Below the pieces are notes generated by a model, which saw nothing but the letters and a program-made list of their open reading frames with translations, was not told the origin of the DNA and ran no database searches. A program made the position numbers and the translations under genes. A stretch of DNA of 64,000 nucleotides from a virus, in IMG/VR virus record IMGVR_UViG_3300017971_000277, positions 1 through 64,000 of that record; one strand, 5' to 3'. Shown piece after piece: positions 1-64,000 of this stretch (the first letter of the stretch is position 1; each line of letters opens with the position of its first letter).

Positions 1-39
1 GGAGCGCTTCGCGCTTTGCGCTTCTAGCTCGCAAGTCCA

Positions 40-372
40 TCAGACTCCCTCCCCTGCGAAGCGCTCGCGCAGACTGGCGATGTAGTCTCGAGCGCTCGCG
101 AGGTTATCCGCGCGAGTCTCCCCCCCGTTGAAGCATCGCGACATCTCGTTATCTCGCTGGATGGCTTCTGCGGACTTCGGCATCGCGACGATGTCTAGGA
201 TCGTGACTGCGCAGATGTTGCCACTAGGGGAAAAGGGGGATGCTCCCTCGGATAGCTCATACGCGATGTGGGGAGCAATCCATCCCGTCTCTAGGACTTC
301 TGGGGTAAAGGGATTCGCTCCCTTAAGCGCTTCCCGGATGTAGCGTCGCGCGCTTTTGATCGGACTTCGCAT
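40..372 (-). CDS. Hypothetical protein (110 aa)
   Basis: Not recognised. A soluble, charged 110-residue protein with no membrane segment, cysteine cluster or known motif. Its ATG lies just past the TAG stop of the upstream gene and has no clear ribosome-binding site, so it is probably translated by coupling. The coding sequence carries many gcgctcg-type strings, as does its upstream neighbour. Function cannot be inferred. Confidence 0.6.
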   Translation of the reverse strand: MRSPIKSARRYIREALKGANPFTPEVLETGWIAPHIAYELSEGASPFSPSGNICAVTILDIVAMPKSAEAIQRDNEMSRCFNGGETRADNLASARDYIASLRERFAGEGV

Positions 373-374
373 AG

Positions 375-956
375 CTAGTTAGTCCTGTATGCCACGCCAG
401 GGATATACCCTAGCTCGCTCGCAAGCTTGCCAACGCGGTCGATTTCGCGCTCGTTTCCGTCATAGCTCGCCCATTCCTCGTTAGGGACGGTAGCGCACAA
501 GTCAAGCCACTCATCTAGGCTCGAGCAAGCTACAGAACCGGGAGCGTAGGACTGGCCTAGCGCCCATGCGATAAGCGCTTGATCCCCTACCATGCATCGG
601 AATTCGGTGGGATCATTCGCTGCCATATCCGCCCATCGCTCCCTTGCCGCATCCCCTGCGGTTTCCGAATCCTCCGACAAGATGAAGGATTCTCCCTCTT
701 CCGTGTCGATTTCGTGCAAGTCTCCCCATCCGATAGCGCGGCAAGATGTGACGTGGAAGCGCTCCCCATCGATGATGATGCGCTCGTACGTGGAATCCGT
801 TTCCCGCTCGAAATCGAGGGACTCATCGTCATCGAAACCGTAGGAAGGGAACACGCTAGCGAAGTCCATCCCTAGCCTTACTCCCTCCCTTGCTAGCGCT
901 TCTAGCGCTTCTGGATCTCTCGAGCGCTCAAGCGCTCGCATCCTGGCATCTTTCAA
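375..956 (-). CDS. Hypothetical acidic phage protein (193 aa)
   Basis: An acidic soluble protein of unknown function. The best start is a TTG preceded by AAAGG at good spacing; an ATG five codons further in (MRALERS) is the alternative. The C-terminal third (ALIAWALGQSYAPG, then SLDEWLDL and EEWASYDG) looks like a compact conserved domain, but I cannot name the family. It heads a two-gene unit read away from the large non-coding region to its right, so its promoter should lie there; TTGACA at 1027-1032 on the minus strand is a possible -35 without a good -10. Confidence 0.65.
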   Translation of the reverse strand: MKDARMRALERSRDPEALEALAREGVRLGMDFASVFPSYGFDDDESLDFERETDSTYERIIIDGERFHVTSCRAIGWGDLHEIDTEEGESFILSEDSETAGDAARERWADMAANDPTEFRCMVGDQALIAWALGQSYAPGSVACSSLDEWLDLCATVPNEEWASYDGNEREIDRVGKLASELGYIPGVAYRTN

Positions 957-1399
957 TGGTCTACCTTTCTGCGCTCCCGCGGAATTGCTCGAGCGCTTCG
1001 CTACATCACCATCTCAAGCGCGCGACTGTCAAGCTTCAAAACCTTAAAACTTCGTGCTCCCCCCTCGAGCGAGTCTCTCATCGCGATGACAGGAAGCGCG
1101 GCATCTCGCTCGAGCGTTGAAGCCAAAGGATTTAAAAGTATCCCTTGCCTTCCCTGATGAGCGCTCCCCTTAGCCTATGAATCCGAGCGAGACTCGCCCG
1201 ATGGGTTTGAGACTCGCGCGCTAATTGGCATTTCGTCGCGCTGCTACCGCTCGAGGGAGGGAGGCTAACCCGCTCCCGCTCGAGCGCGGATAGGCTCCCG
1301 CGGACTCCCGCGGTAGGCTCGAGCCTCCCTCGAGCGCTCGCCTGGTAGGCTGAAAAGATCGTAAACCTTTAAGCTTTTGAAGGTTAACCGATACGCCTA

Positions 1400-1429
1400 G
1401 ACTTGCGGCTGAAAAGCTACAGGCAAGTC
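1400..1429. repeat. Inverted repeat / hairpin
   Basis: Arms GACTTGC (1400-1406) and GCAAGTC (1423-1429) are perfectly complementary and enclose a second small stem GCT-GAAA-AGC. It sits in the AT-rich part of the non-coding region. It could be a structured element near an origin or a transcript hairpin; there is no T-run, so a standard terminator is unlikely. Confidence 0.4.
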
Positions 1430-1601
1430 CCGTGCCTGAAACTGAGCGTTTCCGCCCTTTAATATCTTAAACCCTTGATATTGAAGGACTTAACGAGTTT
1501 TAAGGGTTTAAGCGTTTCATTTCACCGAAACTTTTCACCTTTTCGTCGCATGAAAAGAATCGGATTTGAGGCGGGGCCTGGCACGACCCCCCTGGGGCGG
1601 G

Positions 1602-1750
1602 AGGGGCCTAAAGCGCGGCGATGCAACAAAATTTCTGGGGATGGGGTGCCCTCACGTTTCCAGGCGGCGCGACCGCGGGATGACGTGATGGGAAGGGGCC
1701 TAAACCTAGAAGATGCAACAAAATTTCTGAGGATGGGGTGGCCTCGTACT
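1602..1750. repeat. Two direct repeats with 92-base period
   Basis: Copy 1 begins at 1602 and copy 2 at 1694. Both open with AGGGGCCTAA, diverge over 8 bases, then share a core of about 30 bases that starts GATGCAACAAAATTTCTG and continues GGATGGGGTG with one G/A difference; the core starts at 1620 and 1712. The preserved order and spacing suggest a duplicated protein-binding or replication site rather than chance. Neither copy encodes a conserved peptide. Confidence 0.6.
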
Positions 1751-1777
1751 TTTCGAGGACTCCCATCCGTTCACGAC

Positions 1778-2422
1778 CTAGATCGTGTAGCCGAACCTGT
1801 GGGCGAGGTTGCGAAGCTCTCGGCGCAACCCGTCGTCCTTGCAGTCATCAGCGCTGAGACGAGCAGTGGATCCGCTAGAGCCGACGTTCGAGGGAATTGC
1901 GAACGCTGCCCTCTCCTGCTCTCTGGTCGGCTCGTGACCCAGCAGAAAAGCCATGCGAGCTAGGCGCGTAGTGGGGTCGTCCTCGAGCCTGCCGAACACG
2001 TAGCCTGGGTGGTCCTCGGCCTTCAAGACCAGCTTGTTCCACGCGACCCAGAGCGCAAAACCCTGCGTAGGAGGGTCGTCGTAGCCGACGATCTGAGGGG
2101 CGTGCTGCGCGTGAAACTGACCTCCACGGTGTCCTGCCTGACAAGGTAGGTGCTTGTGGCGCATCATGCTTGCGACCACGCGCAGAGGATTGCGAACCTG
2201 ATGCAAGATCAGCCAGTCTCGAGGGAAGTCGGAGACGAACGGGGCAGCGAAAGCGCTAGATTCAGCTACTCACCCCGCCCCGGCATCGGAAACACCCCCC
2301 GACCGGTCATCGAAGGCTTTCTGGTGTCCGCAAGGAACACCTAGCGCAGAGAGCGTTTCCGCAGAGAACCGGGTGCCCGATCGACCGCACCCAGTTACGA
2401 CCAGCCTGGTGAAGCGGCTCAC
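1778..2422 (-). pseudogene. Sulfotransferase-like gene interrupted by an in-frame TGA
   Basis: Sulfotransferase-fold enzymes transfer sulfate from PAPS and have an N-terminal P-loop-like 5'-phosphosulfate site. Here a GTG start overlapping the upstream stop (GTGA) opens a frame reading VVTGCGRSGTRFSAETL, a P-loop-like region; a later LHQVRNPLRVVASM resembles the 3'-phosphate site. Between them, at 2270-2272, is an in-frame TGA, directly before VAESSAFAAPF. The intact product would be about 214 aa. TGA is a normal stop elsewhere in this genome, so this is a broken gene, a TGG-to-TGA change, a readthrough site, or a sequencing error. Without the first 50 codons the downstream part lacks its cofactor site. 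Confidence 0.6.
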
Positions 2423-2667
2423 ACAGCTTCAGCGTAGTCGGGAGGAAGCGTGTCCTCCGGGTTTGCGTCGTCTTCCTGCTGAGATGCCGGGGAACACTCC
2501 CGCAGTTCTGCGATGTCTTTCTCGTCTACCTGCACGAACCTGCTCTTGCTTAGCCTCTCTTTGGCTCGAGAGCGAAGACGACCTAGCTTGCTGGTAGCCG
2601 GTGCGTTCTTCACGTTGCGGATCGCGCCTAGGGCGCGATCGTAGAGTTCGTCGTTTCCGGCGAGCAT
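2419..2667 (-). CDS. Hypothetical protein (82 aa)
   Basis: A small charged protein of unknown function with a basic middle and an acidic, probably disordered C-terminus (EEDDANPEDTLPPDY). ATG start with GAGGAG eight bases upstream, overlapping the stop of the preceding gene. Its TGA stop overlaps the GTG start of the sulfotransferase-like gene by four bases, so the two are likely coupled. Confidence 0.65.
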   Translation of the reverse strand: MLAGNDELYDRALGAIRNVKNAPATSKLGRLRSRAKERLSKSRFVQVDEKDIAELRECSPASQQEDDANPEDTLPPDYAEAV

Positions 2668-2671
2668 GAGA

Positions 2672-3061
2672 CTACTCCTCAGTCGTGGAGGATCCCTGGA
2701 AGATCTTGATGATCTCTCGCATCAGGTTCTCGTTCTTGTCCTGAAGCGCTTTGATCTGCTCTTCCTTCAACTTCGCTTCGGCAAGATGCGCCTCCTCCTG
2801 ATGCTTGATTGCTTCAGCGTGATCCGCGCCGAGCTTGTCGAGCACACTCGACAAGACAGCGTCCTTCTCGGCTAGATGACGGTCCTTGCAGGCGAGACAG
2901 CGATTGCACGTCTCTACCTTTGGGTCGTCGTTCAGCGGGTCCTTGCAGGACTCCTTCGCCTTGTTGTCCTTCCAGAGCGTAATCACCGCAAGAAGCAGGA
3001 CACCAGCCACCGGAGAGGTCGCTGCCACAGCCTTCAGAACACTAATCGTCAGCGGATCCAT
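2672..3061 (-). CDS. Single-pass membrane protein with coiled coil
   Basis: 129 aa. Residues about 6-30 form one hydrophobic segment (VLKAVAATSPVAGVLLLAVI), followed by a short cysteine-rich stretch (CNRCLACKDRH) and a long charged helix of coiled-coil type to the C-terminus. That layout (N-terminal anchor plus coiled coil) is shared by inner-membrane spanins and some phage membrane adaptors, but no endolysin is nearby to support a lysis role. The function is unassigned; membrane location is the safe statement. Confidence 0.6.
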   Translation of the reverse strand: MDPLTISVLKAVAATSPVAGVLLLAVITLWKDNKAKESCKDPLNDDPKVETCNRCLACKDRHLAEKDAVLSSVLDKLGADHAEAIKHQEEAHLAEAKLKEEQIKALQDKNENLMREIIKIFQGSSTTEE

Positions 3062-3072
3062 GACCCCCCAAA

Positions 3073-3588
3073 CTACTTTCGACCGACCCCGATCGCTAGC
3101 AGGAATCGTTCTCGGTCTACGGTACTGAGGAAATCATCAAGGATGATGATCGCAAAGTCAGCGTCGTCGTGGCAGACGATCAGGTGATTGATGTGCTCCT
3201 GACCGTCCAGAAGGTCGATTAGAGCACTTGTGCGTAGAGCTAGGCAGCTTTTCCAGCGGTTAGCACGAAAGATCAGCAGCGGTTGGAGGGTGTAGCCGGT
3301 TTCTTCCGCACATCGCGCAACATCGTCGATGACCTGGCCCCACCAGTCGAGGACCGGGGACTTACCGCGCAGAATCAGGCTGAGGTCGATCTCCTTGTGG
3401 TGCTTGCACTCCACGATCGCAGGAAACGACTCTGGGGGTAGGAGATCGCCGTACGTGAAAGCAGCGCCCCCCCATCGGAGCGCGCCGCTGTTCGGCATTC
3501 GCCTGAACTCTTCACCCCACCACTCGCTCAGAGTCTTGGCAGTGTCGAGTTCGAAGCGATTCCCCTTGTTCTTGGACTTGCTGGGCAC
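3073..3588 (-). CDS. PDDEXK-type nuclease, Holliday junction resolvase-like
   Basis: 171 aa. The N-terminus KGNRFELDTAK supplies the early Glu of a PDDEXK nuclease, and PAIVECKHHKEI the E-x-K core, the arrangement seen in archaeal-type Hjc resolvases and related phage endonucleases. Expected role: metal-dependent cleavage of branched or replicating DNA. GTG start immediately follows the TAG of the upstream gene. The second acidic residue (possibly in the GDLLPPESF stretch) is not certain, so substrate specificity is inference. Confidence 0.6.
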   Translation of the reverse strand: MPSKSKNKGNRFELDTAKTLSEWWGEEFRRMPNSGALRWGGAAFTYGDLLPPESFPAIVECKHHKEIDLSLILRGKSPVLDWWGQVIDDVARCAEETGYTLQPLLIFRANRWKSCLALRTSALIDLLDGQEHINHLIVCHDDADFAIIILDDFLSTVDRERFLLAIGVGRK

Positions 3589-3885
3589 CTACCACTTGAC
3601 CTTCTTCGCCCAGTAGGCAGCGCTCATCTTGCCCTTTGCGATGTTCTTCGCGTGTCGGTCGTTGAACGCCTTGCGCTTCTTCTTCATCGCAGCGCTCTCG
3701 CCCTTCTTGGCCTTGCCTGCGGTCTTCGCGCCCTGCTCACCGAAGCGGATCAGCTTGTATTGGTCGCCCTCCTTGGCGAGCACGATGTGCGACTTCTTCG
3801 GGTGGTTCGGCGTGCGCTTCGGTTTGTTGACTCCGCTGAGCCCGTGCTTCTTGAGGAGGTTCTTGATGCGTTCCGGATGTGCCAT
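3589..3885 (-). CDS. Small basic phage protein (98 aa)
   Basis: Very basic. The pattern KSHIVLAKEG, KLIRFGEQG, then RHAKNIAKGKMSAAYW and VKW at the C-terminus resembles a short family I have seen among phage proteins of unknown function, probably nucleic-acid or virion associated. Its ATG overlaps the TGA of the upstream basic protein (ATGA). A longer open frame continues upstream, but that part is a shadow of the neighbouring gene. Confidence 0.7.
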   Translation of the reverse strand: MAHPERIKNLLKKHGLSGVNKPKRTPNHPKKSHIVLAKEGDQYKLIRFGEQGAKTAGKAKKGESAAMKKKRKAFNDRHAKNIAKGKMSAAYWAKKVKW

Positions 3886-4253
3886 CAGCGCTTCTTCTTC
3901 CTGCGGGTCGGCTTGACCTTCTTGCCCATGCCGACCTTCTTCTTCTCTGCCTTCTTCCGCTTGAGTTCCGACTTGGACATCTCGCCCTTCGTCTTGGGCG
4001 TCTTCTTGGAGACACGCTTGGTCGGGCGGCAGAATTCGTTCTTGCCTCCCTGCCCGCACGGCTTGCCGGTGCGCGTGTCTACCCAGCCCTCCTTCTGCCA
4101 GCGCTTCAGGTCGCTTCCCGCCTTGGTTTTGCGGGTCTTCCCCTTCTTCTTTCGGCACTGCGCAACCTGTTGGGAGGCTCGAGCGGAAGGCCAGACCTTG
4201 ACCCTGGACTTCACCTTGCGAGCGCAAGCGTCCAACTTCTTCTTCTTTGCCAC
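3885..4253 (-). CDS. Lysine-rich protein with DUF5872-like motif (122 aa)
   Basis: The centre reads SDLKRWQKEGWVDTRTGKPC followed by CRPTKRVSKKTPKT, matching from memory the DUF5872 signature found in phages and large viruses. Both termini are lysine/arginine tails. The likely role is DNA binding or condensation, by charge only. GTG start with GGAG six bases upstream; transcription would begin right of the hairpin at 4281-4310. Confidence 0.65.
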   Translation of the reverse strand: MAKKKKLDACARKVKSRVKVWPSARASQQVAQCRKKKGKTRKTKAGSDLKRWQKEGWVDTRTGKPCGQGGKNEFCRPTKRVSKKTPKTKGEMSKSELKRKKAEKKKVGMGKKVKPTRRKKKR

Positions 4254-4280
4254 GGCAACTCCGCGATGAGAGAGAGAGAG

Positions 4281-4310
4281 AGAGAGGGGGGCGCTAGCGC
4301 CCCCCTCTCT
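4281..4310. terminator. Perfect 15-bp inverted repeat beside a GA microsatellite
   Basis: AGAGAGGGGGGCGCT is followed at once by its exact reverse complement, giving a very GC-rich stem with essentially no loop, next to a (GA)n run at about 4268-4285. It lies between two basic-protein genes. It could terminate or attenuate leftward transcription, but there is no U-tract, so a transcript-stabilising or processing hairpin is equally possible. Confidence 0.5.
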
Positions 4311-4323
4311 TGTCCTTGTTGAC

Positions 4324-4428
4324 TCAGCGCTTCTTCTTGGTCTTCTTCTTGTGCTTCATCAGCGCCGCGGGAAGCTTGCCCTTCTTCTTCTTGGCCTTCT
4401 TTTTGGCCTTCTTCTTGCCGTGCATCAT
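4324..4428 (-). CDS. Very small lysine-rich peptide (34 aa)
   Basis: Reads MMHGKKKAKKKAKKKKGK and so on: over half the residues are Lys or Arg. AGGAGA lies just upstream of the double ATG and the frame ends in TGA before the strong hairpin. It belongs to a run of basic small proteins (3589-4428) that may bind or condense DNA. The ribosome-binding site and position support a real gene; function is inferred from charge alone. Confidence 0.6.
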   Translation of the reverse strand: MMHGKKKAKKKAKKKKGKLPAALMKHKKKTKKKR

Positions 4429-4440
4429 GGTCGAGATCTC

Positions 4441-4704
4441 CTAGAGACGACGCGCGTCGTTGTTGGTGGTGGTGCGGAGCTTGGGAAGGGTGCCGGTGAC
4501 CTTGGTGTTCGAGCCGATCACCTCGGCTGGATCCCGCGTCTGCTGGAACGCCTGCCGCTTGGCAGCGACCTGATCGCGCATCTCCGCCTCGAGCGGGCCG
4601 ATGGGAGTCTGACCCTGCCGATCGGCCAGCGGAGGAGGACCCTCCGCTCCCATCAGGCTCTCGAGGGTCTTGCTGCGCGTCGTGTTGACCTTGAAGTTCG
4701 CCAT
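4441..4704 (-). CDS. Hypothetical protein (87 aa)
   Basis: Unknown function. Mostly polar, with a PPP stretch near residue 25 and a basic N-terminus; probably largely disordered. ATG start with GGAGG five bases upstream. Its TAG stop overlaps the ribosome-binding region of the lysine-rich peptide downstream. Confidence 0.65.
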   Translation of the reverse strand: MANFKVNTTRSKTLESLMGAEGPPPLADRQGQTPIGPLEAEMRDQVAAKRQAFQQTRDPAEVIGSNTKVTGTLPKLRTTTNNDARRL

Positions 4705-4713
4705 GTTGGCCTC

Positions 4714-5022
4714 CTAGCCGATGGTGACGCCCGCGGCGTCGAGCTTCTCGATGAGCTTCGCCCGACCCAGCGTGTGCGGATCAGCGATGCTGTGGGTGTT
4801 GGCGAGGGCCAGCAAATCCTCGTCGGGGAGCGTGTCCAGCTTCTCCTTGTTGCTCAGACCGCCGCCGCTGGTGATCGCGGTGCTGGGCTTGGGAGCCGGA
4901 GGAGCGGGAGGAGCCGGAGGCTTGGGCTGCTCGCCCTTCTCGGCGGCTTCCTTCGCCAACTGAGCCTTGACGCGAGCCTGCGCGGCCATCGGGTGGCAGG
5001 CGTTCTGAGGGATACGAGCCAT
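4714..5022 (-). CDS. Proline-rich protein with SAP/HeH-like C-terminal motif (102 aa)
   Basis: The N-terminal half is an Ala/Lys helix followed by a PPAPPAPPAPKP linker. The C-terminal 40 residues (LDTLPDEDLLALANT to LIEKLDAAGVTIG) resemble the short helix-extended-helix motifs (SAP, HeH, Rho-N) that phages attach to DNA-associated or structural proteins. ATG with GGAGG nearby. DNA binding is inference. Confidence 0.6.
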   Translation of the reverse strand: MARIPQNACHPMAAQARVKAQLAKEAAEKGEQPKPPAPPAPPAPKPSTAITSGGGLSNKEKLDTLPDEDLLALANTHSIADPHTLGRAKLIEKLDAAGVTIG

Positions 5023-5032
5023 GTTTGACCTC

Positions 5033-5572
5033 CTAGGTGACGTGTTTCCACGTTCTTCGTGTGACTACGAAATGCACGAGGTTCAGGGTCACCCCAAAAG
5101 CCCGCGCAAGTTCTGCCTGTGTCTCTCCAGCAGCATAGCGCTTTCGGATCTCTCGCACCTGAGATTCCGTAACCTGTGCAGTGTTTATCGCCTCACCCCT
5201 CCTGAGTCGGAGGTTTCGAACGGCGTCGGATAGTTGGTCTTTCTTAGAGCCCCAATACAAGTTCTCGAGCGTGTTGTTCGTTTTCACATCGTCTCGGTGG
5301 CAGCATTCTAGACCTTCTGAGCATGGACCGACGAAAGCCTCAAGGACAAGACGATGCACGAGTTTCCCGACCCGTTCTCCGTCTTTGTATAGTGTTATCG
5401 ACGGGTAGCCGTTGGTTTTACCGATCCAAAGCTTGCGAAGTCTGGGTTGCTTCCGTGGTCCTCGCGAAGATCGTAGGCTCCTAACCCTACCGTGATCCGA
5501 AACCTCGTATAGATCCTCCCAACCTACAATGGGCTTCCACGCTTCATCGCTGGGCCATTGCACTTCTTGCAT
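5033..5572 (-). CDS. HNH homing endonuclease with NUMOD4 domain
   Basis: 179 aa from the ATG with GGAG six bases upstream (MQEVQWPSD); a longer frame to 5620 lacks a comparable site. Domains in order: NUMOD4 (WEDLYEVSDHGRVRSL), HNH core (LVHRLVLEAFVG, then CCHRDDVKTNNTLENLYW), and a C-terminal helix-turn-helix (ESQVREIRKRYAAGETQAEL). Free-standing enzymes of this type cut a target site and spread by repair. Its start overlaps the end of a zinc-ribbon reading frame with no start of its own, suggesting the endonuclease may have landed there. Confidence 0.85.
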   Translation of the reverse strand: MQEVQWPSDEAWKPIVGWEDLYEVSDHGRVRSLRSSRGPRKQPRLRKLWIGKTNGYPSITLYKDGERVGKLVHRLVLEAFVGPCSEGLECCHRDDVKTNNTLENLYWGSKKDQLSDAVRNLRLRRGEAINTAQVTESQVREIRKRYAAGETQAELARAFGVTLNLVHFVVTRRTWKHVT

Positions 5573-5649
5573 CTCTGCTCCAAAGCAAGCGGGTCGTCCT
5601 CTGGCGCAAGAACGTCCCACTCATAGTTGCATAAGATACAGACGACCTC
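5524..5649 (-). other. Orphan zinc-ribbon reading frame, start codon missing
   Basis: About 41 codons read EVVCILCNYEWDVLA, then EQRCKKCNGPAM: two CxxC pairs 18 residues apart, a convincing zinc ribbon. No ATG, GTG or TTG lies near its beginning; the nearest in-frame GTG is about 35 codons upstream inside the neighbouring gene. The upstream gene ends CTC-GAG-GCT-TGA, and skipping one base there enters this frame exactly. It is therefore a possible +1-frameshift extension of that gene, or a remnant cut by the HNH gene. Confidence 0.4.
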
Positions 5650-5911
5650 AAGCCTCGAGTCGGTCGATGGCTGCGGTGATGGCTCTGTCTTTGCCTTGGA
5701 GTGTGAGGAGGTAGGTGGCCCGAACTGCCTGAGCGACGACTCTTCGAATGTCACGGTTGAGTTCAGCCGCGAAAGGAACGAGTGCGCGGTCGCCAGAGCC
5801 GCCACTAGCAGAGAGCGGGCGGCAGATCTTATCCACGACATCGGCAAGCTCCTGCTCCGGGGTGTCCTTCTTGGTGACGGGGATGTGGGGAAACAGAGGA
5901 AGCTGGTTCAT
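5648..5911 (-). CDS. Hypothetical protein (87 aa), possibly extended by frameshift
   Basis: Unknown function. ATG overlaps the stop of the SbcC-like gene (ATGA), so it is co-translated with the recombination nuclease. Mostly helical (DKICRPLSA and AELNRDIRRVVAQAVRATYL). Its TGA stop lies where a +1 slip would add a zinc-ribbon domain, which would give a protein of about 128 residues. Confidence 0.6.
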   Translation of the reverse strand: MNQLPLFPHIPVTKKDTPEQELADVVDKICRPLSASGGSGDRALVPFAAELNRDIRRVVAQAVRATYLLTLQGKDRAITAAIDRLEA

Positions 5912-7824
5912 GCGCGTATCTCCTCGATCCTGCTGACCCCTCTCTCCTTGATGACCTTCCAGCGCGTCTCGAACAAGGGCTTGAGAACTTCGCTGTGGGA
6001 AATCACGAGAACGGTGCCTGCTCGCGGAACGATGTGCTTGTGGAGGAGCCCGATCACGGCTTCGCAGCCTGGACCATCCAGGCTATCAAAGGGCTCGTCC
6101 AAGAGTCTCAGGTGGACTGGAGCGACGGATCTTGAGGCAGCCAAGTCACCTAGAGCAAACAGGATCGCGATGTCTGCGCGCTTCCGCTCTCCGCCTGACT
6201 TGCCCTTGTACTTCTCGCTCCCGCCTGGGTAGTGGACGGCAAAGGACATCTTCTCGCGTACTGCTCCGCTCTTGAGCTTGGTCTGCGTCTTGATCTCGAC
6301 CCAGGCGTTGCTGCGTGAAAGCTCCTTCATGTAGACGTTGGCGCGGATGTTGAGGAACGGCGTCACTCGAGCAAGGAGTAGGTTCTTCACTCCCTTATGG
6401 CTGAATCCCTTGACCCAGTAGAGAAGGTCGCGCCTGCGTTGCGCAGGAAGCTCGAGGTCACGCAGCACGTCGGCGTGCTCCTGAACCGCTTTCGAGATCT
6501 GCAACTCGACCTGATCGACCAGCTTGCCGTAGGGGTTCTCCTCCGTTTCCGCCTTGGCTAGCTCGCGCTCGACCTCAGCAACTTGCGCTTTCAAGCGCTG
6601 AAACTCCTGCTCCCGGTGCTGTAGTTGGAGCTTCAGGGCTGCTATCTCCGCCTCGAGTTCCGAACTGTCGATGTAGACGCTGGAGGCTTCGTTGAGCTTC
6701 TGCTCGAGGATCGACATCCTTTCCTCTTCCTCAGCGACTTTGGCCTCGAGCGCTTTGCAGTCTTCGGAGAGATCCTGCTTGTTCTGGATCGCCTCCGCGG
6801 CTTCTCGCTCGAAAGAACGGCGGAGTGCATCCCGATCCTCTTCGTCCAGAAGCCGGTCGCACGCAGGACACGTCTGCGCGGCTTCCATCTGCGCTTCCAC
6901 GTCAGGAACGGAGATGGCCGACAGCTTTCCGCGCAGACCAGAAAGCTTGATGCTCCATTGCGTGTGGAGGCTACGCGCCTCGTCGTATTTCACCCTGGCC
7001 TGGTCGATCGCGTGCTGTTGTGTCTCCTTTGCCGCCAGGATCTCGTGGAGTTTGGCTTCCTTCTCGCCAAGCTCGTCAAGTAGCGGTTGGATCACCGGAG
7101 GCTCGATTGCGTCCAGTCGCTCTAGCTCACGCTGAAGGACTTCGATCCGACCAGCACGACCTTCCTCAAATTCCTTCTTCTGCGCCTTCAGATCGTTGCG
7201 GGTCTGCGTGAACGCACCCTTCTTGCTCCCGATGTCTCTGCGCTTCTGCTCAAGCTCAGCGACCTCCTGCTCGACCTCAGCAAGAAGCGCTTTTGCCTTC
7301 GTCTCAGCGGCTCGGAAGCGGTGGAGAGCCAGAACGGTATCCAGTACGCCTTTCGCCTCTTGGTCGCTTCCTGCCGCAATCCCCTCCTTCCCCTGGGGGA
7401 AGAGCACGACCGACGTGAACGCGCTCCAGTCGAGGCGGAGGATCTGGCAAATGAGAATCTGCGTGTCTCTTGAGGTCGCTCCGGTGATGTCGTTTCCATC
7501 GACGCGGAGGTAAAGGTTGTTTCCGTGCTCCTTGTGCTTGCGGTAGCGACGGATCTCTACTTCCTGCCCATCGTTGTTGATGTCGATCTCGACCGCTGTG
7601 TCCTTCGTGCCGACACGACACACGTCGTCGCCGCGGAGCCCTTGATTGGTCTGACCGAACAGCCCCCAGCAGAGAGCTTCGAACAGCGTGCTCTTGCCTG
7701 CTCCGTTGCTTCCGCCTGAGTCTCGGTTCTCTCCTTCGATGAGGATGAGCCCACGGTCCCGCAAGTGAAGCTCGGTGCTCTCGTGGCTGCCGAAATTACG
7801 AAAGGCTAGACGGTCGATCTGCAT
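5908..7824 (-). CDS. SbcC/Rad50-like recombination nuclease ATPase subunit
   Basis: About 638 aa. SMC-type ATPase that partners the Mre11-like nuclease encoded just upstream, processing DNA ends for recombination-dependent replication (T4 gp46 role). Walker A GGSNGAGKST (37-46), long coiled coil, zinc-hook CPAC (319-322), second coiled coil, ABC signature SGGERKR (543-549) and Walker B/D-loop LLDEPFDSLD (574-583). Translation most likely starts at the ATG giving MQIDRLAFRNFGS; the frame is open 40 codons further, but that extension (MFHKPDASV) looks non-conserved. Confidence 0.92.
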   Translation of the reverse strand: MQIDRLAFRNFGSHESTELHLRDRGLILIEGENRDSGGSNGAGKSTLFEALCWGLFGQTNQGLRGDDVCRVGTKDTAVEIDINNDGQEVEIRRYRKHKEHGNNLYLRVDGNDITGATSRDTQILICQILRLDWSAFTSVVLFPQGKEGIAAGSDQEAKGVLDTVLALHRFRAAETKAKALLAEVEQEVAELEQKRRDIGSKKGAFTQTRNDLKAQKKEFEEGRAGRIEVLQRELERLDAIEPPVIQPLLDELGEKEAKLHEILAAKETQQHAIDQARVKYDEARSLHTQWSIKLSGLRGKLSAISVPDVEAQMEAAQTCPACDRLLDEEDRDALRRSFEREAAEAIQNKQDLSEDCKALEAKVAEEEERMSILEQKLNEASSVYIDSSELEAEIAALKLQLQHREQEFQRLKAQVAEVERELAKAETEENPYGKLVDQVELQISKAVQEHADVLRDLELPAQRRRDLLYWVKGFSHKGVKNLLLARVTPFLNIRANVYMKELSRSNAWVEIKTQTKLKSGAVREKMSFAVHYPGGSEKYKGKSGGERKRADIAILFALGDLAASRSVAPVHLRLLDEPFDSLDGPGCEAVIGLLHKHIVPRAGTVLVISHSEVLKPLFETRWKVIKERGVSRIEEIRA

Positions 7825-7910
7825 GTTTGATTCTTGGCGGGCACTGCCTGTGAGCCCAAGCCGGCTTTCCGTTCTTTCTGACCCGCTTGTGATTGCTAGA
7901 GCCAACCAGA

Positions 7911-7922
7911 CCGTTGCAACGG
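7911..7922. promoter_or_regulatory. 12-bp palindrome in the gap upstream of the SbcC-like gene
   Basis: CCGTTGCAACGG is perfectly palindromic and lies in the 174-base gap between the preceding small gene and the SbcC-like start. It could be an operator, but no matching promoter hexamers stand out and one 12-bp palindrome can occur by chance. Confidence 0.2.
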
Positions 7923-7998
7923 ATGCATCGGGCTTGTGGAACACGCACCATCTAACGAACCCTCACGATGATTCGGCCTGGTGACGGAAGGTGAATCA

Positions 7999-8217
7999 TC
8001 AGTCCCCCAGTCTCACGACCTTGGTGATCTTCCCATTCTTCACATCGCACATCGCGACGGTCGGAGGCCACTGGGAACACGTTCTTGGCCCACCGGCGTG
8101 GACCCCGCGCACACGAAAAGGACCGTAGTGCGTCGGATTCCTTGTCAACCACTCCACTGCCTCATCCAAACTCAGGCCGACCAGCGCCTCGTTGAGCTTA
8201 TTCAAAACCTCCTCCAT
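7999..8217 (-). CDS. Hypothetical protein (72 aa)
   Basis: Unknown function, between the Mre11-like and Rad50-like genes. ATG overlaps the upstream stop (TGATG). An N-terminal helix (LSLDEAVEWLTRNP) is followed by a short beta-rich part ending VKNGKITKVVRLGD, which faintly resembles small I78-type protease inhibitors; this is too weak to name. Confidence 0.6.
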   Translation of the reverse strand: MEEVLNKLNEALVGLSLDEAVEWLTRNPTHYGPFRVRGVHAGGPRTCSQWPPTVAMCDVKNGKITKVVRLGD

Positions 8218-9356
8218 CAGTCCTCCTGTAGAAGCTCGAGGCCGAGCTTCACGAGTGTCTCTTCGTCGTGGTCCTTAGTCCCCGCCTCGTCCATGTAGAA
8301 GCGGAGAAGCTCTTCGTCGGTCGCAGAGACGTTCGGCGTCTCGCGGGTCGAGAACTCCCGCTTGTTGACTTCTAGCTCGACTTGGATGTCGTCCATGTTG
8401 AGCCAGTCATGCCCGCGCCAGGTGTCTGCTTCTGCCTCGGTGCAGGAGAGCCGCACGTAGTCCGTATCGGTGCTCACCTTCCCAACCTGGATGTCAGCGA
8501 CCAACTTCTCCGGCTTGGTGTAGCGGTGGAAGCTTGGTGCGTTCGTGTAGATCGGAGTCGGCGCACCATTCCGCGGGTCCTCCCAATACCAGAAGCACTT
8601 CTTCGGGTCCTTGTATTCGGAGAAGGAGTGCTGAAGCGGAGAGCCGCAGAACATGACCGCTTCTTCGTCGGTCGGAGAGATCAGGTTGAAGGCATCAAGC
8701 TGGTATTGACCGACCTCGAGCAGCTTTGCCTGGGGAGCAAGATGCCTGCGCATGAACTGCGTCTTGTGGTAGTGACCTCCGACGCACCACTTCGCCTGGC
8801 CGACCGTTGGGAAGTCTTTCAGCTTGATACTGGCCTTGATCGGAATGTCGAAGCTGCCGACCATCGCCTCGTCAATGCCCTGGTGGAAGAGGAAGAAGTC
8901 CAGCCCTTGAGGGAGCATGTTGACGAAGGTGCGCCACTCCCCGTAGTTGGTTGTGAACGGGTGGGCAGCAAAACCTAGGTAGTGCTCGACTCGAGCAACG
9001 ACCGGCTGGTCGATGACCGTAGCGAAGTCTCGGAAGGCGTCGAGGCTGTGCCGGTTGCCTAGCTTGTCGTATTGGTCGTGATTCCCAACCAAGATGTAGA
9101 GGTGGGGAACAGCCTGCGCGATGCGATGAAATGCCAGCCAAGTCGCCTGGTAGACATCCACATCGATCTTCGTTCTCGAGTGAAAGCAGTCACCAAGAAA
9201 GAACACCACATCAACCGACATCTTCTCGCAGAACGCTCGGATCTCCTCGAGCACGTCAAGAGTCGCCTGAAGGCGAGAGTTCCTGCCGTTGGGGAGCGTC
9301 TGCGCGAACTGCGAGAAGTTGTGGCTGTGGAGATCTGCGAAGCAGACGACTCGCAC
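8217..9356 (-). CDS. SbcD/Mre11-like DNA exonuclease subunit
   Basis: 379-residue calcineurin-like metallophosphoesterase. Metal-binding motifs appear in order: FADLHSH (6-12), FLGDCFHSR (53-61), VGNHDQYD (90-97), LFHQGID, and GGHYHKTQ. With the SbcC-like ATPase it should form the phage end-processing nuclease (T4 gp47/46). GTG start overlaps the TAG of the HU-like gene (TAGTG). Confidence 0.92.
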   Translation of the reverse strand: MRVVCFADLHSHNFSQFAQTLPNGRNSRLQATLDVLEEIRAFCEKMSVDVVFFLGDCFHSRTKIDVDVYQATWLAFHRIAQAVPHLYILVGNHDQYDKLGNRHSLDAFRDFATVIDQPVVARVEHYLGFAAHPFTTNYGEWRTFVNMLPQGLDFFLFHQGIDEAMVGSFDIPIKASIKLKDFPTVGQAKWCVGGHYHKTQFMRRHLAPQAKLLEVGQYQLDAFNLISPTDEEAVMFCGSPLQHSFSEYKDPKKCFWYWEDPRNGAPTPIYTNAPSFHRYTKPEKLVADIQVGKVSTDTDYVRLSCTEAEADTWRGHDWLNMDDIQVELEVNKREFSTRETPNVSATDEELLRFYMDEAGTKDHDEETLVKLGLELLQED

Positions 9357-9691
9357 TAGTGGCGGGGCTTCGACTTCATGCGGTTGCGGTAGCGCTCGTT
9401 GTCGGTTGCTGCCTGAGCAGCACGCCCACCGATCGTGAAGTAGACCGAAGGCTCGGACTTGAACTGCTCGCCGTTACGAGGGTCCTTGTAGTTCTTGCCC
9501 TTGCGGATCTTGGGGGTCACCGTGAAGGCGTGGATGAACCGGATGGGTCTGCGATCCATCAGGGCTCGAGCGATCTCGTCCACGACGGCTCGGACGACTC
9601 GGTCTGCTTGCTGCTTCGGAGTGCGGTGCTTGTGCTCCTCCAAGGTGTAGGTGGCTACCTCCTCGAGAGACGCCAGGGTCAGGTTCTTCAT
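9356..9691 (-). CDS. HU/IHF-like DNA-binding protein
   Basis: 111 aa from the ATG with GGAGAAAG upstream. The order is an N-terminal helix pair (VVRAVVDEIARALMDRR), beta arm (IRFIHAFTVTPKIRKGKNY), DPRNGEQF in place of the usual NPRTGE, and a basic C-terminus, matching HU family topology with a diverged arm. Such proteins bend or compact DNA. It lies between RecA and the Mre11/Rad50 pair, overlapping the RecA stop by ATGA, so a recombination accessory role is plausible. Upstream open frame is a shadow of RecA. Confidence 0.7.
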   Translation of the reverse strand: MKNLTLASLEEVATYTLEEHKHRTPKQQADRVVRAVVDEIARALMDRRPIRFIHAFTVTPKIRKGKNYKDPRNGEQFKSEPSVYFTIGGRAAQAATDNERYRNRMKSKPRH

Positions 9692-10797
9692 TCTTTCTCC
9701 TCTGCTGGGGTGTAGTCGGGGTCGCTCAACTGAGGAACGACCTCGAGCACCTTGGGCCAGTCCTTCTTGCGGAACTTCTTCCAGCCCTCGATGTTCTTCG
9801 TGATGAGTGGATGGAGGTCGTAGTAGCCACCACCCTTGCCAGCCTTCAGCACGTAGGGATGTCGCTTCCCGTCGTGAAAGAAGGTCCGTTCGTTGCTCAA
9901 GTACCACTCGAGCAAAGCTTCGTCCACGTCCACACCAAGCTTGGTGATCTGCCCGGTGAAGGTTGGATGTGGATACTGAGGTTCGGTGTAGAAGGGAAGG
10001 ACGACCCTGCGGAACGCCGGAGCAGCGCGGTTCTTCGTCACCTCTCCCACCAGCCGCTTTCCGATCTCTACACCCGTCTCGTCGTCCACGATGTCCGACG
10101 TGCGATACGTGGTCGTCTGTCCCTTCGGGTTGGCGAAAGCAAGCTGCACCCGCTGGCTGCTGTAGAAAGGCCAGGACTTGCCGCCCGTGCTCTCCTCTCG
10201 AGCCTGACCGCGGGCGTCGAAACTTGCGACGCGGATCTGGTTGCTGGCAATGACTAGAGCCTTCGCCTTGCTCACCAGGCTGATGATGAGTTGGCATCCT
10301 TGCGACATCGTCAGCGCCTTGGAGAGATCGCGCTTCGCCATACCCTTCGCCTGAAGGTGATCGGTCGAGAGAGCAGCGATGGAGTCGAGCGCAATCACGA
10401 CTTCAGGCTCGCCTGGGGCCTCGATGATCTTCTTGAGGAGCTTCTGCACGGCAGTAAAGAAGTCCTCGGTTGTCTCGACCTCTCGGACCAGCAGGTTGTC
10501 TAGATCGCCACCCAGAAGCTCGAACAGGAATGGGTTGAACGCACCCTCGGTTTCGAGAAGGACTGCTACACCACCGTTTTGCTGGCAGGAGATCAGGGTC
10601 AGGTAGAGCATGATCGTCTTGCCCGACCCCCAGTTGCCGTAGATCTCTGCCAGACCTCCGTAACGCCAGCCTCCCCCGAGAGCCCAGTCGAGGCTGGGAA
10701 TCCCGGTCGGCACGAATCCCTTCTGCCAGATGGGTTGGCTCGCGGTCGTTAGACCATCGAGCGCACCCATAAATGCCTTTTGGAGCTTGTCGCTCAC
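9688..10797 (-). CDS. RecA/UvsX-like recombinase
   Basis: About 369 aa. Strand-exchange ATPase. Walker A IYGNWGSGKT (52-61), LLETEGAF for the catalytic glutamate region, Walker B VVIALDSIAAL, then a conserved NQIR motif in the L2 region. The GTG giving MSDKLQKAF overlaps the upstream TGA as GTGA and is preferred; a GTG three codons earlier is possible. It sits with ssDNA-binding, UvsY-like and Mre11/Rad50 genes in a T4-like recombination set. Confidence 0.9.
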   Translation of the reverse strand: MSDKLQKAFMGALDGLTTASQPIWQKGFVPTGIPSLDWALGGGWRYGGLAEIYGNWGSGKTIMLYLTLISCQQNGGVAVLLETEGAFNPFLFELLGGDLDNLLVREVETTEDFFTAVQKLLKKIIEAPGEPEVVIALDSIAALSTDHLQAKGMAKRDLSKALTMSQGCQLIISLVSKAKALVIASNQIRVASFDARGQAREESTGGKSWPFYSSQRVQLAFANPKGQTTTYRTSDIVDDETGVEIGKRLVGEVTKNRAAPAFRRVVLPFYTEPQYPHPTFTGQITKLGVDVDEALLEWYLSNERTFFHDGKRHPYVLKAGKGGGYYDLHPLITKNIEGWKKFRKKDWPKVLEVVPQLSDPDYTPAEEKE

Positions 10798-11486
10798 ACA
10801 GTCCACTTCGCAGCGAGAGCCGACTTGATCTCCTTGGCGAAGGAGATGATGTCCTTGTGATCGAGGTCGGTCTGCTCGCGGATGTATTCGCGCACGACCT
10901 CGGAGGTGAAGCGCATCAGCGCCACGTCGATGCGGACGTAGTCACTGACGCTGAGCGGAGGAACAGCAGTCTCCGCCTGGGTGCGGTTCCACTGAACCTG
11001 CACGCTGGTCTTCGGAGAATCGGTCTTGGTTTCCGCACTCCACGAAGCCAGTTCGACCTTCGTCTCGCCGGAGTCCTCGTCCTCGTCCTCGTCCTCGTCG
11101 GGAGGCGGAGGCGCGGCTGGATGGGACTTCTTGATGATTGCTGCGTTCGCCTTGTCGATCGCTTCCGACTTGCTGTCGGACAGCGGCTCACCGTCATCGC
11201 TGCTTCCCCAGCCGTCATCATCGTCAGCAGGAGGAGGCGGAGGAGGCGGAGGAGGCGCGGGGCTTGGCCTCGGCCCACTCGGCGTCGGCGGAGGAGGCGG
11301 AGGACCGTCCGAGCCACCCATCAGGTCCATGATCTTTGCCAGGTTCTTGCCGCGGGGAGCGCTCTTCCCAAGCTCCCAGTAGCGAATCGTGTTCGGGTTG
11401 ACGCCGATCTCGTCGGCGACATCGGAGCGCTTCTTGCCCTGCTTTTGCCGCCAGGAGATCAGCGCTTCCGGGCTGAAATCTTCCAT
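10794..11486 (-). CDS. Helix-turn-helix protein with poly-proline and acidic linker
   Basis: 230 aa from the ATG with GAGG upstream (MEDFSPEALI). Residues about 8-50 are an XRE-type helix-turn-helix (SWRQKQGKKRSDVADEIGVN to RYWELGK). A long linker holds P6 and P9 runs and an EDEDEDED acidic block, and the C-terminal 70 residues form a separate helical domain (DYVRIDVALMRFTSEVV). It could be a repressor or replication-region regulator. Two competing hairpins lie in its leader (11556-11588) and may be its operator or an attenuator. Confidence 0.75.
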   Translation of the reverse strand: MEDFSPEALISWRQKQGKKRSDVADEIGVNPNTIRYWELGKSAPRGKNLAKIMDLMGGSDGPPPPPPTPSGPRPSPAPPPPPPPPPADDDDGWGSSDDGEPLSDSKSEAIDKANAAIIKKSHPAAPPPPDEDEDEDEDSGETKVELASWSAETKTDSPKTSVQVQWNRTQAETAVPPLSVSDYVRIDVALMRFTSEVVREYIREQTDLDHKDIISFAKEIKSALAAKWTV

Positions 11487-11555
11487 TGTGTCTACCTCAA
11501 TAGGGGATGGGGAGGGAAGCAGCATTCCCTCTCCCATCAGTGGTCCAAGCTCCCC

Positions 11556-11588
11556 GACGCCTCCCGCTAAGAGGCGTCCATTAGCGGG
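11556..11588 (-). promoter_or_regulatory. Overlapping inverted repeats: alternative hairpins in the HTH leader
   Basis: On the minus strand four 8-base elements follow: CCCGCTAA, GACGCCTC, TTAGCGGG, GAGGCGTC. The first pairs perfectly with the third and the second with the fourth. The pairs interleave, so both full stems cannot form together. The element is about 70 bases upstream of the helix-turn-helix gene. It could act as an RNA switch/attenuator, or as a double operator for the encoded regulator. Confidence 0.55.
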
Positions 11589-11658
11589 CAGGAGCTAGGC
11601 TGCGACCTGTCTTAATGCTCGCCTCAGACACCACACCGGAGCCTGAGACGAGTTCGGC

Positions 11659-11952
11659 CTAAGCCGGTGTTTCGATGACCGCGACGACCGCGTCCGCATT
11701 GATGCAGACGATCTCGTGCCCACCCACGCTGAACGTGTTGCCAGCCGTCTTCATGTAGTGGACGTGATTCCCGGCCTTCAGGTCGGAGATCTGGTCGCCG
11801 ACCGAAACGATGATGCCCTCTTGGATGTTCTCACCGATCTTGGCCTGCGTGGGCAGCGTCAGCTTCTCGTGCGTCGGAGCCAACCGCTTCAGGTAGCAGT
11901 AGCGGTTGCGCACTCGAACAGGAAGCTGAGGAACGACGATCTTGTCACCCAT
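11659..11952 (-). CDS. GroES-like co-chaperonin
   Basis: 97 aa. The arrangement matches Cpn10: an N-terminal beta strand (LPVRVRNRYCYLKRL), a mobile loop replaced by PTQAKIGENIQ, EGIIVSVGDQIS, then GNHVHYMKTAGNTFSVGGHE and a C-terminal DAVVAVIETPA (compare DIxAVIE of GroES). Phage versions (T4 gp31) work with host GroEL to fold the capsid or other viral proteins. Here it lies among replication genes. The mobile loop lacks a clear IVL-type GroEL contact. Confidence 0.7.
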   Translation of the reverse strand: MGDKIVVPQLPVRVRNRYCYLKRLAPTHEKLTLPTQAKIGENIQEGIIVSVGDQISDLKAGNHVHYMKTAGNTFSVGGHEIVCINADAVVAVIETPA

Positions 11953-11954
11953 CG

Positions 11955-13127
11955 CTACTCCTCCAGGGCCGACTCGAGGTCAGCGCGGATGTCGCCGGGA
12001 GGCGGAGGAGGCGGCGATCCTCCGGCCTGCGGAACGAAGCCGACCTCGGTCGCCGACTTCCACCCGTGAGACTGGTCGAGGGGCATGATCTTGAGCTTCT
12101 CCCCGTGACCCTTGTCCACGTAGCCAGTCTGGATCTGCTCTCCGCTGAGCTTGACCGTCTGCCCGTTGACGCCAGCCCAGAACTCTGCCTCGAGCAGAGC
12201 CGAGTCGGTCGGGGTCGGAGGCGGCTTGGGAGCGCTGGGGTGGGCAGGGAGGCCGGCAGCCTTGGCAGCCTGAGCGTTCTTGCGCCGGATCTCCTCCATC
12301 TGCGAATCGACCGACTTGGCCTGCGCGGGCGGCTTGCTTTCCCGCTGCGGCTCGCTGTTGGTCGGCGCAGGCGCGTCTCCGCTCTCTCGGTCAGCCTCCC
12401 GCTGCGCCTGGCGAGCCTTGCGGTAAGCCTCCTCGGTGCCCTCGAGACAGGCACGAATGTAGTCCGGCTCGTCGGCCTCGAGCACGTAGTTCTTGGCGAA
12501 CAGGTCTTCTTCGACCCACGAGGGATCGCCAAGCGGAGTCGGCTTCGGCTTCGGCACGACCTTCCACGCCGGGAACCCGTCAGCCGTCTTGGTCTTGGGC
12601 GTGTAGACCACCGTGATGTCGTGGCCCTCGTCCGCGTCGGTGATGTCACCGTAGTCCGGGTCGAGGATGATGGAGAGGATCTCGCGCAGGACGGTGCGGT
12701 TGGTATCCCACTGTAGCGGACCCTTGCTCTGCCAGGACTCCCCTTCTGCGTCCTTGTCTTGATCTCCGATGGTTCGCGCGACTGCGAACATGATGATGCG
12801 CTTGGCCATCCGCATGAACTTCGCCCGCTTCTTGTCAGCCTCACTTCCAGCCTTTAGGCGCTGAAGCTCCTCGATCATCGGGTCTTCCGCATCCGGGTCG
12901 AACTGGCTCGGAGGAACGATGACGTTCTTGTTCGGCCCGACGTTAAAGCACTTCGTGACCTCTTCGTAGAAGATGTCGCGATCTCCGGTCGGAGGACAGA
13001 TGCGGATGACATTCCGACCCTCCGCGAGCTTGAGGTAACCGGACTTCCCGCCCTTCGACCTCTCGGCTTCTTCACGGGCGAGAGCAGCCTCCTGCTCCCG
13101 CACCTTGTCCAAATTCAGCTTGCCCAT
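11955..13127 (-). CDS. gp32-like single-stranded DNA-binding protein (probable)
   Basis: 390 aa from ATG (MGKLNLDKV) with GAGGAG upstream; start overlaps the upstream stop (TAATG). Residues about 30-180 contain GYLKLAEGRNVIRICPP and a following FYEEVTKCFNVG, the pattern of T4 gp32-type OB-fold proteins. The C-terminus carries PPPPPP and ends in an acidic tail (ADLESALEE), as in many ssDNA-binding proteins that recruit partners. Context (polymerase, UvsY-like, RecA) fits. The family call rests on pattern and position. Confidence 0.65.
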   Translation of the reverse strand: MGKLNLDKVREQEAALAREEAERSKGGKSGYLKLAEGRNVIRICPPTGDRDIFYEEVTKCFNVGPNKNVIVPPSQFDPDAEDPMIEELQRLKAGSEADKKRAKFMRMAKRIIMFAVARTIGDQDKDAEGESWQSKGPLQWDTNRTVLREILSIILDPDYGDITDADEGHDITVVYTPKTKTADGFPAWKVVPKPKPTPLGDPSWVEEDLFAKNYVLEADEPDYIRACLEGTEEAYRKARQAQREADRESGDAPAPTNSEPQRESKPPAQAKSVDSQMEEIRRKNAQAAKAAGLPAHPSAPKPPPTPTDSALLEAEFWAGVNGQTVKLSGEQIQTGYVDKGHGEKLKIMPLDQSHGWKSATEVGFVPQAGGSPPPPPPGDIRADLESALEE

Positions 13128-13762
13128 TAGCTCCTCTTTGCCTTGCGGATTGCCTTGTAGCGGTCTGCCCACGCCTCCATCTCGGCGTCGGTCACTGGTT
13201 TCTTGTTGGTTTCGTCGGTCCCTCGCCCATCGGTGGACGGTTCGAACCAAGCGCGCTCGCCCTCGGTCAACTCAGCAGAGAAGGTCTTGTTCGGCTTGTC
13301 GATCGGAAGCGACTCAAGCTCGACTCGCTGCCTGCTGTTAAGCGACTGGAGCATATCCTTCCGCTGCCGAAACGCTTCTTCGACTCGCTTCATCACCGCT
13401 GCGGTCTGCTGTAGCTTCTCGAGCAGCTTGACCGCAACGGTATATTCTGGATCGGACATCGCGATGTCGTTCATGTTCTGCACGGTCGCTCGCCGGCCAT
13501 TCTCTGCGCAGACAGCTTCCGCACGAACACGAGCCCTTGGCAGGATCTCCTCCTCGACCACACGCTTCTGCCGCTTGGCAGCCTGATCTGCGTGTGCGTG
13601 GAGGATTGCCCAATGCATGAAGATCTCAGCCTGACGGACCATATCCGACAGCATGTTCTGCTGGTCGATTCTGATTGCGTCCGCTAGGTCGCACTCGAGA
13701 AGTTCCGGGTGCTTCTGATAGCGGTTGAGGATTTCGCTGTAGCTCACGCGAGTTGTCTCCAC
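13127..13762 (-). CDS. UvsY-like recombination mediator (probable)
   Basis: 211 aa, almost all helical. The core (IRIDQQNMLSDMVRQAEIF, then VEEAFRQRKDMLQSLNSRQR) resembles a phage family I associate with UvsY-type mediators, which load RecA/UvsX onto SSB-coated DNA. It is next to the ssDNA-binding protein and polymerase and overlaps the polymerase end by 19 bases. GTG start. The mediator role is inferred from pattern and context. Confidence 0.55.
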   Translation of the reverse strand: METTRVSYSEILNRYQKHPELLECDLADAIRIDQQNMLSDMVRQAEIFMHWAILHAHADQAAKRQKRVVEEEILPRARVRAEAVCAENGRRATVQNMNDIAMSDPEYTVAVKLLEKLQQTAAVMKRVEEAFRQRKDMLQSLNSRQRVELESLPIDKPNKTFSAELTEGERAWFEPSTDGRGTDETNKKPVTDAEMEAWADRYKAIRKAKRS

Positions 13763-16317
13763 TCACCTTTTGATGTTTTAACCCTTCGTCCGTCAATGTC
13801 AAGCTCGCGAAGATTTCCCCAGGACTTTCCGACCTCAAAGTCCACAGTGAGAGGGACTTCGCCCATGAAAGAAAACCCAAGGTTCTCCATCACGTCTCGG
13901 CAGACACCGCAGAGTTTAAAAAGGTCGCTTGGCTTAACTTCCCACAGGATCGAGTCGTAGACCGTCAGGACCATATGCGCGTCGAATCCAAGCTCGCGCA
14001 CGATACGCCCTAGACGCACGATCGCAAACAGAGTGAAGTCGCTAGCCGTGCTTTGGACCGGGAAGTTAAGCGCTGCTCGCTTGGCTTCGTTGTTGATCCT
14101 AGGGTAGTAGCGACGCCGACCAAACTCCGTCTCTTGGTAGCCGTGTTCGGTGATGATGGCGATCTGCTGACGCATCCACGCCCAAACTTGCGGGTGTGCT
14201 TGCTTGTGCGCAGAAAGGAAGTCGAGAGCGGCCTCTTCCGCCTCCCTCTCCATCTCCAGCATCTTGCGCTGCGACAGCTTGAGCTTCCTAGCTTTGGACC
14301 TCGCCTCTTTCACGAAGTCGTTGATGAGGCTCTGCTCGCTCTTGCCGTAGATGATGCCGAAGTTCACTGCTTTGGCTCGAGAGCGCTGCGCCTTCGTTAC
14401 CTCCTCGAGAGAGCACCCGTAAACGCGAGCAGCGGTCGCTGTGTGAACGTCCAGACCATCCATGTAGATCTGGATGAGATTCACGTCGCCAGAAAGCATC
14501 GCTAGTGTGCGTAGCTCAGCCTGGCTGTAGTCCACCTGAACGTAGACGTAGCCGTCTCGAGGCACGAAGCACGCCTTCAGAATCCGGCCATCCTCCAGCC
14601 CAGCACGCTCCACGGTGTCCTTCCGAACCTGATTCAGAAGGTTCGGGTCGCTCGAGCTAGGTCGTCCGGTGACCGTTCCGTTCATGCGGATAGACGTGTG
14701 GACGAATTCGGAAAGCTCGCTGGCTTTGGTCAACGAGCCGTAGTAGGTCTTGTAGAGCTTCCCGACGCGACGAAGCCGCAGGAGCCAAAAGCAGAAGGGC
14801 TCCTCCTCGTAGTGCTCGAGAACGTCCTTGTCGGTGCAGTAGCCTCCGGTGCCTGTCTCTTTGATCTTCGGCAGATGGAAGTAGTTCTGCATCAGGTCCG
14901 CAATCTGGTGCGGAGCATCGAAGGACAGGCTCTTGTTGTTCTTGAATTCCCAAGACTGCACTTGGGGAAGTGTGCGGATTTCCTTCTCGGCTTCCTCGAG
15001 CATCCCCTCAAGAACGGAGCCAAGCTCTAGGAGCGCTTCGGTGTTGAGTCGAAGCCCACGAGTCTCCATCCTGCGGAACTCGTGCCCCAGCGGAAGCTGA
15101 AGCTCGTGATGGAGCCACTGCTGCGCTTCGTTTAGCTCCGGCTCAAGCTTGAGGCGAACGCGCCAAGTTGCGTCAACGTCGTAGGCTCCATACTCACAGA
15201 GCTTTCGCGTGTCTCGCAGGTTGAACATATCCTTCCACGGAGGGATGGTCGTGTAGCGTCCTGCAAGGTAGCGCAGACCAGAACATCCGACATCGCTTCG
15301 AATGAGGTGCGCCGCATACATGGTGTCGAAGTCGAGCTTGAGCGTCTCTCCGGGCCAGTAGGCTTTCCGCCACCGCTCATCGAACTGCACCGCGTTCTGC
15401 CCAAAGAAGGTGTGCTTCGGCCAGAACTCAGCAAAGAGAGCATGGATCTGGCGTAGCTCGTCATCGCTCCAGTAGGTGAGGCTCGAGATCCCACGCGCCT
15501 CGTAGGGGATCATGCGAGCGTGGCCTGGACCAGCAGAGAAGCAGAGAAGGACCAGCCGCGTGCCTGGGTGGGGGAAGGTCGTCTTCTCGAGGTCTGCTGT
15601 TCCGGTTTCGAAGTCGAAGCAGATAGTCGAGCCTTCGGGGAACTCGTCAAGGAACCTCTTCACGTCCTCGACGGTGTTGGCGCGCTGGTAGTCGGTCTTG
15701 ATCTCGTCTCCCACGCGCAAGTCTCTCGCAATCGCTTTCTCTCTCAGCCAGATCAGATCGCTGACCATACGCGCACGGATCGAGTCATATTCGTCCGGGT
15801 CTGCGTGCATGAGCGAAAGCGGCTGTTCAAACGCATAGACAGGGATCTTCGGATCTAGCGTGCAGGGAAGCCCTACGCGCCGAAAGCGATCCACACCGCT
15901 GAACCCAGTCAGCCAGTGAAGTGCCTTCCCACCCATCGCCACGATCGCTTTTGGACGGATGTCTCGGATCTCCTTTGCGAGATGTCCCTTGCAGCGCTTC
16001 CACCACGAGTCCTTGGGATCCGCGCCAAAGGGGCTGCACTTGACGCAGTTGGTCAGGTAGCAGTCCTGCACGTCGATCGATGAGGCGGAAAGCAGCCCGC
16101 GGAAGATCCTGCCGTTTGCTCCAGTGAACGATGACCCGATCTCGTCGTCCTCCGCTCCTGGCGCAAACCCGCAGAAAAACAAGAACGGATCTTGCGGTCC
16201 CGAACCGCGCATCAGGTTCGTGCGGAGATCAGGGTTGTCGCATAGCTCGCACGAAGTACATCTCAGGTCGGTGCGGGCATTTCCGCCGACGATTCTGACC
16301 AGATCGAATTCAGGCAC
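13744..16317 (-). CDS. polA-like: Family A DNA polymerase with N-terminal UDG-like domain
   Basis: 857 aa, GTG start. Residues 1-200 are a family-4 uracil-DNA-glycosylase-like domain: all four Fe-S cysteines are placed (C20, C23, C94, C109) and FAPGAEDDEIG resembles the GEAPGxxED motif, but Phe replaces its Glu and the usual C-terminal HPS is absent. Next is a DEDDy 3'-5' exonuclease (DFETG 235-239; FGQNAVQFD; YGAYDVD). The polymerase has motif A VDYSQAELR (595-603), motif B RSRAKAVNFGIIYG (645-658) and motif C VYDS (786-789) in place of VHDE. The 5'-3' exonuclease is a separate gene. A glycosylase-like N-terminus on a phage polymerase is known from SPO1-type phages. Confidence 0.93.
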   Translation of the reverse strand: MPEFDLVRIVGGNARTDLRCTSCELCDNPDLRTNLMRGSGPQDPFLFFCGFAPGAEDDEIGSSFTGANGRIFRGLLSASSIDVQDCYLTNCVKCSPFGADPKDSWWKRCKGHLAKEIRDIRPKAIVAMGGKALHWLTGFSGVDRFRRVGLPCTLDPKIPVYAFEQPLSLMHADPDEYDSIRARMVSDLIWLREKAIARDLRVGDEIKTDYQRANTVEDVKRFLDEFPEGSTICFDFETGTADLEKTTFPHPGTRLVLLCFSAGPGHARMIPYEARGISSLTYWSDDELRQIHALFAEFWPKHTFFGQNAVQFDERWRKAYWPGETLKLDFDTMYAAHLIRSDVGCSGLRYLAGRYTTIPPWKDMFNLRDTRKLCEYGAYDVDATWRVRLKLEPELNEAQQWLHHELQLPLGHEFRRMETRGLRLNTEALLELGSVLEGMLEEAEKEIRTLPQVQSWEFKNNKSLSFDAPHQIADLMQNYFHLPKIKETGTGGYCTDKDVLEHYEEEPFCFWLLRLRRVGKLYKTYYGSLTKASELSEFVHTSIRMNGTVTGRPSSSDPNLLNQVRKDTVERAGLEDGRILKACFVPRDGYVYVQVDYSQAELRTLAMLSGDVNLIQIYMDGLDVHTATAARVYGCSLEEVTKAQRSRAKAVNFGIIYGKSEQSLINDFVKEARSKARKLKLSQRKMLEMEREAEEAALDFLSAHKQAHPQVWAWMRQQIAIITEHGYQETEFGRRRYYPRINNEAKRAALNFPVQSTASDFTLFAIVRLGRIVRELGFDAHMVLTVYDSILWEVKPSDLFKLCGVCRDVMENLGFSFMGEVPLTVDFEVGKSWGNLRELDIDGRRVKTSKGEWRQLA

Positions 16318-17332
16318 CGTGCATCAACGCCATGCAGTGCTCTGCGCGGTCGTTGTAGAAGCGCAGCATTCTTCCCGCTCCTTCGATCACGTCAGAGAAG
16401 TCCATGCGGGTTGGCTTGAACGAGCGGAAGCACGCTGCGAGAGACTGCGCCTTGACCCAGATCTTGAATGGTGTCTCGAACGGAGCGATGAGCGTTTCGC
16501 TGGCGTCTCCGTATTCTGCTCGAGCTTGGACCGTCAACGTGACCCCATCGCAGTCAAGGCAGATTCGCGATTCGTCCTTGTCGGACATCGTTGCGACTCG
16601 AGCTACCGCGTTCTCGAGCCCCGGAGGGGTCGGGACGACGTGCGTCTTCTTCTCCGCAAAGCAAGTGTCGATCGCGGAGAAGGGCATGGACGTAGCAAGC
16701 TCGCTCGAGATCACCATGAGCCCAGACTCGTTGTAGGTAGCACCGAAGCGCGAACCTTCCCGCCAGAGCAGGTCAGGCTCTCCCGCTCGAGTGATCTGCT
16801 GGGCTGCGTCTCGGCTGATGAGGAAAGGCTTTTCGACCTGGCCTGGGATCAGCGATCTCGCAAGACGACGACCGTCCAGACCGTAGACGTGAGCACCGCG
16901 GAAGCCGATCGCGTAGAACTCAGGTCGATCCTTGGCGCTCGAGACGCAGAACAGAACATCGTGGATCGCGTCCTTGATGTTCACACCACGGAGCACAACC
17001 TCTGGTGCTTTGGGTTGAAGCTCGGGAAAGTCCCACGGTTGCGTCATCGGTAGCTTCGCCACCATCTGATCGCAGGCGATCTCGACCCAGTCTCCGTGCT
17101 GCTCGAGGTCTACCCACAGGTCGTCATCGAAGTCCTTGATGAGCGCGGATAGCTTTAACGCGTTGAGGCATCCGGTGAACGGAACCTCGAGCGGAACGAC
17201 TGACCCTGCTACACCGTTGAAGCTGGTCAGGAAGCCGTCCCGGAAACAGAGGTAGTCCCAAAGCTCCCCGTCCTTTGCGCCGCTCGTACCCATGACCGCT
17301 TTCACGGCTTTCTGAAGGACTCCGATCTCCAC
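16310..17332 (-). CDS. dnaN-like: DNA polymerase sliding clamp (beta/DnaN-like)
   Basis: 340 aa. The three-part repeating beta/alpha pattern fits a bacterial-type clamp, and the C-terminus (FKPTRMDFSDVIEGAGRMLR, ending HCMALMHGA) resembles DnaN-related phage clamps. It should tether the polymerase encoded immediately downstream, whose GTG overlaps its stop by eight bases. No clamp-loader gene was seen in the window, so host loader use or self-loading must be considered. Confidence 0.75.
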   Translation of the reverse strand: MEIGVLQKAVKAVMGTSGAKDGELWDYLCFRDGFLTSFNGVAGSVVPLEVPFTGCLNALKLSALIKDFDDDLWVDLEQHGDWVEIACDQMVAKLPMTQPWDFPELQPKAPEVVLRGVNIKDAIHDVLFCVSSAKDRPEFYAIGFRGAHVYGLDGRRLARSLIPGQVEKPFLISRDAAQQITRAGEPDLLWREGSRFGATYNESGLMVISSELATSMPFSAIDTCFAEKKTHVVPTPPGLENAVARVATMSDKDESRICLDCDGVTLTVQARAEYGDASETLIAPFETPFKIWVKAQSLAACFRSFKPTRMDFSDVIEGAGRMLRFYNDRAEHCMALMHGA

Positions 17333-17553
17333 TAGGTGTTCGAGACGATCTGCACGTAGGCAATCCGAGACTTACGAAAGTAGTGCTGAACGAGGTCCGC
17401 GTCCACGAGAGCGATGAACTCCGGGACTGGCTTCATAAGCTGAGCAGCGACTCGGTCAGCCTCGTCATCCGGCACCACGAACGTCCAGATCCCCTTTCCG
17501 TGTTTGGAGTTTGGAGCCGGAGCAGACTCTTCCACGATTCGAATGCTGCGCAT
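17332..17553 (-). CDS. Hypothetical protein (73 aa)
   Basis: Unknown small protein between the exonuclease and clamp genes. ATG (MRSIRIVEESA) overlaps the exonuclease stop as ATGA; GTG and TTG codons just upstream are alternatives. Predicted alpha/beta with no cysteines. Perhaps a replisome accessory, by position only. Confidence 0.6.
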   Translation of the reverse strand: MRSIRIVEESAPAPNSKHGKGIWTFVVPDDEADRVAAQLMKPVPEFIALVDADLVQHYFRKSRIAYVQIVSNT

Positions 17554-18488
17554 CACCAACTGCCGATCTGCTCGAGAACGCTTTCCAGTTCGTAGCGCTC
17601 AAGCTGCTGAATGAAGTTCTTGAGGTCTAGCTTCCGTTCGGTCAGCCAACCGTCGCAGATCTCCACGATCTGCTGAGGTGTGTATTCCACCTCGTGCCAA
17701 GCCTTTGGAAGCTGCATGAGTTTGAGGTTGCGCACGACGACATCGCTCATCTTCTGAGCTTTGAGGAAGTAGTTGCGCGTGCCGTTGAAGTCAGCATCCT
17801 CGGTGGCGACAAGCTTTCCCTTCTCGAGATAGGCGTAGCCGGCGATCGTTCCGGCACGCTTGCGTCCGACCTGCGGAATGCCTGGAATGTTGTCGCTACT
17901 GTCACCAGAAAGAGCCTTGGCGAGAGGAATCTTGCTCATTGAGCAGCAAAACGCCTCTTCAGCCATAGGCACGCTGACCTGGCCCTTCTTCGGATCGTGG
18001 ACCTCGATCCGCTCCCCAATGATCTGCCAGAAGTCGTGGTCGCCTGTGTAGACGACGACCGAATGCCTACCGTCGTCTACGATCAGGTGCGCGAGGACCG
18101 AAATGATGTCGTCGGCTTCGGTACCTGCCACCTTGATCTGCTTGACATCGGTGAAAGACAGGATCTCCTCGAGCGCGGAGAGTGTCTTCTGGTAGTCCTC
18201 CTTGTCCTTGCGCTCTTTCTCGTCCTTCGGCTCCTTGAGCGTGCGCCCACCCTTGTAGTCGGGGAACAGCTTCTCGCGGAAGGCTGCGCGTCCGTGGTCC
18301 CAAACGACCGCAGTGTGATGACCTGAGATGGCGAGGTTGTTCCGCAGCCAGGACAAGCTGCGCAAGAACCCAAGCAAGCCTCCGGTCGGAAACCCCTCAC
18401 TGCTATAGAGTTCCCGCGAAGCGTAGAAGCACCTGGCGCACAGGTTGTTGGCGTCGATGAGGAGGTATTTCACCCCTCCTCCGACCAA
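17553..18488 (-). CDS. 5'-3' exonuclease / flap endonuclease
   Basis: 311 aa. Matches the N-terminal domain of PolA and T5 D15: KYLLIDANNLCARCFYA near the N-terminus, GTEADDIISVLAHL, VVYTGDHDFWQI, and ALSGDSSDNIPGIPQVG (the helical-arch and helix-hairpin-helix region). It removes RNA primers and flaps behind the polymerase, whose own 5' nuclease domain is absent. First of several genes leading into the clamp and polymerase. Confidence 0.9.
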   Translation of the reverse strand: MVGGGVKYLLIDANNLCARCFYASRELYSSEGFPTGGLLGFLRSLSWLRNNLAISGHHTAVVWDHGRAAFREKLFPDYKGGRTLKEPKDEKERKDKEDYQKTLSALEEILSFTDVKQIKVAGTEADDIISVLAHLIVDDGRHSVVVYTGDHDFWQIIGERIEVHDPKKGQVSVPMAEEAFCCSMSKIPLAKALSGDSSDNIPGIPQVGRKRAGTIAGYAYLEKGKLVATEDADFNGTRNYFLKAQKMSDVVVRNLKLMQLPKAWHEVEYTPQQIVEICDGWLTERKLDLKNFIQQLERYELESVLEQIGSW

Positions 18489-18760
18489 GCGTCAGGCCGC
18501 TTCGGCTTGGGTCCGATAGAGATGTCGAAGTAGCCGGCCTTCTTCTTGTGGTGGATCTTGGTGATGCCGCCAACCTCGCAGATCGAACGGGCTAGCTCTG
18601 CGAGCGTAATCGAGCTATCCGGTAGCAGAATCACCCTGCGCTGCCCGTCTACCTGCGCCACCAAGCAGATCTTGTTCGGTTGGTTGGCGATCACGGCAAC
18701 CGCCAACTCCGCGTCGTCACCGGACGCGTCGAAGATCTTGACTTCCTTCGGTTCGTTCAC
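18470..18760 (-). CDS. Hypothetical protein (96 aa)
   Basis: Unknown. Alpha/beta, ending in a basic tail (HHKKKAGYFDISIGPKPKRP). GTG start overlaps the upstream stop (GTGA) and its end overlaps the exonuclease start by 19 bases, so translation is coupled. It may be a replication accessory by position only. Confidence 0.6.
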   Translation of the reverse strand: MNEPKEVKIFDASGDDAELAVAVIANQPNKICLVAQVDGQRRVILLPDSSITLAELARSICEVGGITKIHHKKKAGYFDISIGPKPKRPDAWSEEG

Positions 18761-18948
18761 TCGACCTCCTCGACGTTGAGTTCGTGAATCTCTGCGTCCT
18801 CTGCCTCACTCGAGCACTGGTGGCAGAGGAAGCAGCCGATCTCAAGCTCATCGAAAGCCTTCTGCTCGGCCTCCTCGGCGTTCGCAGCTTCGACCTCTCC
18901 GAGATACTTCGACCCCGTCACCACTCCGTAGACGCGATACTTCTTCAT
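18757..18948 (-). CDS. Small acidic phage protein (63 aa)
   Basis: ATG with AGGAGG six bases upstream gives MKKYRVYGVVTGSKYLGEVE, then a helical EEAEQKAFDEL and a cysteine cluster CFLCHQCSSEAEDAEI. This resembles a small family widespread in phages with a CHQC element that may bind zinc. Function unknown. A longer frame to 19155 exists but is a shadow of the primase gene. Confidence 0.7.
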   Translation of the reverse strand: MKKYRVYGVVTGSKYLGEVEAANAEEAEQKAFDELEIGCFLCHQCSSEAEDAEIHELNVEEVE

Positions 18949-19931
18949 GCCATCCTCCTGATCTCCATCTCGGTCAGATCCCACTCCGTTTTGATTTGCA
19001 CGAGAGAGGATCGGAGAGCCGAACTGCACCATGCCGTTCCAAGGCTGTTTGGATCTTCCCGGTCGGGAATGGGTAGAACGAAGTTGCGGAACAACCCAAA
19101 GGTCTTGCGGATCGCTTTCTTCGTGCTTTCCCATGCGTCTCCATCCCACGCCCATATCAAGTCGGAAACGCCAAGCTCAAAGAGCGCAAGCACCTGACCG
19201 TCGTGCAGGTTTGAGCCGTAGGTTCCTACTGCGTTCTCGACACCAAAGAACGTCTCCGCGTCGAACACGCTTTCGGTGACGACGACTCTCGAGCTAGTCG
19301 GATCCCAACGCTTGCTGGTGTAGACCGTCTGCTCCGTTGGCATCCACGCTGGATAGAGCGTCTTCGGGCTCTGGCTTGGGGTCGTCGCCTTCGCCTCGAA
19401 TCCGTGGTCCTCGTCCAGAAACGAGCAAGGGATGATGACCCGTTCGAAGTAGTCGCTGTTTGCGTCGAGGCAGAGACTCGCAGACTGGATTAGGTGCGCT
19501 ACGCCTCGCGTCTCGAGCAGTTTGACCGACCGCTCTTCGGGTCCAAGATCCAGCAGTCTGAAGAGATCGTTTGGCAGTCGTGGTGCGACCTTCTCCTTGG
19601 GCTGCCACGCAGGCTCGGGGACTCCGGCCAACTCGTAGACCATGCGGAAAGCGTCGCGCCACTCGCATTGCTCCACGATTTTGATGAAGCGAAGAAGGTT
19701 GGCTCCCCCACTCCAGATGTCTCCACCATGACCACCCTCTCTGCACTTGAAGCAGTGGAATAGACCTCGACCGCGATCGATGCTCAACTTCTTCTTGGCC
19801 CGACACATCGGGCAGTCCGCGTAGATCTGCTGCCCGCCACGGTCGTAGACCGTGACGTGCCTACTCAGCCACCCCACCACCGGGAACTGGTCGATGGCGA
19901 GGTTTAGGGATTCACGAGATTCACGCATCAT
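18945..19931 (-). CDS. dnaG-like: DNA primase with CHC2 zinc ribbon and TOPRIM domain
   Basis: 328 aa. N-terminal zinc ribbon CPMC and FHCFKCREGG (about residues 40-67) matches CHC2 of DnaG. The TOPRIM part includes VVVTESVFDAETFFG (catalytic Glu) and LIWAWDGDAWE (metal-binding Asp pair). It synthesises primers at the fork and probably works with the DnaB-like helicase encoded upstream. Shorter than cellular DnaG; no helicase-interacting C-terminal domain is visible. Confidence 0.85.
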   Translation of the reverse strand: MMRESRESLNLAIDQFPVVGWLSRHVTVYDRGGQQIYADCPMCRAKKKLSIDRGRGLFHCFKCREGGHGGDIWSGGANLLRFIKIVEQCEWRDAFRMVYELAGVPEPAWQPKEKVAPRLPNDLFRLLDLGPEERSVKLLETRGVAHLIQSASLCLDANSDYFERVIIPCSFLDEDHGFEAKATTPSQSPKTLYPAWMPTEQTVYTSKRWDPTSSRVVVTESVFDAETFFGVENAVGTYGSNLHDGQVLALFELGVSDLIWAWDGDAWESTKKAIRKTFGLFRNFVLPIPDREDPNSLGTAWCSSALRSSLVQIKTEWDLTEMEIRRMA

Positions 19932-19933
19932 TA

Positions 19934-20647
19934 TTACTCTGTCCCAAGGAGGTAGGCGAGTGCCCTTGCAGCCACGACCGGAACGACTCCATTTCCACAG
20001 AGCCGACGCCGATAGCTGTCCAGCCCTGGGGAATAGCCATCATCCACTCGCACCACGCTGCCGGGAGGTTCGTCACGCCAGGGAACAAATCCTGAAGGAG
20101 CGCATAGGCGGGCCACTTCCGCATACTTGGAGCGAGCGCATTCGCCTTGGCCGTAGGAGTAGGCAAGAAGCCACCTTCTGTTCCGCTCATGCGGCGCACC
20201 CAGCGCGGCGGCGGAAGCTTCGAGAATTGGGGTCGAGAGGTATCCTTCACGCCGCAGTTCTTCACGAAGCTGTTCCAACCGATCCCGGCTTCCTCCGACG
20301 TTTTCGATGAAAACGAGTGGGGATAGGCACTCGGCTGCGACCCGCACAACGTGAGGAAGGAGGTCTTCTGCGACCTTTCGGCCTCGAGAGGCTGTTGAGA
20401 AAGGCTGGCACGGCGCTCCCGCTGTCGTAATATCCACGACTCCAGCCCACTCCTTACCGTCGAAGGTTCTGAGGTCAGAGTGGATCGGAGCGGAGTCAAG
20501 AAAACCTTCGCCCATACGCGAGGCCAAGACCGCTGCCGCAGTAATTTCCCGTTCCACGTAGCAGACGGCATGGGAGGAAGATCCAAAGAGGAGTTTGAGC
20601 CCAAGCTCGATTCCTCCATACCCGGCACAAAGAGCCAAGACATTCAC
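19934..20647 (-). CDS. DNA cytosine-C5 methyltransferase
   Basis: About 237 aa from the GTG with AAAGGAG upstream (MNVLALCAGYGGIEL). Motif I is CAGYGGIELG, motif IV GAPCQPFSTA (catalytic Cys), motif VI VFIENVGG, motif VIII-like ERNRRW, and motif X near RRLCGNGVVPVVA. It methylates C5 of cytosine in a specific site; the short target-recognition region is consistent with a compact Dcm-type enzyme. An ATG overlapping the helicase stop is an alternative start. No restriction partner is nearby. Confidence 0.88.
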   Translation of the reverse strand: MNVLALCAGYGGIELGLKLLFGSSSHAVCYVEREITAAAVLASRMGEGFLDSAPIHSDLRTFDGKEWAGVVDITTAGAPCQPFSTASRGRKVAEDLLPHVVRVAAECLSPLVFIENVGGSRDRLEQLREELRREGYLSTPILEASAAALGAPHERNRRWLLAYSYGQGECARSKYAEVARLCAPSGFVPWRDEPPGSVVRVDDGYSPGLDSYRRRLCGNGVVPVVAARALAYLLGTE

Positions 20648-20657
20648 GGTGCTCCTT

Positions 20658-22979
20658 TCAGGAGACTGCATGTTTGTAGAACGCTTGCCGCGCAAGATCG
20701 GACTTGATGGTGATGGTGCGTCGTGCGTTGGGGCGATTTCTTGCCTTGCTGATGAACAAGGTCGTCAGCCCTTCCGCGTGCTCCTTCTTGGTCCGGTTGA
20801 GAGAGATGATGATGTCGGCGATCTGGACCTTCGCGATCGAGCCGCCGATGTGCTCTTGGTCCGCTACTGTCGCCTCAGAGCCGCCGCGGTTTGCGTGAGC
20901 GCCTGTCCAAATGGACAACTCCTCCTCGACTGCCCATCCACGAACGTTGGTGTAGATCTCCTTGCCAGCCGCGTAAAGCTGATCGCCGCGAAACTGACCC
21001 TCTGGGGCTAACTCCTCAGCCTGGTCCAAGATGATGAGGTGGGGGTAGAAGTTCTCGGTGTTGCGGACGATCTCGAGGTGTCGCTTCAGGTCGCTGAGGC
21101 GCGTTGATCCACCAGGGAATTGCTTGATCCGCACGTCTCCACCGAAGCGGAACCAAGTCCGCATCGCCCTCGAGATCTCCGCCTCGTTGCTGAGTTGCTT
21201 CTTCGTCAGGCCAGCTACGCGTTGATCGATGCGGTCTTGGTAGTCTTCTTCGCTCTCCTCGAGCGTGTAGACCATGACCCGCTTTCCCTGCATCACAGCG
21301 GCTACGAGAAGGTGAACCATCGCAGTCGTGTTATGCGTGACGATGTGGTCGTCCGTCACGTATAGCCTGTCTGCTGCGGAGACAGAGATGCACTGCACCT
21401 CCTTCTCACCGACCAACTCAATGGACCTAACGAAGAGCTTCTTCTCCCGCACCTTCTTCAAGCGAACGCGAGAAGCTTTCCGCTCCAGCCAAAACGGGTT
21501 GTCCGTTAGACCAAAGAGGGTAACGCGGTAGGACTTGCGCCCATTTCGCTTCTCCCCGTTGTGTGTATAGGTCGTCGTGCGGCTTGCGATGGAAGCCTGC
21601 ATTCCCAGACCTCGAATCAGGTCTAGAACTTGCTCGGCTAGAACTTCGCTGGTGGTCGTCCATGTAGGAGTTCCTTCTTTCCCACACGTCCCATCCGAGT
21701 CCATGAGTCCACGCAAGAACTCAAGACGCTGCTCACGCGAAGCCACCAGATAGTCGTGTGGTGCGTGTTTCTCCCACGAGCGCTTCCCCGTAAGGCCGAG
21801 TTTGCGCAGTTGTTGCAGAAGCTCATTCGTATGCGGTCCGGAGTTCACGCACTCTGCGTTTGAGATACGCCAGTCCACGCCCTGAACCCATTTGATGCTT
21901 AGACCAACGGACGCGACATTGTCCTGCACCCGGTCAAGAACATCCTGATCCGGGTTTGAGAGTCGGATGCCGTCTTTCGCGATGTGTGCATCTCCGAGAA
22001 GAATACCCAAGAGCCACGGATCGATGGGTAATTCCCTCTCTCGCCCCCACTGACCGGAATGAACCGGGATGGTGATCGGTCGGCTGGACGAACGATCCAA
22101 CTTCTCTCGTATCTCGTCAGTAGAAAGAACCTTCACCTCTGTCCACGACGAGCGCTCAACCTGCCACAAGTGCTCGCCGCAGCACTCCGTGCTTCGACCG
22201 TCCGAAAACAGGACACGGTAGACCGGCTTCTTTCCTTGCGGAAACACTCCAGTTACCGCACTCAATCGACCATCCGTGGAAGCGACGACATCACCGACCT
22301 CGATGTCTCCCATCGTCTTCCATCCGTCGTCCGTAAGGATCTTGCTCGCTAGCGGCTGTGCTTTGCCGATACTCGAACGCTGCGAGAGGAGCACACCTAG
22401 CTCACCCGGCTTGATGCCATCGATCAGGCGATCTAGCTCTGGAATCAGAGTCCAGATCGACTCCTTGTGCTGCTCCTCTCTCCGCTTGATGCGTGCAGCA
22501 ACATCGCGCATCCCCTGTCCGAGAGAAAAGCTCCTCTCCGCCCGATAGACGACAAGCTCGTGAAGGATCTTCTCCGCATTCTCGAACTCACCCTGCTTGA
22601 TGTGCTTCGCGAGACTGGGAAGCCTGCGCTGGAACTTTTGGTTCCGAAAGAAGCGCGCATGGGCACGGAGAAGAAAACTACGGTTCTGAAGCTCAAGCGC
22701 GAAGATCCGATCGAGGTACTCCCGAATCGGACCTAGGTCGATCGTGTTGACCTTCTGGCCTAGACGCTCAAGCTCGGTGTAGATCAACTCCCCGGGAGGA
22801 GAGCCGTGCTCGAGCCCAAACGCCTGAGCGACACGAACGACTCTCTGCGCGTTGTCCGACGTGAAAAGCTCGGGGACAACGTCTTCGCGAACCTCCTGAT
22901 AGAAGGTGTTGTCGCGAAGGAAGTGCGAGACGTAGTGGCGCTGGAAGTGCTCGTCAAAGCCCCAGGTCTGCTGTTCCAT
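20658..22979 (-). CDS. dnaB-like: DnaB-like replicative helicase interrupted by an intein
   Basis: 773 aa precursor; the spliced helicase would be about 429 aa. Extein N-part (1-206) holds the DnaB N-terminal helical domain and the start of the RecA-like core, ending SQRSSIGK. C-part (551-773) resumes TTAMVHLLVA, restoring the Walker A SSIGKTT, followed by Walker B LIILDQAEEL and later RecA-fold motifs. It unwinds the fork and precedes the primase and C5 methyltransferase genes. First gene of the leftward replication operon, downstream of a candidate promoter at 23011-23039. Confidence 0.92.
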   Translation of the reverse strand: MEQQTWGFDEHFQRHYVSHFLRDNTFYQEVREDVVPELFTSDNAQRVVRVAQAFGLEHGSPPGELIYTELERLGQKVNTIDLGPIREYLDRIFALELQNRSFLLRAHARFFRNQKFQRRLPSLAKHIKQGEFENAEKILHELVVYRAERSFSLGQGMRDVAARIKRREEQHKESIWTLIPELDRLIDGIKPGELGVLLSQRSSIGKAQPLASKILTDDGWKTMGDIEVGDVVASTDGRLSAVTGVFPQGKKPVYRVLFSDGRSTECCGEHLWQVERSSWTEVKVLSTDEIREKLDRSSSRPITIPVHSGQWGRERELPIDPWLLGILLGDAHIAKDGIRLSNPDQDVLDRVQDNVASVGLSIKWVQGVDWRISNAECVNSGPHTNELLQQLRKLGLTGKRSWEKHAPHDYLVASREQRLEFLRGLMDSDGTCGKEGTPTWTTTSEVLAEQVLDLIRGLGMQASIASRTTTYTHNGEKRNGRKSYRVTLFGLTDNPFWLERKASRVRLKKVREKKLFVRSIELVGEKEVQCISVSAADRLYVTDDHIVTHNTTAMVHLLVAAVMQGKRVMVYTLEESEEDYQDRIDQRVAGLTKKQLSNEAEISRAMRTWFRFGGDVRIKQFPGGSTRLSDLKRHLEIVRNTENFYPHLIILDQAEELAPEGQFRGDQLYAAGKEIYTNVRGWAVEEELSIWTGAHANRGGSEATVADQEHIGGSIAKVQIADIIISLNRTKKEHAEGLTTLFISKARNRPNARRTITIKSDLARQAFYKHAVS
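21330..22361 (-). mobile_element. Intein with LAGLIDADG endonuclease in the helicase Walker A
   Basis: 344 residues. It starts with Ala (AQPLASKILTDDGWKTMGDI), so it is an Ala1-type intein, includes GDIEVGD and ECCGEHLW (blocks A and B), two LAGLIDADG-like motifs (LLGILLGDAHI and LEFLRGLMDSDG), and ends ISVSAADRLYVTDDHIVTHN before extein Thr. Insertion between Lys and Thr of the P-loop is a classic DnaB intein site. Removal rebuilds a perfect Walker A, so splicing is probably required for helicase activity. Confidence 0.92.
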
Positions 22980-23010
22980 ATTTCTCGGTCTGCTTAGGTC
23001 TGCGGGTCAG

Positions 23011-23039
23011 ACTATACTGCCGCACCGACAGCGAAGCAA
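23011..23039 (-). promoter_or_regulatory. Candidate sigma70-like promoter for the replication operon
   Basis: On the minus strand, TTGCTT (23034-23039), a 17-base spacer, then TATAGT (23011-23016). It lies about 30 bases before the helicase ATG in the gap between divergent genes. The same AT-rich core reads TATACT on the plus strand, but no good -35 was found there for the methyltransferase block. Confidence 0.45.
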
Positions 23040-23070
23040 GTATCCTTCTAACTCTTAAAGGTGAAGCGAG

Positions 23071-23607
23071 ATGGGCAGAGAGAACTTCAGCGACAAAGAG
23101 GCACAGCGCTGCGATTGGCAGACCCCGCCTGAACTTCTCCAGCCGATTCGAAAGTATTTCGGTGGTCCGATTCCGCTCGACCCCGCTACCGCACCCGACA
23201 ACCCCACCGAAGCCTTGCTCTTCTACACGGAAGAGAACAACGGACTAGCGCAGGAGTGGAACTCGCCTTGGTTCTGCAACCCGCCATTCTCGACCGGGCT
23301 AAAGGACTGGCTCAAGAAGTTCCACGAGGAAAGCGTGACCTATGGTCGTCCTGGGATAGCCGTCCTTCCTTGCGGATCCGGCAGGCCAGGAACCCGTTAC
23401 TACTACGACCACTTCTGGGGATGCGACGAGATCGACATCATCTGCTGGGTCAAGGGCAGGATCAGCTTTCTTTTGCCGGACGGAACGCCTGGTCCACGGA
23501 ACAACTACCCCACCAAGATCGTCGGTTACTGCGTCGAGGATCCCGGCCATTTCGTCTCGTGCTTTGGGCACTTAGGGCGATGCACGGGAATCACGTTGCT
23601 CGACTAA
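23071..23607 (+). CDS. Phage N6-adenine DNA methyltransferase (Dam-like)
   Basis: 178 aa. Matches the phage DNA N6-adenine methyltransferase family: WQTPPELLQPIRKYFG near the N-terminus, IPLDPATAPDN, and the catalytic WFCNPPFS (NPPF) motif. ATG start follows an AGG-containing site. First gene of a five-gene rightward block divergent from the helicase. It probably methylates adenine to protect phage DNA from restriction or to mark it. Confidence 0.88.
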   Translation: MGRENFSDKEAQRCDWQTPPELLQPIRKYFGGPIPLDPATAPDNPTEALLFYTEENNGLAQEWNSPWFCNPPFSTGLKDWLKKFHEESVTYGRPGIAVLPCGSGRPGTRYYYDHFWGCDEIDIICWVKGRISFLLPDGTPGPRNNYPTKIVGYCVEDPGHFVSCFGHLGRCTGITLLD

Positions 23608-23649
23608 AGTAGACATCCACGCTGCCCGATAAGGGCGTAGGAGGTGTCT

Positions 23650-23880
23650 ATGAGCTTGCTTTCTTCGCCGCCCGAGTGGGCTTCGTGGTGGACCTACCGA
23701 CAGATCGCTGCGTTCTTTTCGGAGCAGCTTTCTCCGCTGACGATCTGCCAACTGATGGTGGCTCGAGCAGACTTCGAAGGTCGCGATCCGCTCGTCAGCC
23801 AGATGTGGCACAAGCTCGATTTCTGCGCGCAAGCCGAGATCGCTCAGGCTGTTTGCGAGTTCGAAGAGGATATGCCGTAG
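23650..23880 (+). CDS. Hypothetical protein (76 aa)
   Basis: ATG with GGAGG upstream gives MSLLSSPPEWASWWTYR. The sequence WTYRQIAAFFSEQLSPLTI could form a short helix-turn-helix, but the match is weak. Soluble, helical, two cysteines. Part of the rightward block behind the adenine methyltransferase. Confidence 0.65.
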   Translation: MSLLSSPPEWASWWTYRQIAAFFSEQLSPLTICQLMVARADFEGRDPLVSQMWHKLDFCAQAEIAQAVCEFEEDMP

Positions 23881-23955
23881 GTTCTTACGAAAATTCTCGT
23901 TCTTGTCTTGCGTAGGTTTCAAACATTTAATACTGTTTGGAGCACGGAGGACGAA

Positions 23956-24225
23956 ATGACTGGACGAGACGTAGAATTCGAGAACTCGATCATCGCCGCG
24001 CATGGAGCAGCGACGTTCAATCTTGTCAGCATCGGGCATACGCTTGCACTCGCAGTAGCGGAAAACCCGAACCTACTAAACAACTTTCGGGTCGAGGACG
24101 CGCTTGAGACTGTTCGAAAGGCTCTGCTTGAGGAAGAGCGTCTGAGCCCGTTCGAGTCGAGGTTCGTCCGCGACTACCGGCAGAAGATCGAGACGATCCT
24201 CTACACGGGGGAGAGGGTCCTTTGA
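23956..24225 (+). CDS. Hypothetical protein (89 aa)
   Basis: ATG with GGAGG eight bases upstream (MTGRDVEFENS). Helical, acidic protein with a C-terminal ESRFVRDYRQKIETIL helix. No recognised family. Its stop overlaps the TTG start of the next gene. Confidence 0.65.
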   Translation: MTGRDVEFENSIIAAHGAATFNLVSIGHTLALAVAENPNLLNNFRVEDALETVRKALLEEERLSPFESRFVRDYRQKIETILYTGERVL

Positions 24226-24626
24226 AGACGAGAGAAGAGCTTCGCTGTGACTTCTGCCAGAAGTTCGGCCCTCGGTGGCAGTTCCCTGTCGAGCAGGAGC
24301 AGATCCATCTTGTCACCTACGTCGAAAACGACAGGCAGAAGAAGCACTACGCCCTAGGCTGCTGGTGCGCTTGCACACCGTGCTCGCAGTTGGTCATGCG
24401 CGGAAACATCCAGAGACTCGCTGAGAAGGCTGTAGACGGCATAATGGAGCGGAAGGGGGAGCACACGTTCCCGAAGCCTCTGATGGTCGAGGCGTTCAAG
24501 GGGATCATGGCGAAGCTGCTTGAGCACCTAGGGGAACGTGAGCCACTCCAAATCAAGGAGGGCTACGGAGACACCTATCATCTCGAGATCGACCCTAACG
24601 ACACCAACAACGCGGAGAACAACTAG
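24222..24626 (+). CDS. Zinc-binding protein (134 aa)
   Basis: Starts at TTG overlapping the previous stop (TTGA), with GGGGGAGAGGG upstream. Begins LRCDFCQKFGPRWQFPV and later has GCWCACTPCSQLVMRGN: two cysteine pairs that most likely bind one zinc, in a layout I recognise from small bacterial and phage proteins of unknown function. The C-terminal third is helical and acidic. Confidence 0.65.
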   Translation: MKTREELRCDFCQKFGPRWQFPVEQEQIHLVTYVENDRQKKHYALGCWCACTPCSQLVMRGNIQRLAEKAVDGIMERKGEHTFPKPLMVEAFKGIMAKLLEHLGEREPLQIKEGYGDTYHLEIDPNDTNNAENN

Positions 24627-24871
24627 TGAAGCAATTCAGCCTAGGGGAGCTTTTCAGCGACGAGGTCTTGCTTCGCGCTTACTGCATCGGCCCGAACTTC
24701 TACCAGCTTCTCGAGGAGATCGTGAAGCCACGCATGAGCGAGATCAACGAAGTCACGGGTCAGGAAAACGACCCGCACTACGTCACCCACGTCCTGATCC
24801 ACGCTCTCGGCGTCTACACCGTCGCGATGGCTGTCGAGAACGCGGAGAATCAGAACCCGGAGCTAAATTAG
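24626..24871 (+). CDS. Hypothetical protein (81 aa)
   Basis: GTG start overlapping the preceding TAG (TAGTG). Helical (LLRAYCIGPNFYQLLEEIV, then HVLIHALGVYTVAMAVENA) with an acidic end. Function unknown. Its 3' end overlaps the 3' end of the convergent minus-strand gene by 9 bases, leaving no room for a terminator. Confidence 0.6.
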   Translation: MKQFSLGELFSDEVLLRAYCIGPNFYQLLEEIVKPRMSEINEVTGQENDPHYVTHVLIHALGVYTVAMAVENAENQNPELN

Positions 24872-25315
24872 CCCCATGCGGGCTTTGATCCCCCCGCGGT
24901 CAGCGATCTCGGGACGGAGCACTTCAGCATAGAGACTCTGAAGCTCCTCGTCGGAGCGTTCGTCGGCACTGCCAACTTCCCCCCGGCTGCCGCGGATGAA
25001 ACCGGCGAGGAGCTTCTTATTTCGAAGCTGACCGACGTGCGGACAGAGCGGAGCAAGCTCCTCGAACGCGTGCTCGATGAACCCTCGCCAGTTGGCGTCA
25101 TCCCATCGCACGGTCCAGCCCTCGATCTCAAGCCAGGCTACAACCGTCCGCGCCTGCTTGAAGATCGCCCTCTTTCGGACATCTTCCGTCAGGTTGTGCG
25201 CCCACTCACGAAGAGCCTGGTAGCCTTTCTGGCCGGCTTCTCGTCGGCAATCCTCATATACCTTGATGAAAAGCAGGACGCGCTTCTCGTCGTCGCTAAA
25301 GCCGTCGAAGATCAC
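24863..25315 (-). CDS. Hypothetical protein (150 aa)
   Basis: Unknown. GTG start overlaps the helicase stop (GTGA), so it is translated with the SF2 helicase and may assist it. Helical and charged; RNKKLLAGFIRGSRG is a basic patch. No motif identified. Confidence 0.6.
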   Translation of the reverse strand: MIFDGFSDDEKRVLLFIKVYEDCRREAGQKGYQALREWAHNLTEDVRKRAIFKQARTVVAWLEIEGWTVRWDDANWRGFIEHAFEELAPLCPHVGQLRNKKLLAGFIRGSRGEVGSADERSDEELQSLYAEVLRPEIADRGGIKARMGLI

Positions 25316-26760
25316 AGCGGATACTTCCGCCAGGGCAGGATCTCGTAGCCCTCTCGGTAGCCTTCCTGTTCAAGCGTGTTGAGGCGCTCAAGAGAGGCGG
25401 AAGCCAGAATCCGGTGCGTGGTATCGGAGAAGTCCACGTAGTCCACGTAGTCCTTCTCAGGGGCCGGCCTGAGCCCACGTCCAAGGATCTGCACGGTGAC
25501 GCGTCCAACTTCGTGAGCTACACCGCTCTTCTTTGATCCGCCGCCCTTCGTCCCTGTGGCGTTGATGATGGCTCGGATACCGGGAAGGTCTACACCCTCA
25601 CCCATGATCTCCCGCATCGCGATTACTGCATCGAGATCACCGGACCACAGGTTGCCGAGATGTTCGTCTCTAGCGTTCTGGCTGAGCTTGCCGTTGATGA
25701 AAGCCGTCTTGACCCCACCTTTGTCGAGTTGCTTCTTGAGCGCCTCTCCGTGCTTGATGCGATTCACCAGAATCAGCGTTGGCTTGTCCTCCTCCGCAAA
25801 CAGGCAGGCTGCTTGGAGGATCTTGCTGTTGCGAAACTCGTTCTGAACGACACCTCTTGAGTAGACGTGTGAGTAGGCATCGCTCTCGAACTTGGCTGAG
25901 TCCTTGGGGACTTTGACGATCCAGATACGTGGAGGCACGAGCTTCCCAAGCTCGATCAAGTCCCTAGTGGTCATGTTGAAGATCAGAGGTCCGGTCATGC
26001 CGATCAGACCAAGACCAGGCCCCTGGAAGCTTGGGGTCGCGGTCAACCCGAAACGGTAGAGGGCCGGAATCTGGTCGAAGATTCCGTGCCACTGCTTGCT
26101 CTCGAGGTGGTGGATCTCGTCTCCGATGACGACCTCGCAGGGTCCTAGAACCTTCTGCGTGCGTTTAGCGCGTTGGTGAGCATGAAGCGTCTGCACCATC
26201 GCGACGGTGACCTTCGCAGGTTCCCAAATACCGTCCCCTACACGTCCTACTACATCCCGCCCGAGCAACTCAGAGAGCACATCCGCAGTCTGGTGAAGCA
26301 GAGCCTTGCGGTGGGTGAGCCAGATCGCAGGACGGTCGTAGGAGGCCAGAATGGCTGCTCCTAGAACCGTCTTCCCTCCGCCAGTTGGAAGCTTGATGAC
26401 GCCACGACAGTTGGTGAGGGCTGCCTCGAGAGCCTCAGCCTGGTACTGGCGAAGCTCCTTGTCTCCCAGCTTGGTCACCCAGGTATCTGGGATCTCGACC
26501 TCGCGCTCGTCGTATAGCTCGTAGGGGAACTCAATCAGGTCGAGTTCCCGGCACACGTCCTCGAGAAAGCCAGTGGGGAAGTAGTAACAGCGACGGCTGT
26601 TGTCAAAAGAACGGAAGCGTTTGATCCCGTCCCAGTGCCCCTTCTTGTAGCTTTTGGCGAACCATCTTCCGTGGACCTTGTAGCTGGTCACGGAGTCGAT
26701 CGTCTTGGCAGGAAAAGCACCTTCGATGTAGGTGCGGGTCGGTCCAACGCGTAGCTTCAC
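25312..26760 (-). CDS. SF2 DNA helicase (UvsW/ComF-A-like)
   Basis: 482 aa. Helicase motifs in order: Q-like LRQYQAEALEAA (about 103-114), I LPTGGGKT, II GDEIHH, III GLTATP, IV region TLILVNRIKHG, V AMREIMGEGVDLPG, VI ILGRGLRPA. T4 UvsW and relatives unwind branched recombination intermediates and R-loops, fitting the RecA/Mre11/Rad50 set here. The GTG start has no Shine-Dalgarno motif, unusual for this genome. Confidence 0.88.
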   Translation of the reverse strand: MKLRVGPTRTYIEGAFPAKTIDSVTSYKVHGRWFAKSYKKGHWDGIKRFRSFDNSRRCYYFPTGFLEDVCRELDLIEFPYELYDEREVEIPDTWVTKLGDKELRQYQAEALEAALTNCRGVIKLPTGGGKTVLGAAILASYDRPAIWLTHRKALLHQTADVLSELLGRDVVGRVGDGIWEPAKVTVAMVQTLHAHQRAKRTQKVLGPCEVVIGDEIHHLESKQWHGIFDQIPALYRFGLTATPSFQGPGLGLIGMTGPLIFNMTTRDLIELGKLVPPRIWIVKVPKDSAKFESDAYSHVYSRGVVQNEFRNSKILQAACLFAEEDKPTLILVNRIKHGEALKKQLDKGGVKTAFINGKLSQNARDEHLGNLWSGDLDAVIAMREIMGEGVDLPGIRAIINATGTKGGGSKKSGVAHEVGRVTVQILGRGLRPAPEKDYVDYVDFSDTTHRILASASLERLNTLEQEGYREGYEILPWRKYPL

Positions 26761-26766
26761 GCGTCA

Positions 26767-26795
26767 AAGGTAGTTTCAAACCTTTAGGAAGTCAA
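26767..26795 (-). promoter_or_regulatory. Weak promoter candidate before the SF2 helicase
   Basis: TTGACT (26790-26795), 17-base spacer, TACCTT (26767-26772) on the minus strand, in the 38-base gap after the last structural gene. The predicted transcript start falls almost on the GTG, implying a leaderless message, which fits the absence of a ribosome-binding site but also weakens the call. Confidence 0.25.
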
Positions 26796-26798
26796 GCT

Positions 26799-27293
26799 CT
26801 ACGGAATCGACCCTAGGTTGTCTTGGAACCTAGAGTTGTATAGGTAGGAGAACTCAAACGAATCTCCGGGAGCGACCGGAATCGGAACACTGAAGTTCCC
26901 ACCACCCCAAAGCTGGTCAACGGCTGGGTTTGAGTTGGGGAACAAGCCAGCGTAGGAGACAAGCGCGCCGCCGATGATGTTCCCAGTCCCGGTAATGTCG
27001 AGAACGGTCGAGCCAAACCAAGAGAACTCGCTTGCGCTCAACTCCGCAAAGAAGGTCTTCGTGTGGTTGAAGAACGTCGTGACCCCGTTGGACTGCGCGG
27101 TCGAGTTGATCGTGATTGCGCCCGCGGTGAAGATCAGCGGGTACCACAAGTTGAAGTTGTTAGTCTGCGTGCGGTCACCAAAGACCGTGCGAGTTAGCCC
27201 TTGAAGCGTGACCACGTTGTGGGTGTAGCGCGAAGCGATCTGCCGACCATCGCGCATGACCCGCACGTAGATACCGGGGCGCTTAGGGCGCAT
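26799..27293 (-). CDS. Putative tail tip or fibre-associated protein (164 aa)
   Basis: Beta-rich, Asn/Thr/Phe-rich protein with few charges (TNNFNLWYPLIFTAGAITIN), typical of phage tail tip proteins. It ends the leftward structural operon and overlaps the preceding gene by 11 bases. No family recognised; the virion role is inferred from composition and position. Confidence 0.55.
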   Translation of the reverse strand: MRPKRPGIYVRVMRDGRQIASRYTHNVVTLQGLTRTVFGDRTQTNNFNLWYPLIFTAGAITINSTAQSNGVTTFFNHTKTFFAELSASEFSWFGSTVLDITGTGNIIGGALVSYAGLFPNSNPAVDQLWGGGNFSVPIPVAPGDSFEFSYLYNSRFQDNLGSIP

Positions 27294-27984
27294 TCTTCAC
27301 CCTGATCGACGCAACGATGGTCAGGTTGGTCGCCGTTCCCACGTCGGTAAACGCAGAGCCGAACTCGACGCCGAACCACAGTGCTGCCCCGGTCGTGTTG
27401 ACGAACGTCGTTGCTGTCGTTGGCGTGGTGAGGTTGGTGATTAGACGCAGGTTGGTGAAGACTGCACCGGCAGGGGACGACTGGTTCGGGAGGTCGATGA
27501 TCGCGTTGCCCTGGAACCTGTAGTGCGCCTCGCTCAGAGACGGAGAGTTGGTCAGGATCGAGAATCCGCCAAACCCGGTCAGGTTGTTTGCCGACAAGAA
27601 GATGACCGGGTCATTGGGAAAGTAGGTGTAGGACGGGCTGTTGATCGAAGTGGAGCGATCAAACGTTGCATTCGACAGTAGGTAACAGTTTCGTCGCTGA
27701 ATCTGCCCTGTCATCGCTGCGCGCGTGATCTGCTCCAACCCCTCCGCAAAGAAGAACCAGTTGGTGCAGGGAATCACCTCGAACGGGGTGTTGGGGAACG
27801 CAGATGTTGGGTCGAAGTGATTGGCGACAGGAGCGGAGAGGCTCAGATACTCAACGGTGTCTCCAAGCGTGCGGATGTTGGTTTCGTCCTGTAGACGTTG
27901 CCGCGCTCCTACCCCACCAGCCAGCAGACTACGAACATGCGCCCCCAGGAGGGATCTTCCGTCTCCGTATGGAATGTAGGTCAT
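27283..27984 (-). CDS. Putative tail tip protein (233 aa)
   Basis: Beta-rich with many Asn, Thr and Phe (VIFLSANNLTGFGGFSIL) and an N-terminal basic/helical part. Translation couples to the preceding gene (ATGA overlap). No motif recognised. The composition matches the following 164-aa protein and they may form one assembly. Confidence 0.55.
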   Translation of the reverse strand: MTYIPYGDGRSLLGAHVRSLLAGGVGARQRLQDETNIRTLGDTVEYLSLSAPVANHFDPTSAFPNTPFEVIPCTNWFFFAEGLEQITRAAMTGQIQRRNCYLLSNATFDRSTSINSPSYTYFPNDPVIFLSANNLTGFGGFSILTNSPSLSEAHYRFQGNAIIDLPNQSSPAGAVFTNLRLITNLTTPTTATTFVNTTGAALWFGVEFGSAFTDVGTATNLTIVASIRVKNAP

Positions 27985-28766
27985 GCAGGAAGCACAGCCC
28001 AGACGCGACTGTTCACGTTGTTGTCCTGCCAGACGATTCCGGGAAGGCCGGTCCCACCAGGCGGCTGCGAGATGAACAGGATGTCGTAGTCCTCAATGTA
28101 GTCGGGAGTGACGCGCCAGTCCTCGGTATCGCTTCCGTCCGTGGCTTGTAGCGCGTCCTGTCCCGTCCAAGTGAACGTGACCCCGTTGACCGTCTGCCCA
28201 TCGATTCGCGTGCGCTGAAGATCAGGAGGACGCGCTACGACCACCGTTCCGATCTCGGTGCCTGCGTTGTCGAGAAGCTGGCAGACGATTGTGTCGTCCC
28301 CGTTCTCCTTCAGGAGCGCTCTGCGAGTCGCGCCACCAGACGACGAGAAGAGCCCATAGCGGCTCGTGCTGAACGGAGTGTCTTCATAGACCCCGGTGAA
28401 GACCGCAAGGACGATGTCGCCGACACTTGGGGCTGGGACGTTCGCCGGGAAGGTGATGGTGATCGCTTTCGTGGTGAAGTCTGGGTCTTCGATCCAAAGC
28501 GAACTTGCCTCCGGGATCAGCCTCCTACCGCTGCAAAGCTGCGATGACTCGTCCACAGCATCGACTTGGACAGGCCAGTAGAAGTGCGTGTCGTTGCCGA
28601 CCGACTGCGGCGCCTTCTCGAGCCCGAACTCACCCGCCTCGTTGTCCTCTTCCCGGACCTGAAGGGTGATCTGTCTCTCGAGACGCTTGACTCGGTCCAG
28701 CAGACGACCGATGTGCGCTGCGATGAGTTCTTGTCCGAGAAGAGCCGGGAGTTCAGGTTCAGCCAT
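27981..28766 (-). CDS. Putative tail protein with N-terminal coiled coil (261 aa)
   Basis: Residues about 8-45 form an amphipathic helix (AHIGRLLDRVKRLERQITLQ), followed by a beta-rich domain (SVGDIVLAVFTGVYED) ending IVWQDNNVNSRVWAVLPA. A helix that can trimerise plus a beta domain suits a tail-tip or fibre adaptor. Start overlaps the end of the hub-like gene. Confidence 0.55.
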   Translation of the reverse strand: MAEPELPALLGQELIAAHIGRLLDRVKRLERQITLQVREEDNEAGEFGLEKAPQSVGNDTHFYWPVQVDAVDESSQLCSGRRLIPEASSLWIEDPDFTTKAITITFPANVPAPSVGDIVLAVFTGVYEDTPFSTSRYGLFSSSGGATRRALLKENGDDTIVCQLLDNAGTEIGTVVVARPPDLQRTRIDGQTVNGVTFTWTGQDALQATDGSDTEDWRVTPDYIEDYDILFISQPPGGTGLPGIVWQDNNVNSRVWAVLPA

Positions 28767-31111
28767 TAGGTGTTCAGCAGGCCAGCCGTATCGCTGGTCA
28801 GGTTGAGGGTGCTAAGACCACGCTTGCCGAAATTGTAGATGTACTCGGTCAGGAACGCGTCGATGGACTCAATCCCCGTCTTCTTGGTCGGGTGCTGCAC
28901 GCGCACCTTTGCGTTCAGTTCGATGAACTGCTCGATCGGATCGCCACCGATCGGAACGTCTCCCTCGACCACCACGTCCTTGTAGAGATTGAGACGCCCG
29001 ACTGCGTTCTCGATCGTGACCTCATCTCGACTAACCGTCTCGTAGAGAACCCGCTCGACTCCGTACTGCGTGAACGCGGTGCCGGTGAAGCCCGCGGTGG
29101 GGAACCGCACCGAAGTCAGCAAATCCTGCTGAGGGATCGTCGTGACGATCGTGATTGACGTCCCGGCACTCGTGATGGTGGTGACCGACGACGGGTTGTT
29201 GAAGAACCCACCTCGCTGGTAGTAGGTCAGCGTGACCTCTTCAGGACCGATCACGTCGCCGGGGATGTAGGGGTCGCCGCGGGTGAAGACGTGGAAGCGC
29301 GCGATGAACAGGCGTCGGTTTTCGATCAGGCGTCCGTTGATCGGAACCCAACGCTCCTCCCCTCCCCAGTACTTGATCTTCGCGCGCAGGTTCGCAGGCG
29401 TGCCGGGGAGACGATCGATGTCCTGATCGAACGTCCAGCGCCGGTAGACCCAGGTGTACTCGTTCTCGAGTGTGAACGGATTCGGCTGATTAGCCGTCAG
29501 CAGGTTCCAGTCGTCCTCGAGTTCCGGCAGCCAGAGAGGCCGGAGGCTGATCTCCGCGCGCTGAAGCTGAAGACCCGACTCGAGCAGCCCTTCTTCTTGA
29601 TAGAGGATCGAGTTGTCTTGCTCGTCCTCCTGCTCGGTGTAGAGCACGATCGCGGTGAACCTATCCTGCGTGCTCACGTCGAAATTCAACGACTCGACGT
29701 TGACCGAGCAGACGTTCACGATGTTCGTCGGAGCCGTCAGCAGGTTGTGGAACTGCCACGTCTGCGATGCGTCGTCGTAGTAGAGCTTGACGCCAGATTC
29801 GCCACTCGCAAGCTGCTGGACCGCACTAGCGAAGCCGACATTATTCAGCCGAACCGTATCGCTGATGAAGCCGGAGAACTGCTCGAGGCCGGGGTTGCCG
29901 ATCGTGGCCGGAATCCCTGCGGCAGCCAGGTCAGGAGACGCACGCTCGAACACCTCCTGAATTGCAGTAGCAATCGGAATGGTGAACGTCTGGCGAATCT
30001 CTGCACCGAACGGAGTGACCGTAGTGACCGTAGTCCCTGCGGTGAAGATGATGTCGGGTCGTCCGGCAGTGTTGAGGACCGTGATTTCGTTTGCGATCTG
30101 GTAGAAGCCAAGAGCCTCGTATTCGATCGCCTCGTTGTTGTTTTCTCCGACGTGCGTCCGGTTCTTGATCTTCCCCGTGAAGATCCGCTGGAACATACTT
30201 CCGGTGCCGGTGAAGTCGAAGTCGAGAGTGACCTCATCCTCCGGGTCGAAGGTGGGAAACCCGATCTCCGGGGTAGCGATCTCGCTGAAGTTGAGGCTCT
30301 TACCGTCGTAGCTGATGCGGAGGCTGTCGAGGTTGAAGAAGCAGTTCGTGCCTAGGTCGATCGGCGTCCCCGCAACCGTGAACAGCAAGCTGTTCGGGTC
30401 CGCTGGGTTGATGAGGTCGCCGGCAAGGGGAGGGTTGACCACCGGGCGATAGAGTTGTTCCTCGAGCCCGAAGGTGGCCTTCCCGACCCAGGGGAAGGTG
30501 AAGATCGTCTTCTTGCGTCCGGTGAACTCAAGCTCAGCCTCACCGACCATCTGGAAGCTAGACGGGGGGTTTGGGTTGAACTGCGCCTGGGCATTTCCTT
30601 CGAAGCCGAACTCGCCGAAGAGCTTGACCACCCCATTGAATTCAAGGTCTGCGTTGGCCTCGAGTTCGAAGCCTGCTGTCCTACGCACGAACCCGCTGAA
30701 CCCAGACTCCGCTTCACCCTCCAACGCGAAGGTGAAGATCTTGGTGTAAGCCCACTCCATCGTCGCTTCGCCTTCGAAGGCGAAAGTCTGAGGAATCGTG
30801 ATCTCGGGACGGTATTGAGAATCTGCGACGCCTTCCCAGCGCCAGCTAGGAGGGACGAAGGTGTAGACACCCGTGTATTCGCCGAGCGCTTCTCCCTGCC
30901 ACTGCCAGAACGGAATCGTGTCGTTGTTGGCTACGTCCACGGCACTAGCGCCGGGAAGAACACCACCAGGCGCGGCGAGGTAAACATCCACGGCACTAGC
31001 ACCACCGGATATTCCTCCCGTGTCCGCTAGCGCTACATCAACCGCACTGGCTCCATTGACGGTGTCGTCAAGGATCGCAGTGAGTTCAACGATTCCCGAG
31101 AGGTGAGGCAT
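28766..31111 (-). CDS. Tail hub-like protein with N-terminal repeats (781 aa)
   Basis: Residues 1-75 hold three spaced GASAVDV repeats. Residues about 75-225 hold roughly six 25-30 residue repeats of the type FEGEA/FELEANADLEFNG, alternating aromatic and acidic residues. From about 230 the sequence (LRISYDGKSLNF, then TFDPEDEVTLDFDF) resembles the beta-barrel start of tail hub proteins (Mu gp44/T4 gp27 fold), followed by about 400 residues with hub-like spacing. It probably caps the tail tube. The repeats may be surface-exposed. Confidence 0.6.
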   Translation of the reverse strand: MPHLSGIVELTAILDDTVNGASAVDVALADTGGISGGASAVDVYLAAPGGVLPGASAVDVANNDTIPFWQWQGEALGEYTGVYTFVPPSWRWEGVADSQYRPEITIPQTFAFEGEATMEWAYTKIFTFALEGEAESGFSGFVRRTAGFELEANADLEFNGVVKLFGEFGFEGNAQAQFNPNPPSSFQMVGEAELEFTGRKKTIFTFPWVGKATFGLEEQLYRPVVNPPLAGDLINPADPNSLLFTVAGTPIDLGTNCFFNLDSLRISYDGKSLNFSEIATPEIGFPTFDPEDEVTLDFDFTGTGSMFQRIFTGKIKNRTHVGENNNEAIEYEALGFYQIANEITVLNTAGRPDIIFTAGTTVTTVTPFGAEIRQTFTIPIATAIQEVFERASPDLAAAGIPATIGNPGLEQFSGFISDTVRLNNVGFASAVQQLASGESGVKLYYDDASQTWQFHNLLTAPTNIVNVCSVNVESLNFDVSTQDRFTAIVLYTEQEDEQDNSILYQEEGLLESGLQLQRAEISLRPLWLPELEDDWNLLTANQPNPFTLENEYTWVYRRWTFDQDIDRLPGTPANLRAKIKYWGGEERWVPINGRLIENRRLFIARFHVFTRGDPYIPGDVIGPEEVTLTYYQRGGFFNNPSSVTTITSAGTSITIVTTIPQQDLLTSVRFPTAGFTGTAFTQYGVERVLYETVSRDEVTIENAVGRLNLYKDVVVEGDVPIGGDPIEQFIELNAKVRVQHPTKKTGIESIDAFLTEYIYNFGKRGLSTLNLTSDTAGLLNT

Positions 31112-32595
31112 TAGGACTTAGAGGCGCTCGCGTACCACGCGGTCGGATCACCCGCGGGGATCGAGTCGTCGATGGTCTTGTGGATGACGCTGAGCGTAGA
31201 CGTTCCGTCCGCATCCCAGTCCTCTACGACCCAGACGCCAGGACTCTCCTCGACCAAGGAAGCACCAGCTTGCCCAAGTCCCCCAGAAGGGACTTCCAGC
31301 GTCGCCTGGTTGTCTGGTGCGCCTGGGGGGTAGTCGTAGTAGAGGCGAATCTTGGTGTCCGCGTTACCAGGGTCCCCGCCGATGCGGTAGGTACGCTGGA
31401 CGCCATCCTGAACCGGGGTAGGGAGTGCCGTCTGAAGCACCCACAGGTTGCCGTCCGTCCATTGGACGTGATTTCCGTAGTAGGGGCAGTTGAGCGAGCC
31501 GTGAATCTCGGAGTTGAACTCCGTGTTCCCTACGAACGTCACCCCGCTGCCGGTGTGCTCGAACAGGATGATCCCCGCACCGCTCGACGCTAGGCCGAAA
31601 CGGAGTTGGATGAAGCACCGCTCATCCCCAAGCGGCGTCTGGAGATCGTAGTAGTTTGAGAAGCCCCAGTTGAGGCTGCTCACCGTGCTATTTAGCCCAC
31701 CACCAGGGCGTAGGAGCGGATCGAGCAGCGTGTTGGTGACATCCGTGATCGTTCCGAGTCCTGGGTCATACTCGAATAGCCCAGCCCCACCTCCGGTTGC
31801 AGGAGCGCAGATGTAGAGCAGGCTTCCGCGCGCCCAGAGCCCAACAATCCCCTGCGGAGCACCAAGGGTGAAAGCAGGGACGGTGATCGTAGGGACGGTG
31901 ATGACATCCACCCACGCGCCACCAAGGATGACTTGTAGCGTATACGAGCCACCGGACGTTGTTCCGTTTACCCGGTACACGTTGTTGTTGATGGTGGCGA
32001 GGCAACTTTGAACGATGGATCCCGACCCGCCAGACACGTCCGTAATCGACGCGTCCTCGATGTTGAAGATCTTGGTGAACACTCCTGTTCCGGAAGATGA
32101 ACGCGCAGCGTTGGCGTAGAACAGCGCCCCGACAACGAGCGCGGGCGGAGAATCGAGCGTCCTCGAGACCTCCCCACTAGAAGTAGTCGTCTGCACGACT
32201 CCGGGGGTGTTGTAAAACCAGCGCAGGTAGATAGGGATGCTGTTCCCGAAGCTGTTGGCCCCAGCAACACGCGCAACCAAACCGGGGCCGTTCGAACTCA
32301 AGAACGGGTGAAATCCGGTGAACGCCGCAGAGGAAGTCGTGTTGCGCGTGTAGAGGGTTTGCCAAGTGAACGGCGGGCTGCCGGTAATTACCGCGTTCAC
32401 CGCTCGCCACTCGTTGTTCATAACGTGGATGTAGCCACCCATATGAGCAGCGACGTTGTAGTTGTTCTGTTTGTAGGACGAAGTCGTGAGAAGCGACCCA
32501 CCGGGGTTGTCAACGACTTGGAGGAACCTCCCTGCGACTGCACGCAGCAGGCTCGTGGTGCCGGTCCTGTAGACCGTGTTTAGGAAGTTTCCCAT
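31111..32595 (-). CDS. Large beta-rich tail protein (494 aa)
   Basis: Gly/Ser/Thr/Asn-rich with recurring short strands (GGSYTLQVILGGAWVDV; IVGLWARGSLLYICAP), suggesting a propeller-like or other all-beta fold. The composition resembles the 508-aa protein two genes upstream and the two may be paralogous tip or receptor-binding proteins. No motif supports enzymatic activity. Confidence 0.55.
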   Translation of the reverse strand: MGNFLNTVYRTGTTSLLRAVAGRFLQVVDNPGGSLLTTSSYKQNNYNVAAHMGGYIHVMNNEWRAVNAVITGSPPFTWQTLYTRNTTSSAAFTGFHPFLSSNGPGLVARVAGANSFGNSIPIYLRWFYNTPGVVQTTTSSGEVSRTLDSPPALVVGALFYANAARSSSGTGVFTKIFNIEDASITDVSGGSGSIVQSCLATINNNVYRVNGTTSGGSYTLQVILGGAWVDVITVPTITVPAFTLGAPQGIVGLWARGSLLYICAPATGGGAGLFEYDPGLGTITDVTNTLLDPLLRPGGGLNSTVSSLNWGFSNYYDLQTPLGDERCFIQLRFGLASSGAGIILFEHTGSGVTFVGNTEFNSEIHGSLNCPYYGNHVQWTDGNLWVLQTALPTPVQDGVQRTYRIGGDPGNADTKIRLYYDYPPGAPDNQATLEVPSGGLGQAGASLVEESPGVWVVEDWDADGTSTLSVIHKTIDDSIPAGDPTAWYASASKS

Positions 32596-32604
32596 TTGAG
32601 TACC

Positions 32605-32844
32605 CTATCTGCTGAGGGTGATGATGTTAATAGAGCCGTCGTCTTGCACGTCGGCTCGCTTGACTTCGGCGATGGTGGCGCGCACGCCATTGATGCAGAT
32701 CTCGTCGCCAGCGACTACGTTTTCCGCCAGCTTGGTCGTAACGAGATCGCACATCGTGATCGCAGTTCCCAGCGGCGCAGCCGCAGAACCATCGGACGGG
32801 CCATCCACGAAGACGAAGATGATGTTGGTTTCGACCGTAGGCAT
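32605..32844 (-). CDS. Hypothetical tail-region protein (79 aa)
   Basis: Small beta-rich protein (ETNIIFVFVDGPSDG; AGDEICINGVRATIAEVKRA), SH3-like in pattern. ATG with GGAG upstream. Between two large beta-rich tail proteins, so a connector or chaperone is possible. Confidence 0.55.
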   Translation of the reverse strand: MPTVETNIIFVFVDGPSDGSAAAPLGTAITMCDLVTTKLAENVVAGDEICINGVRATIAEVKRADVQDDGSINIITLSR

Positions 32845-32851
32845 GACGCTC

Positions 32852-34378
32852 CTATGGGGCTGGCATGTTTGCTGCTTCAGTTAGCAGCAGATCAATGTAG
32901 ACATCGCCGGGGAAGTCTAGGCCAAGATCAGCGACGCGATCCCAGATGATGGCACTGGCTGTTCCTGAAGGCGAGCTTGTGACGTTGTCGATGCGCTTCT
33001 GCCCGCTATTGAGCGCTCCAGTAGGGCCGGAGAACCCGATCGGCGTCCCAGAGTTTTGCGGAAGCCTCGAGCCATCTCCGTTGCTCGGCCCTGCCCCGCG
33101 AGCACGGTAGTAGACCCGCGACGAGAGGAACGTGGACGCCACATCGAAAGCGTAGTAGGAGAGCCGCACAGCACCGGGGTTGACGGTTTCGTCTGGAGCC
33201 ACCAAGTAGGGAAGGATCTTCCGGTTGTAGTTGATGATCTCCGGGCCAAGTCCGAACCCACTGCTGTAGCTGACCCCACCAGGCGTAGCAGGGTTGTTGA
33301 CGATTGCGCCGACGCCACCCGTGGTCGCGAGAGGGGCGGAGATCATCGGGATCAGGAATGGAACCGTCGCAGGGTTCACTCCGTTGTTTCCCCGATGGAA
33401 GTAGAGACGATGCTGCGTGTCTAGGCCCGGAGCCGTGTCGCTGTCCGAGATCACGTTCACAGCCGCAGTGGTGGAGAACTGGTTCGTACTGGCGAACGTG
33501 TGGCTGACGTTGGTGACCGTGAGCGCGGAATACAACGTCTCCGTGGCCTCCACCCTGTAGATGTTCAGCGTGAACCCGCTGGTCTGCGGCCACAGAACGA
33601 GGACGTTGGTAGCCGACTTCGCAACTGCGAACGTTCCCCCAGGCGCCAGTCCGAACGATCCCAGCGTCGTCGGAGAAGCCCAGTTTGGACCCTCCCACAT
33701 CTGGAGACTTCCTAAGTTGAGCCCGACGAGGAACAACCTCCGACCGAGCACGAAAAACGTGTCTCGTGGATCGTTCGTCTTGGTGGGGCGGGGGATCTCC
33801 TCGACCACGTTCTGCTCAGGATCGAAGGTACACATCAAACCTTCGGCAGAGAGGTAGAGTTTGCCTCGATACGCCACCGGAACCGTCATGGCAGTCACAG
33901 CGACGGACACCGAAGTCGTGAACGAACTCCACGTTCCAGCAAGAACGTCCAACACGACCACACCAATAGCGTTGCCCGTCGCCTTGTAGAACCCAGCGAC
34001 GTAGTACTTCCCGTCTCGACCGAAGAAATCGTAGAGCCCGGTGTGGATACCGTACCCCAGTGCGGTATCTTGGTTCGTCGTCGTGTGAACGACAGCCCAT
34101 CCGGGAGTCGGCGCACCGTCTGCTCGCCAGATCTGGTTGCCTTGGTAGATAAACGCACCGTAGCCGTTCGCCAGGTTCCTACCTGGCGTCGGCATCATGA
34201 TGACGCGGTCGTAGGCATAGTAGTTGTTGCTGAGCCCTGGGTTCTCCTGCGTGTATCCGCTCAACGTCGGGAAGAACCCCGTGTTTGACCACAGGGTTCC
34301 ATTGTTGACGTAGGTCCCCGGCGTGACGGTCGGGGACGACATTGGACCAGTGACAGGACGAAACCAAGGCGTCGGCAT
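32852..34378 (-). CDS. Large beta-rich tail protein (508 aa)
   Basis: Recurring strand-turn units (AYRGKLYLSAEGLMCTFDP; FFVLGRRLFLVGLNLGS; KYYVAGFYKATGNAIGV) spaced about 50 residues, suggesting a beta-propeller. Likely a tail tip or receptor-interaction protein by position downstream of the tape measure. Its composition matches that of the 494-aa protein. Confidence 0.55.
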   Translation of the reverse strand: MPTPWFRPVTGPMSSPTVTPGTYVNNGTLWSNTGFFPTLSGYTQENPGLSNNYYAYDRVIMMPTPGRNLANGYGAFIYQGNQIWRADGAPTPGWAVVHTTTNQDTALGYGIHTGLYDFFGRDGKYYVAGFYKATGNAIGVVVLDVLAGTWSSFTTSVSVAVTAMTVPVAYRGKLYLSAEGLMCTFDPEQNVVEEIPRPTKTNDPRDTFFVLGRRLFLVGLNLGSLQMWEGPNWASPTTLGSFGLAPGGTFAVAKSATNVLVLWPQTSGFTLNIYRVEATETLYSALTVTNVSHTFASTNQFSTTAAVNVISDSDTAPGLDTQHRLYFHRGNNGVNPATVPFLIPMISAPLATTGGVGAIVNNPATPGGVSYSSGFGLGPEIINYNRKILPYLVAPDETVNPGAVRLSYYAFDVASTFLSSRVYYRARGAGPSNGDGSRLPQNSGTPIGFSGPTGALNSGQKRIDNVTSSPSGTASAIIWDRVADLGLDFPGDVYIDLLLTEAANMPAP

Positions 34379-34384
34379 CGGCTA

Positions 34385-34792
34385 CTAGTCCAGACGGATG
34401 TAGAAGTTCCCGGAGGGGACCTCGAACACGTCGTCGGTCTGGATCGTGCGGACGCTGGTCGGCTCTCCCCAGTAGAGGAGGTTGCCAGACCCAATAGCCT
34501 CGGAGTCGAACACCGCTCCCGCCACGATGGCACCCCACGGGGTGGTAGCCGGGGAGAAGGTCAGCGTAGCACTATTCACGCACGACCAGTCCGGGCCGCT
34601 CGTAGGCTCGCTGAACTCCACCAGCTTGCGCTCGTAGCCAAGACCAGAAGCGACCTCGGTGAAGTTGACCTCACTGCCGGTCGTGGTGATCGCGGTGCCG
34701 AGAGCGAAGTAGAGCGTGCTCGGGCTGGTGAAGGTGGACCCGAGCAGCGTAGCGCCGAGAAGCTGCTGCTCGAGGTAGTCGCTGAAGTTCAT
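34385..34792 (-). CDS. Phage tail fibre-like protein (135 aa)
   Basis: Fits a recurrent small phage module: STLYFALGTAITTTGSE, GYERKLVEF, TPWGAIVAGAVFD, SGNLLYWGEPTSVRTI, and an ending of VPSGNFYIRLD. The family is usually annotated as a tail fibre or tail protein. ATG overlaps the upstream stop. Confidence 0.65.
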   Translation of the reverse strand: MNFSDYLEQQLLGATLLGSTFTSPSTLYFALGTAITTTGSEVNFTEVASGLGYERKLVEFSEPTSGPDWSCVNSATLTFSPATTPWGAIVAGAVFDSEAIGSGNLLYWGEPTSVRTIQTDDVFEVPSGNFYIRLD

Positions 34793-35244
34793 GGAGTCCT
34801 CGTAGGCTTGACGTTCCCAACGAACGTGAGTCTGAAGTAGCCGGCTCGAAACAGTCCGAGATCGGTCGGGTCTTCTTGGCGGAAGTCCTCGAGATAGCAG
34901 CCACCATAGCTGATCTCGCTGAACCCAGTCACGCTGGCAACGCTGCTGACCAGCGTCAGAGTCGCCACGTCCGACATAATCAGGTCTTCCAAGTCGTAGC
35001 CGAACTGGACGAACTCCCCTCGAGACGCCTCCTCGCGGTAGACCTTGAACTCGTGGCGGAAGATCTGCGCGGGGTAGCGCCCGTCGAGAAGCACGTCAGG
35101 GCACCAGAAGTTCTGCCGCTCTGCGATCGGGGTAAGTCGCGCAGCCTGCGCCAGACGGAAGTCCTGCACGAAGTCCCCAACAACGGCAGTCGAGAACACC
35201 AGGGTCATGTTTCCGGCGAACACCGGCTCGAGGTTGTTAGGCAT
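34789..35244 (-). CDS. Tail protein (151 aa)
   Basis: Directly downstream of the tape measure, where distal tail genes lie. Alpha/beta with QNFWCPDVLLDGRYPAQIF and GYFRLTFVGNV at the end. No family named; overlaps the next gene by four bases. Confidence 0.5.
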   Translation of the reverse strand: MPNNLEPVFAGNMTLVFSTAVVGDFVQDFRLAQAARLTPIAERQNFWCPDVLLDGRYPAQIFRHEFKVYREEASRGEFVQFGYDLEDLIMSDVATLTLVSSVASVTGFSEISYGGCYLEDFRQEDPTDLGLFRAGYFRLTFVGNVKPTRTP

Positions 35245-38200
35245 TAGCGCGGTGCTCCACCAGTGCGAGAGTTCAGCGACCGGACGAGAAGGTTGCGCTG
35301 ACCGACGAGAATCTCACGCACCGTTTGCGCGATGACTTGGTCTTGGATCTGGAACTCGTCTCCGATGTTCTTGAGGTTTCGGGCGAGAAGCTGCTGAAGC
35401 TCGGTGAGTCCCTTGGTGACCTTCTTCTGTCGGTTGACGACCTCACTTCCGGTATCGTCCAACTCCTTGCGCTGCGCCGCGATTTCCTTCGTGATGGAGT
35501 CTCCGATTCCGGTGTCGGTCGGTAGAGCGTCGATTGCGCCAAATCGTTCCGCAGCCGTCGTCGCCCCAGCCCTCCGCTTGCGAACAGCCTCGAGTGCCTT
35601 CTCCTCGAGAGAAAGCTCCTCACGCTTGAGCCGGTTGAGTTCCTTCTGGTCCTCGACCAACTGTTGAACAGCCGCTCGCTGCTTGTCGGCTAGCGTCGAG
35701 AAGGACTCCTCGATCTGACGTACCTCGTCGTTCAGCGCCTTCTGGCTGCGCTGGCTCTCACGGATCTTCTTCTCGAGTTCCTCTTCCTGCGCGTTGAGCT
35801 TGGCGCGATCCTCTGCCTCGAGACGGGAGATCTCTCGGCGAGCGGTCTGTTGATCCACACCAGCCTCGAAAAGCTCGTTGAGTCGCCGCTGCCGCTCGAG
35901 GCGCTGATCACGCTCTTGTGTGCGTCGGCCCCCAGTGCGGAACGCCTCAAGCTGCTCACGCAGACCACGAAGCTCGTTTCGACTCTGCACGATTCGATCG
36001 CGCAGGGTGAAGGCGAAGGCTCGCTCAAGCTGCTGAATCTGCTGAGGACTGGATGCACGCTCGAGCGTCTGCCGGAACTGCTCAACCGTCTGCGTCAGAT
36101 CAGAGAATCCGGGAATTGCCACGTCTCGCGTGCTTCGGCGGATGAGGTCGATCCGACGAGAGAACACGTCGATGTCGTTCGAGAGAGCCGTCCCGAGCCC
36201 GCGCTCAGAAAGCTCTGCACGGAACTGGCGGAGGAAGTTCTGAACCTCGAGCCCTTGCTGGCGAGCTTGGCGGATCGAGCGGTTCAGCCCCTCGAAACTG
36301 CGGTCTGGGGTTTCGTCCTCAAGTTCACCCGCGGCGCGGATCTTGCGGACCCGGTTCAGAATCCGCTGTTCTTCCTGTTCGATGCGACGGAAGTCTTCCT
36401 CGATCCTCTTCCGCGTCTGGTCGGCAAGCTGAGCACGCCGGTTCTCGATCTCGGTGAAGGACTCCTCCTGTAGACGCTGTGCCTCCTCAAGTGCGTTGCG
36501 GAGCTTCCGAAGCTGCGGATCAGAAACGCCAAGAGCAGCAGCGAGAGCCGAATCCCCTTCTGCACGATCCTGAAGCTGTAGCTCTCGCTTTCTGATCTGG
36601 TTGTCCAAACGTGCGATGGCGATCTGAAGACCGTTGACGGAGCGGATCGACTCCTCTCGTGCCTTAGCAAGCTGCTCGTTCAACTTGATGAGACGAGGGC
36701 TCACACCAGCAGCTTGAAGCTCTTGCGTCTCGATAAGCGCTTGAAGCTCTTGCCGCTGTCGCGAAAGCCGCTGATTGACGATGTCGATGGAGAGTGCTTC
36801 TGCGTCAAGGATCGCTTCCCGCTGTCGCGTTCCCTCGCTGACGATGTTGGTCGCCTGCTCTTCAATACGCTCAAGCGTGCGAACCCGCTCCCGCCGAGCA
36901 TTGCTGAGAGCCTTCTCGCGCTTATCGAGATCCTCGATGGCGAGCGCCTGACGCTGCTTCGACTGGAACGTTGCCTCCGCTTCCGCCTCCTGCGCCTCAC
37001 GGAAGGTGTTTGCGGCATCTCGAAGCTCGGAGTCCGTCTTGACTGCTTCAGTTCGAAGCGCTTGCTGCTGCTGGGTGAAGTCCAGAAGGATCCGCGCGTT
37101 CGTGTTCTTGAACAGGTTGCGTCGTTGGGTCTGGAGCTTCTTCGTCTCGTTGATCGCAAGGTTGGCAGCCTGCTGAAGAACCTTGAGTTCAGCATCAACC
37201 TGCTGCGCGTCAGCGAAAAGCTGGGCACGCTCCGCGCCCTCAAGAGCCTCTCGAGCTTCAATCGCCGCACGAGCAGCACCGCGAAGCAGAGGCTCAGCCT
37301 CCAAAAGCTCCTTGTTTTGACGGGCGAAGACTTCAGCGCCCTGCTCAACAGCCGTATTCAACTGAGATTGCACCGCTCGCTGCGCCTCGAGAACTCTGTT
37401 GCTCTTGATGCTAAGCACCAACCCATCACGCTTGACGCGGTCGGTGAGTTCTAGATTTCGAGCCTCGCGTTCGCGCAGGTTGAGCGTCTGCTCAAGTTCG
37501 TTACGAAACGTCTGCTCGGCAGCAGCAAGCTGCGTCTGGAGTTCCTGAACGTCACCCTGAGAGGTTTGCAGAGCACGGGGAAGCTGCACACCGAAGAACG
37601 CCTCAAGCTCAGCGATGCTTCCGGTTTCGCGAATTGCCTCAAGCTCCTTGCGGAACTGCGGAAAGCGAAGCGCAAGTCTCTGAACGAAGGAGTCGAAGCG
37701 AGCAGCGTCCTCGCTAAGCGTCTCGAACGCAGTCTCGCCGCCAAGATCCTGTAGGTCCCTGCGGGTGTCGAACACGCTTTGCGAGAACTCACGCTGGGTG
37801 CTCTTGAGTTCGTTGAGTTCCTTGCGGTAGTTCTCCGCCTCGATCGTGGCGTCAACGAACGCAGTCGCGGCCAGAGCACCAAGACCAACAACCGCAGCAC
37901 TCAGAAGACCGATCGGACCAGTCAGTGCGGTCAGCGCCCCAAACGCCACGGTCAGGAGCTTGACGCTCCCTGCGGCTGCGCCAAGACCTACGACAGCCGT
38001 TCCGAACGTAATGATGTTCGCCACGGCTCGAGGAGTGATGAACGCGCCTCCGCTGGGGAAAGCCTTCAGGAAGTCACTGACCGCGGAGACACCTTCGCGG
38101 AGAACCGGAAGGAACTGGTTGCCGACCGCGACCGTCGCCTCCTCAGTGAGTCGGGGCAGCGAGGAGATCTGCTTACCGACATCCTGAAGGGCAGCCTCGT

Positions 38201-38882
38201 AGGTGCCTGCGATCAGCCGACCCTTGTCAAGCACTTCGTTCAGGACAAGCTGCCGCTTCTCGAATGCGGTCAGGCTCTTCGTCGTGCGTCCCGTCTCCTG
38301 AGCAAAGCGTGCATAGACGTTGTTCAGGTTGATGACGATGCCCAGGTTGCGGAGGAGCCGAACGTCGTTTCGCTGGATCGCGAGAACGAGGCGCTCGAAA
38401 GCCTGCGAGGAGTTGACACCCGCGATGACCGCAGCGTCCTGAGCGACGCGGGTAAGCTCCGCGGCGCGGCTCAGGTCGATGTTCGCCTGGGCAAGCTGGG
38501 TGAGCGACCGACGAGCGGCCTGGGTCGTAATACCCAGTCGCTTGACGTTCCGCTCGAGAACACCAAGCTGGGTTCCGCTCTGCCCAGCAATACGACCGAC
38601 GTTGTTGAGGACAGTCGCCAGATTCTCTACGCGAGCGGCAAGCAGCGCAGCGTCACGACCAAAGGCAGCTAGTCGAGCAGCACCCAGCGCGGCTCCCACA
38701 GCCGCAATAGCTGTGGGAAGCGCACCGATCTGCTGCGTGAGGTTCCGAGTCTCGTTCTCGGTGTCGCTGAGCGTCCGATTGAAGCGGAGGAGGTTCCGCT
38801 GCGTGTTCGAAAGCTCTTGACGAGCACCTCGACCATCGACCCGAATACTCAGGTTGATGCCGCCGATGTTCACGCCGGCCAT
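35244..38882 (-). CDS. Tail tape measure protein (1212 aa)
   Basis: Longest gene of the window. Residues about 1-280 form a tape-measure N-domain (GGINLSIRVDGRGARQEL). Residues about 290-345 are strongly hydrophobic (LGAAAGSVKLLTVAFGALTA), and the remainder is a long charged coiled coil rich in Arg, Glu and Gln. Position after the G/GT chaperones and before distal tail genes is canonical. The usual scale of about 1.5 angstrom per residue gives a tail near 180 nm (inference). Confidence 0.88.
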   Translation of the reverse strand: MAGVNIGGINLSIRVDGRGARQELSNTQRNLLRFNRTLSDTENETRNLTQQIGALPTAIAAVGAALGAARLAAFGRDAALLAARVENLATVLNNVGRIAGQSGTQLGVLERNVKRLGITTQAARRSLTQLAQANIDLSRAAELTRVAQDAAVIAGVNSSQAFERLVLAIQRNDVRLLRNLGIVINLNNVYARFAQETGRTTKSLTAFEKRQLVLNEVLDKGRLIAGTYEAALQDVGKQISSLPRLTEEATVAVGNQFLPVLREGVSAVSDFLKAFPSGGAFITPRAVANIITFGTAVVGLGAAAGSVKLLTVAFGALTALTGPIGLLSAAVVGLGALAATAFVDATIEAENYRKELNELKSTQREFSQSVFDTRRDLQDLGGETAFETLSEDAARFDSFVQRLALRFPQFRKELEAIRETGSIAELEAFFGVQLPRALQTSQGDVQELQTQLAAAEQTFRNELEQTLNLREREARNLELTDRVKRDGLVLSIKSNRVLEAQRAVQSQLNTAVEQGAEVFARQNKELLEAEPLLRGAARAAIEAREALEGAERAQLFADAQQVDAELKVLQQAANLAINETKKLQTQRRNLFKNTNARILLDFTQQQQALRTEAVKTDSELRDAANTFREAQEAEAEATFQSKQRQALAIEDLDKREKALSNARRERVRTLERIEEQATNIVSEGTRQREAILDAEALSIDIVNQRLSRQRQELQALIETQELQAAGVSPRLIKLNEQLAKAREESIRSVNGLQIAIARLDNQIRKRELQLQDRAEGDSALAAALGVSDPQLRKLRNALEEAQRLQEESFTEIENRRAQLADQTRKRIEEDFRRIEQEEQRILNRVRKIRAAGELEDETPDRSFEGLNRSIRQARQQGLEVQNFLRQFRAELSERGLGTALSNDIDVFSRRIDLIRRSTRDVAIPGFSDLTQTVEQFRQTLERASSPQQIQQLERAFAFTLRDRIVQSRNELRGLREQLEAFRTGGRRTQERDQRLERQRRLNELFEAGVDQQTARREISRLEAEDRAKLNAQEEELEKKIRESQRSQKALNDEVRQIEESFSTLADKQRAAVQQLVEDQKELNRLKREELSLEEKALEAVRKRRAGATTAAERFGAIDALPTDTGIGDSITKEIAAQRKELDDTGSEVVNRQKKVTKGLTELQQLLARNLKNIGDEFQIQDQVIAQTVREILVGQRNLLVRSLNSRTGGAPR

Positions 38883-39657
38883 TAGATGAAGCCTCTACCA
38901 GTCCGGTTGACGTGTCGCATGTATTCCTCTCCGGTCATCTTAGCGAAAGGCTTCTTCTGCGACTTCTTCGGCTTAGGTTCGGCTTGCTTTCTTGGCTGAT
39001 CGCCTTGGAGCCAGGCTTGATACCTGCGGAAACCCACGGAGAGGAGGAGGATTTGTCCTTCCGTGTGTCTCGAGATCAGGTCATCGAAGCTGGTCCCAAA
39101 GCGCTCAGTTAGAACAGCCCAGCGAGCGTGCTCCTCAAGCGGACGGACCTGATCTCTGCTTGCCGCATGAGCGTCACCAACATGCGCAAGCCGGTTAGCA
39201 AAAAATCGTTGTCTGCCTGGAGCGTCGTCTGGCGCACAACGAGATCCTGCACCTCGCCGAGAGTGATCTCCTCCTCCTCGAGAGCCGCCTTCACGTCCTC
39301 CCACTGGTAGTAGGTGACCAGCACGTCGGCGATGTCGAAGAGCACCTTCAGGATGTGCTCCTCGTTCACGTCTTCGGCGTCGGCCTTCTTCGCGATCTGG
39401 TCTTGGATCGCGCGCCCAACCTGATCTTGGAAGGGCTTGACGAGAGCGTGGATCTGCTTCGACCACTTGATCGGAAGTGGGCGGAGCTTCCGCGGCTTGT
39501 CGAGGATGACGATCTCACGAACGTCGGTGTCCGGGAACAGAACCTTGGAGAGTGCGGCTCGCTCGTCTTCAGCAAGCCGCACGATCTCCTCAGCGGTCGT
39601 GTCCCGAAGGCTCTCCGCAACCGAAGCTGCGGCAGAGCCCTGAAGATCATCGGTCAT
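38882..39657 (-). CDS. Tail assembly chaperone GT (product of -1 frameshift)
   Basis: The G frame is read to the slippery heptamer TTTTTTG at 39199-39205, then the ribosome shifts -1, continuing DFFANRLAHVGDAHAASRDQ to the stop at 38882. Total about 258 aa. The T part (RFGTSFDDLISRHTEGQILL, then a Lys/Pro-rich end) has no convincing start codon of its own, which supports the shift. GT fusions bind the tape measure and recruit tail tube subunits in lambda-like phages. The upstream portion of the T frame is a shadow. Confidence 0.8.
39109..39657 (-). CDS. Tail assembly chaperone G
   Basis: 182 aa, mostly helical (QIHALVKPFQDQVGRAIQD, then IADVLVTYYQWEDVKAALEE). It lies between tail tube and tape measure, the standard position for G. 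The frame ends at TAA about 30 codons after the slippery site, so G is the majority product and GT the minority product. Confidence 0.8.
   Translation of the reverse strand: MTDDLQGSAAASVAESLRDTTAEEIVRLAEDERAALSKVLFPDTDVREIVILDKPRKLRPLPIKWSKQIHALVKPFQDQVGRAIQDQIAKKADAEDVNEEHILKVLFDIADVLVTYYQWEDVKAALEEEEITLGEVQDLVVRQTTLQADNDFLLTGLRMLVTLMRQAEIRSVRLRSTLAGLF
39199..39205 (-). promoter_or_regulatory. Programmed -1 ribosomal frameshift site
   Basis: On the minus strand T-TTT-TTG is in the correct phase for X-XXY-YYZ slippage: the preceding codon is GAT, then TTT and TTG. A one-base back-shift joins the G frame exactly to the T frame. Confidence 0.85.
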
Positions 39658-39707
39658 GTTTCTCCTCCTAGTGCTTAGGTCAGAGGTGTTGTGCTAGCCC
39701 GTTAGGA

Positions 39708-40568
39708 CTAGCAGTCGCCGAGCGTCGGGAAGTAAACGCGACGAGCGATGACGAGTTGGTTCTTGCCACCAGCGCCGGGAATGTCGTCTCGGCTGACGCC
39801 GAAAGCGTTGAAGTTCAGCGGGATCCGCTCATTCTCGGTCGGACGAATCTCCTCGGTGAACTCGTCGCCGGGGGTCACCTTGAAGAACTGGTGGATCACC
39901 TGGCTGCCGTCGATGAAGTCGGTCACGCCGAGCAGCATCGATTCACGGATTTCGTTGGTGCCGACGAAAGCCTCCACGAAGTCGTAGATGCCGACGAAGT
40001 CGCCAGCAGCGATCGTGTTGAGGGGGGTGATCGCGAAGGCGACGGTCAGACCGTCGTCCGTGATCGACCCGATCCGCGTCTCGACCGTGTCCGGGTTGTC
40101 GAAGTCCGCGACCGCGGTAGCGATGGCGATCTGGCGACCGACCGCGAGCGACTGGAGGTCGGTCGTGTTCGCGAAGGTGACGACGTTCTGGTTCGTCACG
40201 CTGGCGATGGTCGCGACCGCAGTCGTGCTCGAGACGTTGCTGTAGTTGCCGAAGGCGAACTGCACCTTGCGCCACGAGTTCGAGTGCAGACTGAGTTCGA
40301 AGGTGCCCTCGAGCCCGATCACAGCCTCGAACTGTCGAACCGCAGGCAGGCCGGCATCGAGTTGGAACTTGGTCCGGGTGACCGCGAAAGAGGGGGTGTC
40401 CTCTACCACGGCTCCAAGATCGAAGAAGCCTGCGGGCAGGCTACCCAGGTCGATACGACCCTGAGTCTCCGGCTCCCAGGTGGCGGGAAGGTCAGCGATC
40501 AGAAGCCGCTGGATACCCAGCGAGACTTCGACCTCGTTGATTTGGTTCGTGAAAGTCTTATCGGCCAT
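39708..40568 (-). CDS. Major tail (tube) protein
   Basis: 286 aa, beta-rich. NQINEVEVSLGIQRLLIADL at the N-terminus, FAVTRTKFQLDAGLP, and FIDGSQVIHQFFKVTPGDEF. Located immediately upstream of the tail chaperones and after the tail terminator, the usual slot for the tail tube. A Thr/Val-rich stretch of about 70 residues (VATIASVTNQNVVTFAN) looks like an added Ig-like decoration domain. Confidence 0.75.
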   Translation of the reverse strand: MADKTFTNQINEVEVSLGIQRLLIADLPATWEPETQGRIDLGSLPAGFFDLGAVVEDTPSFAVTRTKFQLDAGLPAVRQFEAVIGLEGTFELSLHSNSWRKVQFAFGNYSNVSSTTAVATIASVTNQNVVTFANTTDLQSLAVGRQIAIATAVADFDNPDTVETRIGSITDDGLTVAFAITPLNTIAAGDFVGIYDFVEAFVGTNEIRESMLLGVTDFIDGSQVIHQFFKVTPGDEFTEEIRPTENERIPLNFNAFGVSRDDIPGAGGKNQLVIARRVYFPTLGDC

Positions 40569-40580
40569 CGCGCAATCCTC

Positions 40581-40970
40581 CTAGCGCTGGGTCGTCGTGA
40601 CGATCACGTAGTTGAGCGGGTAGTTAACCCGTCCCGCGTCGTCCTTGAAGTAGGTTCCTGGCTCAGCAGTTGCCGTGATTCGTCCAGGCCACTTGGGCAG
40701 GACGTTCCACTTGTTGTCCAGCAGATTATTGATTTCCACCGCTTTTGCCAAGCCCGCCTCGGCATTCACGTTGCGGACGACGACCTGAAACGCCGGTCGT
40801 CGGGTCGGATCGTCTGGGAAGGAGACGCCGCCTGTATGCACGACGACGACCCCATTCTCCGATTCGACCGGAAGTGCTTGGATCCAAAGGTCTTCGCCAA
40901 GCACACCTACGCTATTGGCAGCCAGATAGGCTGCCAATAGCTCGAGCAGTAGGTTGCTGTCTTTGGGCAC
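40581..40970 (-). CDS. Tail terminator / completion protein (probable)
   Basis: 129 aa. LLLELLAAYLAANSVG at the start, RRPAFQVVVRNVNAEAGLAK in the middle and NYVIVTTTQR at the end follow the alpha-beta pattern of phage tail terminator (gpU-like) proteins. Position before the tail tube agrees. Confidence 0.6.
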   Translation of the reverse strand: MPKDSNLLLELLAAYLAANSVGVLGEDLWIQALPVESENGVVVVHTGGVSFPDDPTRRPAFQVVVRNVNAEAGLAKAVEINNLLDNKWNVLPKWPGRITATAEPGTYFKDDAGRVNYPLNYVIVTTTQR

Positions 40971-40972
40971 TA

Positions 40973-41083
40973 CTAGCGCTTCTTGCGGATCTTCAAGCGC
41001 TTGTTGCGCTTACGGCTGAAGGACTTGTTGCGATTGCCGATTCGCTTGGCTTTACGGCCCACGCCTTTGGGGAGCTTCGTCAC
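40973..41083 (-). CDS. Very small arginine/lysine-rich peptide (36 aa)
   Basis: GTG start with GGAGG seven bases upstream; reads MTKLPKGVGRKAKRIGNRNK and then KRNKRLKIRKKR. About half basic. Its first 31 bases overlap the 3' end of the preceding small gene in another frame. Likely binds nucleic acid. The ribosome-binding site supports it; no homologue is recalled. Confidence 0.5.
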   Translation of the reverse strand: MTKLPKGVGRKAKRIGNRNKSFSRKRNKRLKIRKKR

Positions 41084-41237
41084 CTTGATCCTCCAGCTTG
41101 ATGGATTCGGTCTTCACCACCCGCAGGATGTTTCCCGCTTGGATGTCCACCTCCACCTTCCCGAAGAACTGCCGCTCCTGCAAGGTGCGAATGAAGTCTA
41201 CTAGCCTTTCCCGCTGCTTTTCGTGGTCTTGGTTCAC
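41052..41237 (-). CDS. Small DUF2292/YezF-like protein (61 aa)
   Basis: GTG start overlaps the stop of the large glycosyltransferase fusion (GTGA). The part RQFFGKVEVDIQAGNILRVV followed by KTESIKL matches the small DUF2292-type domain (FGxVxIxxxxGxIxxIxxTEKI) found in bacteria and phages, of unknown function. The longer open frame upstream is a shadow. Confidence 0.65.
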   Translation of the reverse strand: MNQDHEKQRERLVDFIRTLQERQFFGKVEVDIQAGNILRVVKTESIKLEDQGDEAPQRRGP

Positions 41238-44200
41238 CGCAGCCTGCCCGTCTTCGTGTGAATCGCGTTGGTGCCCATCTCGAGCAGCTTTGCGGCCTCG
41301 GGCGGGTAGGCGGCTTCGATCGGCTTGAACTCCTTGGTCTGCTGCTTGTAGTCGTCCATGCCCTGAGCACCAAGACGCACGAGCATCTGGCCGACCTGAG
41401 TGCCGAAGAAGGCGCGGCACTCGTGACGGTCGAGGAACCATCGGTCGTCAGCTTCGACACCCTTGTTCGCCTGCTTGCCCATGCTGGCGGAGAGCCCGAG
41501 AGCAATCGAGAAGGGAGGACAGGGGCGATCTGCGTAGCAGAGCTTGTTCTCGCTGAGCATCGCCAAAGCCTCCTGATACATCGGAAAGGCAAGCTTGTTG
41601 TAGACGTGCGAGGGGTCTGCCAGGTGCGTCAGGTAGAGCCTGATCGCTGCCTCGAGATGCTTGTGTGCAGGACTTCCTGGGAGAATCCTCTGCTGCTTCT
41701 CCCGCTCCTTGCTCCATTTGGCGACGTTGATGTGGTCGCGCTGGATCAGGACCCAGGTCAACTGCCGACCCGGATACACGTCGTGGTCCCTTTGGAGAAG
41801 AGCCATGTTCCGGTTCGAGCACTTGTCCCTGCGCTGCCGCTCGTGCAGGTAGCCGTAGTGCGCGAGATTCACGTCGGGGATCAGCATCGTCGGGCGGATC
41901 GGGTTGTCGTAGCCGCCCTTCGACGTGTCCTCGCAGTGCTCGTGAATGCAGCCGACGAAGCGGTAGTGCTCACGATTCCGTAGAACGCGAATCGGCATAT
42001 CGAAGGTGCCGTGAACGTCGAGCATGAGGTGGCACTGCTTGATGCCGAAGCCCTCGAGCATGGTCGTGTGGAGGTAGCGACGAAGCTTGGCTGGGTCGGT
42101 CACGATCTCGTCGGTGTCCAGCCAGAAGATCCAGTCCTCCGTCACGCCCTCGATGCTGGCGTTGCGCATCTGCGCAAAATGGTCGAACTCGACCTCGCGG
42201 ATCTCGAGCTTCTCCTGCGGAACGTGCCACTCGAAAAGCTGCCTGGTGTGGTCGCTGGTACGCGTGTCGAACGCGACCACGATCTTGTCGGCGATCGGCT
42301 CGACGTGCTTGAGGCACTTCGCCAGGTAGTCCTCTCCGTCCCGCACGATCATGCAGACAGCAAGGCTCTGGTAGGGGCGAGTGATCTCGACCCTGCGGAC
42401 GGTGTTGAGGGGCTGCGCCTTGAACCCGCCGTTCTCGACACCGAACACGCAAACCCACGAACCCTGGATGTCTCCACCGTCGCTGATGTCCTCCTCCACG
42501 AAGGCGAGGCGCGCAGCGACCTCGGTGCCGACCATCTCGGAGTAGTCCTCTTGGGTCAGGCTCCAGAGACGTGGCGCACCATCCTCAAGCGTCGCCGAAG
42601 TCGCTCCGGTCTTCGACGTGACGACGAGCACCCCATCGTTCTGAGGAATGCGACTGAGCCACTCGAACTCTTCCCACGGTCGGAGGAGGCTCTCCAAGTA
42701 CCCGCCGACGAACACCACATCGGCCTTCTTGTGGTAATCGCCTGGGATCGAGGTCGCGACGTGGACCTGAACACGATCCCCAAGCCCCATCTGCTCGATC
42801 GACCTCGCGTGCAGGCTGACGATCTCCTCGTCGGCGTCGAACATAACGACCTGGGCTTCAGGGAACATCTTGGCTGCCACCAAGCCGAAACCCTCGACCC
42901 CGCTGGCAAAGTCGATGATGTAGTTCGGAGTGCGCTCGAGAGAACGAGCTACGAGTTCGGCTGCGCGCTTGAAGCGAGGCAGCGCGTCTTGAATCATCCT
43001 CGTGATGTTCTCGGGGTCGATCGGGTCCTGCCTGGTGACCTCGGCGAGTTCCTCTTCGGCACGAGCGAGCAGCCCATGACCCGGAACGCTCTTGGCGGAG
43101 TCCACCGCGGTCATCACGTTGCCGGAGCGCAGAAGCTCCGAAACGATCTCGGTGGGCTTGGTCGCGACACGGTGAGCGAGCTTCTCCCGGAAGTGAGCCG
43201 TCCAGTTCTCCGCGACTGCATCCCAGGTGTAGCCACGCTGCATGATCCACTGGGGACCATCGTCCTGCATGGACTTCGCGATGTCTGGGTTGGAGAGCAG
43301 GAAGTCCAGCCTGCGCACGAACTTTGCCGTGTACTCCTCCGTCCCCGGCTTGCCGCGGATTAGGAACCCGTTGACGCTGTTCCCGACCGTCTCCCGCAGA
43401 GCGAAGTCATCAGTCGTGATGATCGGCGTCTTGCAGGCGGCAGCCTCCATAGCCGTGATGCAGGAGATCTCAGGGAAGTCGGTCGGGTAGAGGAGCGCTT
43501 GTGCTTTGGACATCTCCTCGTAGAGCCGGTCCTTCGTGAGATGTCCGACGTTCACGACCGAGTCGCCGAAGCGCTGGGTGAGTTCCTTGCACATCGCGTT
43601 GATCTGCGTGACGTGCTCTGGAACCTGCATCCCTCCCAGGCTGTAGTTGCAGTAGTGCAAGGTCGCCTGCGGATACTTCTCGAGCACCTTCGGCCAGATG
43701 TCGCGCAGAAGCCAGTGCAGTCCGCGCTCCGGTCGGCTCGAGTAGAAGAACCGCAACGGCACCTTCTCCTGCCGGTGCTTCTCGATCAGGTCGAGGTCGA
43801 TGCCGTTGCTCGTCTTCCACATGAACTGCCGGAACTCGGCGATCTTGTTCTCCTTCTCGTCTTTCTCGTTCGTCCCGACCGTGTAGTTGTCGATGTGGAA
43901 GTCGGAGAGGAGGAAGATCTCGTCCGTCTGGTAGAGGTTCCCGCAGAGCCGACCCTTGTCTTGGATCGTGTCGTGCAGCCAGAGCACTCGCCAGGCAGCC
44001 TTGTTCGGCTGCGTGAGGAATTCCGGCCAGCGGCTCGCGATGAACACGTCCCACGCGATCGTGCGGTTCATCGCGGCGAACTTGTCAACCCCGTAGTAGG
44101 AGACACCGTCGAACACACCCTCCTCTTCGCAGTTGCAGAACACCATGACCCGGTGCCCAAGCTTGGCGAGCGATCGAGCAACAGAGATCGCAGCAGTCTC

Positions 44201-44287
44201 GGAACCTCCGAGTCCGCGCTTCTCAAGAGTGTTGCCGGTGAAGGGAAGGCCGAGCGTAGCCAGGCCAATCGTCAGGGGTCGGTTCAT
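41234..44287 (-). CDS. Three-domain GT4 glycosyltransferase - methyltransferase - GT2 glycosyltransferase
   Basis: 1017 aa. Domain 1 (1-400) is a GT-B GT4 enzyme: GGSETAA (27-33), YSSRPERGLHWLL (182-194), and an E-x7-E pair at E273 and E281. Domain 2 (about 440-630) is a SAM methyltransferase: IIDFASGVEGFGLVA (457-471), FDADEEIV, and DVVFVGGYLESLL. Domain 3 (about 640-1000) is a GT-A GT2 enzyme: CMIVRDGEDYLAKCLK (645-660) and WLDTDEIV (722-729, the DxD site). It lies between head and tail genes, so its target may be virion proteins or phage DNA; the substrate is unknown. The downstream gene overlaps its stop. Confidence 0.85.
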   Translation of the reverse strand: MNRPLTIGLATLGLPFTGNTLEKRGLGGSETAAISVARSLAKLGHRVMVFCNCEEEGVFDGVSYYGVDKFAAMNRTIAWDVFIASRWPEFLTQPNKAAWRVLWLHDTIQDKGRLCGNLYQTDEIFLLSDFHIDNYTVGTNEKDEKENKIAEFRQFMWKTSNGIDLDLIEKHRQEKVPLRFFYSSRPERGLHWLLRDIWPKVLEKYPQATLHYCNYSLGGMQVPEHVTQINAMCKELTQRFGDSVVNVGHLTKDRLYEEMSKAQALLYPTDFPEISCITAMEAAACKTPIITTDDFALRETVGNSVNGFLIRGKPGTEEYTAKFVRRLDFLLSNPDIAKSMQDDGPQWIMQRGYTWDAVAENWTAHFREKLAHRVATKPTEIVSELLRSGNVMTAVDSAKSVPGHGLLARAEEELAEVTRQDPIDPENITRMIQDALPRFKRAAELVARSLERTPNYIIDFASGVEGFGLVAAKMFPEAQVVMFDADEEIVSLHARSIEQMGLGDRVQVHVATSIPGDYHKKADVVFVGGYLESLLRPWEEFEWLSRIPQNDGVLVVTSKTGATSATLEDGAPRLWSLTQEDYSEMVGTEVAARLAFVEEDISDGGDIQGSWVCVFGVENGGFKAQPLNTVRRVEITRPYQSLAVCMIVRDGEDYLAKCLKHVEPIADKIVVAFDTRTSDHTRQLFEWHVPQEKLEIREVEFDHFAQMRNASIEGVTEDWIFWLDTDEIVTDPAKLRRYLHTTMLEGFGIKQCHLMLDVHGTFDMPIRVLRNREHYRFVGCIHEHCEDTSKGGYDNPIRPTMLIPDVNLAHYGYLHERQRRDKCSNRNMALLQRDHDVYPGRQLTWVLIQRDHINVAKWSKEREKQQRILPGSPAHKHLEAAIRLYLTHLADPSHVYNKLAFPMYQEALAMLSENKLCYADRPCPPFSIALGLSASMGKQANKGVEADDRWFLDRHECRAFFGTQVGQMLVRLGAQGMDDYKQQTKEFKPIEAAYPPEAAKLLEMGTNAIHTKTGRLR

Positions 44288-44306
44288 AGAAACTCCGTGC
44301 TAGTGC

Positions 44307-44789
44307 TTAGCTGCGGGTTGGCTCGATGGTCCGTGCGGTGATCCTGATTCGTGAGGTCGCCGACACGCCACGCTGAACATACGCTGCGAGTCCGTCACGA
44401 ATCCGATCGACGTTCAAGAAAGCGGCGCGGCGCAAGTAAGCACCACCGACTCCACCTTCTGGAGTAAGAGGCTGGCGAATCGAGACAGGTCCAAGCTGCC
44501 AGGGTCCTGAAGGGGTAAGCAGCGTGTGTTGGGTGAGGGCATACCGCTCACCAGCCACCACGAGGACGGAGTATTCTCCTCCCGCCTGCTCTCGAGGAAG
44601 CTCAGCACGAATCGAGCGGCGCAGAGGTCCGCGGAGGATTGGTGCGTTCTGCTGCGCTCGCTCAGCGACGAAGTTTCCGACAGCCTGGACTCCGGCTAGA
44701 AGCGCTTGATCGAAGTTGGATCCGACATTGTTCAGCCAGCCCTGGAGACGTGGGTCGATCTCCACGTTGATTTCGATGCCAACAGCCAT
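44307..44789 (-). CDS. HK97 gp10-like head-tail component (160 aa)
   Basis: GVQAVGNFVAERAQQNAPIL followed by RGPLRRSIRAEL is the hallmark of the HK97 gp10 family, then a basic C-terminus. These proteins sit at the head-tail joint and precede the tail terminator. Here the order is broken only by the glycosyltransferase fusion. Confidence 0.75.
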   Translation of the reverse strand: MAVGIEINVEIDPRLQGWLNNVGSNFDQALLAGVQAVGNFVAERAQQNAPILRGPLRRSIRAELPREQAGGEYSVLVVAGERYALTQHTLLTPSGPWQLGPVSIRQPLTPEGGVGGAYLRRAAFLNVDRIRDGLAAYVQRGVSATSRIRITARTIEPTRS

Positions 44790-45781
44790 CAGATGAACTT
44801 GATCTCGTCGGGAAGCGTGCCCTTGCGCTCAGCCTCCCAGTAGTTGCGAATCACCCGGTTCGGCGAATCCTCGTTGGGCTCCATGAGGAAGCGCGGGTCG
44901 GTATTTGCTCTCTCCTCATTCTCTTCAGGTGTGTGGAAAGCTGGAACGTAGATCCCAATGCCGTGTTTGCACCAAGGATGGAACGGAGGACCACCGTTCG
45001 GAAGAGCAGCCAGCGGTGGGAAGACCGGATCGCTCCCGCTGATCGAGTAGACGCGTCCGCGGTAAGCGTCGCAGTAGTCACCTACCGTGCTCGGGTTGAC
45101 GGTGACGCGGACGAGGTCAAACCCTGCCTGCTTCGCCCGCTCGAGCGTGGCAACGGACCTAGCCTGAGCCTTCACGTTCTGAGCCACCATGCCCGCGTAG
45201 AAGTCCAGCGGGAAGAACATGCGCCTGCCGTTCTTGGCGAGAACCGAGACGACCCCGTCCTCGAACCGCTCCCGGAGCAGACCTTGGATCCTGCTCCGGA
45301 TGCGGAAGTCCTCCTCAAGTGCGCTAAGTCCAACACCCACTTCGGCTTGTGCCTTCTGAGCAAGGTCCGGGAACTCCTGCTCGAGTGCCAGACCCCTGAA
45401 GATCCGCTGCGCCAGGGTAGCGATCGACTCACGTCCCTTCGCCAGATTGCCCGTCAGGCTGTCAGCGAGCGCCCGTACGGCGCGCTCATCGATCGGTGCG
45501 AAGAGAGTGGTGGAAGTCGCTCCCGCGGCCTGTAGGACGCTCACAGCTTCCGCGCTCGCCTCGTCCACGAACTGCCGCACGTAGGTAGCGCTCCAGGCGT
45601 CCGTCTCCTTCTCCAGACGGCTAAGGATCTCAAGCACTTGCTGGAAAAGGAGTAAGCGCTGCGCACCCCTGTCTTCCGTCAGCAAGTTGCTCAAACGGCG
45701 TCTCAGGATGTCTGCCCCATTTAGGTAGATCGCGACCAGAAGGTCCAGGCGCTCATCGTCTAGGGGCGGAATCTCAGCCAC
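44789..45781 (-). CDS. Minor head protein, SPP1 gp7/Mu gpF-like
   Basis: 330 aa. A helical N-terminal two thirds leads to VTVNPSTVGDYCDAYRGRVY and PNGGPPFHPWCKHGIGIYVP, the Cys/His-containing C-terminal pattern of phage head morphogenesis (minor capsid) proteins. Start overlaps the next gene. It is likely a few-copy internal head protein near the portal. Confidence 0.7.
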   Translation of the reverse strand: MAEIPPLDDERLDLLVAIYLNGADILRRRLSNLLTEDRGAQRLLLFQQVLEILSRLEKETDAWSATYVRQFVDEASAEAVSVLQAAGATSTTLFAPIDERAVRALADSLTGNLAKGRESIATLAQRIFRGLALEQEFPDLAQKAQAEVGVGLSALEEDFRIRSRIQGLLRERFEDGVVSVLAKNGRRMFFPLDFYAGMVAQNVKAQARSVATLERAKQAGFDLVRVTVNPSTVGDYCDAYRGRVYSISGSDPVFPPLAALPNGGPPFHPWCKHGIGIYVPAFHTPEENEERANTDPRFLMEPNEDSPNRVIRNYWEAERKGTLPDEIKFI

Positions 45782-45789
45782 GGGCAGAC

Positions 45790-46158
45790 CTACGTGGACA
45801 GGTCGAGGTCGAGCCGCACCCGTAGAAAGCGGGTCCCGTGGAACGGGTCGTTGTAGGCAACGATCTCATCGATCCGCCCACCCTCGAGCAGCGCATTCCC
45901 AAACTGATCCACTACGTTGCGGATCTCGTCTCCCTGCCGCGGGACAGACGAGCTAGGGATGCAGGCGAAGTGGCGGATGCTCGTGTCCATCGCTGGCGCG
46001 GAGATGAGCGTCTGATCCTGCTCTTGGTAGAGCACAAGGTTGATGGTCGTGATCGAGGTGATCGAGGTGTCTCCGTAGCTAGAGCGCACCCGTCTCCCAA
46101 GCTGTCCGACCTGGGTGAAGTACTTGTCGTTCTGGATCAGTCCGCGGTTTCGGCTCAT
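45790..46158 (-). CDS. Head closure protein (probable)
   Basis: 122 aa, beta-rich. PRQGDEIRNVVDQFGN, GGRIDEIVAYNDPFHG and RFLRVRLDL suggest a small beta-barrel of the head-closure (stopper) type, placed after the connector. The call is from pattern and position only. Confidence 0.5.
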   Translation of the reverse strand: MSRNRGLIQNDKYFTQVGQLGRRVRSSYGDTSITSITTINLVLYQEQDQTLISAPAMDTSIRHFACIPSSSVPRQGDEIRNVVDQFGNALLEGGRIDEIVAYNDPFHGTRFLRVRLDLDLST

Positions 46159-46691
46159 GCGCGGTAGATCCTACGCCCAACCATCCACTCTTGGAGAAGC
46201 TGAAGAGCTTCGTGGCTGAAACGTGCGCTCGAGACGCGGGCGTGCTTGCCATACTGGACGAACTCACGGATCGGCCCGACCGACTCGCTGATCGAGACGA
46301 TCCCGTTCTGGATGTTCTCCGCGTCCTTGTTCCGCCCACCATTGCGAGCGATGTAGTTCGCCTGCTGAGCGCACGCTTCCTGCACCGTCTCGCGCATCCG
46401 CTTCTGGACAACGTCCTGGGTAAGCGTCTCGGTGGAGGCCCGGTCGTAGGGGAAGGCCGAGCGAATCTGCCGCGGAAACTCGAGACGCTGTTCGTAGTAG
46501 TAGCGAGTTCCCAGGTAGGTCCTGCTGTCGATGTCCCGGCTAGCCTGAATGAGCGCAGCCTGCTTCTGCGCGCTGGTCAGAGCGATCCACGCAGCGTTGT
46601 CGATGATCGCAGTGCGGATGAAGGAGTTCGCCTGGGTCACGTCGATGTAGCTGTTGGAGTCGGGTCCTCCGTAAGAAGCGATGAGGGTCAT
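46155..46691 (-). CDS. Head-tail connector, gp6/DnaT-like adaptor
   Basis: 178 aa. SNSYIDVTQANSFIRTAI, WIALTSAQKQAALIQASRDI and LEFPRQIRSAFPY match the phage adaptor family often listed as DnaT-like/gp6-like. It should attach to the portal. Overlaps the downstream gene by four bases. Confidence 0.75.
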   Translation of the reverse strand: MTLIASYGGPDSNSYIDVTQANSFIRTAIIDNAAWIALTSAQKQAALIQASRDIDSRTYLGTRYYYEQRLEFPRQIRSAFPYDRASTETLTQDVVQKRMRETVQEACAQQANYIARNGGRNKDAENIQNGIVSISESVGPIREFVQYGKHARVSSARFSHEALQLLQEWMVGRRIYRA

Positions 46692-46700
46692 GCTGCGCTC

Positions 46701-47033
46701 CTATGCGAACGGGGTGCAGATGTTGGAGAACACCTCGAACTCCCGCACCGCGGAGTGGAAGATCGAACCGTTGGGGAAGGAGATCACGCCTTGCCAGGAC
46801 CACCCGCCGACCTCATCGATGTCGTTGGCGACGGTCGTGTACTGGATCAACCCGTCCGTCCCGACATTGGTGAACGTCGCGACCGCGGTCAGGACTTCCT
46901 GGCTTGGCTTCAAGAAGCAGATCGCGAGACTGGTAGCCGTGCTGACATCGACAGGCGTGCCGCAGTCGGTTAGCTCGAGACGGAACACGGTCCCGATGTC
47001 GAACTGGTGGATTTCCTGATCGCAGCTTGCCAT
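46701..47033 (-). CDS. BppU-N-like beta-sandwich protein (110 aa)
   Basis: IGTVFRLELTDCGTPVDVST, then LAICFLKPSQE and VGTDGLIQYTTVANDIDEVG, with a GWSWQGVISFPNG end, matches the small beta domain of phage baseplate BppU N-terminal type. It is usually attached to the virion surface; in this head region it could be a decoration or accessory protein. Confidence 0.6.
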   Translation of the reverse strand: MASCDQEIHQFDIGTVFRLELTDCGTPVDVSTATSLAICFLKPSQEVLTAVATFTNVGTDGLIQYTTVANDIDEVGGWSWQGVISFPNGSIFHSAVREFEVFSNICTPFA

Positions 47034-47387
47034 TTACCGCTCCGTCTCTCGCTCGTAGACCAGGGTCAGAGAAGACGCCTGCTCCTCAGTCCGCGCGACC
47101 GGGGCGTTGACTTGCTTCAGGATCGCCACCGGAACCTGCTCAAACACTACCTCTGCCACTACAATCGACTCCTGAGCCTCTCGCGCGATGCTAACACTTG
47201 CTGCCTGCTGCCGAGCGAGTGGTTCAATCGAGACGACAAGCCGTGAGATTTCGGCCTGAGCGGTAGACACTCTGGCGATTGGGACAGACTCAAAGACAAT
47301 CTCGGGCTGTGGAGGAGCGAGAGTAAGCGCGTCCAACCCAGCGAAGATGAACTGGAGTCGGAGGATGTCTCTGACCGCTCCGGCCAC
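47034..47387 (-). CDS. Hypothetical protein (117 aa)
   Basis: Unknown; mixed hydrophobic and acidic with recurring short units (VFESVPIARVS and VFEQVPVAIL, about 55 residues apart), so possibly an internal duplication. Directly follows the BppU-like gene, sharing the operon. Virion role by position only. Confidence 0.5.
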   Translation of the reverse strand: MAGAVRDILRLQFIFAGLDALTLAPPQPEIVFESVPIARVSTAQAEISRLVVSIEPLARQQAASVSIAREAQESIVVAEVVFEQVPVAILKQVNAPVARTEEQASSLTLVYERETER

Positions 47388-47390
47388 AGG

Positions 47391-47969
47391 CTAGTCCGTG
47401 TTGGCTTCAACGATCGGCTCAGCGTTGGGGTTCGTCGTAAGCGACTGCTCGTAGCTGACGGTCGTGTCGTCGGTTTCATAGACCTCGAGCTTGGTCCCAT
47501 CGACCCGAACTCGGTTGGTGAGCTTCTGAATTGCGCCGCCAAGACTACGTTCGGTCGGAAGGCTCTCCGCGTCCGCGAGGTTGCGCTGTAGAAGATCCTT
47601 GTTCTGGTCGTAGACGCTAGTCCGCAGCAAGATCGTGTCGATCGTCGTCCCGCTCACCGCACCGCTGACGATGTATTCAGCGCTGAGGTAGTTCGTAGCA
47701 GCAGGTAGGTTCGTGATCGAACCGATGTCCAACCCACCAGACAGCACGTAGAGTCCGTCGCCGAGATCCAGCAGAGACGCTTGCTTCGTCGTCCACCCGG
47801 AAGTCTTGAACGTGCTATCCGCAAAGTCGAGATAGCTGTCTGGAGTAGACGCGTCTCGAATCTGCAAGACGCACGTCAATCCAGCGACCCCACCGTCCGA
47901 CGCTCGAGTAACGGCGAGCGTCAGCGGAAGAGCAGACTCGTCCCGTTCTGCCTGGATGGTGACACTCAC
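47391..47969 (-). CDS. Putative virion beta-domain protein (192 aa)
   Basis: LTLAVTRASDGGVAGLTCVL, DSYLDFADSTFKTSGWTT and GDGLYVLSGGLD fit a small phage structural module with a jelly-roll or BppU-type fold, also found in decorating or fibre proteins. A C-terminal helix (DLLQRNLADAESL) may make contacts. No enzymatic motif. Confidence 0.55.
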   Translation of the reverse strand: MSVTIQAERDESALPLTLAVTRASDGGVAGLTCVLQIRDASTPDSYLDFADSTFKTSGWTTKQASLLDLGDGLYVLSGGLDIGSITNLPAATNYLSAEYIVSGAVSGTTIDTILLRTSVYDQNKDLLQRNLADAESLPTERSLGGAIQKLTNRVRVDGTKLEVYETDDTTVSYEQSLTTNPNAEPIVEANTD

Positions 47970-47971
47970 GG

Positions 47972-48271
47972 CTAGATCTTGAACTCTCCCTTGTGAACCT
48001 TGGCGAGCACAGGAATCAGAGCCTTCAGGACCGACGCCGCGACGGGGTCGATGACCGAGTCCGGTCCCCAGAAGTCCGTGTTCTCGAGGACGTAGTCGAT
48101 CAGCATCTCAGCCGTCTCGTGCTTCTCCTCGTTGGTCATCTCATCGACCTGACCAGTGATCTCCATGACCATCGGCGTGATAAGGACGATGTCCGACCAC
48201 TGGAAACCATCGTCCAGCGTCGCGATGACCTTCTCGCCGTACTCACGGATCTGTTGGGGGGTGAACTTCAT
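47972..48271 (-). CDS. Small acidic helical protein (99 aa)
   Basis: ATG with AGGAGG upstream (MKFTPQQIREYG). Helices (EMTNEEKHETAEMLIDYVL) and a glycine-poor composition. The start lies inside the end of the membrane-protein gene. Function unknown. Confidence 0.6.
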   Translation of the reverse strand: MKFTPQQIREYGEKVIATLDDGFQWSDIVLITPMVMEITGQVDEMTNEEKHETAEMLIDYVLENTDFWGPDSVIDPVAASVLKALIPVLAKVHKGEFKI

Positions 48272-48686
48272 GCTCTTCCTCCTGCGGCATTCCTTGCGGC
48301 CAGTATCGGGCACCAACAAAGAATCCGACCACGAGCGCTACGAGGTTAGCGTAGTCGAAGCCAGGCATCTCGACAGATTGATTCGCCAAGTCGCGCAGTA
48401 GCACGGCTACTGTCGCGGGGACGACAACCGAAAAGAAGATCCGCCGCCGCTCTTCTTTCGATTTACGTTGTTCTGCGGGTTGGTTCCAGAACAGATGTCC
48501 GACCACGATGCCAAACACGAACGGGATCGAATACCAAGCGTGGCTCAGGTCACGAAAGATCTCGCTGATCGTGTCGCCCTCGACATCGTTGTGGGCGACG
48601 TAGACATCCCACAACGCTCCGACGCTGAAGAAGATCACCAGAAACGCGGAGGTGATCCTTCGCAGCCCTAGTGCCTTCTCGTTCAT
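48243..48686 (-). CDS. Integral membrane protein, holin-like (147 aa)
   Basis: Three hydrophobic segments: about 10-28 (ITSAFLVIFFSVGALWDV), 52-68 (YSIPFVFGIVVGHLF) and 80-98 plus 112-128 (LVALVVGFFVGA), with a basic loop (QRKSKEERRR). Small size and several membrane helices allow a holin, but it lies in the virion operon with no endolysin beside it, so the role is open. Confidence 0.5.
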   Translation of the reverse strand: MNEKALGLRRITSAFLVIFFSVGALWDVYVAHNDVEGDTISEIFRDLSHAWYSIPFVFGIVVGHLFWNQPAEQRKSKEERRRIFFSVVVPATVAVLLRDLANQSVEMPGFDYANLVALVVGFFVGARYWPQGMPQEEEHEVHPPTDP

Positions 48687-48693
48687 AGCTTGC

Positions 48694-49461
48694 CTACCGG
48701 GTCTTGACCCTTGCAGTGTAGAGAAGAATCCGGCACTGCGTAGGGGTCGCTTCTGGACCCTTCTTCAACGTGAATCGCCAGAGCCAGTGAGGCAACACCT
48801 TCTTGCCTTGGATGCCCGCGGCTGGCGTGACCTCCCCGTCCTTGACGGGATACTTGTTCGCTTGGCGAACAGCGACGATCTCGACCGCAAACAAGTGGTA
48901 GGCACCATCCTGATTCGGAGCCGGAGTGATGGACGGGTTCTGGGTCGGATCCCAATTCCAAAAGCCGGTATTGTCTTCCGCAGCCGGGACCGGGCAGAGG
49001 TTCTGATTGATCGTCCCGACTTCCAAGGTCGAGCCGTCCACCGTGAAGTCACCGTTTTCTGCTGGATAGAAGAACCCTAGCTCTGGATGGAGCGATGCGT
49101 TGCCGACACCAGGGGTGCTAGCAGGAGCGCTGGCGGGGAAGACGGTGTCCAGCGAAACCTCGTCGTTGACGCTGCTCGCCCACGCGCAGATCCGCCCACC
49201 CAGGATGTAGACGTAGTCGTGAAATCGCCCTTCGATCACGACCACGTCGTCGGGCGTGGACGTGTTAAAGATGATGGCGCCGCCTTCCCCGATCTCCTGG
49301 GACTGGTCGTCCTGATCGAAGCGCGAGGTTCCGTAGAACAAGTGCCCTGGCGGGACGACGCTCGGTTGGAAGATTGGAGTCTTGCGTGTCGTCTGTGGGA
49401 AGTTCGCGAGCGTCTCGTCCTCGTTGACGATGTAGGTCTTGACCTCGGGCTGGATCGGCAT
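48694..49461 (-). CDS. Putative virion protein (255 aa)
   Basis: Beta-rich with several Asp-rich turns (TSTPDDVVVIEGRFHDYVYI). It ends VLPHWLWRFTLKKG and a basic tail. Between capsid and connector genes. No family recognised; a decoration or capsid-associated role is plausible. Confidence 0.5.
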   Translation of the reverse strand: MPIQPEVKTYIVNEDETLANFPQTTRKTPIFQPSVVPPGHLFYGTSRFDQDDQSQEIGEGGAIIFNTSTPDDVVVIEGRFHDYVYILGGRICAWASSVNDEVSLDTVFPASAPASTPGVGNASLHPELGFFYPAENGDFTVDGSTLEVGTINQNLCPVPAAEDNTGFWNWDPTQNPSITPAPNQDGAYHLFAVEIVAVRQANKYPVKDGEVTPAAGIQGKKVLPHWLWRFTLKKGPEATPTQCRILLYTARVKTR

Positions 49462-49463
49462 AT

Positions 49464-50174
49464 CTACTCCGTAGCCGCTGCGAACGCGATGGCGCTGGCT
49501 GGGTTGGTCAGGCTGCCTGCCGTCGCGGGCAGGGTCGCCCCGGCAACGCTCTGCCTACGAACCGGCGCGTAGTTCTCGCGGTAGACCGCGCCGGTCACGA
49601 TCAGCTTGAGCGACGCGCTGTCCACCACGATGGCGACCCAGTAGAAGCCGGACTCTGGAACCGTGTAGGTTGATGTTAGGGGTAGGCTAAAGTAGGTTCC
49701 GTCAGGGACGCCCCCGGTTGGCGTCGAGTTACTCTGGGCAAGCCGATTGACGGGGTCGCCCTGAGTGTCGCCTGGATCTGCTTGGTCGTAGAGGCCGACG
49801 CGGATCGACCGGTTGGCGTTGCCGCCCGAGTCCACGAAGACTTCGACGGCGCTGATCTGGAGGCCCGCGAGCAAAAAGATTCGTGTATATTGGATCTCGC
49901 CCGAGGGCAGGCCACCCGCTATCGAGTAGCCGAGGCTCGTGCCCAGGAGGTAGAGTCCTGGGCTGTCGGTGTTGTCGATGGTGTTAGTTGTTTGCACCCA
50001 GACAGCTGCACCGTTTGTGCTATCTGCGCAGACAAAGACACGTCGCGGTGACGCGCCGTTATTCAACCAAAGAGCACCAACCTCGTAACCAGCTGCGAAG
50101 TCGTCACTTGACGTAGGATCGACTGTCGTGATTCGGTTGAATCTAACAGTCTGTTCTCCACGAATATCAGACAT
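49464..50174 (-). CDS. Fibre- or decoration-like protein (236 aa)
   Basis: The N-terminal part SSDDFAAGYEVGALWLNNG and FVCADSTNGAAVWVQTTNT is a module found in many phage fibre and decoration proteins (GYxVGSxWxN...GAAVW). The rest is beta-sandwich-like. Likely displayed on the capsid or a fibre. Confidence 0.6.
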   Translation of the reverse strand: MSDIRGEQTVRFNRITTVDPTSSDDFAAGYEVGALWLNNGASPRRVFVCADSTNGAAVWVQTTNTIDNTDSPGLYLLGTSLGYSIAGGLPSGEIQYTRIFLLAGLQISAVEVFVDSGGNANRSIRVGLYDQADPGDTQGDPVNRLAQSNSTPTGGVPDGTYFSLPLTSTYTVPESGFYWVAIVVDSASLKLIVTGAVYRENYAPVRRQSVAGATLPATAGSLTNPASAIAFAAATE

Positions 50175-51274
50175 TAGTAGCTACTCGGCATCTCCCAGCT
50201 GGTTCGCTCGCCCACGAACAGGCGCTTGGCGAAGTAGAACTGTGTCGTGCTGACCCAAATGACATCTTGCTGCTTGGATTGCAGGACGCCGTTCCGCCAA
50301 ATCTTGATGCGGTTGTCGTCACGGAAGTCGTTTCCGTTGGCGGGAAGGGCGGGCGTTCCGAACGAGGCAACACCCGTCTGAGCACCCGCAGTCGTGAACA
50401 CGCCAGTCGTGACGTTGACCGGATCGTTCGCTGCTGGACCCAGGATCGCGCCGGGAGCCGAGATGTCGTACTCCCGCCAGGGAAGACGGACGAGTTGCGT
50501 GCCGGGGTCGATCACGTCGGGCAGCGCACCCGCGCCTGCGATCAGACCACCGGGAGGGAGGTTGAACAGGTTCGTGCAGCGGCGGAAGTTGTAGTTGTAG
50601 GTTCCGGCAGGGAGGCTGACCGAGACGACCGCGTTCGTGCCGGGATCGACCTTCACGAAGCTGATCTGAAGGTTCTCGCTCAGAGCAGCCGCGATAGCGG
50701 TTCCGTCACCCGTGCCGTTGATCGTCTGCGCGAGGCCGAAGACCACCGCTCCACCATCCAGCGGAGGATCGTTGGTGGAGTCATCGATGATGTCCACCTT
50801 GTTCAGCACGATGCCACCGGAGTCCACGAGTTGCGTCAGGCCGACACCGAGCGTGCCTGCGACGGTGAAGTTGGGCTCGGGAGCAGCCGCGACACCACCC
50901 GTAGCCGTCGAAGCGGCGAGGACCGCGAGAATCTTCGGAGTGCGGGAAACGAGGCTGGCGTCCACCAGAACACCAGCAGCCGCAGCACCCAGGACGACTT
51001 GCTGGACTGCCGTATCGAAGGGATCGACGTAGAACAGCTTCTTGTCGTGGATCTGCTTGATGCCGAAGTTGTCGAACCCAGCAGCCGCGATGTCTTGGAA
51101 CCAGTCGCCTGACCCCGTTCCGTCGTAGAGACGGTTGATCTGCGACCGCAGGTTGTTGAGATCCCACTCAACGAACGGATCGGTCGCTGGCGGGGTTTCC
51201 ATGCCAGCGCCCGCAGCCTGGGTGTCGGTGTAGAACCGCGAATTGCGGATCTGCTCTTGCTCGATGTCAGACAC
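50174..51274 (-). CDS. Virion surface protein sharing a C-terminal module with the next gene (366 aa)
   Basis: C-terminus IKIWRNGVLQSKQQDVIWVS, then TTQFYFAKRLFVGERTSW, parallels the 116-aa protein encoded directly upstream (WVSTTQVRLPGKRIFSGN), so the two share a small beta domain. The middle is low-charge and beta-rich. Likely a capsid decoration or fibre subunit. Confidence 0.55.
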   Translation of the reverse strand: MSDIEQEQIRNSRFYTDTQAAGAGMETPPATDPFVEWDLNNLRSQINRLYDGTGSGDWFQDIAAAGFDNFGIKQIHDKKLFYVDPFDTAVQQVVLGAAAAGVLVDASLVSRTPKILAVLAASTATGGVAAAPEPNFTVAGTLGVGLTQLVDSGGIVLNKVDIIDDSTNDPPLDGGAVVFGLAQTINGTGDGTAIAAALSENLQISFVKVDPGTNAVVSVSLPAGTYNYNFRRCTNLFNLPPGGLIAGAGALPDVIDPGTQLVRLPWREYDISAPGAILGPAANDPVNVTTGVFTTAGAQTGVASFGTPALPANGNDFRDDNRIKIWRNGVLQSKQQDVIWVSTTQFYFAKRLFVGERTSWEMPSSY

Positions 51275-51282
51275 AGGTGCTC

Positions 51283-51633
51283 CTAGTCAATCGGGGCTCT
51301 GATGGTGAGTTTGTTGCCGGAGAAGATCCGCTTCCCTGGCAATCGGACTTGCGTTGTGGACACCCACTCGACTGAGCAAGCATCCGTTCCACCCTTGTCG
51401 AGCAGAACACCGTTGAGGCTTATCTCCGTGCGCGCTTCGTCGTTGAACGCTGCCGCGCTCGGAGAGAGGACGACGTTGGTGTCGCCTTTGACGGTGGCCG
51501 GAGAACCTACCCCGGCGTAGACACCCGTCTGGATGTTGATCGTGGTGTTGGCAGGAAGTGGCGTTGTGGCACCCGCGAAGACGAGCACCACCTCACGTAG
51601 TTCGAATGGAGCATCGACCTCGAGAGTCGCCAC
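51283..51633 (-). CDS. Small beta-domain protein (116 aa)
   Basis: FELREVVLVFAGATTPLPAN and RTEISLNGVLLDKGG, followed by WVSTTQVRLPGKRIFSGNKL. It resembles the C-terminal domain of the adjacent 366-aa protein (shared WVSTTQ...KR.F.G), suggesting duplication. Position next to the major capsid gene suits a head decoration protein. Confidence 0.55.
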   Translation of the reverse strand: MATLEVDAPFELREVVLVFAGATTPLPANTTINIQTGVYAGVGSPATVKGDTNVVLSPSAAAFNDEARTEISLNGVLLDKGGTDACSVEWVSTTQVRLPGKRIFSGNKLTIRAPID

Positions 51634-51642
51634 AGCTTAGTC

Positions 51643-51855
51643 CTAGCCGCAAAGCTCGTTGAGCTTGTCCTCGATCAGCTTCGCGTCCTGACACCACCGC
51701 TCGTAGACCCGCATCTTGAAGCGGTGTCGCACGTTCGTCCCGACCATCTCCTTGCGGAGAGTCCGCATCAGGTCACGAATCTCCTCGACCTGTTCGAGAG
51801 GAACAGCCGGGGGCGGCGGGGGCGGAAGAATGGTGTCGGTCATTTCGTTCGGCAT
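51643..51855 (-). CDS. Small proline-tract protein (70 aa)
   Basis: Reads MPNEMTDTILPPPPPPAVPL and then a charged helix to LNELCG. The helix could be a coiled coil. It has the same proline run found in several other proteins here. Function unknown. Confidence 0.6.
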   Translation of the reverse strand: MPNEMTDTILPPPPPPAVPLEQVEEIRDLMRTLRKEMVGTNVRHRFKMRVYERWCQDAKLIEDKLNELCG

Positions 51856-51930
51856 AGAAGCCTCCTAGTGAATGGGGGCTGAGAGCCGAAAAGCCCTCAG
51901 CCCCCGAGTTCGGTCCTAGTCGGTCGAGGT

Positions 51931-53079
51931 CTAGCCGACGAAGAGTTGGCTCATGCCCTCCTCGTTGTGGACCTCGACGGTGTACTCGCCGATGACCATG
52001 CCCTTCTCGGCGTCGCCCGTCCGCGAGACGGACTGGAACTGGAAGGACCGACCGCGCAGCGGGACGACGTGGACGCGCTGGCTGCTGACGATCATCAGCG
52101 AGTTCTGGGGCATCCAGCGACCCAACACGACCTCGAGATCACCGTAGGTGCTCTCGAACATGCTGACGCGCTGGTGGAAGCGCTCGTCGCGGTTCATCAC
52201 CTCGACGCGCGTGTCGTTGAAGCTGTCGATCTGCTGCTTCAGGTTGGCGTCCGCGACGATCACGTCGATGTCGGTGCCACCGTTGTCCCAGGCCAGACGG
52301 ATCGCACTGTTCAGGGCATCGACGGTGAGCCCGCCGACCGAACCGATCGTCGCGATGTTGGTCGCGATCTGAGCCAGGATGCCGTCGAAGGTGCGGTACG
52401 CGGTGCTGCTGCCGAGCGTGTTGCCCGAAGAGCGTCCGCGGATCACTGCCTTCTCGAGATCGCGCAGCGACTCACGGAGACGCTGCGTGCGCTGGTAGTC
52501 CATCTCGTCCGAGATGCCACCAAGCTGCTGGGTCGCCTGCACGGTGCCGCTGACGATCAGATCCTTCTTGAAGATCTGGGTGTAGTTCGTCTTGCGGACG
52601 CGCGGACGGCTGATGTCCGCGACCACGTCGGCACCCTCGAGCGAGGCGTCCGAGATCACGTAGAGCGCGGTGCCCGCGGCGATCGTGGCCGCGGTGGTGC
52701 CGCCGAACTGACGATCGACGGTGATGAAGTCACCGCTCTTGCCGGTGATCTGGAGGTACTCCCCGGTGGACTCCACCTGAAGGACCGCACCGACCTGAAG
52801 GAACTGCGTCACGGCACCCCCGGTGAGGGTGTCCTTCTGAAGCTCGATCGAGGTCGCGCCGGTCGCCGCGGTAGCGAGCGCGGAGGTGGCGACGGTGTTG
52901 GGGTTGAGAGCGTCCTCGAGCCACTCGTGGAGGACGTTGAACGCGGGCCGCGGGGCCTGCGCCATTCGGTCCAGCACGGGGGTTTCGAAAGGCGAAATCA
53001 TGGAGATCACGTCGGAGACATCCTCCGCGATCCCGTCGAAAACGCCCGTGTCATAGACGGCGCGTCCAGTGAAAGCCAT
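51931..53079 (-). CDS. Major capsid protein (DUF5309/SU10-like)
   Basis: 382 aa. The pattern DVSDVISMISPFETPVLDRM followed by FNVLHEWLEDALNP, FKKDLIVSGTVQATQQLG, and the end EYTVEVHNEEGMSQLFVG matches the HK97-fold capsid group often annotated DUF5309. Downstream of a scaffold-like gene and the portal, as in typical head modules. About 67 bases of spacer follow its stop. Confidence 0.85.
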   Translation of the reverse strand: MAFTGRAVYDTGVFDGIAEDVSDVISMISPFETPVLDRMAQAPRPAFNVLHEWLEDALNPNTVATSALATAATGATSIELQKDTLTGGAVTQFLQVGAVLQVESTGEYLQITGKSGDFITVDRQFGGTTAATIAAGTALYVISDASLEGADVVADISRPRVRKTNYTQIFKKDLIVSGTVQATQQLGGISDEMDYQRTQRLRESLRDLEKAVIRGRSSGNTLGSSTAYRTFDGILAQIATNIATIGSVGGLTVDALNSAIRLAWDNGGTDIDVIVADANLKQQIDSFNDTRVEVMNRDERFHQRVSMFESTYGDLEVVLGRWMPQNSLMIVSSQRVHVVPLRGRSFQFQSVSRTGDAEKGMVIGEYTVEVHNEEGMSQLFVG

Positions 53080-53113
53080 ATCCGATTCTCTTTCTTCTGC
53101 GCGCCGACTGGCG

Positions 53114-53929
53114 CTACTTCATGGAGTTGAGCTTCTGCTCCAGGCTGCTCACCAACCGCTTCTGGCGGTTGTATTCCTGCAAAGCCGCGCCGCTGTTCGT
53201 GCGGCTGACCTTCTGCTTGATCTGCTCGAGCTTCGCGCGCTCGCGCTCCAAGTCCTTCTGGACCGCAGCGCGGCGGGGAGGCGCACCATTCGTGGTGCCG
53301 GCGCCTCCGCGGCTCGTCTTGGGGCTACGGAAGATGTCCAGCATCTCCTCAGCAACGCCCTCGTGGATGGGGACGAAGTTCCCACCCTTGGTCTTGTAGT
53401 ACCACTCCCCGTCGATGTCGTCCCACTCGATGTTGTGGAGGAAGTGGCGGGTCGCCGGGACCTTCGCCTTCTCGGCGACGCCCGCAAGTTGAAGCGCTTC
53501 GGAGAGCAGACGGTCACGCTCGACGGTGCGACGCTTCTTGCGCTCTTGGGTGGCCTCGCTCGTGAGGAGTTCGATCTGCTCCTTGAGGTTCTGGACCTCT
53601 CGCTCGTGCCGCTTCTGGAGAAGCTCGAGTTGACCCGCGACGTTGGGGTCACCGATCGCACCCGGATTCGGCTCCGGGTCGGGAGCGGGCTGGCTAAGGT
53701 TGGAGATCTTCTCCTCGAGAGCAGCCATCCGCTGCTCCTGCTCCTTCAGCTTCCGCTCGTAGGAACGACGAAGAGCGGCCTCTCGCCGGTTCGCCTCCTT
53801 CTCGGTGATGGTCGGCTCCGCAGGCTCCGGGGGCGGAGGGGGCGGAGCGGTGCCAGTAGCGGACGAGCCTTCGCCGCCAGGGTCGTCAGGCGACATCAGC
53901 CGCCAAATCAGGATGCTCTTCAGAAACAT
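53114..53929 (-). CDS. Scaffold-like coiled-coil protein (271 aa)
   Basis: ATG with GGGGAG upstream; begins MFLKSILIWRLMSPDD. After a PPPPPPEPAEP tract there is a long coiled coil (RREAALRRSYERKLKEQEQR; LQKRHEREVQNLKEQIELL). It lies between portal and major capsid, the usual place for a scaffold that assembles the procapsid. No protease was found, so removal may not need one. Confidence 0.7.
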   Translation of the reverse strand: MFLKSILIWRLMSPDDPGGEGSSATGTAPPPPPPEPAEPTITEKEANRREAALRRSYERKLKEQEQRMAALEEKISNLSQPAPDPEPNPGAIGDPNVAGQLELLQKRHEREVQNLKEQIELLTSEATQERKKRRTVERDRLLSEALQLAGVAEKAKVPATRHFLHNIEWDDIDGEWYYKTKGGNFVPIHEGVAEEMLDIFRSPKTSRGGAGTTNGAPPRRAAVQKDLERERAKLEQIKQKVSRTNSGAALQEYNRQKRLVSSLEQKLNSMK

Positions 53930-53946
53930 GATCTTCTCCCCGCGCT

Positions 53947-55641
53947 TTAGGCCGCGGTTACCTCACCCGGATCGGCTCCGGTTGCCGTCCCCGAGTCCTC
54001 GTCGGGTGCAGACGCCTCAGTTCCCTCTGGTTCCGGCTGGGGAGGAGTCGTCCCACCGGGAGGTCGTGTTTGGAAGATCGACTCGAGCGAAGCATCTTGC
54101 TCCGCGTCTTCGATCTCTTGCTCGATCACCTGTCGAAGCATGGTGGAGTCGCTGGCGAACAGCTTGCGAGCCACCTTCTTCTCGAGTTCCTTGATAGCCG
54201 TCTCGGAGGTCAGTGAGCCGCGAGCCAGGGTCATTCCCTGGAACAGCATCAGTTCATCCTCGACACCGAACTCAGAAGGATACGTGATTGTGCCGTCGAA
54301 TCTTTCACCCATCCAGCGGGCGATCATCCGGTGGACACGCGTTTCCGCCTGTTGAAGTCCAAGTGCCTTGGCTGCAAGGGATTGGTTCGTTTCGAGGAAC
54401 TGGAAGGCGTGGGCGATTCCACTGCTCGCTTGGCGCACGTCTCCTAGACCACCAGACGGGCGAACCTTCGCCAGCCGTCGGATCTCGTCTCGAGCTTCCT
54501 TCATCCACTCTTGGATCAGCTTGAGTGCAGTCTCGCCAGGAACGAGGTACTCCGGCTTGTTGCCACCCGGCTCATACTCGAGCACGTTGCCGTGTGAAAG
54601 CTGCGCCGGAGCATCGCCCTCGCCGCGCTCCATCGCCAGCACGTTGAGGCAGCGTTCGAAGATCTCCTCGTCGCCGAGCGAACTCCAGTTCAGGATCGCG
54701 ATGTTGATGTCGCTGATGTCGCGGACGCTCGAGACACCGAACCAAGGGTGATCCGCCTGCTTCTGCATCCGCAGGATGACGAGCGGAACGACCCCAAGAC
54801 CGTGCTCCTGACTGCGGACGAGGAATGCAGTCTCTCCGACGCTGCTGGTCGGGTCGTCTGGAGGAGTCACCGACGGGTTGCGCTTGACGAGCTTCCACTC
54901 CTCGAACTTCTCGCGATCCCAGATGACGAAGTTGCGGACTTCTTCCTCGACCGGCTGCTTCCAGTCACGCTCTTCGTCGGGACGGACGATCTCGACCTTG
55001 ACCCACTTGAAATTCCCGTAGTCGTCAAGCTCCCAGTCGAGGATCTGCTTGGCGTGTAGGAGAGTCAGGTAGGGGCGGAAGTTGGCTTCCTTGCGATCCG
55101 CTTCGGTGTCGAACTCCTCGACCGGCGTCTCTGGCATATCCACGAGGATTCCGACGTGACCCTCGACCTGAGCATAGGTACAGGCTTCTTGCCAGAATAC
55201 GTCCCACAAGGTGCCGTTGAAGTCGGCGTCCTTGTAGATCTCTTCGAAGTCCTCAGCCAGCGTTCCGGGGTTGCGGTCGATCGGCGCGTGGAACAAGAAC
55301 GCGGTGAACGTATCGACCACGTCCTCGACGTAATTGTAAAAGTACCCTCTTTCGACCCTCTTCTTCCACGTTGCGTCGTCTTCGCGAAGGTGGCGATGGA
55401 TGTACTCGTAGACATCCTTGCCTTCGTAGAGGTTGAGGTACTTCTGCCACTTGAGGGCTTGGTCGTCGTAGGTCGGGTTCGTGTACTCGAGCGCTTCGGC
55501 TTCCGACAGGATGTTCGGAGGCGTGATCGTCGGGTTGACGTTGCGATCACGGTCGAGATCGATGGCAGCATTTGCCCCTACGGCTTGCGTCACCGCACCG
55601 TAGACACCTCGCTGTAGATCGTCTTCGCCGAAGATACCCAT
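53947..55641 (-). CDS. Portal protein
   Basis: 564 aa. Early YLNLYEGKDVYEYIHRHLRE, then VEDVVDTFTAFLFHAPIDRN, a middle beta-rich wing/clip region, RRLAKVRPSGGLGDVRQASS in the stem and an acidic C-terminal tail. It forms the dodecameric DNA channel. Between terminase and scaffold genes as expected. Confidence 0.85.
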   Translation of the reverse strand: MGIFGEDDLQRGVYGAVTQAVGANAAIDLDRDRNVNPTITPPNILSEAEALEYTNPTYDDQALKWQKYLNLYEGKDVYEYIHRHLREDDATWKKRVERGYFYNYVEDVVDTFTAFLFHAPIDRNPGTLAEDFEEIYKDADFNGTLWDVFWQEACTYAQVEGHVGILVDMPETPVEEFDTEADRKEANFRPYLTLLHAKQILDWELDDYGNFKWVKVEIVRPDEERDWKQPVEEEVRNFVIWDREKFEEWKLVKRNPSVTPPDDPTSSVGETAFLVRSQEHGLGVVPLVILRMQKQADHPWFGVSSVRDISDINIAILNWSSLGDEEIFERCLNVLAMERGEGDAPAQLSHGNVLEYEPGGNKPEYLVPGETALKLIQEWMKEARDEIRRLAKVRPSGGLGDVRQASSGIAHAFQFLETNQSLAAKALGLQQAETRVHRMIARWMGERFDGTITYPSEFGVEDELMLFQGMTLARGSLTSETAIKELEKKVARKLFASDSTMLRQVIEQEIEDAEQDASLESIFQTRPPGGTTPPQPEPEGTEASAPDEDSGTATGADPGEVTAA

Positions 55642-55682
55642 CGCGCTTACCCTAGCTGCTTGATTCCGTTAGGTCTACAGCT

Positions 55683-56018
55683 TCAAGACTGGAGGCTACC
55701 GGCAAGCGACCTGGCAGCAAGCTTGATCCCCTCGGTGACCGCGGTCGCAGCAATGGCGAGAAGGGTGTCGATCAGAGCGTCTCGCCAAGCCCGAAGTTCA
55801 AGCCACGCACGGGCTTCCACCGAGAACTTGGTCAGCGAGAACTCGGCCTGAAGGGCAACTTTGGCGCGCTCATCTCCACTGAGGGCGCGGGCGATTTGGT
55901 CCGCGGTCGCGTGGAAATCGGCCTTCTGGAGAGCATCGAGGGCTTCCGCGCCCTTCGCCTTGGCCCGAGCGACCGCGTCCTCGCGGATGCTCTTCGCGAG
56001 CCCCTCGACGGTGGTCAC
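55683..56018 (-). CDS. Hypothetical helical protein (111 aa)
   Basis: GTG start overlapping the lipoprotein stop (GTGA). Long helix rich in Ala and Lys, then an amphipathic C-terminal stretch (DALIDTLLAIAATAVTEGIK) that could contact a membrane. Between terminase/lipoprotein and portal. Role unknown. Confidence 0.55.
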   Translation of the reverse strand: MTTVEGLAKSIREDAVARAKAKGAEALDALQKADFHATADQIARALSGDERAKVALQAEFSLTKFSVEARAWLELRAWRDALIDTLLAIAATAVTEGIKLAARSLAGSLQS

Positions 56019-56248
56019 TGGTCCTCCGTCCACTTGCCCTCGGCCTTCAGCACCTCAACCGCGTTGTCGTTCGCGATATAGAGCTTGGAGAGCACGGGAG
56101 CCGCAGTCGCGTCGGGCTTGTAGTGGCCGGTCTTGATCTCGAGCTTGAGGAACTTCTCGAAATCCTTCTGCGCCTTCACGTAGCTGGTCTGGAGGTTGGT
56201 GCAACAACCTCCGACCACCATCACCATCAGCAGCAAAGCCTTCTTCAT
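56015..56248 (-). CDS. Small lipoprotein (77 aa)
   Basis: MKKALLLMVMVVGGCCTNLQ is a lipoprotein signal peptide with a VGGC lipobox, so the mature protein should be acylated at Cys15 (or Cys16) and anchored to a membrane. The rest is helical and charged. Candidates include outer-membrane spanin or superinfection exclusion; no partner gene is obvious. Confidence 0.6.
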   Translation of the reverse strand: MKKALLLMVMVVGGCCTNLQTSYVKAQKDFEKFLKLEIKTGHYKPDATAAPVLSKLYIANDNAVEVLKAEGKWTEDQ

Positions 56249-58839
56249 ATCCCCGTCATCTTTCGCACGCGGTAGCGAGGACCACGTCTCGTCTTACTCG
56301 AGTAGAGAGCATAGCGCAAAGCGTCCATGCAGTTGTGGGAGACTACGCCCGACTTCAGCAAAAAGCAATGAAGCTCAGGAACATTCAGGCACCAGACTGG
56401 TGAGCATCCGGCAAATCGGACTTCGCTGACTTCGACCGTCTCGCCCGTAATGCTCTCGCCTTGCACTTCGCAGAGCAGAAGCGGCTCCTGCTTGGGAAGA
56501 AGGTTTCGTAGCTGGTTTCGCAGACTTCGCACGTCTTGGTAGTTGTGGTCCTTCGTTCCCACGTCTCCTTGCCGTGCTGCTTGTGCCACTCCCGGCCCTC
56601 CTCTGAAGCGTGCCACGCGCAAGCCGCAGGTAGTGCTTTGTTCAGCATGTTCTCGCGCAACTGCTTCCGCCTCTGCTCGTTTATGTGCTCGTTTGAGTGC
56701 TGCTTCGGCGACAGCAAGCAGAGGTTGTCCAAGTTGTTGTTTGAAGTGTCCTCGTCTACGTGATGAACATGAAACCCAGGCTTGATCTCCCCGCGGCTCG
56801 CTTCCCACACCGAGCGATGAAGATACTCCCGTCCCCCGCCCTTCTTTGGTCTGCTGAAATACCTTCCGCACTTCCAGTAGGGAACGCCAAGGAATACCTG
56901 CTTCGTCTCGCTTACGACTACTGGATTCAGGTCCATGCCTCACCTTCAAAAGCCGACTACCGGGATGGAGATCGGCTACCGAAGCGTAACGCATAGAGTC
57001 CAGTAGAAACAGGTGGTTTTCAGTCGCGAGGTGTGTTTCACCGTTTGACAGTACCACCTCGTAGACCTCAGCATTCGACTGCGTTTGGCGTGCTCGGTTA
57101 TATGGGCGGAATCCGACCGGGGTAAGGATCTCCCCGTCCTTGCCATCTAGGGTCTGAATCTCGACCCATCCGTGTCCCCGTGTGCAGACCAGCGTATCTG
57201 GTGCAAGGCAGTGATCGTCCACCTTCATCGGCTTCCCGGTGCGATCGACCCTACCATCTGCGTAGGTCGGCCATCGATAGCTTCCGAATTCGCTGAGGAC
57301 GTGCTTGCAGTCTTCCCAGACGTAGAGCATCGGTTCTTCAGCCGGAGGAAAACCGCGAAGAAGGCTAGAGACGTGGTCGATTCCCATCAACACGTCCTTG
57401 TGAGCCTGCTTCGTCGGAACACCGAGAGCCTTAAGCTCGAGCCGGTCCTGTGCGCTCCAGTCAGCGTAGATCGGCTCGGAGCGAGTCCAGAACGGTGAGC
57501 GCTTGACTGCATTGGCGTGGTCACGGATGAGTCGCTGCTCCGCCACGTATTCAAAGAACACGAGCCAAGCACCAGTCGGCATCTGCGTGACCTTCAGATA
57601 GACGAACGGGTGACCAGGGCTAGAGCCGAAGTCCATGCCACCAACTCGAGGCCAAGTGATCTGAGGGTGATGGCAGCGAGTCATCTCGTAGAGCTTCTTG
57701 CGGGTCATAACGTGCCGACCGTTGTCGAACATGCTGTAGACCAGCTTTTCGCGGGACGGACGCTTATTGAGCCACTCGACTTCGAAGCGCTCGCGGTCGA
57801 TCAGACGGACCTTGTCGATGAAGTCCTCGATCGGAAAGAAGCCCGCGGACCCGTGAGCCTTACCCTTGCAGAACGTGTAGACCGGGCAGTCTCCATGCTC
57901 CGGGTCAGCGAAGCAGCGTCGAGTGCAGCGCTCCACCATCTCCCAGACGTTCCACTCGTAGATCTCAATGCCCTTGTTTGAAGCCTCGTCCAGCATTCGC
58001 TGCATGGAGCCGTTCTGAAGCTGTCGCGTCGAGGTGAACACGTTCTGCCCAACGATCCCCTTTGCCTTGCTCGAGTGAGCCATCGAGAGTGCGGTCTGAA
58101 GGATCTCCCACTCGATTAGGTCGATCTCATCGATGCGCGCCTTATGCGGGTGAGGCGAGCGCAGACCCTTTTCCGTGCCGGTGATGATCTCGAGCTTCGA
58201 TCCGTTGGCGTAGCTCGTCTCCTCCTGAATCTCCTTCTTCACGAAGGGTCGTCCAGTCACCTCGGCGAACTTCTCGCAGAACGAGATGAACCAAGGCATC
58301 TGCATGAAGTCTTGCAGGTAACCGTAAGCCTTCTTCGCCTGCGCCTTGACCGCTCCCGCGGACGCGATCTCGCACCCCGACTTAAATAGGAGGTCGAGAT
58401 GGTTGAGGATCGCTACCCCGAACGTCTTCCCGCCGCTTCGATTTGCGAAGGCTAGGGCATTGCGAGTCCGCTCAAAGAACAGGTCCGCGATGAACTCAAA
58501 AGGTGCGCGGTGCCCTGGCTCGATCGCCTTCCGCGGGATGTTTGCGTTGTAAGCGATCTGGATGAACTCGTGGAGTTCGTCATCTGTGGACGGGGGGTTC
58601 TTGAACTTGCCCTTCGCGTCGATCTCGAGGTAGTGCCAGAGGATCTGCCGGTTAATCGCCTCGAGCACACGAGGATCTTCTACCGCGACATCAAGCCCGA
58701 GAACGTGCTCATCGACCGCGACATCAAGCCGGACAACGTCCTCCTCAACGACCGGAAGAGGAGTTGGTTCCCTAGGCGCGGGCGGAGGAGGTAGCTGGTC
58801 GCTATCCGATGGCGGAGGCGGAGGAGGAAGCATCACCAC
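56245..58839 (-). CDS. Terminase large subunit interrupted by an intein
   Basis: 864 aa precursor; about 571 aa after splicing. The N-terminus is proline-rich, then the ATPase: Walker A ANRSGGKTFG (132-141), Walker B ARIDEIDLIEW, motif III region GQNVFTSTRQ. Nuclease motifs are GGMDFGSSPG (D403), IYADWSAQDR, and KVDDH split from MDALRYALY. The intein sits at this last metal-binding site, so activity needs splicing. ATG at 58833 with GAGG upstream is the best start; GTGs just before are alternatives. It packages DNA with the small subunit upstream. Confidence 0.92.
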   Translation of the reverse strand: MVMLPPPPPPSDSDQLPPPPAPREPTPLPVVEEDVVRLDVAVDEHVLGLDVAVEDPRVLEAINRQILWHYLEIDAKGKFKNPPSTDDELHEFIQIAYNANIPRKAIEPGHRAPFEFIADLFFERTRNALAFANRSGGKTFGVAILNHLDLLFKSGCEIASAGAVKAQAKKAYGYLQDFMQMPWFISFCEKFAEVTGRPFVKKEIQEETSYANGSKLEIITGTEKGLRSPHPHKARIDEIDLIEWEILQTALSMAHSSKAKGIVGQNVFTSTRQLQNGSMQRMLDEASNKGIEIYEWNVWEMVERCTRRCFADPEHGDCPVYTFCKGKAHGSAGFFPIEDFIDKVRLIDRERFEVEWLNKRPSREKLVYSMFDNGRHVMTRKKLYEMTRCHHPQITWPRVGGMDFGSSPGHPFVYLKVTQMPTGAWLVFFEYVAEQRLIRDHANAVKRSPFWTRSEPIYADWSAQDRLELKALGVPTKQAHKDVLMGIDHVSSLLRGFPPAEEPMLYVWEDCKHVLSEFGSYRWPTYADGRVDRTGKPMKVDDHCLAPDTLVCTRGHGWVEIQTLDGKDGEILTPVGFRPYNRARQTQSNAEVYEVVLSNGETHLATENHLFLLDSMRYASVADLHPGSRLLKVRHGPESSSRKRDEAGIPWRSLLEVRKVFQQTKEGRGTGVSSSLGVGSEPRGDQAWVSCSSRRRGHFKQQLGQPLLAVAEAALKRAHKRAEAEAVAREHAEQSTTCGLRVARFRGGPGVAQAARQGDVGTKDHNYQDVRSLRNQLRNLLPKQEPLLLCEVQGESITGETVEVSEVRFAGCSPVWCLNVPELHCFLLKSGVVSHNCMDALRYALYSSKTRRGPRYRVRKMTGI
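56332..57210 (-). mobile_element. Terminase intein holding an out-of-frame HNH gene
   Basis: 293 residues from Cys (CLAPDTLVCTRGHGWVEIQT) to His-Asn (LLKSGVVSHN), with extein Cys next. Blocks A and B (TENHLFLL) and C-terminal blocks (VWCLNVPELHCFLLKSG) are intact, so the splicing domain is that of a mini-intein of about 140 residues. The intervening region is Arg/Ser/Gln-rich and looks meaningless in this frame, but another frame carries a complete HNH endonuclease (56385-56936). Splicing restores DDH-CMDALRYAL. Confidence 0.88.
56385..56936 (-). CDS. HNH homing endonuclease nested out of frame in the terminase intein
   Basis: 183 aa. ATG with AAGGTGAG upstream, starting just after the intein N-terminal block. 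VFLGVPYWKCGRYFSRPKKG is followed by the HNH core (HVHHVDEDTSNNNLDNL and CLLSPKQHSNEH), then a C-terminal zinc finger (CEVCETSYETFFPS and FCSAKCKARA). The last 20 or so residues overlap the intein C-terminal block in another frame. Expected role: site-specific DNA cleavage to spread itself, and possibly the intein, into terminase genes that lack it. Whether it is expressed independently is unknown. Confidence 0.75.
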   Translation of the reverse strand: MDLNPVVVSETKQVFLGVPYWKCGRYFSRPKKGGGREYLHRSVWEASRGEIKPGFHVHHVDEDTSNNNLDNLCLLSPKQHSNEHINEQRRKQLRENMLNKALPAACAWHASEEGREWHKQHGKETWERRTTTTKTCEVCETSYETFFPSRSRFCSAKCKARALRARRSKSAKSDLPDAHQSGA

Positions 58840-59494
58840 CTCGTAGGATACGCTTCACAGCGGACGGATCTGACTGGCCGCTCAGAGAATTGCGCAACTT
58901 GCGCAGTTCGCTGATCGACATCTCACGGTCTTCCTCGTCCTCGATGGACGGCTTGCCCTCATCGGCAGCCCTGAGCTTGTCCATCATATCCTGAACCATC
59001 TTCATGCCGCGGATAGCGTGATCCATGCTGGTCACGTTCAAACCCTTGCGGTATTGGGTCAGGATCTCCTCTGCCTTGTGGTCACCGTAATCCAAAGGGA
59101 TTCCGGTCGCGTGGTAGAAGAGCTTGCTCCAGAGCCACTCAAGGTGCGCAAGACGCTCGCTGACGGTGCGGCTGATCGGGTAGTCCGAGCCAAGGACGTT
59201 CGTCGTCAGCGTCTCGATCGCGTTGCTGGTCGCCTTGGCGTGGCTGATCGGACTGACCACGTCGGCCTCGAGCAGCCGTCTGCGCGTGACGAGGGCTGCT
59301 TCATGCTCTGCCATCAGCGCGTCGTATCCGTGAAACGGGCAGTCGTAGGGACAGGAGAAGTCCGGCTTGCTCCAGTTCTTCGCTGTCTCCCAGTTCATCC
59401 CGAACTTGCGTGCGACCTCGGCGAAGTTCTGGGTCTTGAGATAGATCTCCCAGGCTTCCTTGTGTTGCTCAGGAGTATAGATAGTCCGACCCAT
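58802..59494 (-). CDS. Terminase small subunit (probable)
   Basis: 230 aa. N-terminal helix-turn-helix (AWEIYLKTQNFAEVARKFGM and NWETAKNWSKP), then a helical middle with MSISELRKL near the end. Position just before the large subunit and its DNA-binding domain support TerS. Its 3' end overlaps the large-subunit start by about 30 bases. Confidence 0.7.
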   Translation of the reverse strand: MGRTIYTPEQHKEAWEIYLKTQNFAEVARKFGMNWETAKNWSKPDFSCPYDCPFHGYDALMAEHEAALVTRRRLLEADVVSPISHAKATSNAIETLTTNVLGSDYPISRTVSERLAHLEWLWSKLFYHATGIPLDYGDHKAEEILTQYRKGLNVTSMDHAIRGMKMVQDMMDKLRAADEGKPSIEDEEDREMSISELRKLRNSLSGQSDPSAVKRILRGGDASSSASAIG

Positions 59495-59497
59495 GCA

Positions 59498-60334
59498 TCA
59501 CGCTACCTGCCCGATGTCTACGGACGGCTTCGCACGCACGTCGAGCACGATTTCGTGGGCGATCAAGAACGCACGCACCTTGGCGAGATGCACGTAGTAC
59601 TCGATCAAGAAGTCCCACCACCTACCTCCGACGTGTCGTGCTTCGATCACTTGAACGTCGAAACCCGACTGGTCGATAAGGTAACGGTTTAACTCTTTAG
59701 CCACAACGGCTGAATCCGCCTCGTCGCGGACTTCGACCTGAATGCAGCAGCGGAAGGACTTCTTGGTGAAGTCCTTCTCGCGCGGAGTCAGCCCGTAGGT
59801 CTTTCCCATCTTCTCCGGTGGTGAGGGGACCTCGCCAGGGCTCTTGCCCATCTCGATGGTTTCGTCCCAGTGCTGCTGAAGCACTTCTCCCATCGATGCG
59901 GGAGGAGGGGGAGGAGGTAGAGGAAGCTCTACGCTGTCCGGGGGAGGAGGAGGCGGAGGAGGAAGTTCGTAGTCGCTCGGTGGAGGAGGAGGAGGCGGAG
60001 GAGGAAGTTCAGGGATCGGTTTCTCTGGCACGCCTGGATGGTCCTTGCGCTTGACGCGCTTGCGGTTCTTCCGCTTTGGCCTTTTGACCGGCCAGCGGTT
60101 TTCTAGCCAAGTCAGCAGACCCTTCCGGCCTCGGTCGGACAGGCTCTCCGCCCGACGGTACATGTTCCTGCATTCCTTGGTGAAGTCCTCGTCCACCACG
60201 AGGCACAAGGACTGCGCCTTGATGAGTGCGGAGATCTTCTCCCGCTCAAAGAAGCGCATTCCTTGCCGCTCTGCTCTGGGGTAGAGATCCCGGAGCAGAT
60301 CGTCTCTCCAACTCTTTTGCTTACGCTTCGGCAT
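59498..60334 (-). CDS. Protein with three poly-proline tracts (278 aa)
   Basis: Basic N-terminal helix domain (about 1-105), then three spaced runs (ELPPPPPPPPP, ELPPPPPPPP and LPLPPPPPP) and a compact C-terminal alpha/beta domain (SFRCCIQVEVRDEADSAVVA, HVGGRWWDFLIEYYVHLAK). Unknown function; the proline segments probably separate two domains. Next to terminase, so a packaging accessory is possible. Confidence 0.6.
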   Translation of the reverse strand: MPKRKQKSWRDDLLRDLYPRAERQGMRFFEREKISALIKAQSLCLVVDEDFTKECRNMYRRAESLSDRGRKGLLTWLENRWPVKRPKRKNRKRVKRKDHPGVPEKPIPELPPPPPPPPPSDYELPPPPPPPPDSVELPLPPPPPPASMGEVLQQHWDETIEMGKSPGEVPSPPEKMGKTYGLTPREKDFTKKSFRCCIQVEVRDEADSAVVAKELNRYLIDQSGFDVQVIEARHVGGRWWDFLIEYYVHLAKVRAFLIAHEIVLDVRAKPSVDIGQVA

Positions 60335-60926
60335 CTGCCTTTCGAAGCCTCACTCCCCACCCTTGCGGGTATCCGTTGACGAAGCTGTAGCCGAGCGGCT
60401 CCCTGGAGATAACCTCGAACCCGGTTTGCTTGAAGAGGTCAGCAAGCATCTCGTCGGTCCACACCGTCTGGTGCCAGACGGTGATGTCGTGGCCTGTCTC
60501 ACCTTCGACCCACACCTTCAGAAGATGCTTTGCGTGCTGCTTCTCCTTCGGACGACCATCCAAAGGGAAGGTCAGCACGAGAACCCCATCGTCGGCTAGG
60601 ACGTAGCGCATTTGCTCGAGGCTCTTGATCGCCGCAGGCATCGTGCAGTGCTCAAGATACTCTCCAAGGATCACTGCGGCGAACTGGCCTTCTGAGAAGG
60701 TGTCCGCGGCCTTGAGCACGCTGCCGAGAATGAAACGGGGAAGATCGGTCAGACGCTTGCCAGTCTGCTCGTCCAACTCGCAGATGTCGAAGTTGATGAC
60801 CCCGTATTGGCTGAGGTTGCCTGGGTCTTCCTTGCAAGCAGCGTTGAGTATCGCGCCATTCTCGCGAAGCTCCGCGCAGGCTTCGCGCTGGTAGTTGTGG
60901 CAGTTCCTCAAGTTCAGTTGTCCCAT
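60321..60926 (-). CDS. SAM-dependent methyltransferase (class I)
   Basis: 201 aa from ATG (MGQLNLRNCHNYQREA). INFDICELDEQTGK, FAAVILGEYLEHCTMPAAIK and LADDGVLVLTFPL follow the class I fold used by Methyltransf_11-type enzymes. No DNA-methyltransferase motif (DPPY, PCQ) is present, so a small molecule, sugar or protein target is likelier. A GTG four codons upstream is an alternative. Confidence 0.7.
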   Translation of the reverse strand: MGQLNLRNCHNYQREACAELRENGAILNAACKEDPGNLSQYGVINFDICELDEQTGKRLTDLPRFILGSVLKAADTFSEGQFAAVILGEYLEHCTMPAAIKSLEQMRYVLADDGVLVLTFPLDGRPKEKQHAKHLLKVWVEGETGHDITVWHQTVWTDEMLADLFKQTGFEVISREPLGYSFVNGYPQGWGVRLRKADAEA

Positions 60927-60928
60927 TG

Positions 60929-61969
60929 CTATATCCACTTGATGCCGAGTGCTCGCGCGTCAGCGCGTTGAATCAGGAAGTTAAGCGCAACCTCCCACGA
61001 TCTTCTGACCGGAATGATGCGCTTGGTCCCGTCGTCCTCAAACACAGATTCGTGCGGAAGACCGAAGTCGTTCAAGCGCGGCGTGATTCGTTGCCATCGC
61101 CTCGAGCTTGCTTCCGGTGTCCCGTGAGCAAAAGCAGCATACTTCGCACGGGTGTCGTGGCCTTGCAGGACTAGGTCGATCAGTTCGCGAAAGGTTTCCT
61201 GTCTGCGTTTCTGCATCCTATCGACTTCGAACAAGAAGTCGGTGTAGTGCTCTAGCAGACCATTCGGATCGTAGGAATCGCGAATCGCGATCGGGTAGCG
61301 AACAAAGGCGCTGATGAAGTTCTTGCGCTCCAGCAGGATGATCCCGCGTCGTGCGCCGCCGAGTGCGCCGCCGAGTGTCTTTGTCCACTCGACGGTCGTT
61401 ACGCTGTAGCCGTAGCGACGCCTGTATGCGCGACGAATCTGCCACGTCTGTCGATCGACCAGCAAAAGCTCTGCGTTGTTCTTGTGCTCCTTGTGAAGAA
61501 GGTGCCCGTCACACCGGATGCAGTACTTGAGCCCTTGCTTGAATCCGGTCGCTTCCTTGGGAAGCCCGCACAAGCACCTCTTGTTGCGCGTTCCCTTCTG
61601 CCAGCAGGGCTCGCATCGCGTGTAGGAGAGCATCTTCGTCTCTTCCTCTTGCCTCGGACAGTAGCGGCAATATTCGCCTCCATGCGTCCCACGCGGGTTG
61701 TGATAGGTCTTCAAGCACGTCGTTGAGCAGAACCTTCGATGCGGCTGACCCGACGTGTCCTCAAACTCCTGCTGGCACTGCGGGCAGACCCGCTTCTTTG
61801 GGTTGCGCTTAAGCCACGCCTTCCAGCACTGGATGTCGCAGAAACGCTTCCTGCGCTTCGGGTAGCCGCGGACGGCTAGGTCGATCTGATCGCCGCACGC
61901 CTGGCAGTGGTTAGTTGCCGGTTGAGCCAAACCCACCAGACCCCCTGTCGCTGTCGTCCAAGTCTTCAA
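60929..61969 (-). CDS. Multi-zinc-ribbon protein (346 aa)
   Basis: The N-terminal 170 residues contain CxxC clusters (HCQACGDQ, FCDIQCWKAW, VCPQCQQEF, FCSTTCLKTYH, YCRYC, RCEPCWQKG, CLCG, YCIRCDGH), probably several zinc sites. The C-terminal half is alpha/beta with ELLLVDRQTWQIRRAYRRRY and YPIAIRDSYDPNGLLEHYTD, and may be a nuclease-like or nucleic-acid-binding domain, but no active site is clear. Its start overlaps the dUTPase end; a GTG eleven codons in is an alternative. Confidence 0.6.
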   Translation of the reverse strand: MKTWTTATGGLVGLAQPATNHCQACGDQIDLAVRGYPKRRKRFCDIQCWKAWLKRNPKKRVCPQCQQEFEDTSGQPHRRFCSTTCLKTYHNPRGTHGGEYCRYCPRQEEETKMLSYTRCEPCWQKGTRNKRCLCGLPKEATGFKQGLKYCIRCDGHLLHKEHKNNAELLLVDRQTWQIRRAYRRRYGYSVTTVEWTKTLGGALGGARRGIILLERKNFISAFVRYPIAIRDSYDPNGLLEHYTDFLFEVDRMQKRRQETFRELIDLVLQGHDTRAKYAAFAHGTPEASSRRWQRITPRLNDFGLPHESVFEDDGTKRIIPVRRSWEVALNFLIQRADARALGIKWI

Positions 61970-62345
61970 CCTCGAGCACCGGAGGCGTGAGGACGGGAGT
62001 GAGGATCCCCTGCGCGATCCGGTCGCCTTCTCGCAAAGTGACCGACCTTCCGCCTAGATTGACGAGAACGATCTGGACCTCACCTCGGTAACCCTCGTCC
62101 ACCACACCAGCCAGCCGGTGCAGACCATGCTTCGCAGCCAAGCCGGAGCGATCCCACAGCAGAAGCGCAGACCCTTCCGGGCAAGCGACTGCGATGCCGG
62201 TGCGAAACTTGTGGATCCCACCGACTGGAAGCGTCTTCGTCTCGAGGCTGTAGAAGTCGTAGCCCGCGTCCGTCTCGTGAGCACGACTGGGGAGCGTAGC
62301 TCGCTCGTCCAGCTTCTTGACGGGCAGGAAGAGGGGTTCGGTCAT
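61911..62345 (-). CDS. dut: dUTP pyrophosphatase (dUTPase)
   Basis: 144 aa from ATG (MTEPLFLPVKKL) with AAGGAG upstream. All five motifs are present: I HETDAGYDFYS, II WDRSGLA, III GVVDEGYRGEVQ, IV GDRIAQGIL, V RGSGGFGSTG. It hydrolyses dUTP to dUMP, lowering uracil in DNA and supplying dTMP precursor. This is notable beside the polymerase with a uracil-glycosylase-like domain. A longer frame to 62402 has no extra conserved sequence. Confidence 0.93.
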   Translation of the reverse strand: MTEPLFLPVKKLDERATLPSRAHETDAGYDFYSLETKTLPVGGIHKFRTGIAVACPEGSALLLWDRSGLAAKHGLHRLAGVVDEGYRGEVQIVLVNLGGRSVTLREGDRIAQGILTPVLTPPVLEVEDLDDSDRGSGGFGSTGN

Positions 62346-62367
62346 AGCGTTCTCCTTGGGGGAGAAC

Positions 62368-62396
62368 ACCCTACGGGAGATCCTACGCGGGGTCAA
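62368..62396 (-). promoter_or_regulatory. Candidate promoter for dUTPase operon
   Basis: Minus strand TTGACC (62391-62396), a 17-base spacer and TAGGGT (62368-62373); a second TTGACA overlaps just upstream. The predicted start leaves a leader of about 15 bases that includes the AAGGAG site. The -10 match is poor (3 of 6). Confidence 0.3.
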
Positions 62397-62447
62397 TGTC
62401 AAAACATTAAAAGCCCGCCGAATAGGATTTCGCCCCCGGATGCGAAA

Positions 62448-62474
62448 AGCCGCGAAACGCTAAATTTCGCGGCT
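62448..62474. repeat. Perfect 10-bp inverted repeat with 7-base loop
   Basis: AGCCGCGAAA and TTTCGCGGCT flank CGCTAAA. Flanking GAAAA and TTTTC extend the symmetry. It may serve as a two-way transcription barrier or operator between divergent units. Confidence 0.5.
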
Positions 62475-62543
62475 GATGGTTTTCGTGCGAAAAGCGAAAT
62501 TGCGGTCTGCGAAAACCTACCCCCTTAAGAATCCCCCAGGGAT

Positions 62544-62602
62544 CGCTCGGGCCGACGCTTGTGGAACGTCGCAAAGGACCGAGCGTAATCCTCCTTCGGA
62601 GG
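62544..62602 (+). promoter_or_regulatory. Structured leader upstream of the rightward block
   Basis: CGCTCGG (62544-62550) pairs with CCGAGCG (62579-62585), with an inner pair CGACG/CGTCG (62553-62557 and 62567-62571), followed by a CCTCC-TTC-GGAGG hairpin (62590-62602) in which GGAGG could be a masked ribosome-binding site. An RNA switch or attenuator is possible. Confidence 0.35.
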
Positions 62603-62616
62603 TAATCAAGAGTAAA

Positions 62617-62673
62617 ATGAAAAAAGAATATCGTCGTTCTAAGCTATTAAATTTCAGCGAAATGCGCAGATGA
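62617..62673 (+). CDS. Possible leader peptide (18 aa)
   Basis: Encodes MKKEYRRSKLLNFSEMRR, ending in TGA that overlaps the ATG of the next gene (ATGATG). The GGAGG lies about 15 bases upstream, longer than ideal, and inside the hairpin described above. It may couple translation of the 109-aa protein. Too short to prove from sequence alone. Confidence 0.3.
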   Translation: MKKEYRRSKLLNFSEMRR

Positions 62674-62999
62674 TGGAAATCGGTCAGGTGTACCGAGAGT
62701 CAAATGGGTCACTTTGGCTCGCTGTCTCCCAAACAATGGTCGTCTCGTTTATCGAAGGTCGTCTGGTCGAGAAGCCTGCTACCGATGGCATCGCCACCCG
62801 GAAGCTCTCCGTTGGGGAAATCATCGAGGTCTGGTGCATTTCTCTCGCCGACCTAGATGCGCTCAGCCTTGAGTATCTCGACCCTGTTTCCCACAGGTCT
62901 ACGAACACCAGAAACCGCTCCAAATCCAAGCTCTCCCCCAAAGAAGCTATTGAGGAGACAAGGTCACGACTTCTGCATCGCTTATCATTTGACCTTTGA
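62670..62999 (+). CDS. Hypothetical protein (109 aa)
   Basis: Start ATG-ATG. N-terminal beta-rich part (GQVYRESNGSLWLAVSQTMV) and a basic helical C-terminus (KSKLSPKEAIEETRSRLLH). No family recognised. First gene of the second rightward block. Confidence 0.6.
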   Translation: MMEIGQVYRESNGSLWLAVSQTMVVSFIEGRLVEKPATDGIATRKLSVGEIIEVWCISLADLDALSLEYLDPVSHRSTNTRNRSKSKLSPKEAIEETRSRLLHRLSFDL

Positions 63000-63035
63000 T
63001 ACTTTTGAGTGTAGTCTCCCTCCAAGGAGGACCAT

Positions 63036-63404
63036 ATGCCAAAGGTCGCCAAGAAGACTCGTAAGCGTCCAGCGAAGCAAAAGAAGTCGGTTCGTCGCTG
63101 CCATCACCGCAAGCATGAGGTGTTCGAGGGCGAGGACGGCTACTGGGCTCAGTGCAAAACCTGCGGAGCCTACACGTCCGAAGTCGGATCCCCAGAGGAA
63201 GCAGTCGAGAAGCTGAAGCTGCTCTACCGTGCTGCTCCAGCCGCAGGAAGCGGTCGAGGCAAGAACCTTCCGCCTGGTCAGAAGATCTCGGGCTACGTCC
63301 TCTGCGACATCCACCGCGAGAAGCTGCGGCTCTACAAGGAGCGCAACGAACTCGACGGCTTCTCGGCTGCTCTGCGGCACATCCTCGAGCAGCTTGAAGT
63401 CTGA
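63036..63404 (+). CDS. Zinc-finger-like basic protein (122 aa)
   Basis: ATG with AAGGAGG upstream (MPKVAKKTRKRPAKQKK). A basic tail precedes CHHRKHEVFEGEDGYWAQCK and CGAYTSEVG, a probable zinc site of C/H type, and a C-terminal helix (AALRHILEQLEV). Could bind DNA. Its stop is overlapped by the next frame. Confidence 0.6.
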   Translation: MPKVAKKTRKRPAKQKKSVRRCHHRKHEVFEGEDGYWAQCKTCGAYTSEVGSPEEAVEKLKLLYRAAPAAGSGRGKNLPPGQKISGYVLCDIHREKLRLYKERNELDGFSAALRHILEQLEV

Positions 63405-64000
63405 GCGTCCTCTTCAACGAGGACTGCTTCGCTCTCCTAGCCGACTTCGTTGCCGCTGGCGTTCTCTTCGACCTCATCCTCACGGATCCCCCCTACAACA
63501 TCTCCCGCCCCAACAACTTCAAGACGATGGGGCGGGAGGGTTTCGATTGGGGGTGGGATCACACCTTCGATAACCCCAGGCTGATTGAGCTTTGCGCGAA
63601 GCTCCTTCGGCCTGGCGGGTCGTTGCTCTACTGGACCGACTGGAAGCTACTCGGAACGCTTACATCGGTCGCTGTAGCTTGCGGGCTCGAGGAGAAGGAT
63701 CCGCTGGTCCTCGAGAAGCCATCGCCGCAGCCGCGGAACATCAAGCGACGCTACGTCAGCGACAAGGAGTTTGGCTTCTGGTGCGTGAAGCCGAAAGCCA
63801 AGTGGACGTTCACGCCTGCGGAGAAGGGCTACCGTCGCACGCTCTTCCGCTACGACACGCCGCGGGGCAAGAGGCGGGTCCACCCGACTCAGAAGCCGCT
63901 CCAGCTCTTCACCGATCTCATTGCAATTCACTCCAACCCTGGTGATCTTGTTCTTGACCCCTGCATGGGATCGGGAACTACCGCTGTTGCCGCGAAGAAT
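63401..64000 (+). CDS. DNA methyltransferase (DPPY class), partial at window end
   Basis: Frame reads NEDCFALLADF, then FDLILTDPPYNISRPNNFKT (DPPY catalytic motif), HPTQKPLQLF and LVLDPCMGSGTTAVAA (SAM site), a beta-type N6-adenine or N4-cytosine enzyme. The order is DPPY before DPxxGSG. No ATG, GTG or TTG precedes the motif in frame; the only candidate is CTG at 63401, overlapping the previous stop (CTGA). The product is cut off by the window edge. Confidence 0.8.
   Translation, partial: MSVLFNEDCFALLADFVAAGVLFDLILTDPPYNISRPNNFKTMGREGFDWGWDHTFDNPRLIELCAKLLRPGGSLLYWTDWKLLGTLTSVAVACGLEEKDPLVLEKPSPQPRNIKRRYVSDKEFGFWCVKPKAKWTFTPAEKGYRRTLFRYDTPRGKRRVHPTQKPLQLFTDLIAIHSNPGDLVLDPCMGSGTTAVAAKN

Follow-up and report, generated by a model that had tools for sequence, protein, structure and literature searches.

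Interleaved inverted repeats within a three-hairpin gap of a viral replication operon: a candidate transcript boundary between SSB-GroES and HTH-UvsX genes

Gene neighbourhood and organization of the repeats

The window, i.e. the whole stretch of 64,000 nt analysed here, originates from an uncultured bacterial virus and belongs to a virus record of 72,862 bases. Around the repeats, all genes lie on the minus strand, in the order PolA-type polymerase, an ORF without assigned function, SSB, a GroES-like gene, the gap under study, an XRE-type HTH gene, UvsX/RecA, SbcD and SbcC. The polymerase (13744-16317) combines an N-terminal uracil-DNA glycosylase-like domain with a C-terminal PolA domain. 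The GroES-like gene starts 2 nt past the SSB stop, and no convincing reading frame is present in the ORF list for the gap behind it (11487-11658). The following features define the locus:

11659-11952, minus strand: GroES-like (Cpn10) gene upstream of the gap (Pfam PF00166, E 1.2e-07; ORF list)
11487-11658, minus strand: structured non-coding gap of 172 nt, which represents the leader of the HTH gene and the 3' region of GroES
11556-11578, no strand assigned: inverted repeat H1 with arms GACGCCTC / GAGGCGTC and a 7-base loop (I15 of the inverted-repeat list)
11563-11588, no strand assigned: inverted repeat H2 with arms CCCGCTAA / TTAGCGGG and a 10-base loop (I19 of the same list)
11494-11498, minus strand: Shine-Dalgarno motif GAGGT, recognized from the sequence, 7 nt ahead of ATG 11486
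10794-11486, minus strand: XRE-type HTH gene (PF01381, E 6.6e-10; ORF list), which overlaps the UvsX start

The sequence-only reading of this site described four perfect 8-base segments that pair 1-3 and 2-4, cannot both close fully and precede an HTH regulator, and all of this was confirmed. Both repeats are exact, with perfect 8-base arms at 11556-11563/11571-11578 (H1) and 11563-11570/11581-11588 (H2), so that the four segments span 11556-11588. Base 11563 is common to both, the two pairings are mutually exclusive as nested helices, and the XRE-type HTH gene is located directly downstream. Its most likely start, judged from the sequence, is ATG 11486 behind GAGGT; the alternative ATG 11537 was rejected, as its Shine-Dalgarno spacing is weak and it would extend the N-terminus before the HTH domain. 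The encoded protein (10794-11486) contains an unusual linker that is proline-rich and acidic, its C-terminal part falls into no family, and no relatives of it were found.

Fold of the gap and the SSB-UvsX boundary in relatives

The gap with its short flanks (11486-11672) is predicted to fold at -86.8 kcal/mol on the minus strand (z -4.0), but foldability alone does not pick the strand, since the plus strand also reaches z -3.55. By energy the gap ranks second among 373 sequences (372 tiles of 172 nt and the gap itself), which we count in favour of a boundary between transcripts; in terms of z-score, 12 of the 372 tiles equal or exceed it, and its best 50-nt piece takes rank 15 of 2558 in the window. 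The minus-strand gap folds as three hairpin modules:

11618-11652, minus strand: module A, a hairpin with a 12-pair outer stem, shortly after the GroES stop codon
11545-11599, minus strand: module B, whose outer stem (11591-11599/11545-11553, one mismatch) encloses the interleaved repeats (I14; suboptimal folds)
11506-11538, minus strand: module C, the third hairpin, which ends 7 nt ahead of the Shine-Dalgarno site

Two pairs in the outer stem of module A are G-U if the RNA comes from the minus strand, whereas the plus strand has C-A mismatches in their place. Module A thus fits an RNA of the minus strand, on which the operon is encoded. None of the three hairpins has a U-tract, and a search of 11300-12100 on both strands for intrinsic terminators, i.e. 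a hairpin with a U-tract, returned 0 sites. Very strong hairpins without U-tracts are also present at 51874-51905, 4279-4310 and 40909-40943, the first of which is located behind the major capsid gene and ahead of a ribosome-site-like AGGAG. A four-codon frame (ATG-GAC-GCC-TCT-TAG, 11567-11581, minus strand) without clear ribosome site lies inside module B.

The only other copy of the locus that we found belongs to IMGVR_UViG_3300017963_000679 (L038), which is the same virus and identical in this region. The GroES, UvsX and whole-polymerase searches each returned this contig only, and the portal search retrieved the same virus only. The HTH-protein search, with 600 pattern stretches, revealed 0 relatives, the 23-mer had 0 matches in genome_contigs, and the GroES, HTH and DNA-region queries matched none of the phage records; a diverged relative carrying the interleaved element was not found by any of these protein, DNA and 23-mer searches. 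SSB or UvsX was present in 0 of the 21 capsid-relative records checked (21 of 32 loci, some of the records being fragments). True relatives were retrieved with a polymerase palm query, whose 13 loci include L038, the same virus. They harbor the polymerase, SSB and UvsX with neither GroES nor HTH in between (tblastn, ORFs), and tblastn at E 0.01 detected no GroES or HTH in the 12 loci L039-L050.

A strong hairpin occupies the gap between SSB and UvsX/RecA in eight of the ten phages examined, namely, in L039, L040, L043, L044, L046, L048, Lysinibacillus phage LysYB1 and Bacillus phage Goe26, which correspond to fewer than eight independent cases because L046 and L048 are close kin. The gaps of the remaining two, L041 (9 nt) and Microcystis phage Mel-JY01 (8 nt), are too short for a hairpin; the recombinase of L041, for which tblastn gave no match, was assigned from its position and ORF. 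The count does not include L042, L045, L047, L049 and L050, in which tblastn showed no SSB-UvsX pair, and from five SSB matches in phages it draws on match records H1, H3 and H5, with match records H2 and H4 left out. A T-rich tail resembling an intrinsic terminator follows the gap hairpin in three of the eight (L040, L043, LysYB1). The stability of these hairpins is rarely reached elsewhere in the same sequences: none of the six IMG/VR loci has more than 5 segments of 50 nt (out of 331-732) that are as stable, and the corresponding numbers for the two phage records are 2 of 268 and 1 of 262. However, four of the six IMG/VR loci have one or two other gaps with stronger hairpins, and the SSB-UvsX position may therefore not be special.

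Two of these gaps show additional structures. In L040 (12711-12910) an intrinsic terminator with a T6 tail precedes another structured element (about 12815-12905), which ends in a T5 tail, has no match in Rfam and could be a small RNA or a leader. In L046 (3700-3742) the SSB-UvsX gap contains an interleaved 7+7 pair, in which the bases TATTCCT of the hairpin loop and 3' arm are complementary to AGGAATA at the ribosome site of UvsX and could pair with it.

Operator, chance and RNA switch as alternative explanations

The strongest rival to a transcript boundary, although in our judgement an unlikely one, is a DNA operator, in which the interleaved palindromes would be overlapping candidate sites through which the HTH protein would repress the gene that encodes it, together with UvsX, whose start this gene overlaps. 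Since H1 and H2 consist of Watson-Crick pairs throughout, each forms a perfect palindrome in double-stranded DNA, and an XRE-type HTH domain is encoded right behind the site. Yet the usual XRE operators are shorter than 8-base arms placed 7 or 10 bases apart, and a second site beyond chance expectation is missing from the window: neither the 23-mer nor the H2 palindrome recurs there with up to three mismatches, and the same search with the H1 palindrome gave only a chance-level match. Nor is there a sigma-70-like promoter in 11300-12100, a consensus that may not be the promoter type of this phage or its host.

We consider it improbable that the repeats are a neutral by-product, i.e. a GC-rich gap hairpin that happened to gain a second repeat. 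Interleaved 8+8 pairs (span up to 45 nt, a definition fixed post hoc when the finding was known) occur once in the 64,000-nt window compared with 0.017 on average in 60 dinucleotide shuffles, one of which contained any, and shuffling the 172-nt gap produced such a pair in 3 of 40,000 cases. The pattern is nevertheless a single one, picked post hoc from 64 kb, and the number of 8-base inverted repeats in the window is high (100 versus 41.6 expected), so that part of its rarity is due to a hairpin-rich genome. Among 46 loci (332,740 bases, L038 included) no interleaved 8+8 pair was found except in L038, the same virus. Interleaved 7-mers are located inside coding sequence in L006 and L043 (ORF list) and in the capsid/portal region of the same virus as the window in L005 and L037, while those of L008 were judged by their fold only.

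Last in our order comes an RNA switch or translational operator, which we likewise regard as improbable and in which a ligand or a protein (e.g. SSB or HTH) would select among H1, H2 and an H-type pseudoknot that is partly open, and would thereby control the HTH-UvsX genes. Its attraction is the near-equal predicted energy of the two folds. The isolated minus-strand hairpins are calculated at -13.2 (H1) and -11.6 kcal/mol (H2), the two best folds with flanks at -27.9 (H2) and -27.6 kcal/mol (H1 with the outer stem), and in longer RNA the H2:H1 ratio is about 75:25 with an ensemble difference of 0.65 kcal/mol. As a prediction, the two-state nature of the middle module is thus right. However, the pairing of the HTH-gene Shine-Dalgarno site and start codon is practically equal with H1 or H2 forced, a terminator/antiterminator pair is lacking, and Rfam returned no gathering match in the window and only sub-threshold matches outside the gap. 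The sequence-only reading had called such folds typical of attenuators or riboswitches; given the unchanged access to the Shine-Dalgarno site, the absence of a U-tract terminator and the lack of an Rfam family, neither a riboswitch nor an attenuator finds support. We see no indication that the alternation between H1 and H2 serves as a switch, and the element is not a proven one.

A complete pseudoknot built from H1 and H2 with the given loops looks impossible according to helix coordinates. The shallow groove measures about 34 A over 8 bp. In the minus-strand geometry the 2-base loop can cross the deep groove of H1, but the crossing of the shallow groove of H2 has no linking base, which seems to bar the full pseudoknot sterically; opening H2 to 4-5 bp would make room. 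Our literature searches gave no published limits for groove-crossing loops. Type III antitoxin ToxI consists of tandem pseudoknot repeats of about 35 nt before the ToxN gene, and we rejected this class because the element is single copy and the downstream gene is HTH_3.

Precedent for an RNA switch exists in phage T4, where gp32 binds to a pseudoknot of the mRNA that encodes it (PMC535899). This gene 32 operator of T4 and RB69 likewise is a short element near replication and recombination genes with arms pairing 1-3 and 2-4; it precedes SSB itself, carries UUAAA/UAAA repeats and is followed by the ribosome site. In contrast, the element described here is located two genes behind SSB, and its loops leave no room for a complete pseudoknot. 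By analogy, the T4 operator is the nearest counterpart of an RNA switch at this locus, yet the site fails its defining features; a gene 32-type pseudoknot operator was rejected, since the SSB gene lies upstream of the element and the leader has no UUAAA/UAAA repeats. Least probable, and in our view very much so, is a two-state RNA that would pass between H1 and H2 through a partly opened pseudoknot within the outer stem; locked by a protein of the phage (e.g. SSB or HTH), it would tune the ratio of SSB-GroES to HTH-UvsX during replication.

A proposed transcript boundary in the replication operon

We favour, in this order, a transcript boundary, an HTH operator, a neutral origin and an RNA switch. 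The first, to which we give an even chance, holds that the gap hairpins form a boundary (a partial terminator, a processing or a stability element) between the SSB(-GroES) and the HTH-UvsX units. The repeats would be the middle of a three-hairpin chain in the mRNA between the SSB-GroES and the HTH-UvsX-SbcD genes; in a polycistronic phage transcript, this chain would pause or partly end transcription, or block or guide RNA decay and cleavage, and the outcome would be more SSB and GroES than downstream recombination proteins. We infer both transcription through the gap and its effect on expression. The G-U pairs of module A, the energy rank of the gap and the hairpins at the SSB-UvsX gap of most relatives examined count for a boundary, while the absence of a U-tract after any hairpin of the window and the direct neighbourhood of the gap to GroES instead of SSB count against it. 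The boundary role is favoured because the place matches one that is marked by a hairpin in most relatives examined; in this phage GroES and HTH sit there and the hairpin region is larger.

The likeness to the SSB-UvsX/RecA boundaries of other phages consists in a strong hairpin that separates the SSB unit from the recombinase unit following it in a co-directional replication operon; it differs in that GroES and HTH intervene, three modules are present, the middle one is interleaved and a T-rich tail is missing. Hairpins without U-tract are known from GC-rich bacteria as I-shaped intrinsic hairpins, an example being TtsaD of the alr-groEL1 operon of M. tuberculosis (PMC5335608), and termination by them is described as contradictory in that paper. 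They share with our element the GC-richness, the position inside an operon and the lack of a U-tract.

If the gap is a transcript boundary, it would add to the cases in which hairpins determine how much SSB is made relative to recombinase in the replication operons of phages; judging from the comparison, a hairpin at this boundary seems to recur in phages that are distantly related. As a compact test object, the two-state module would furthermore suit studies of co-transcriptional folding.
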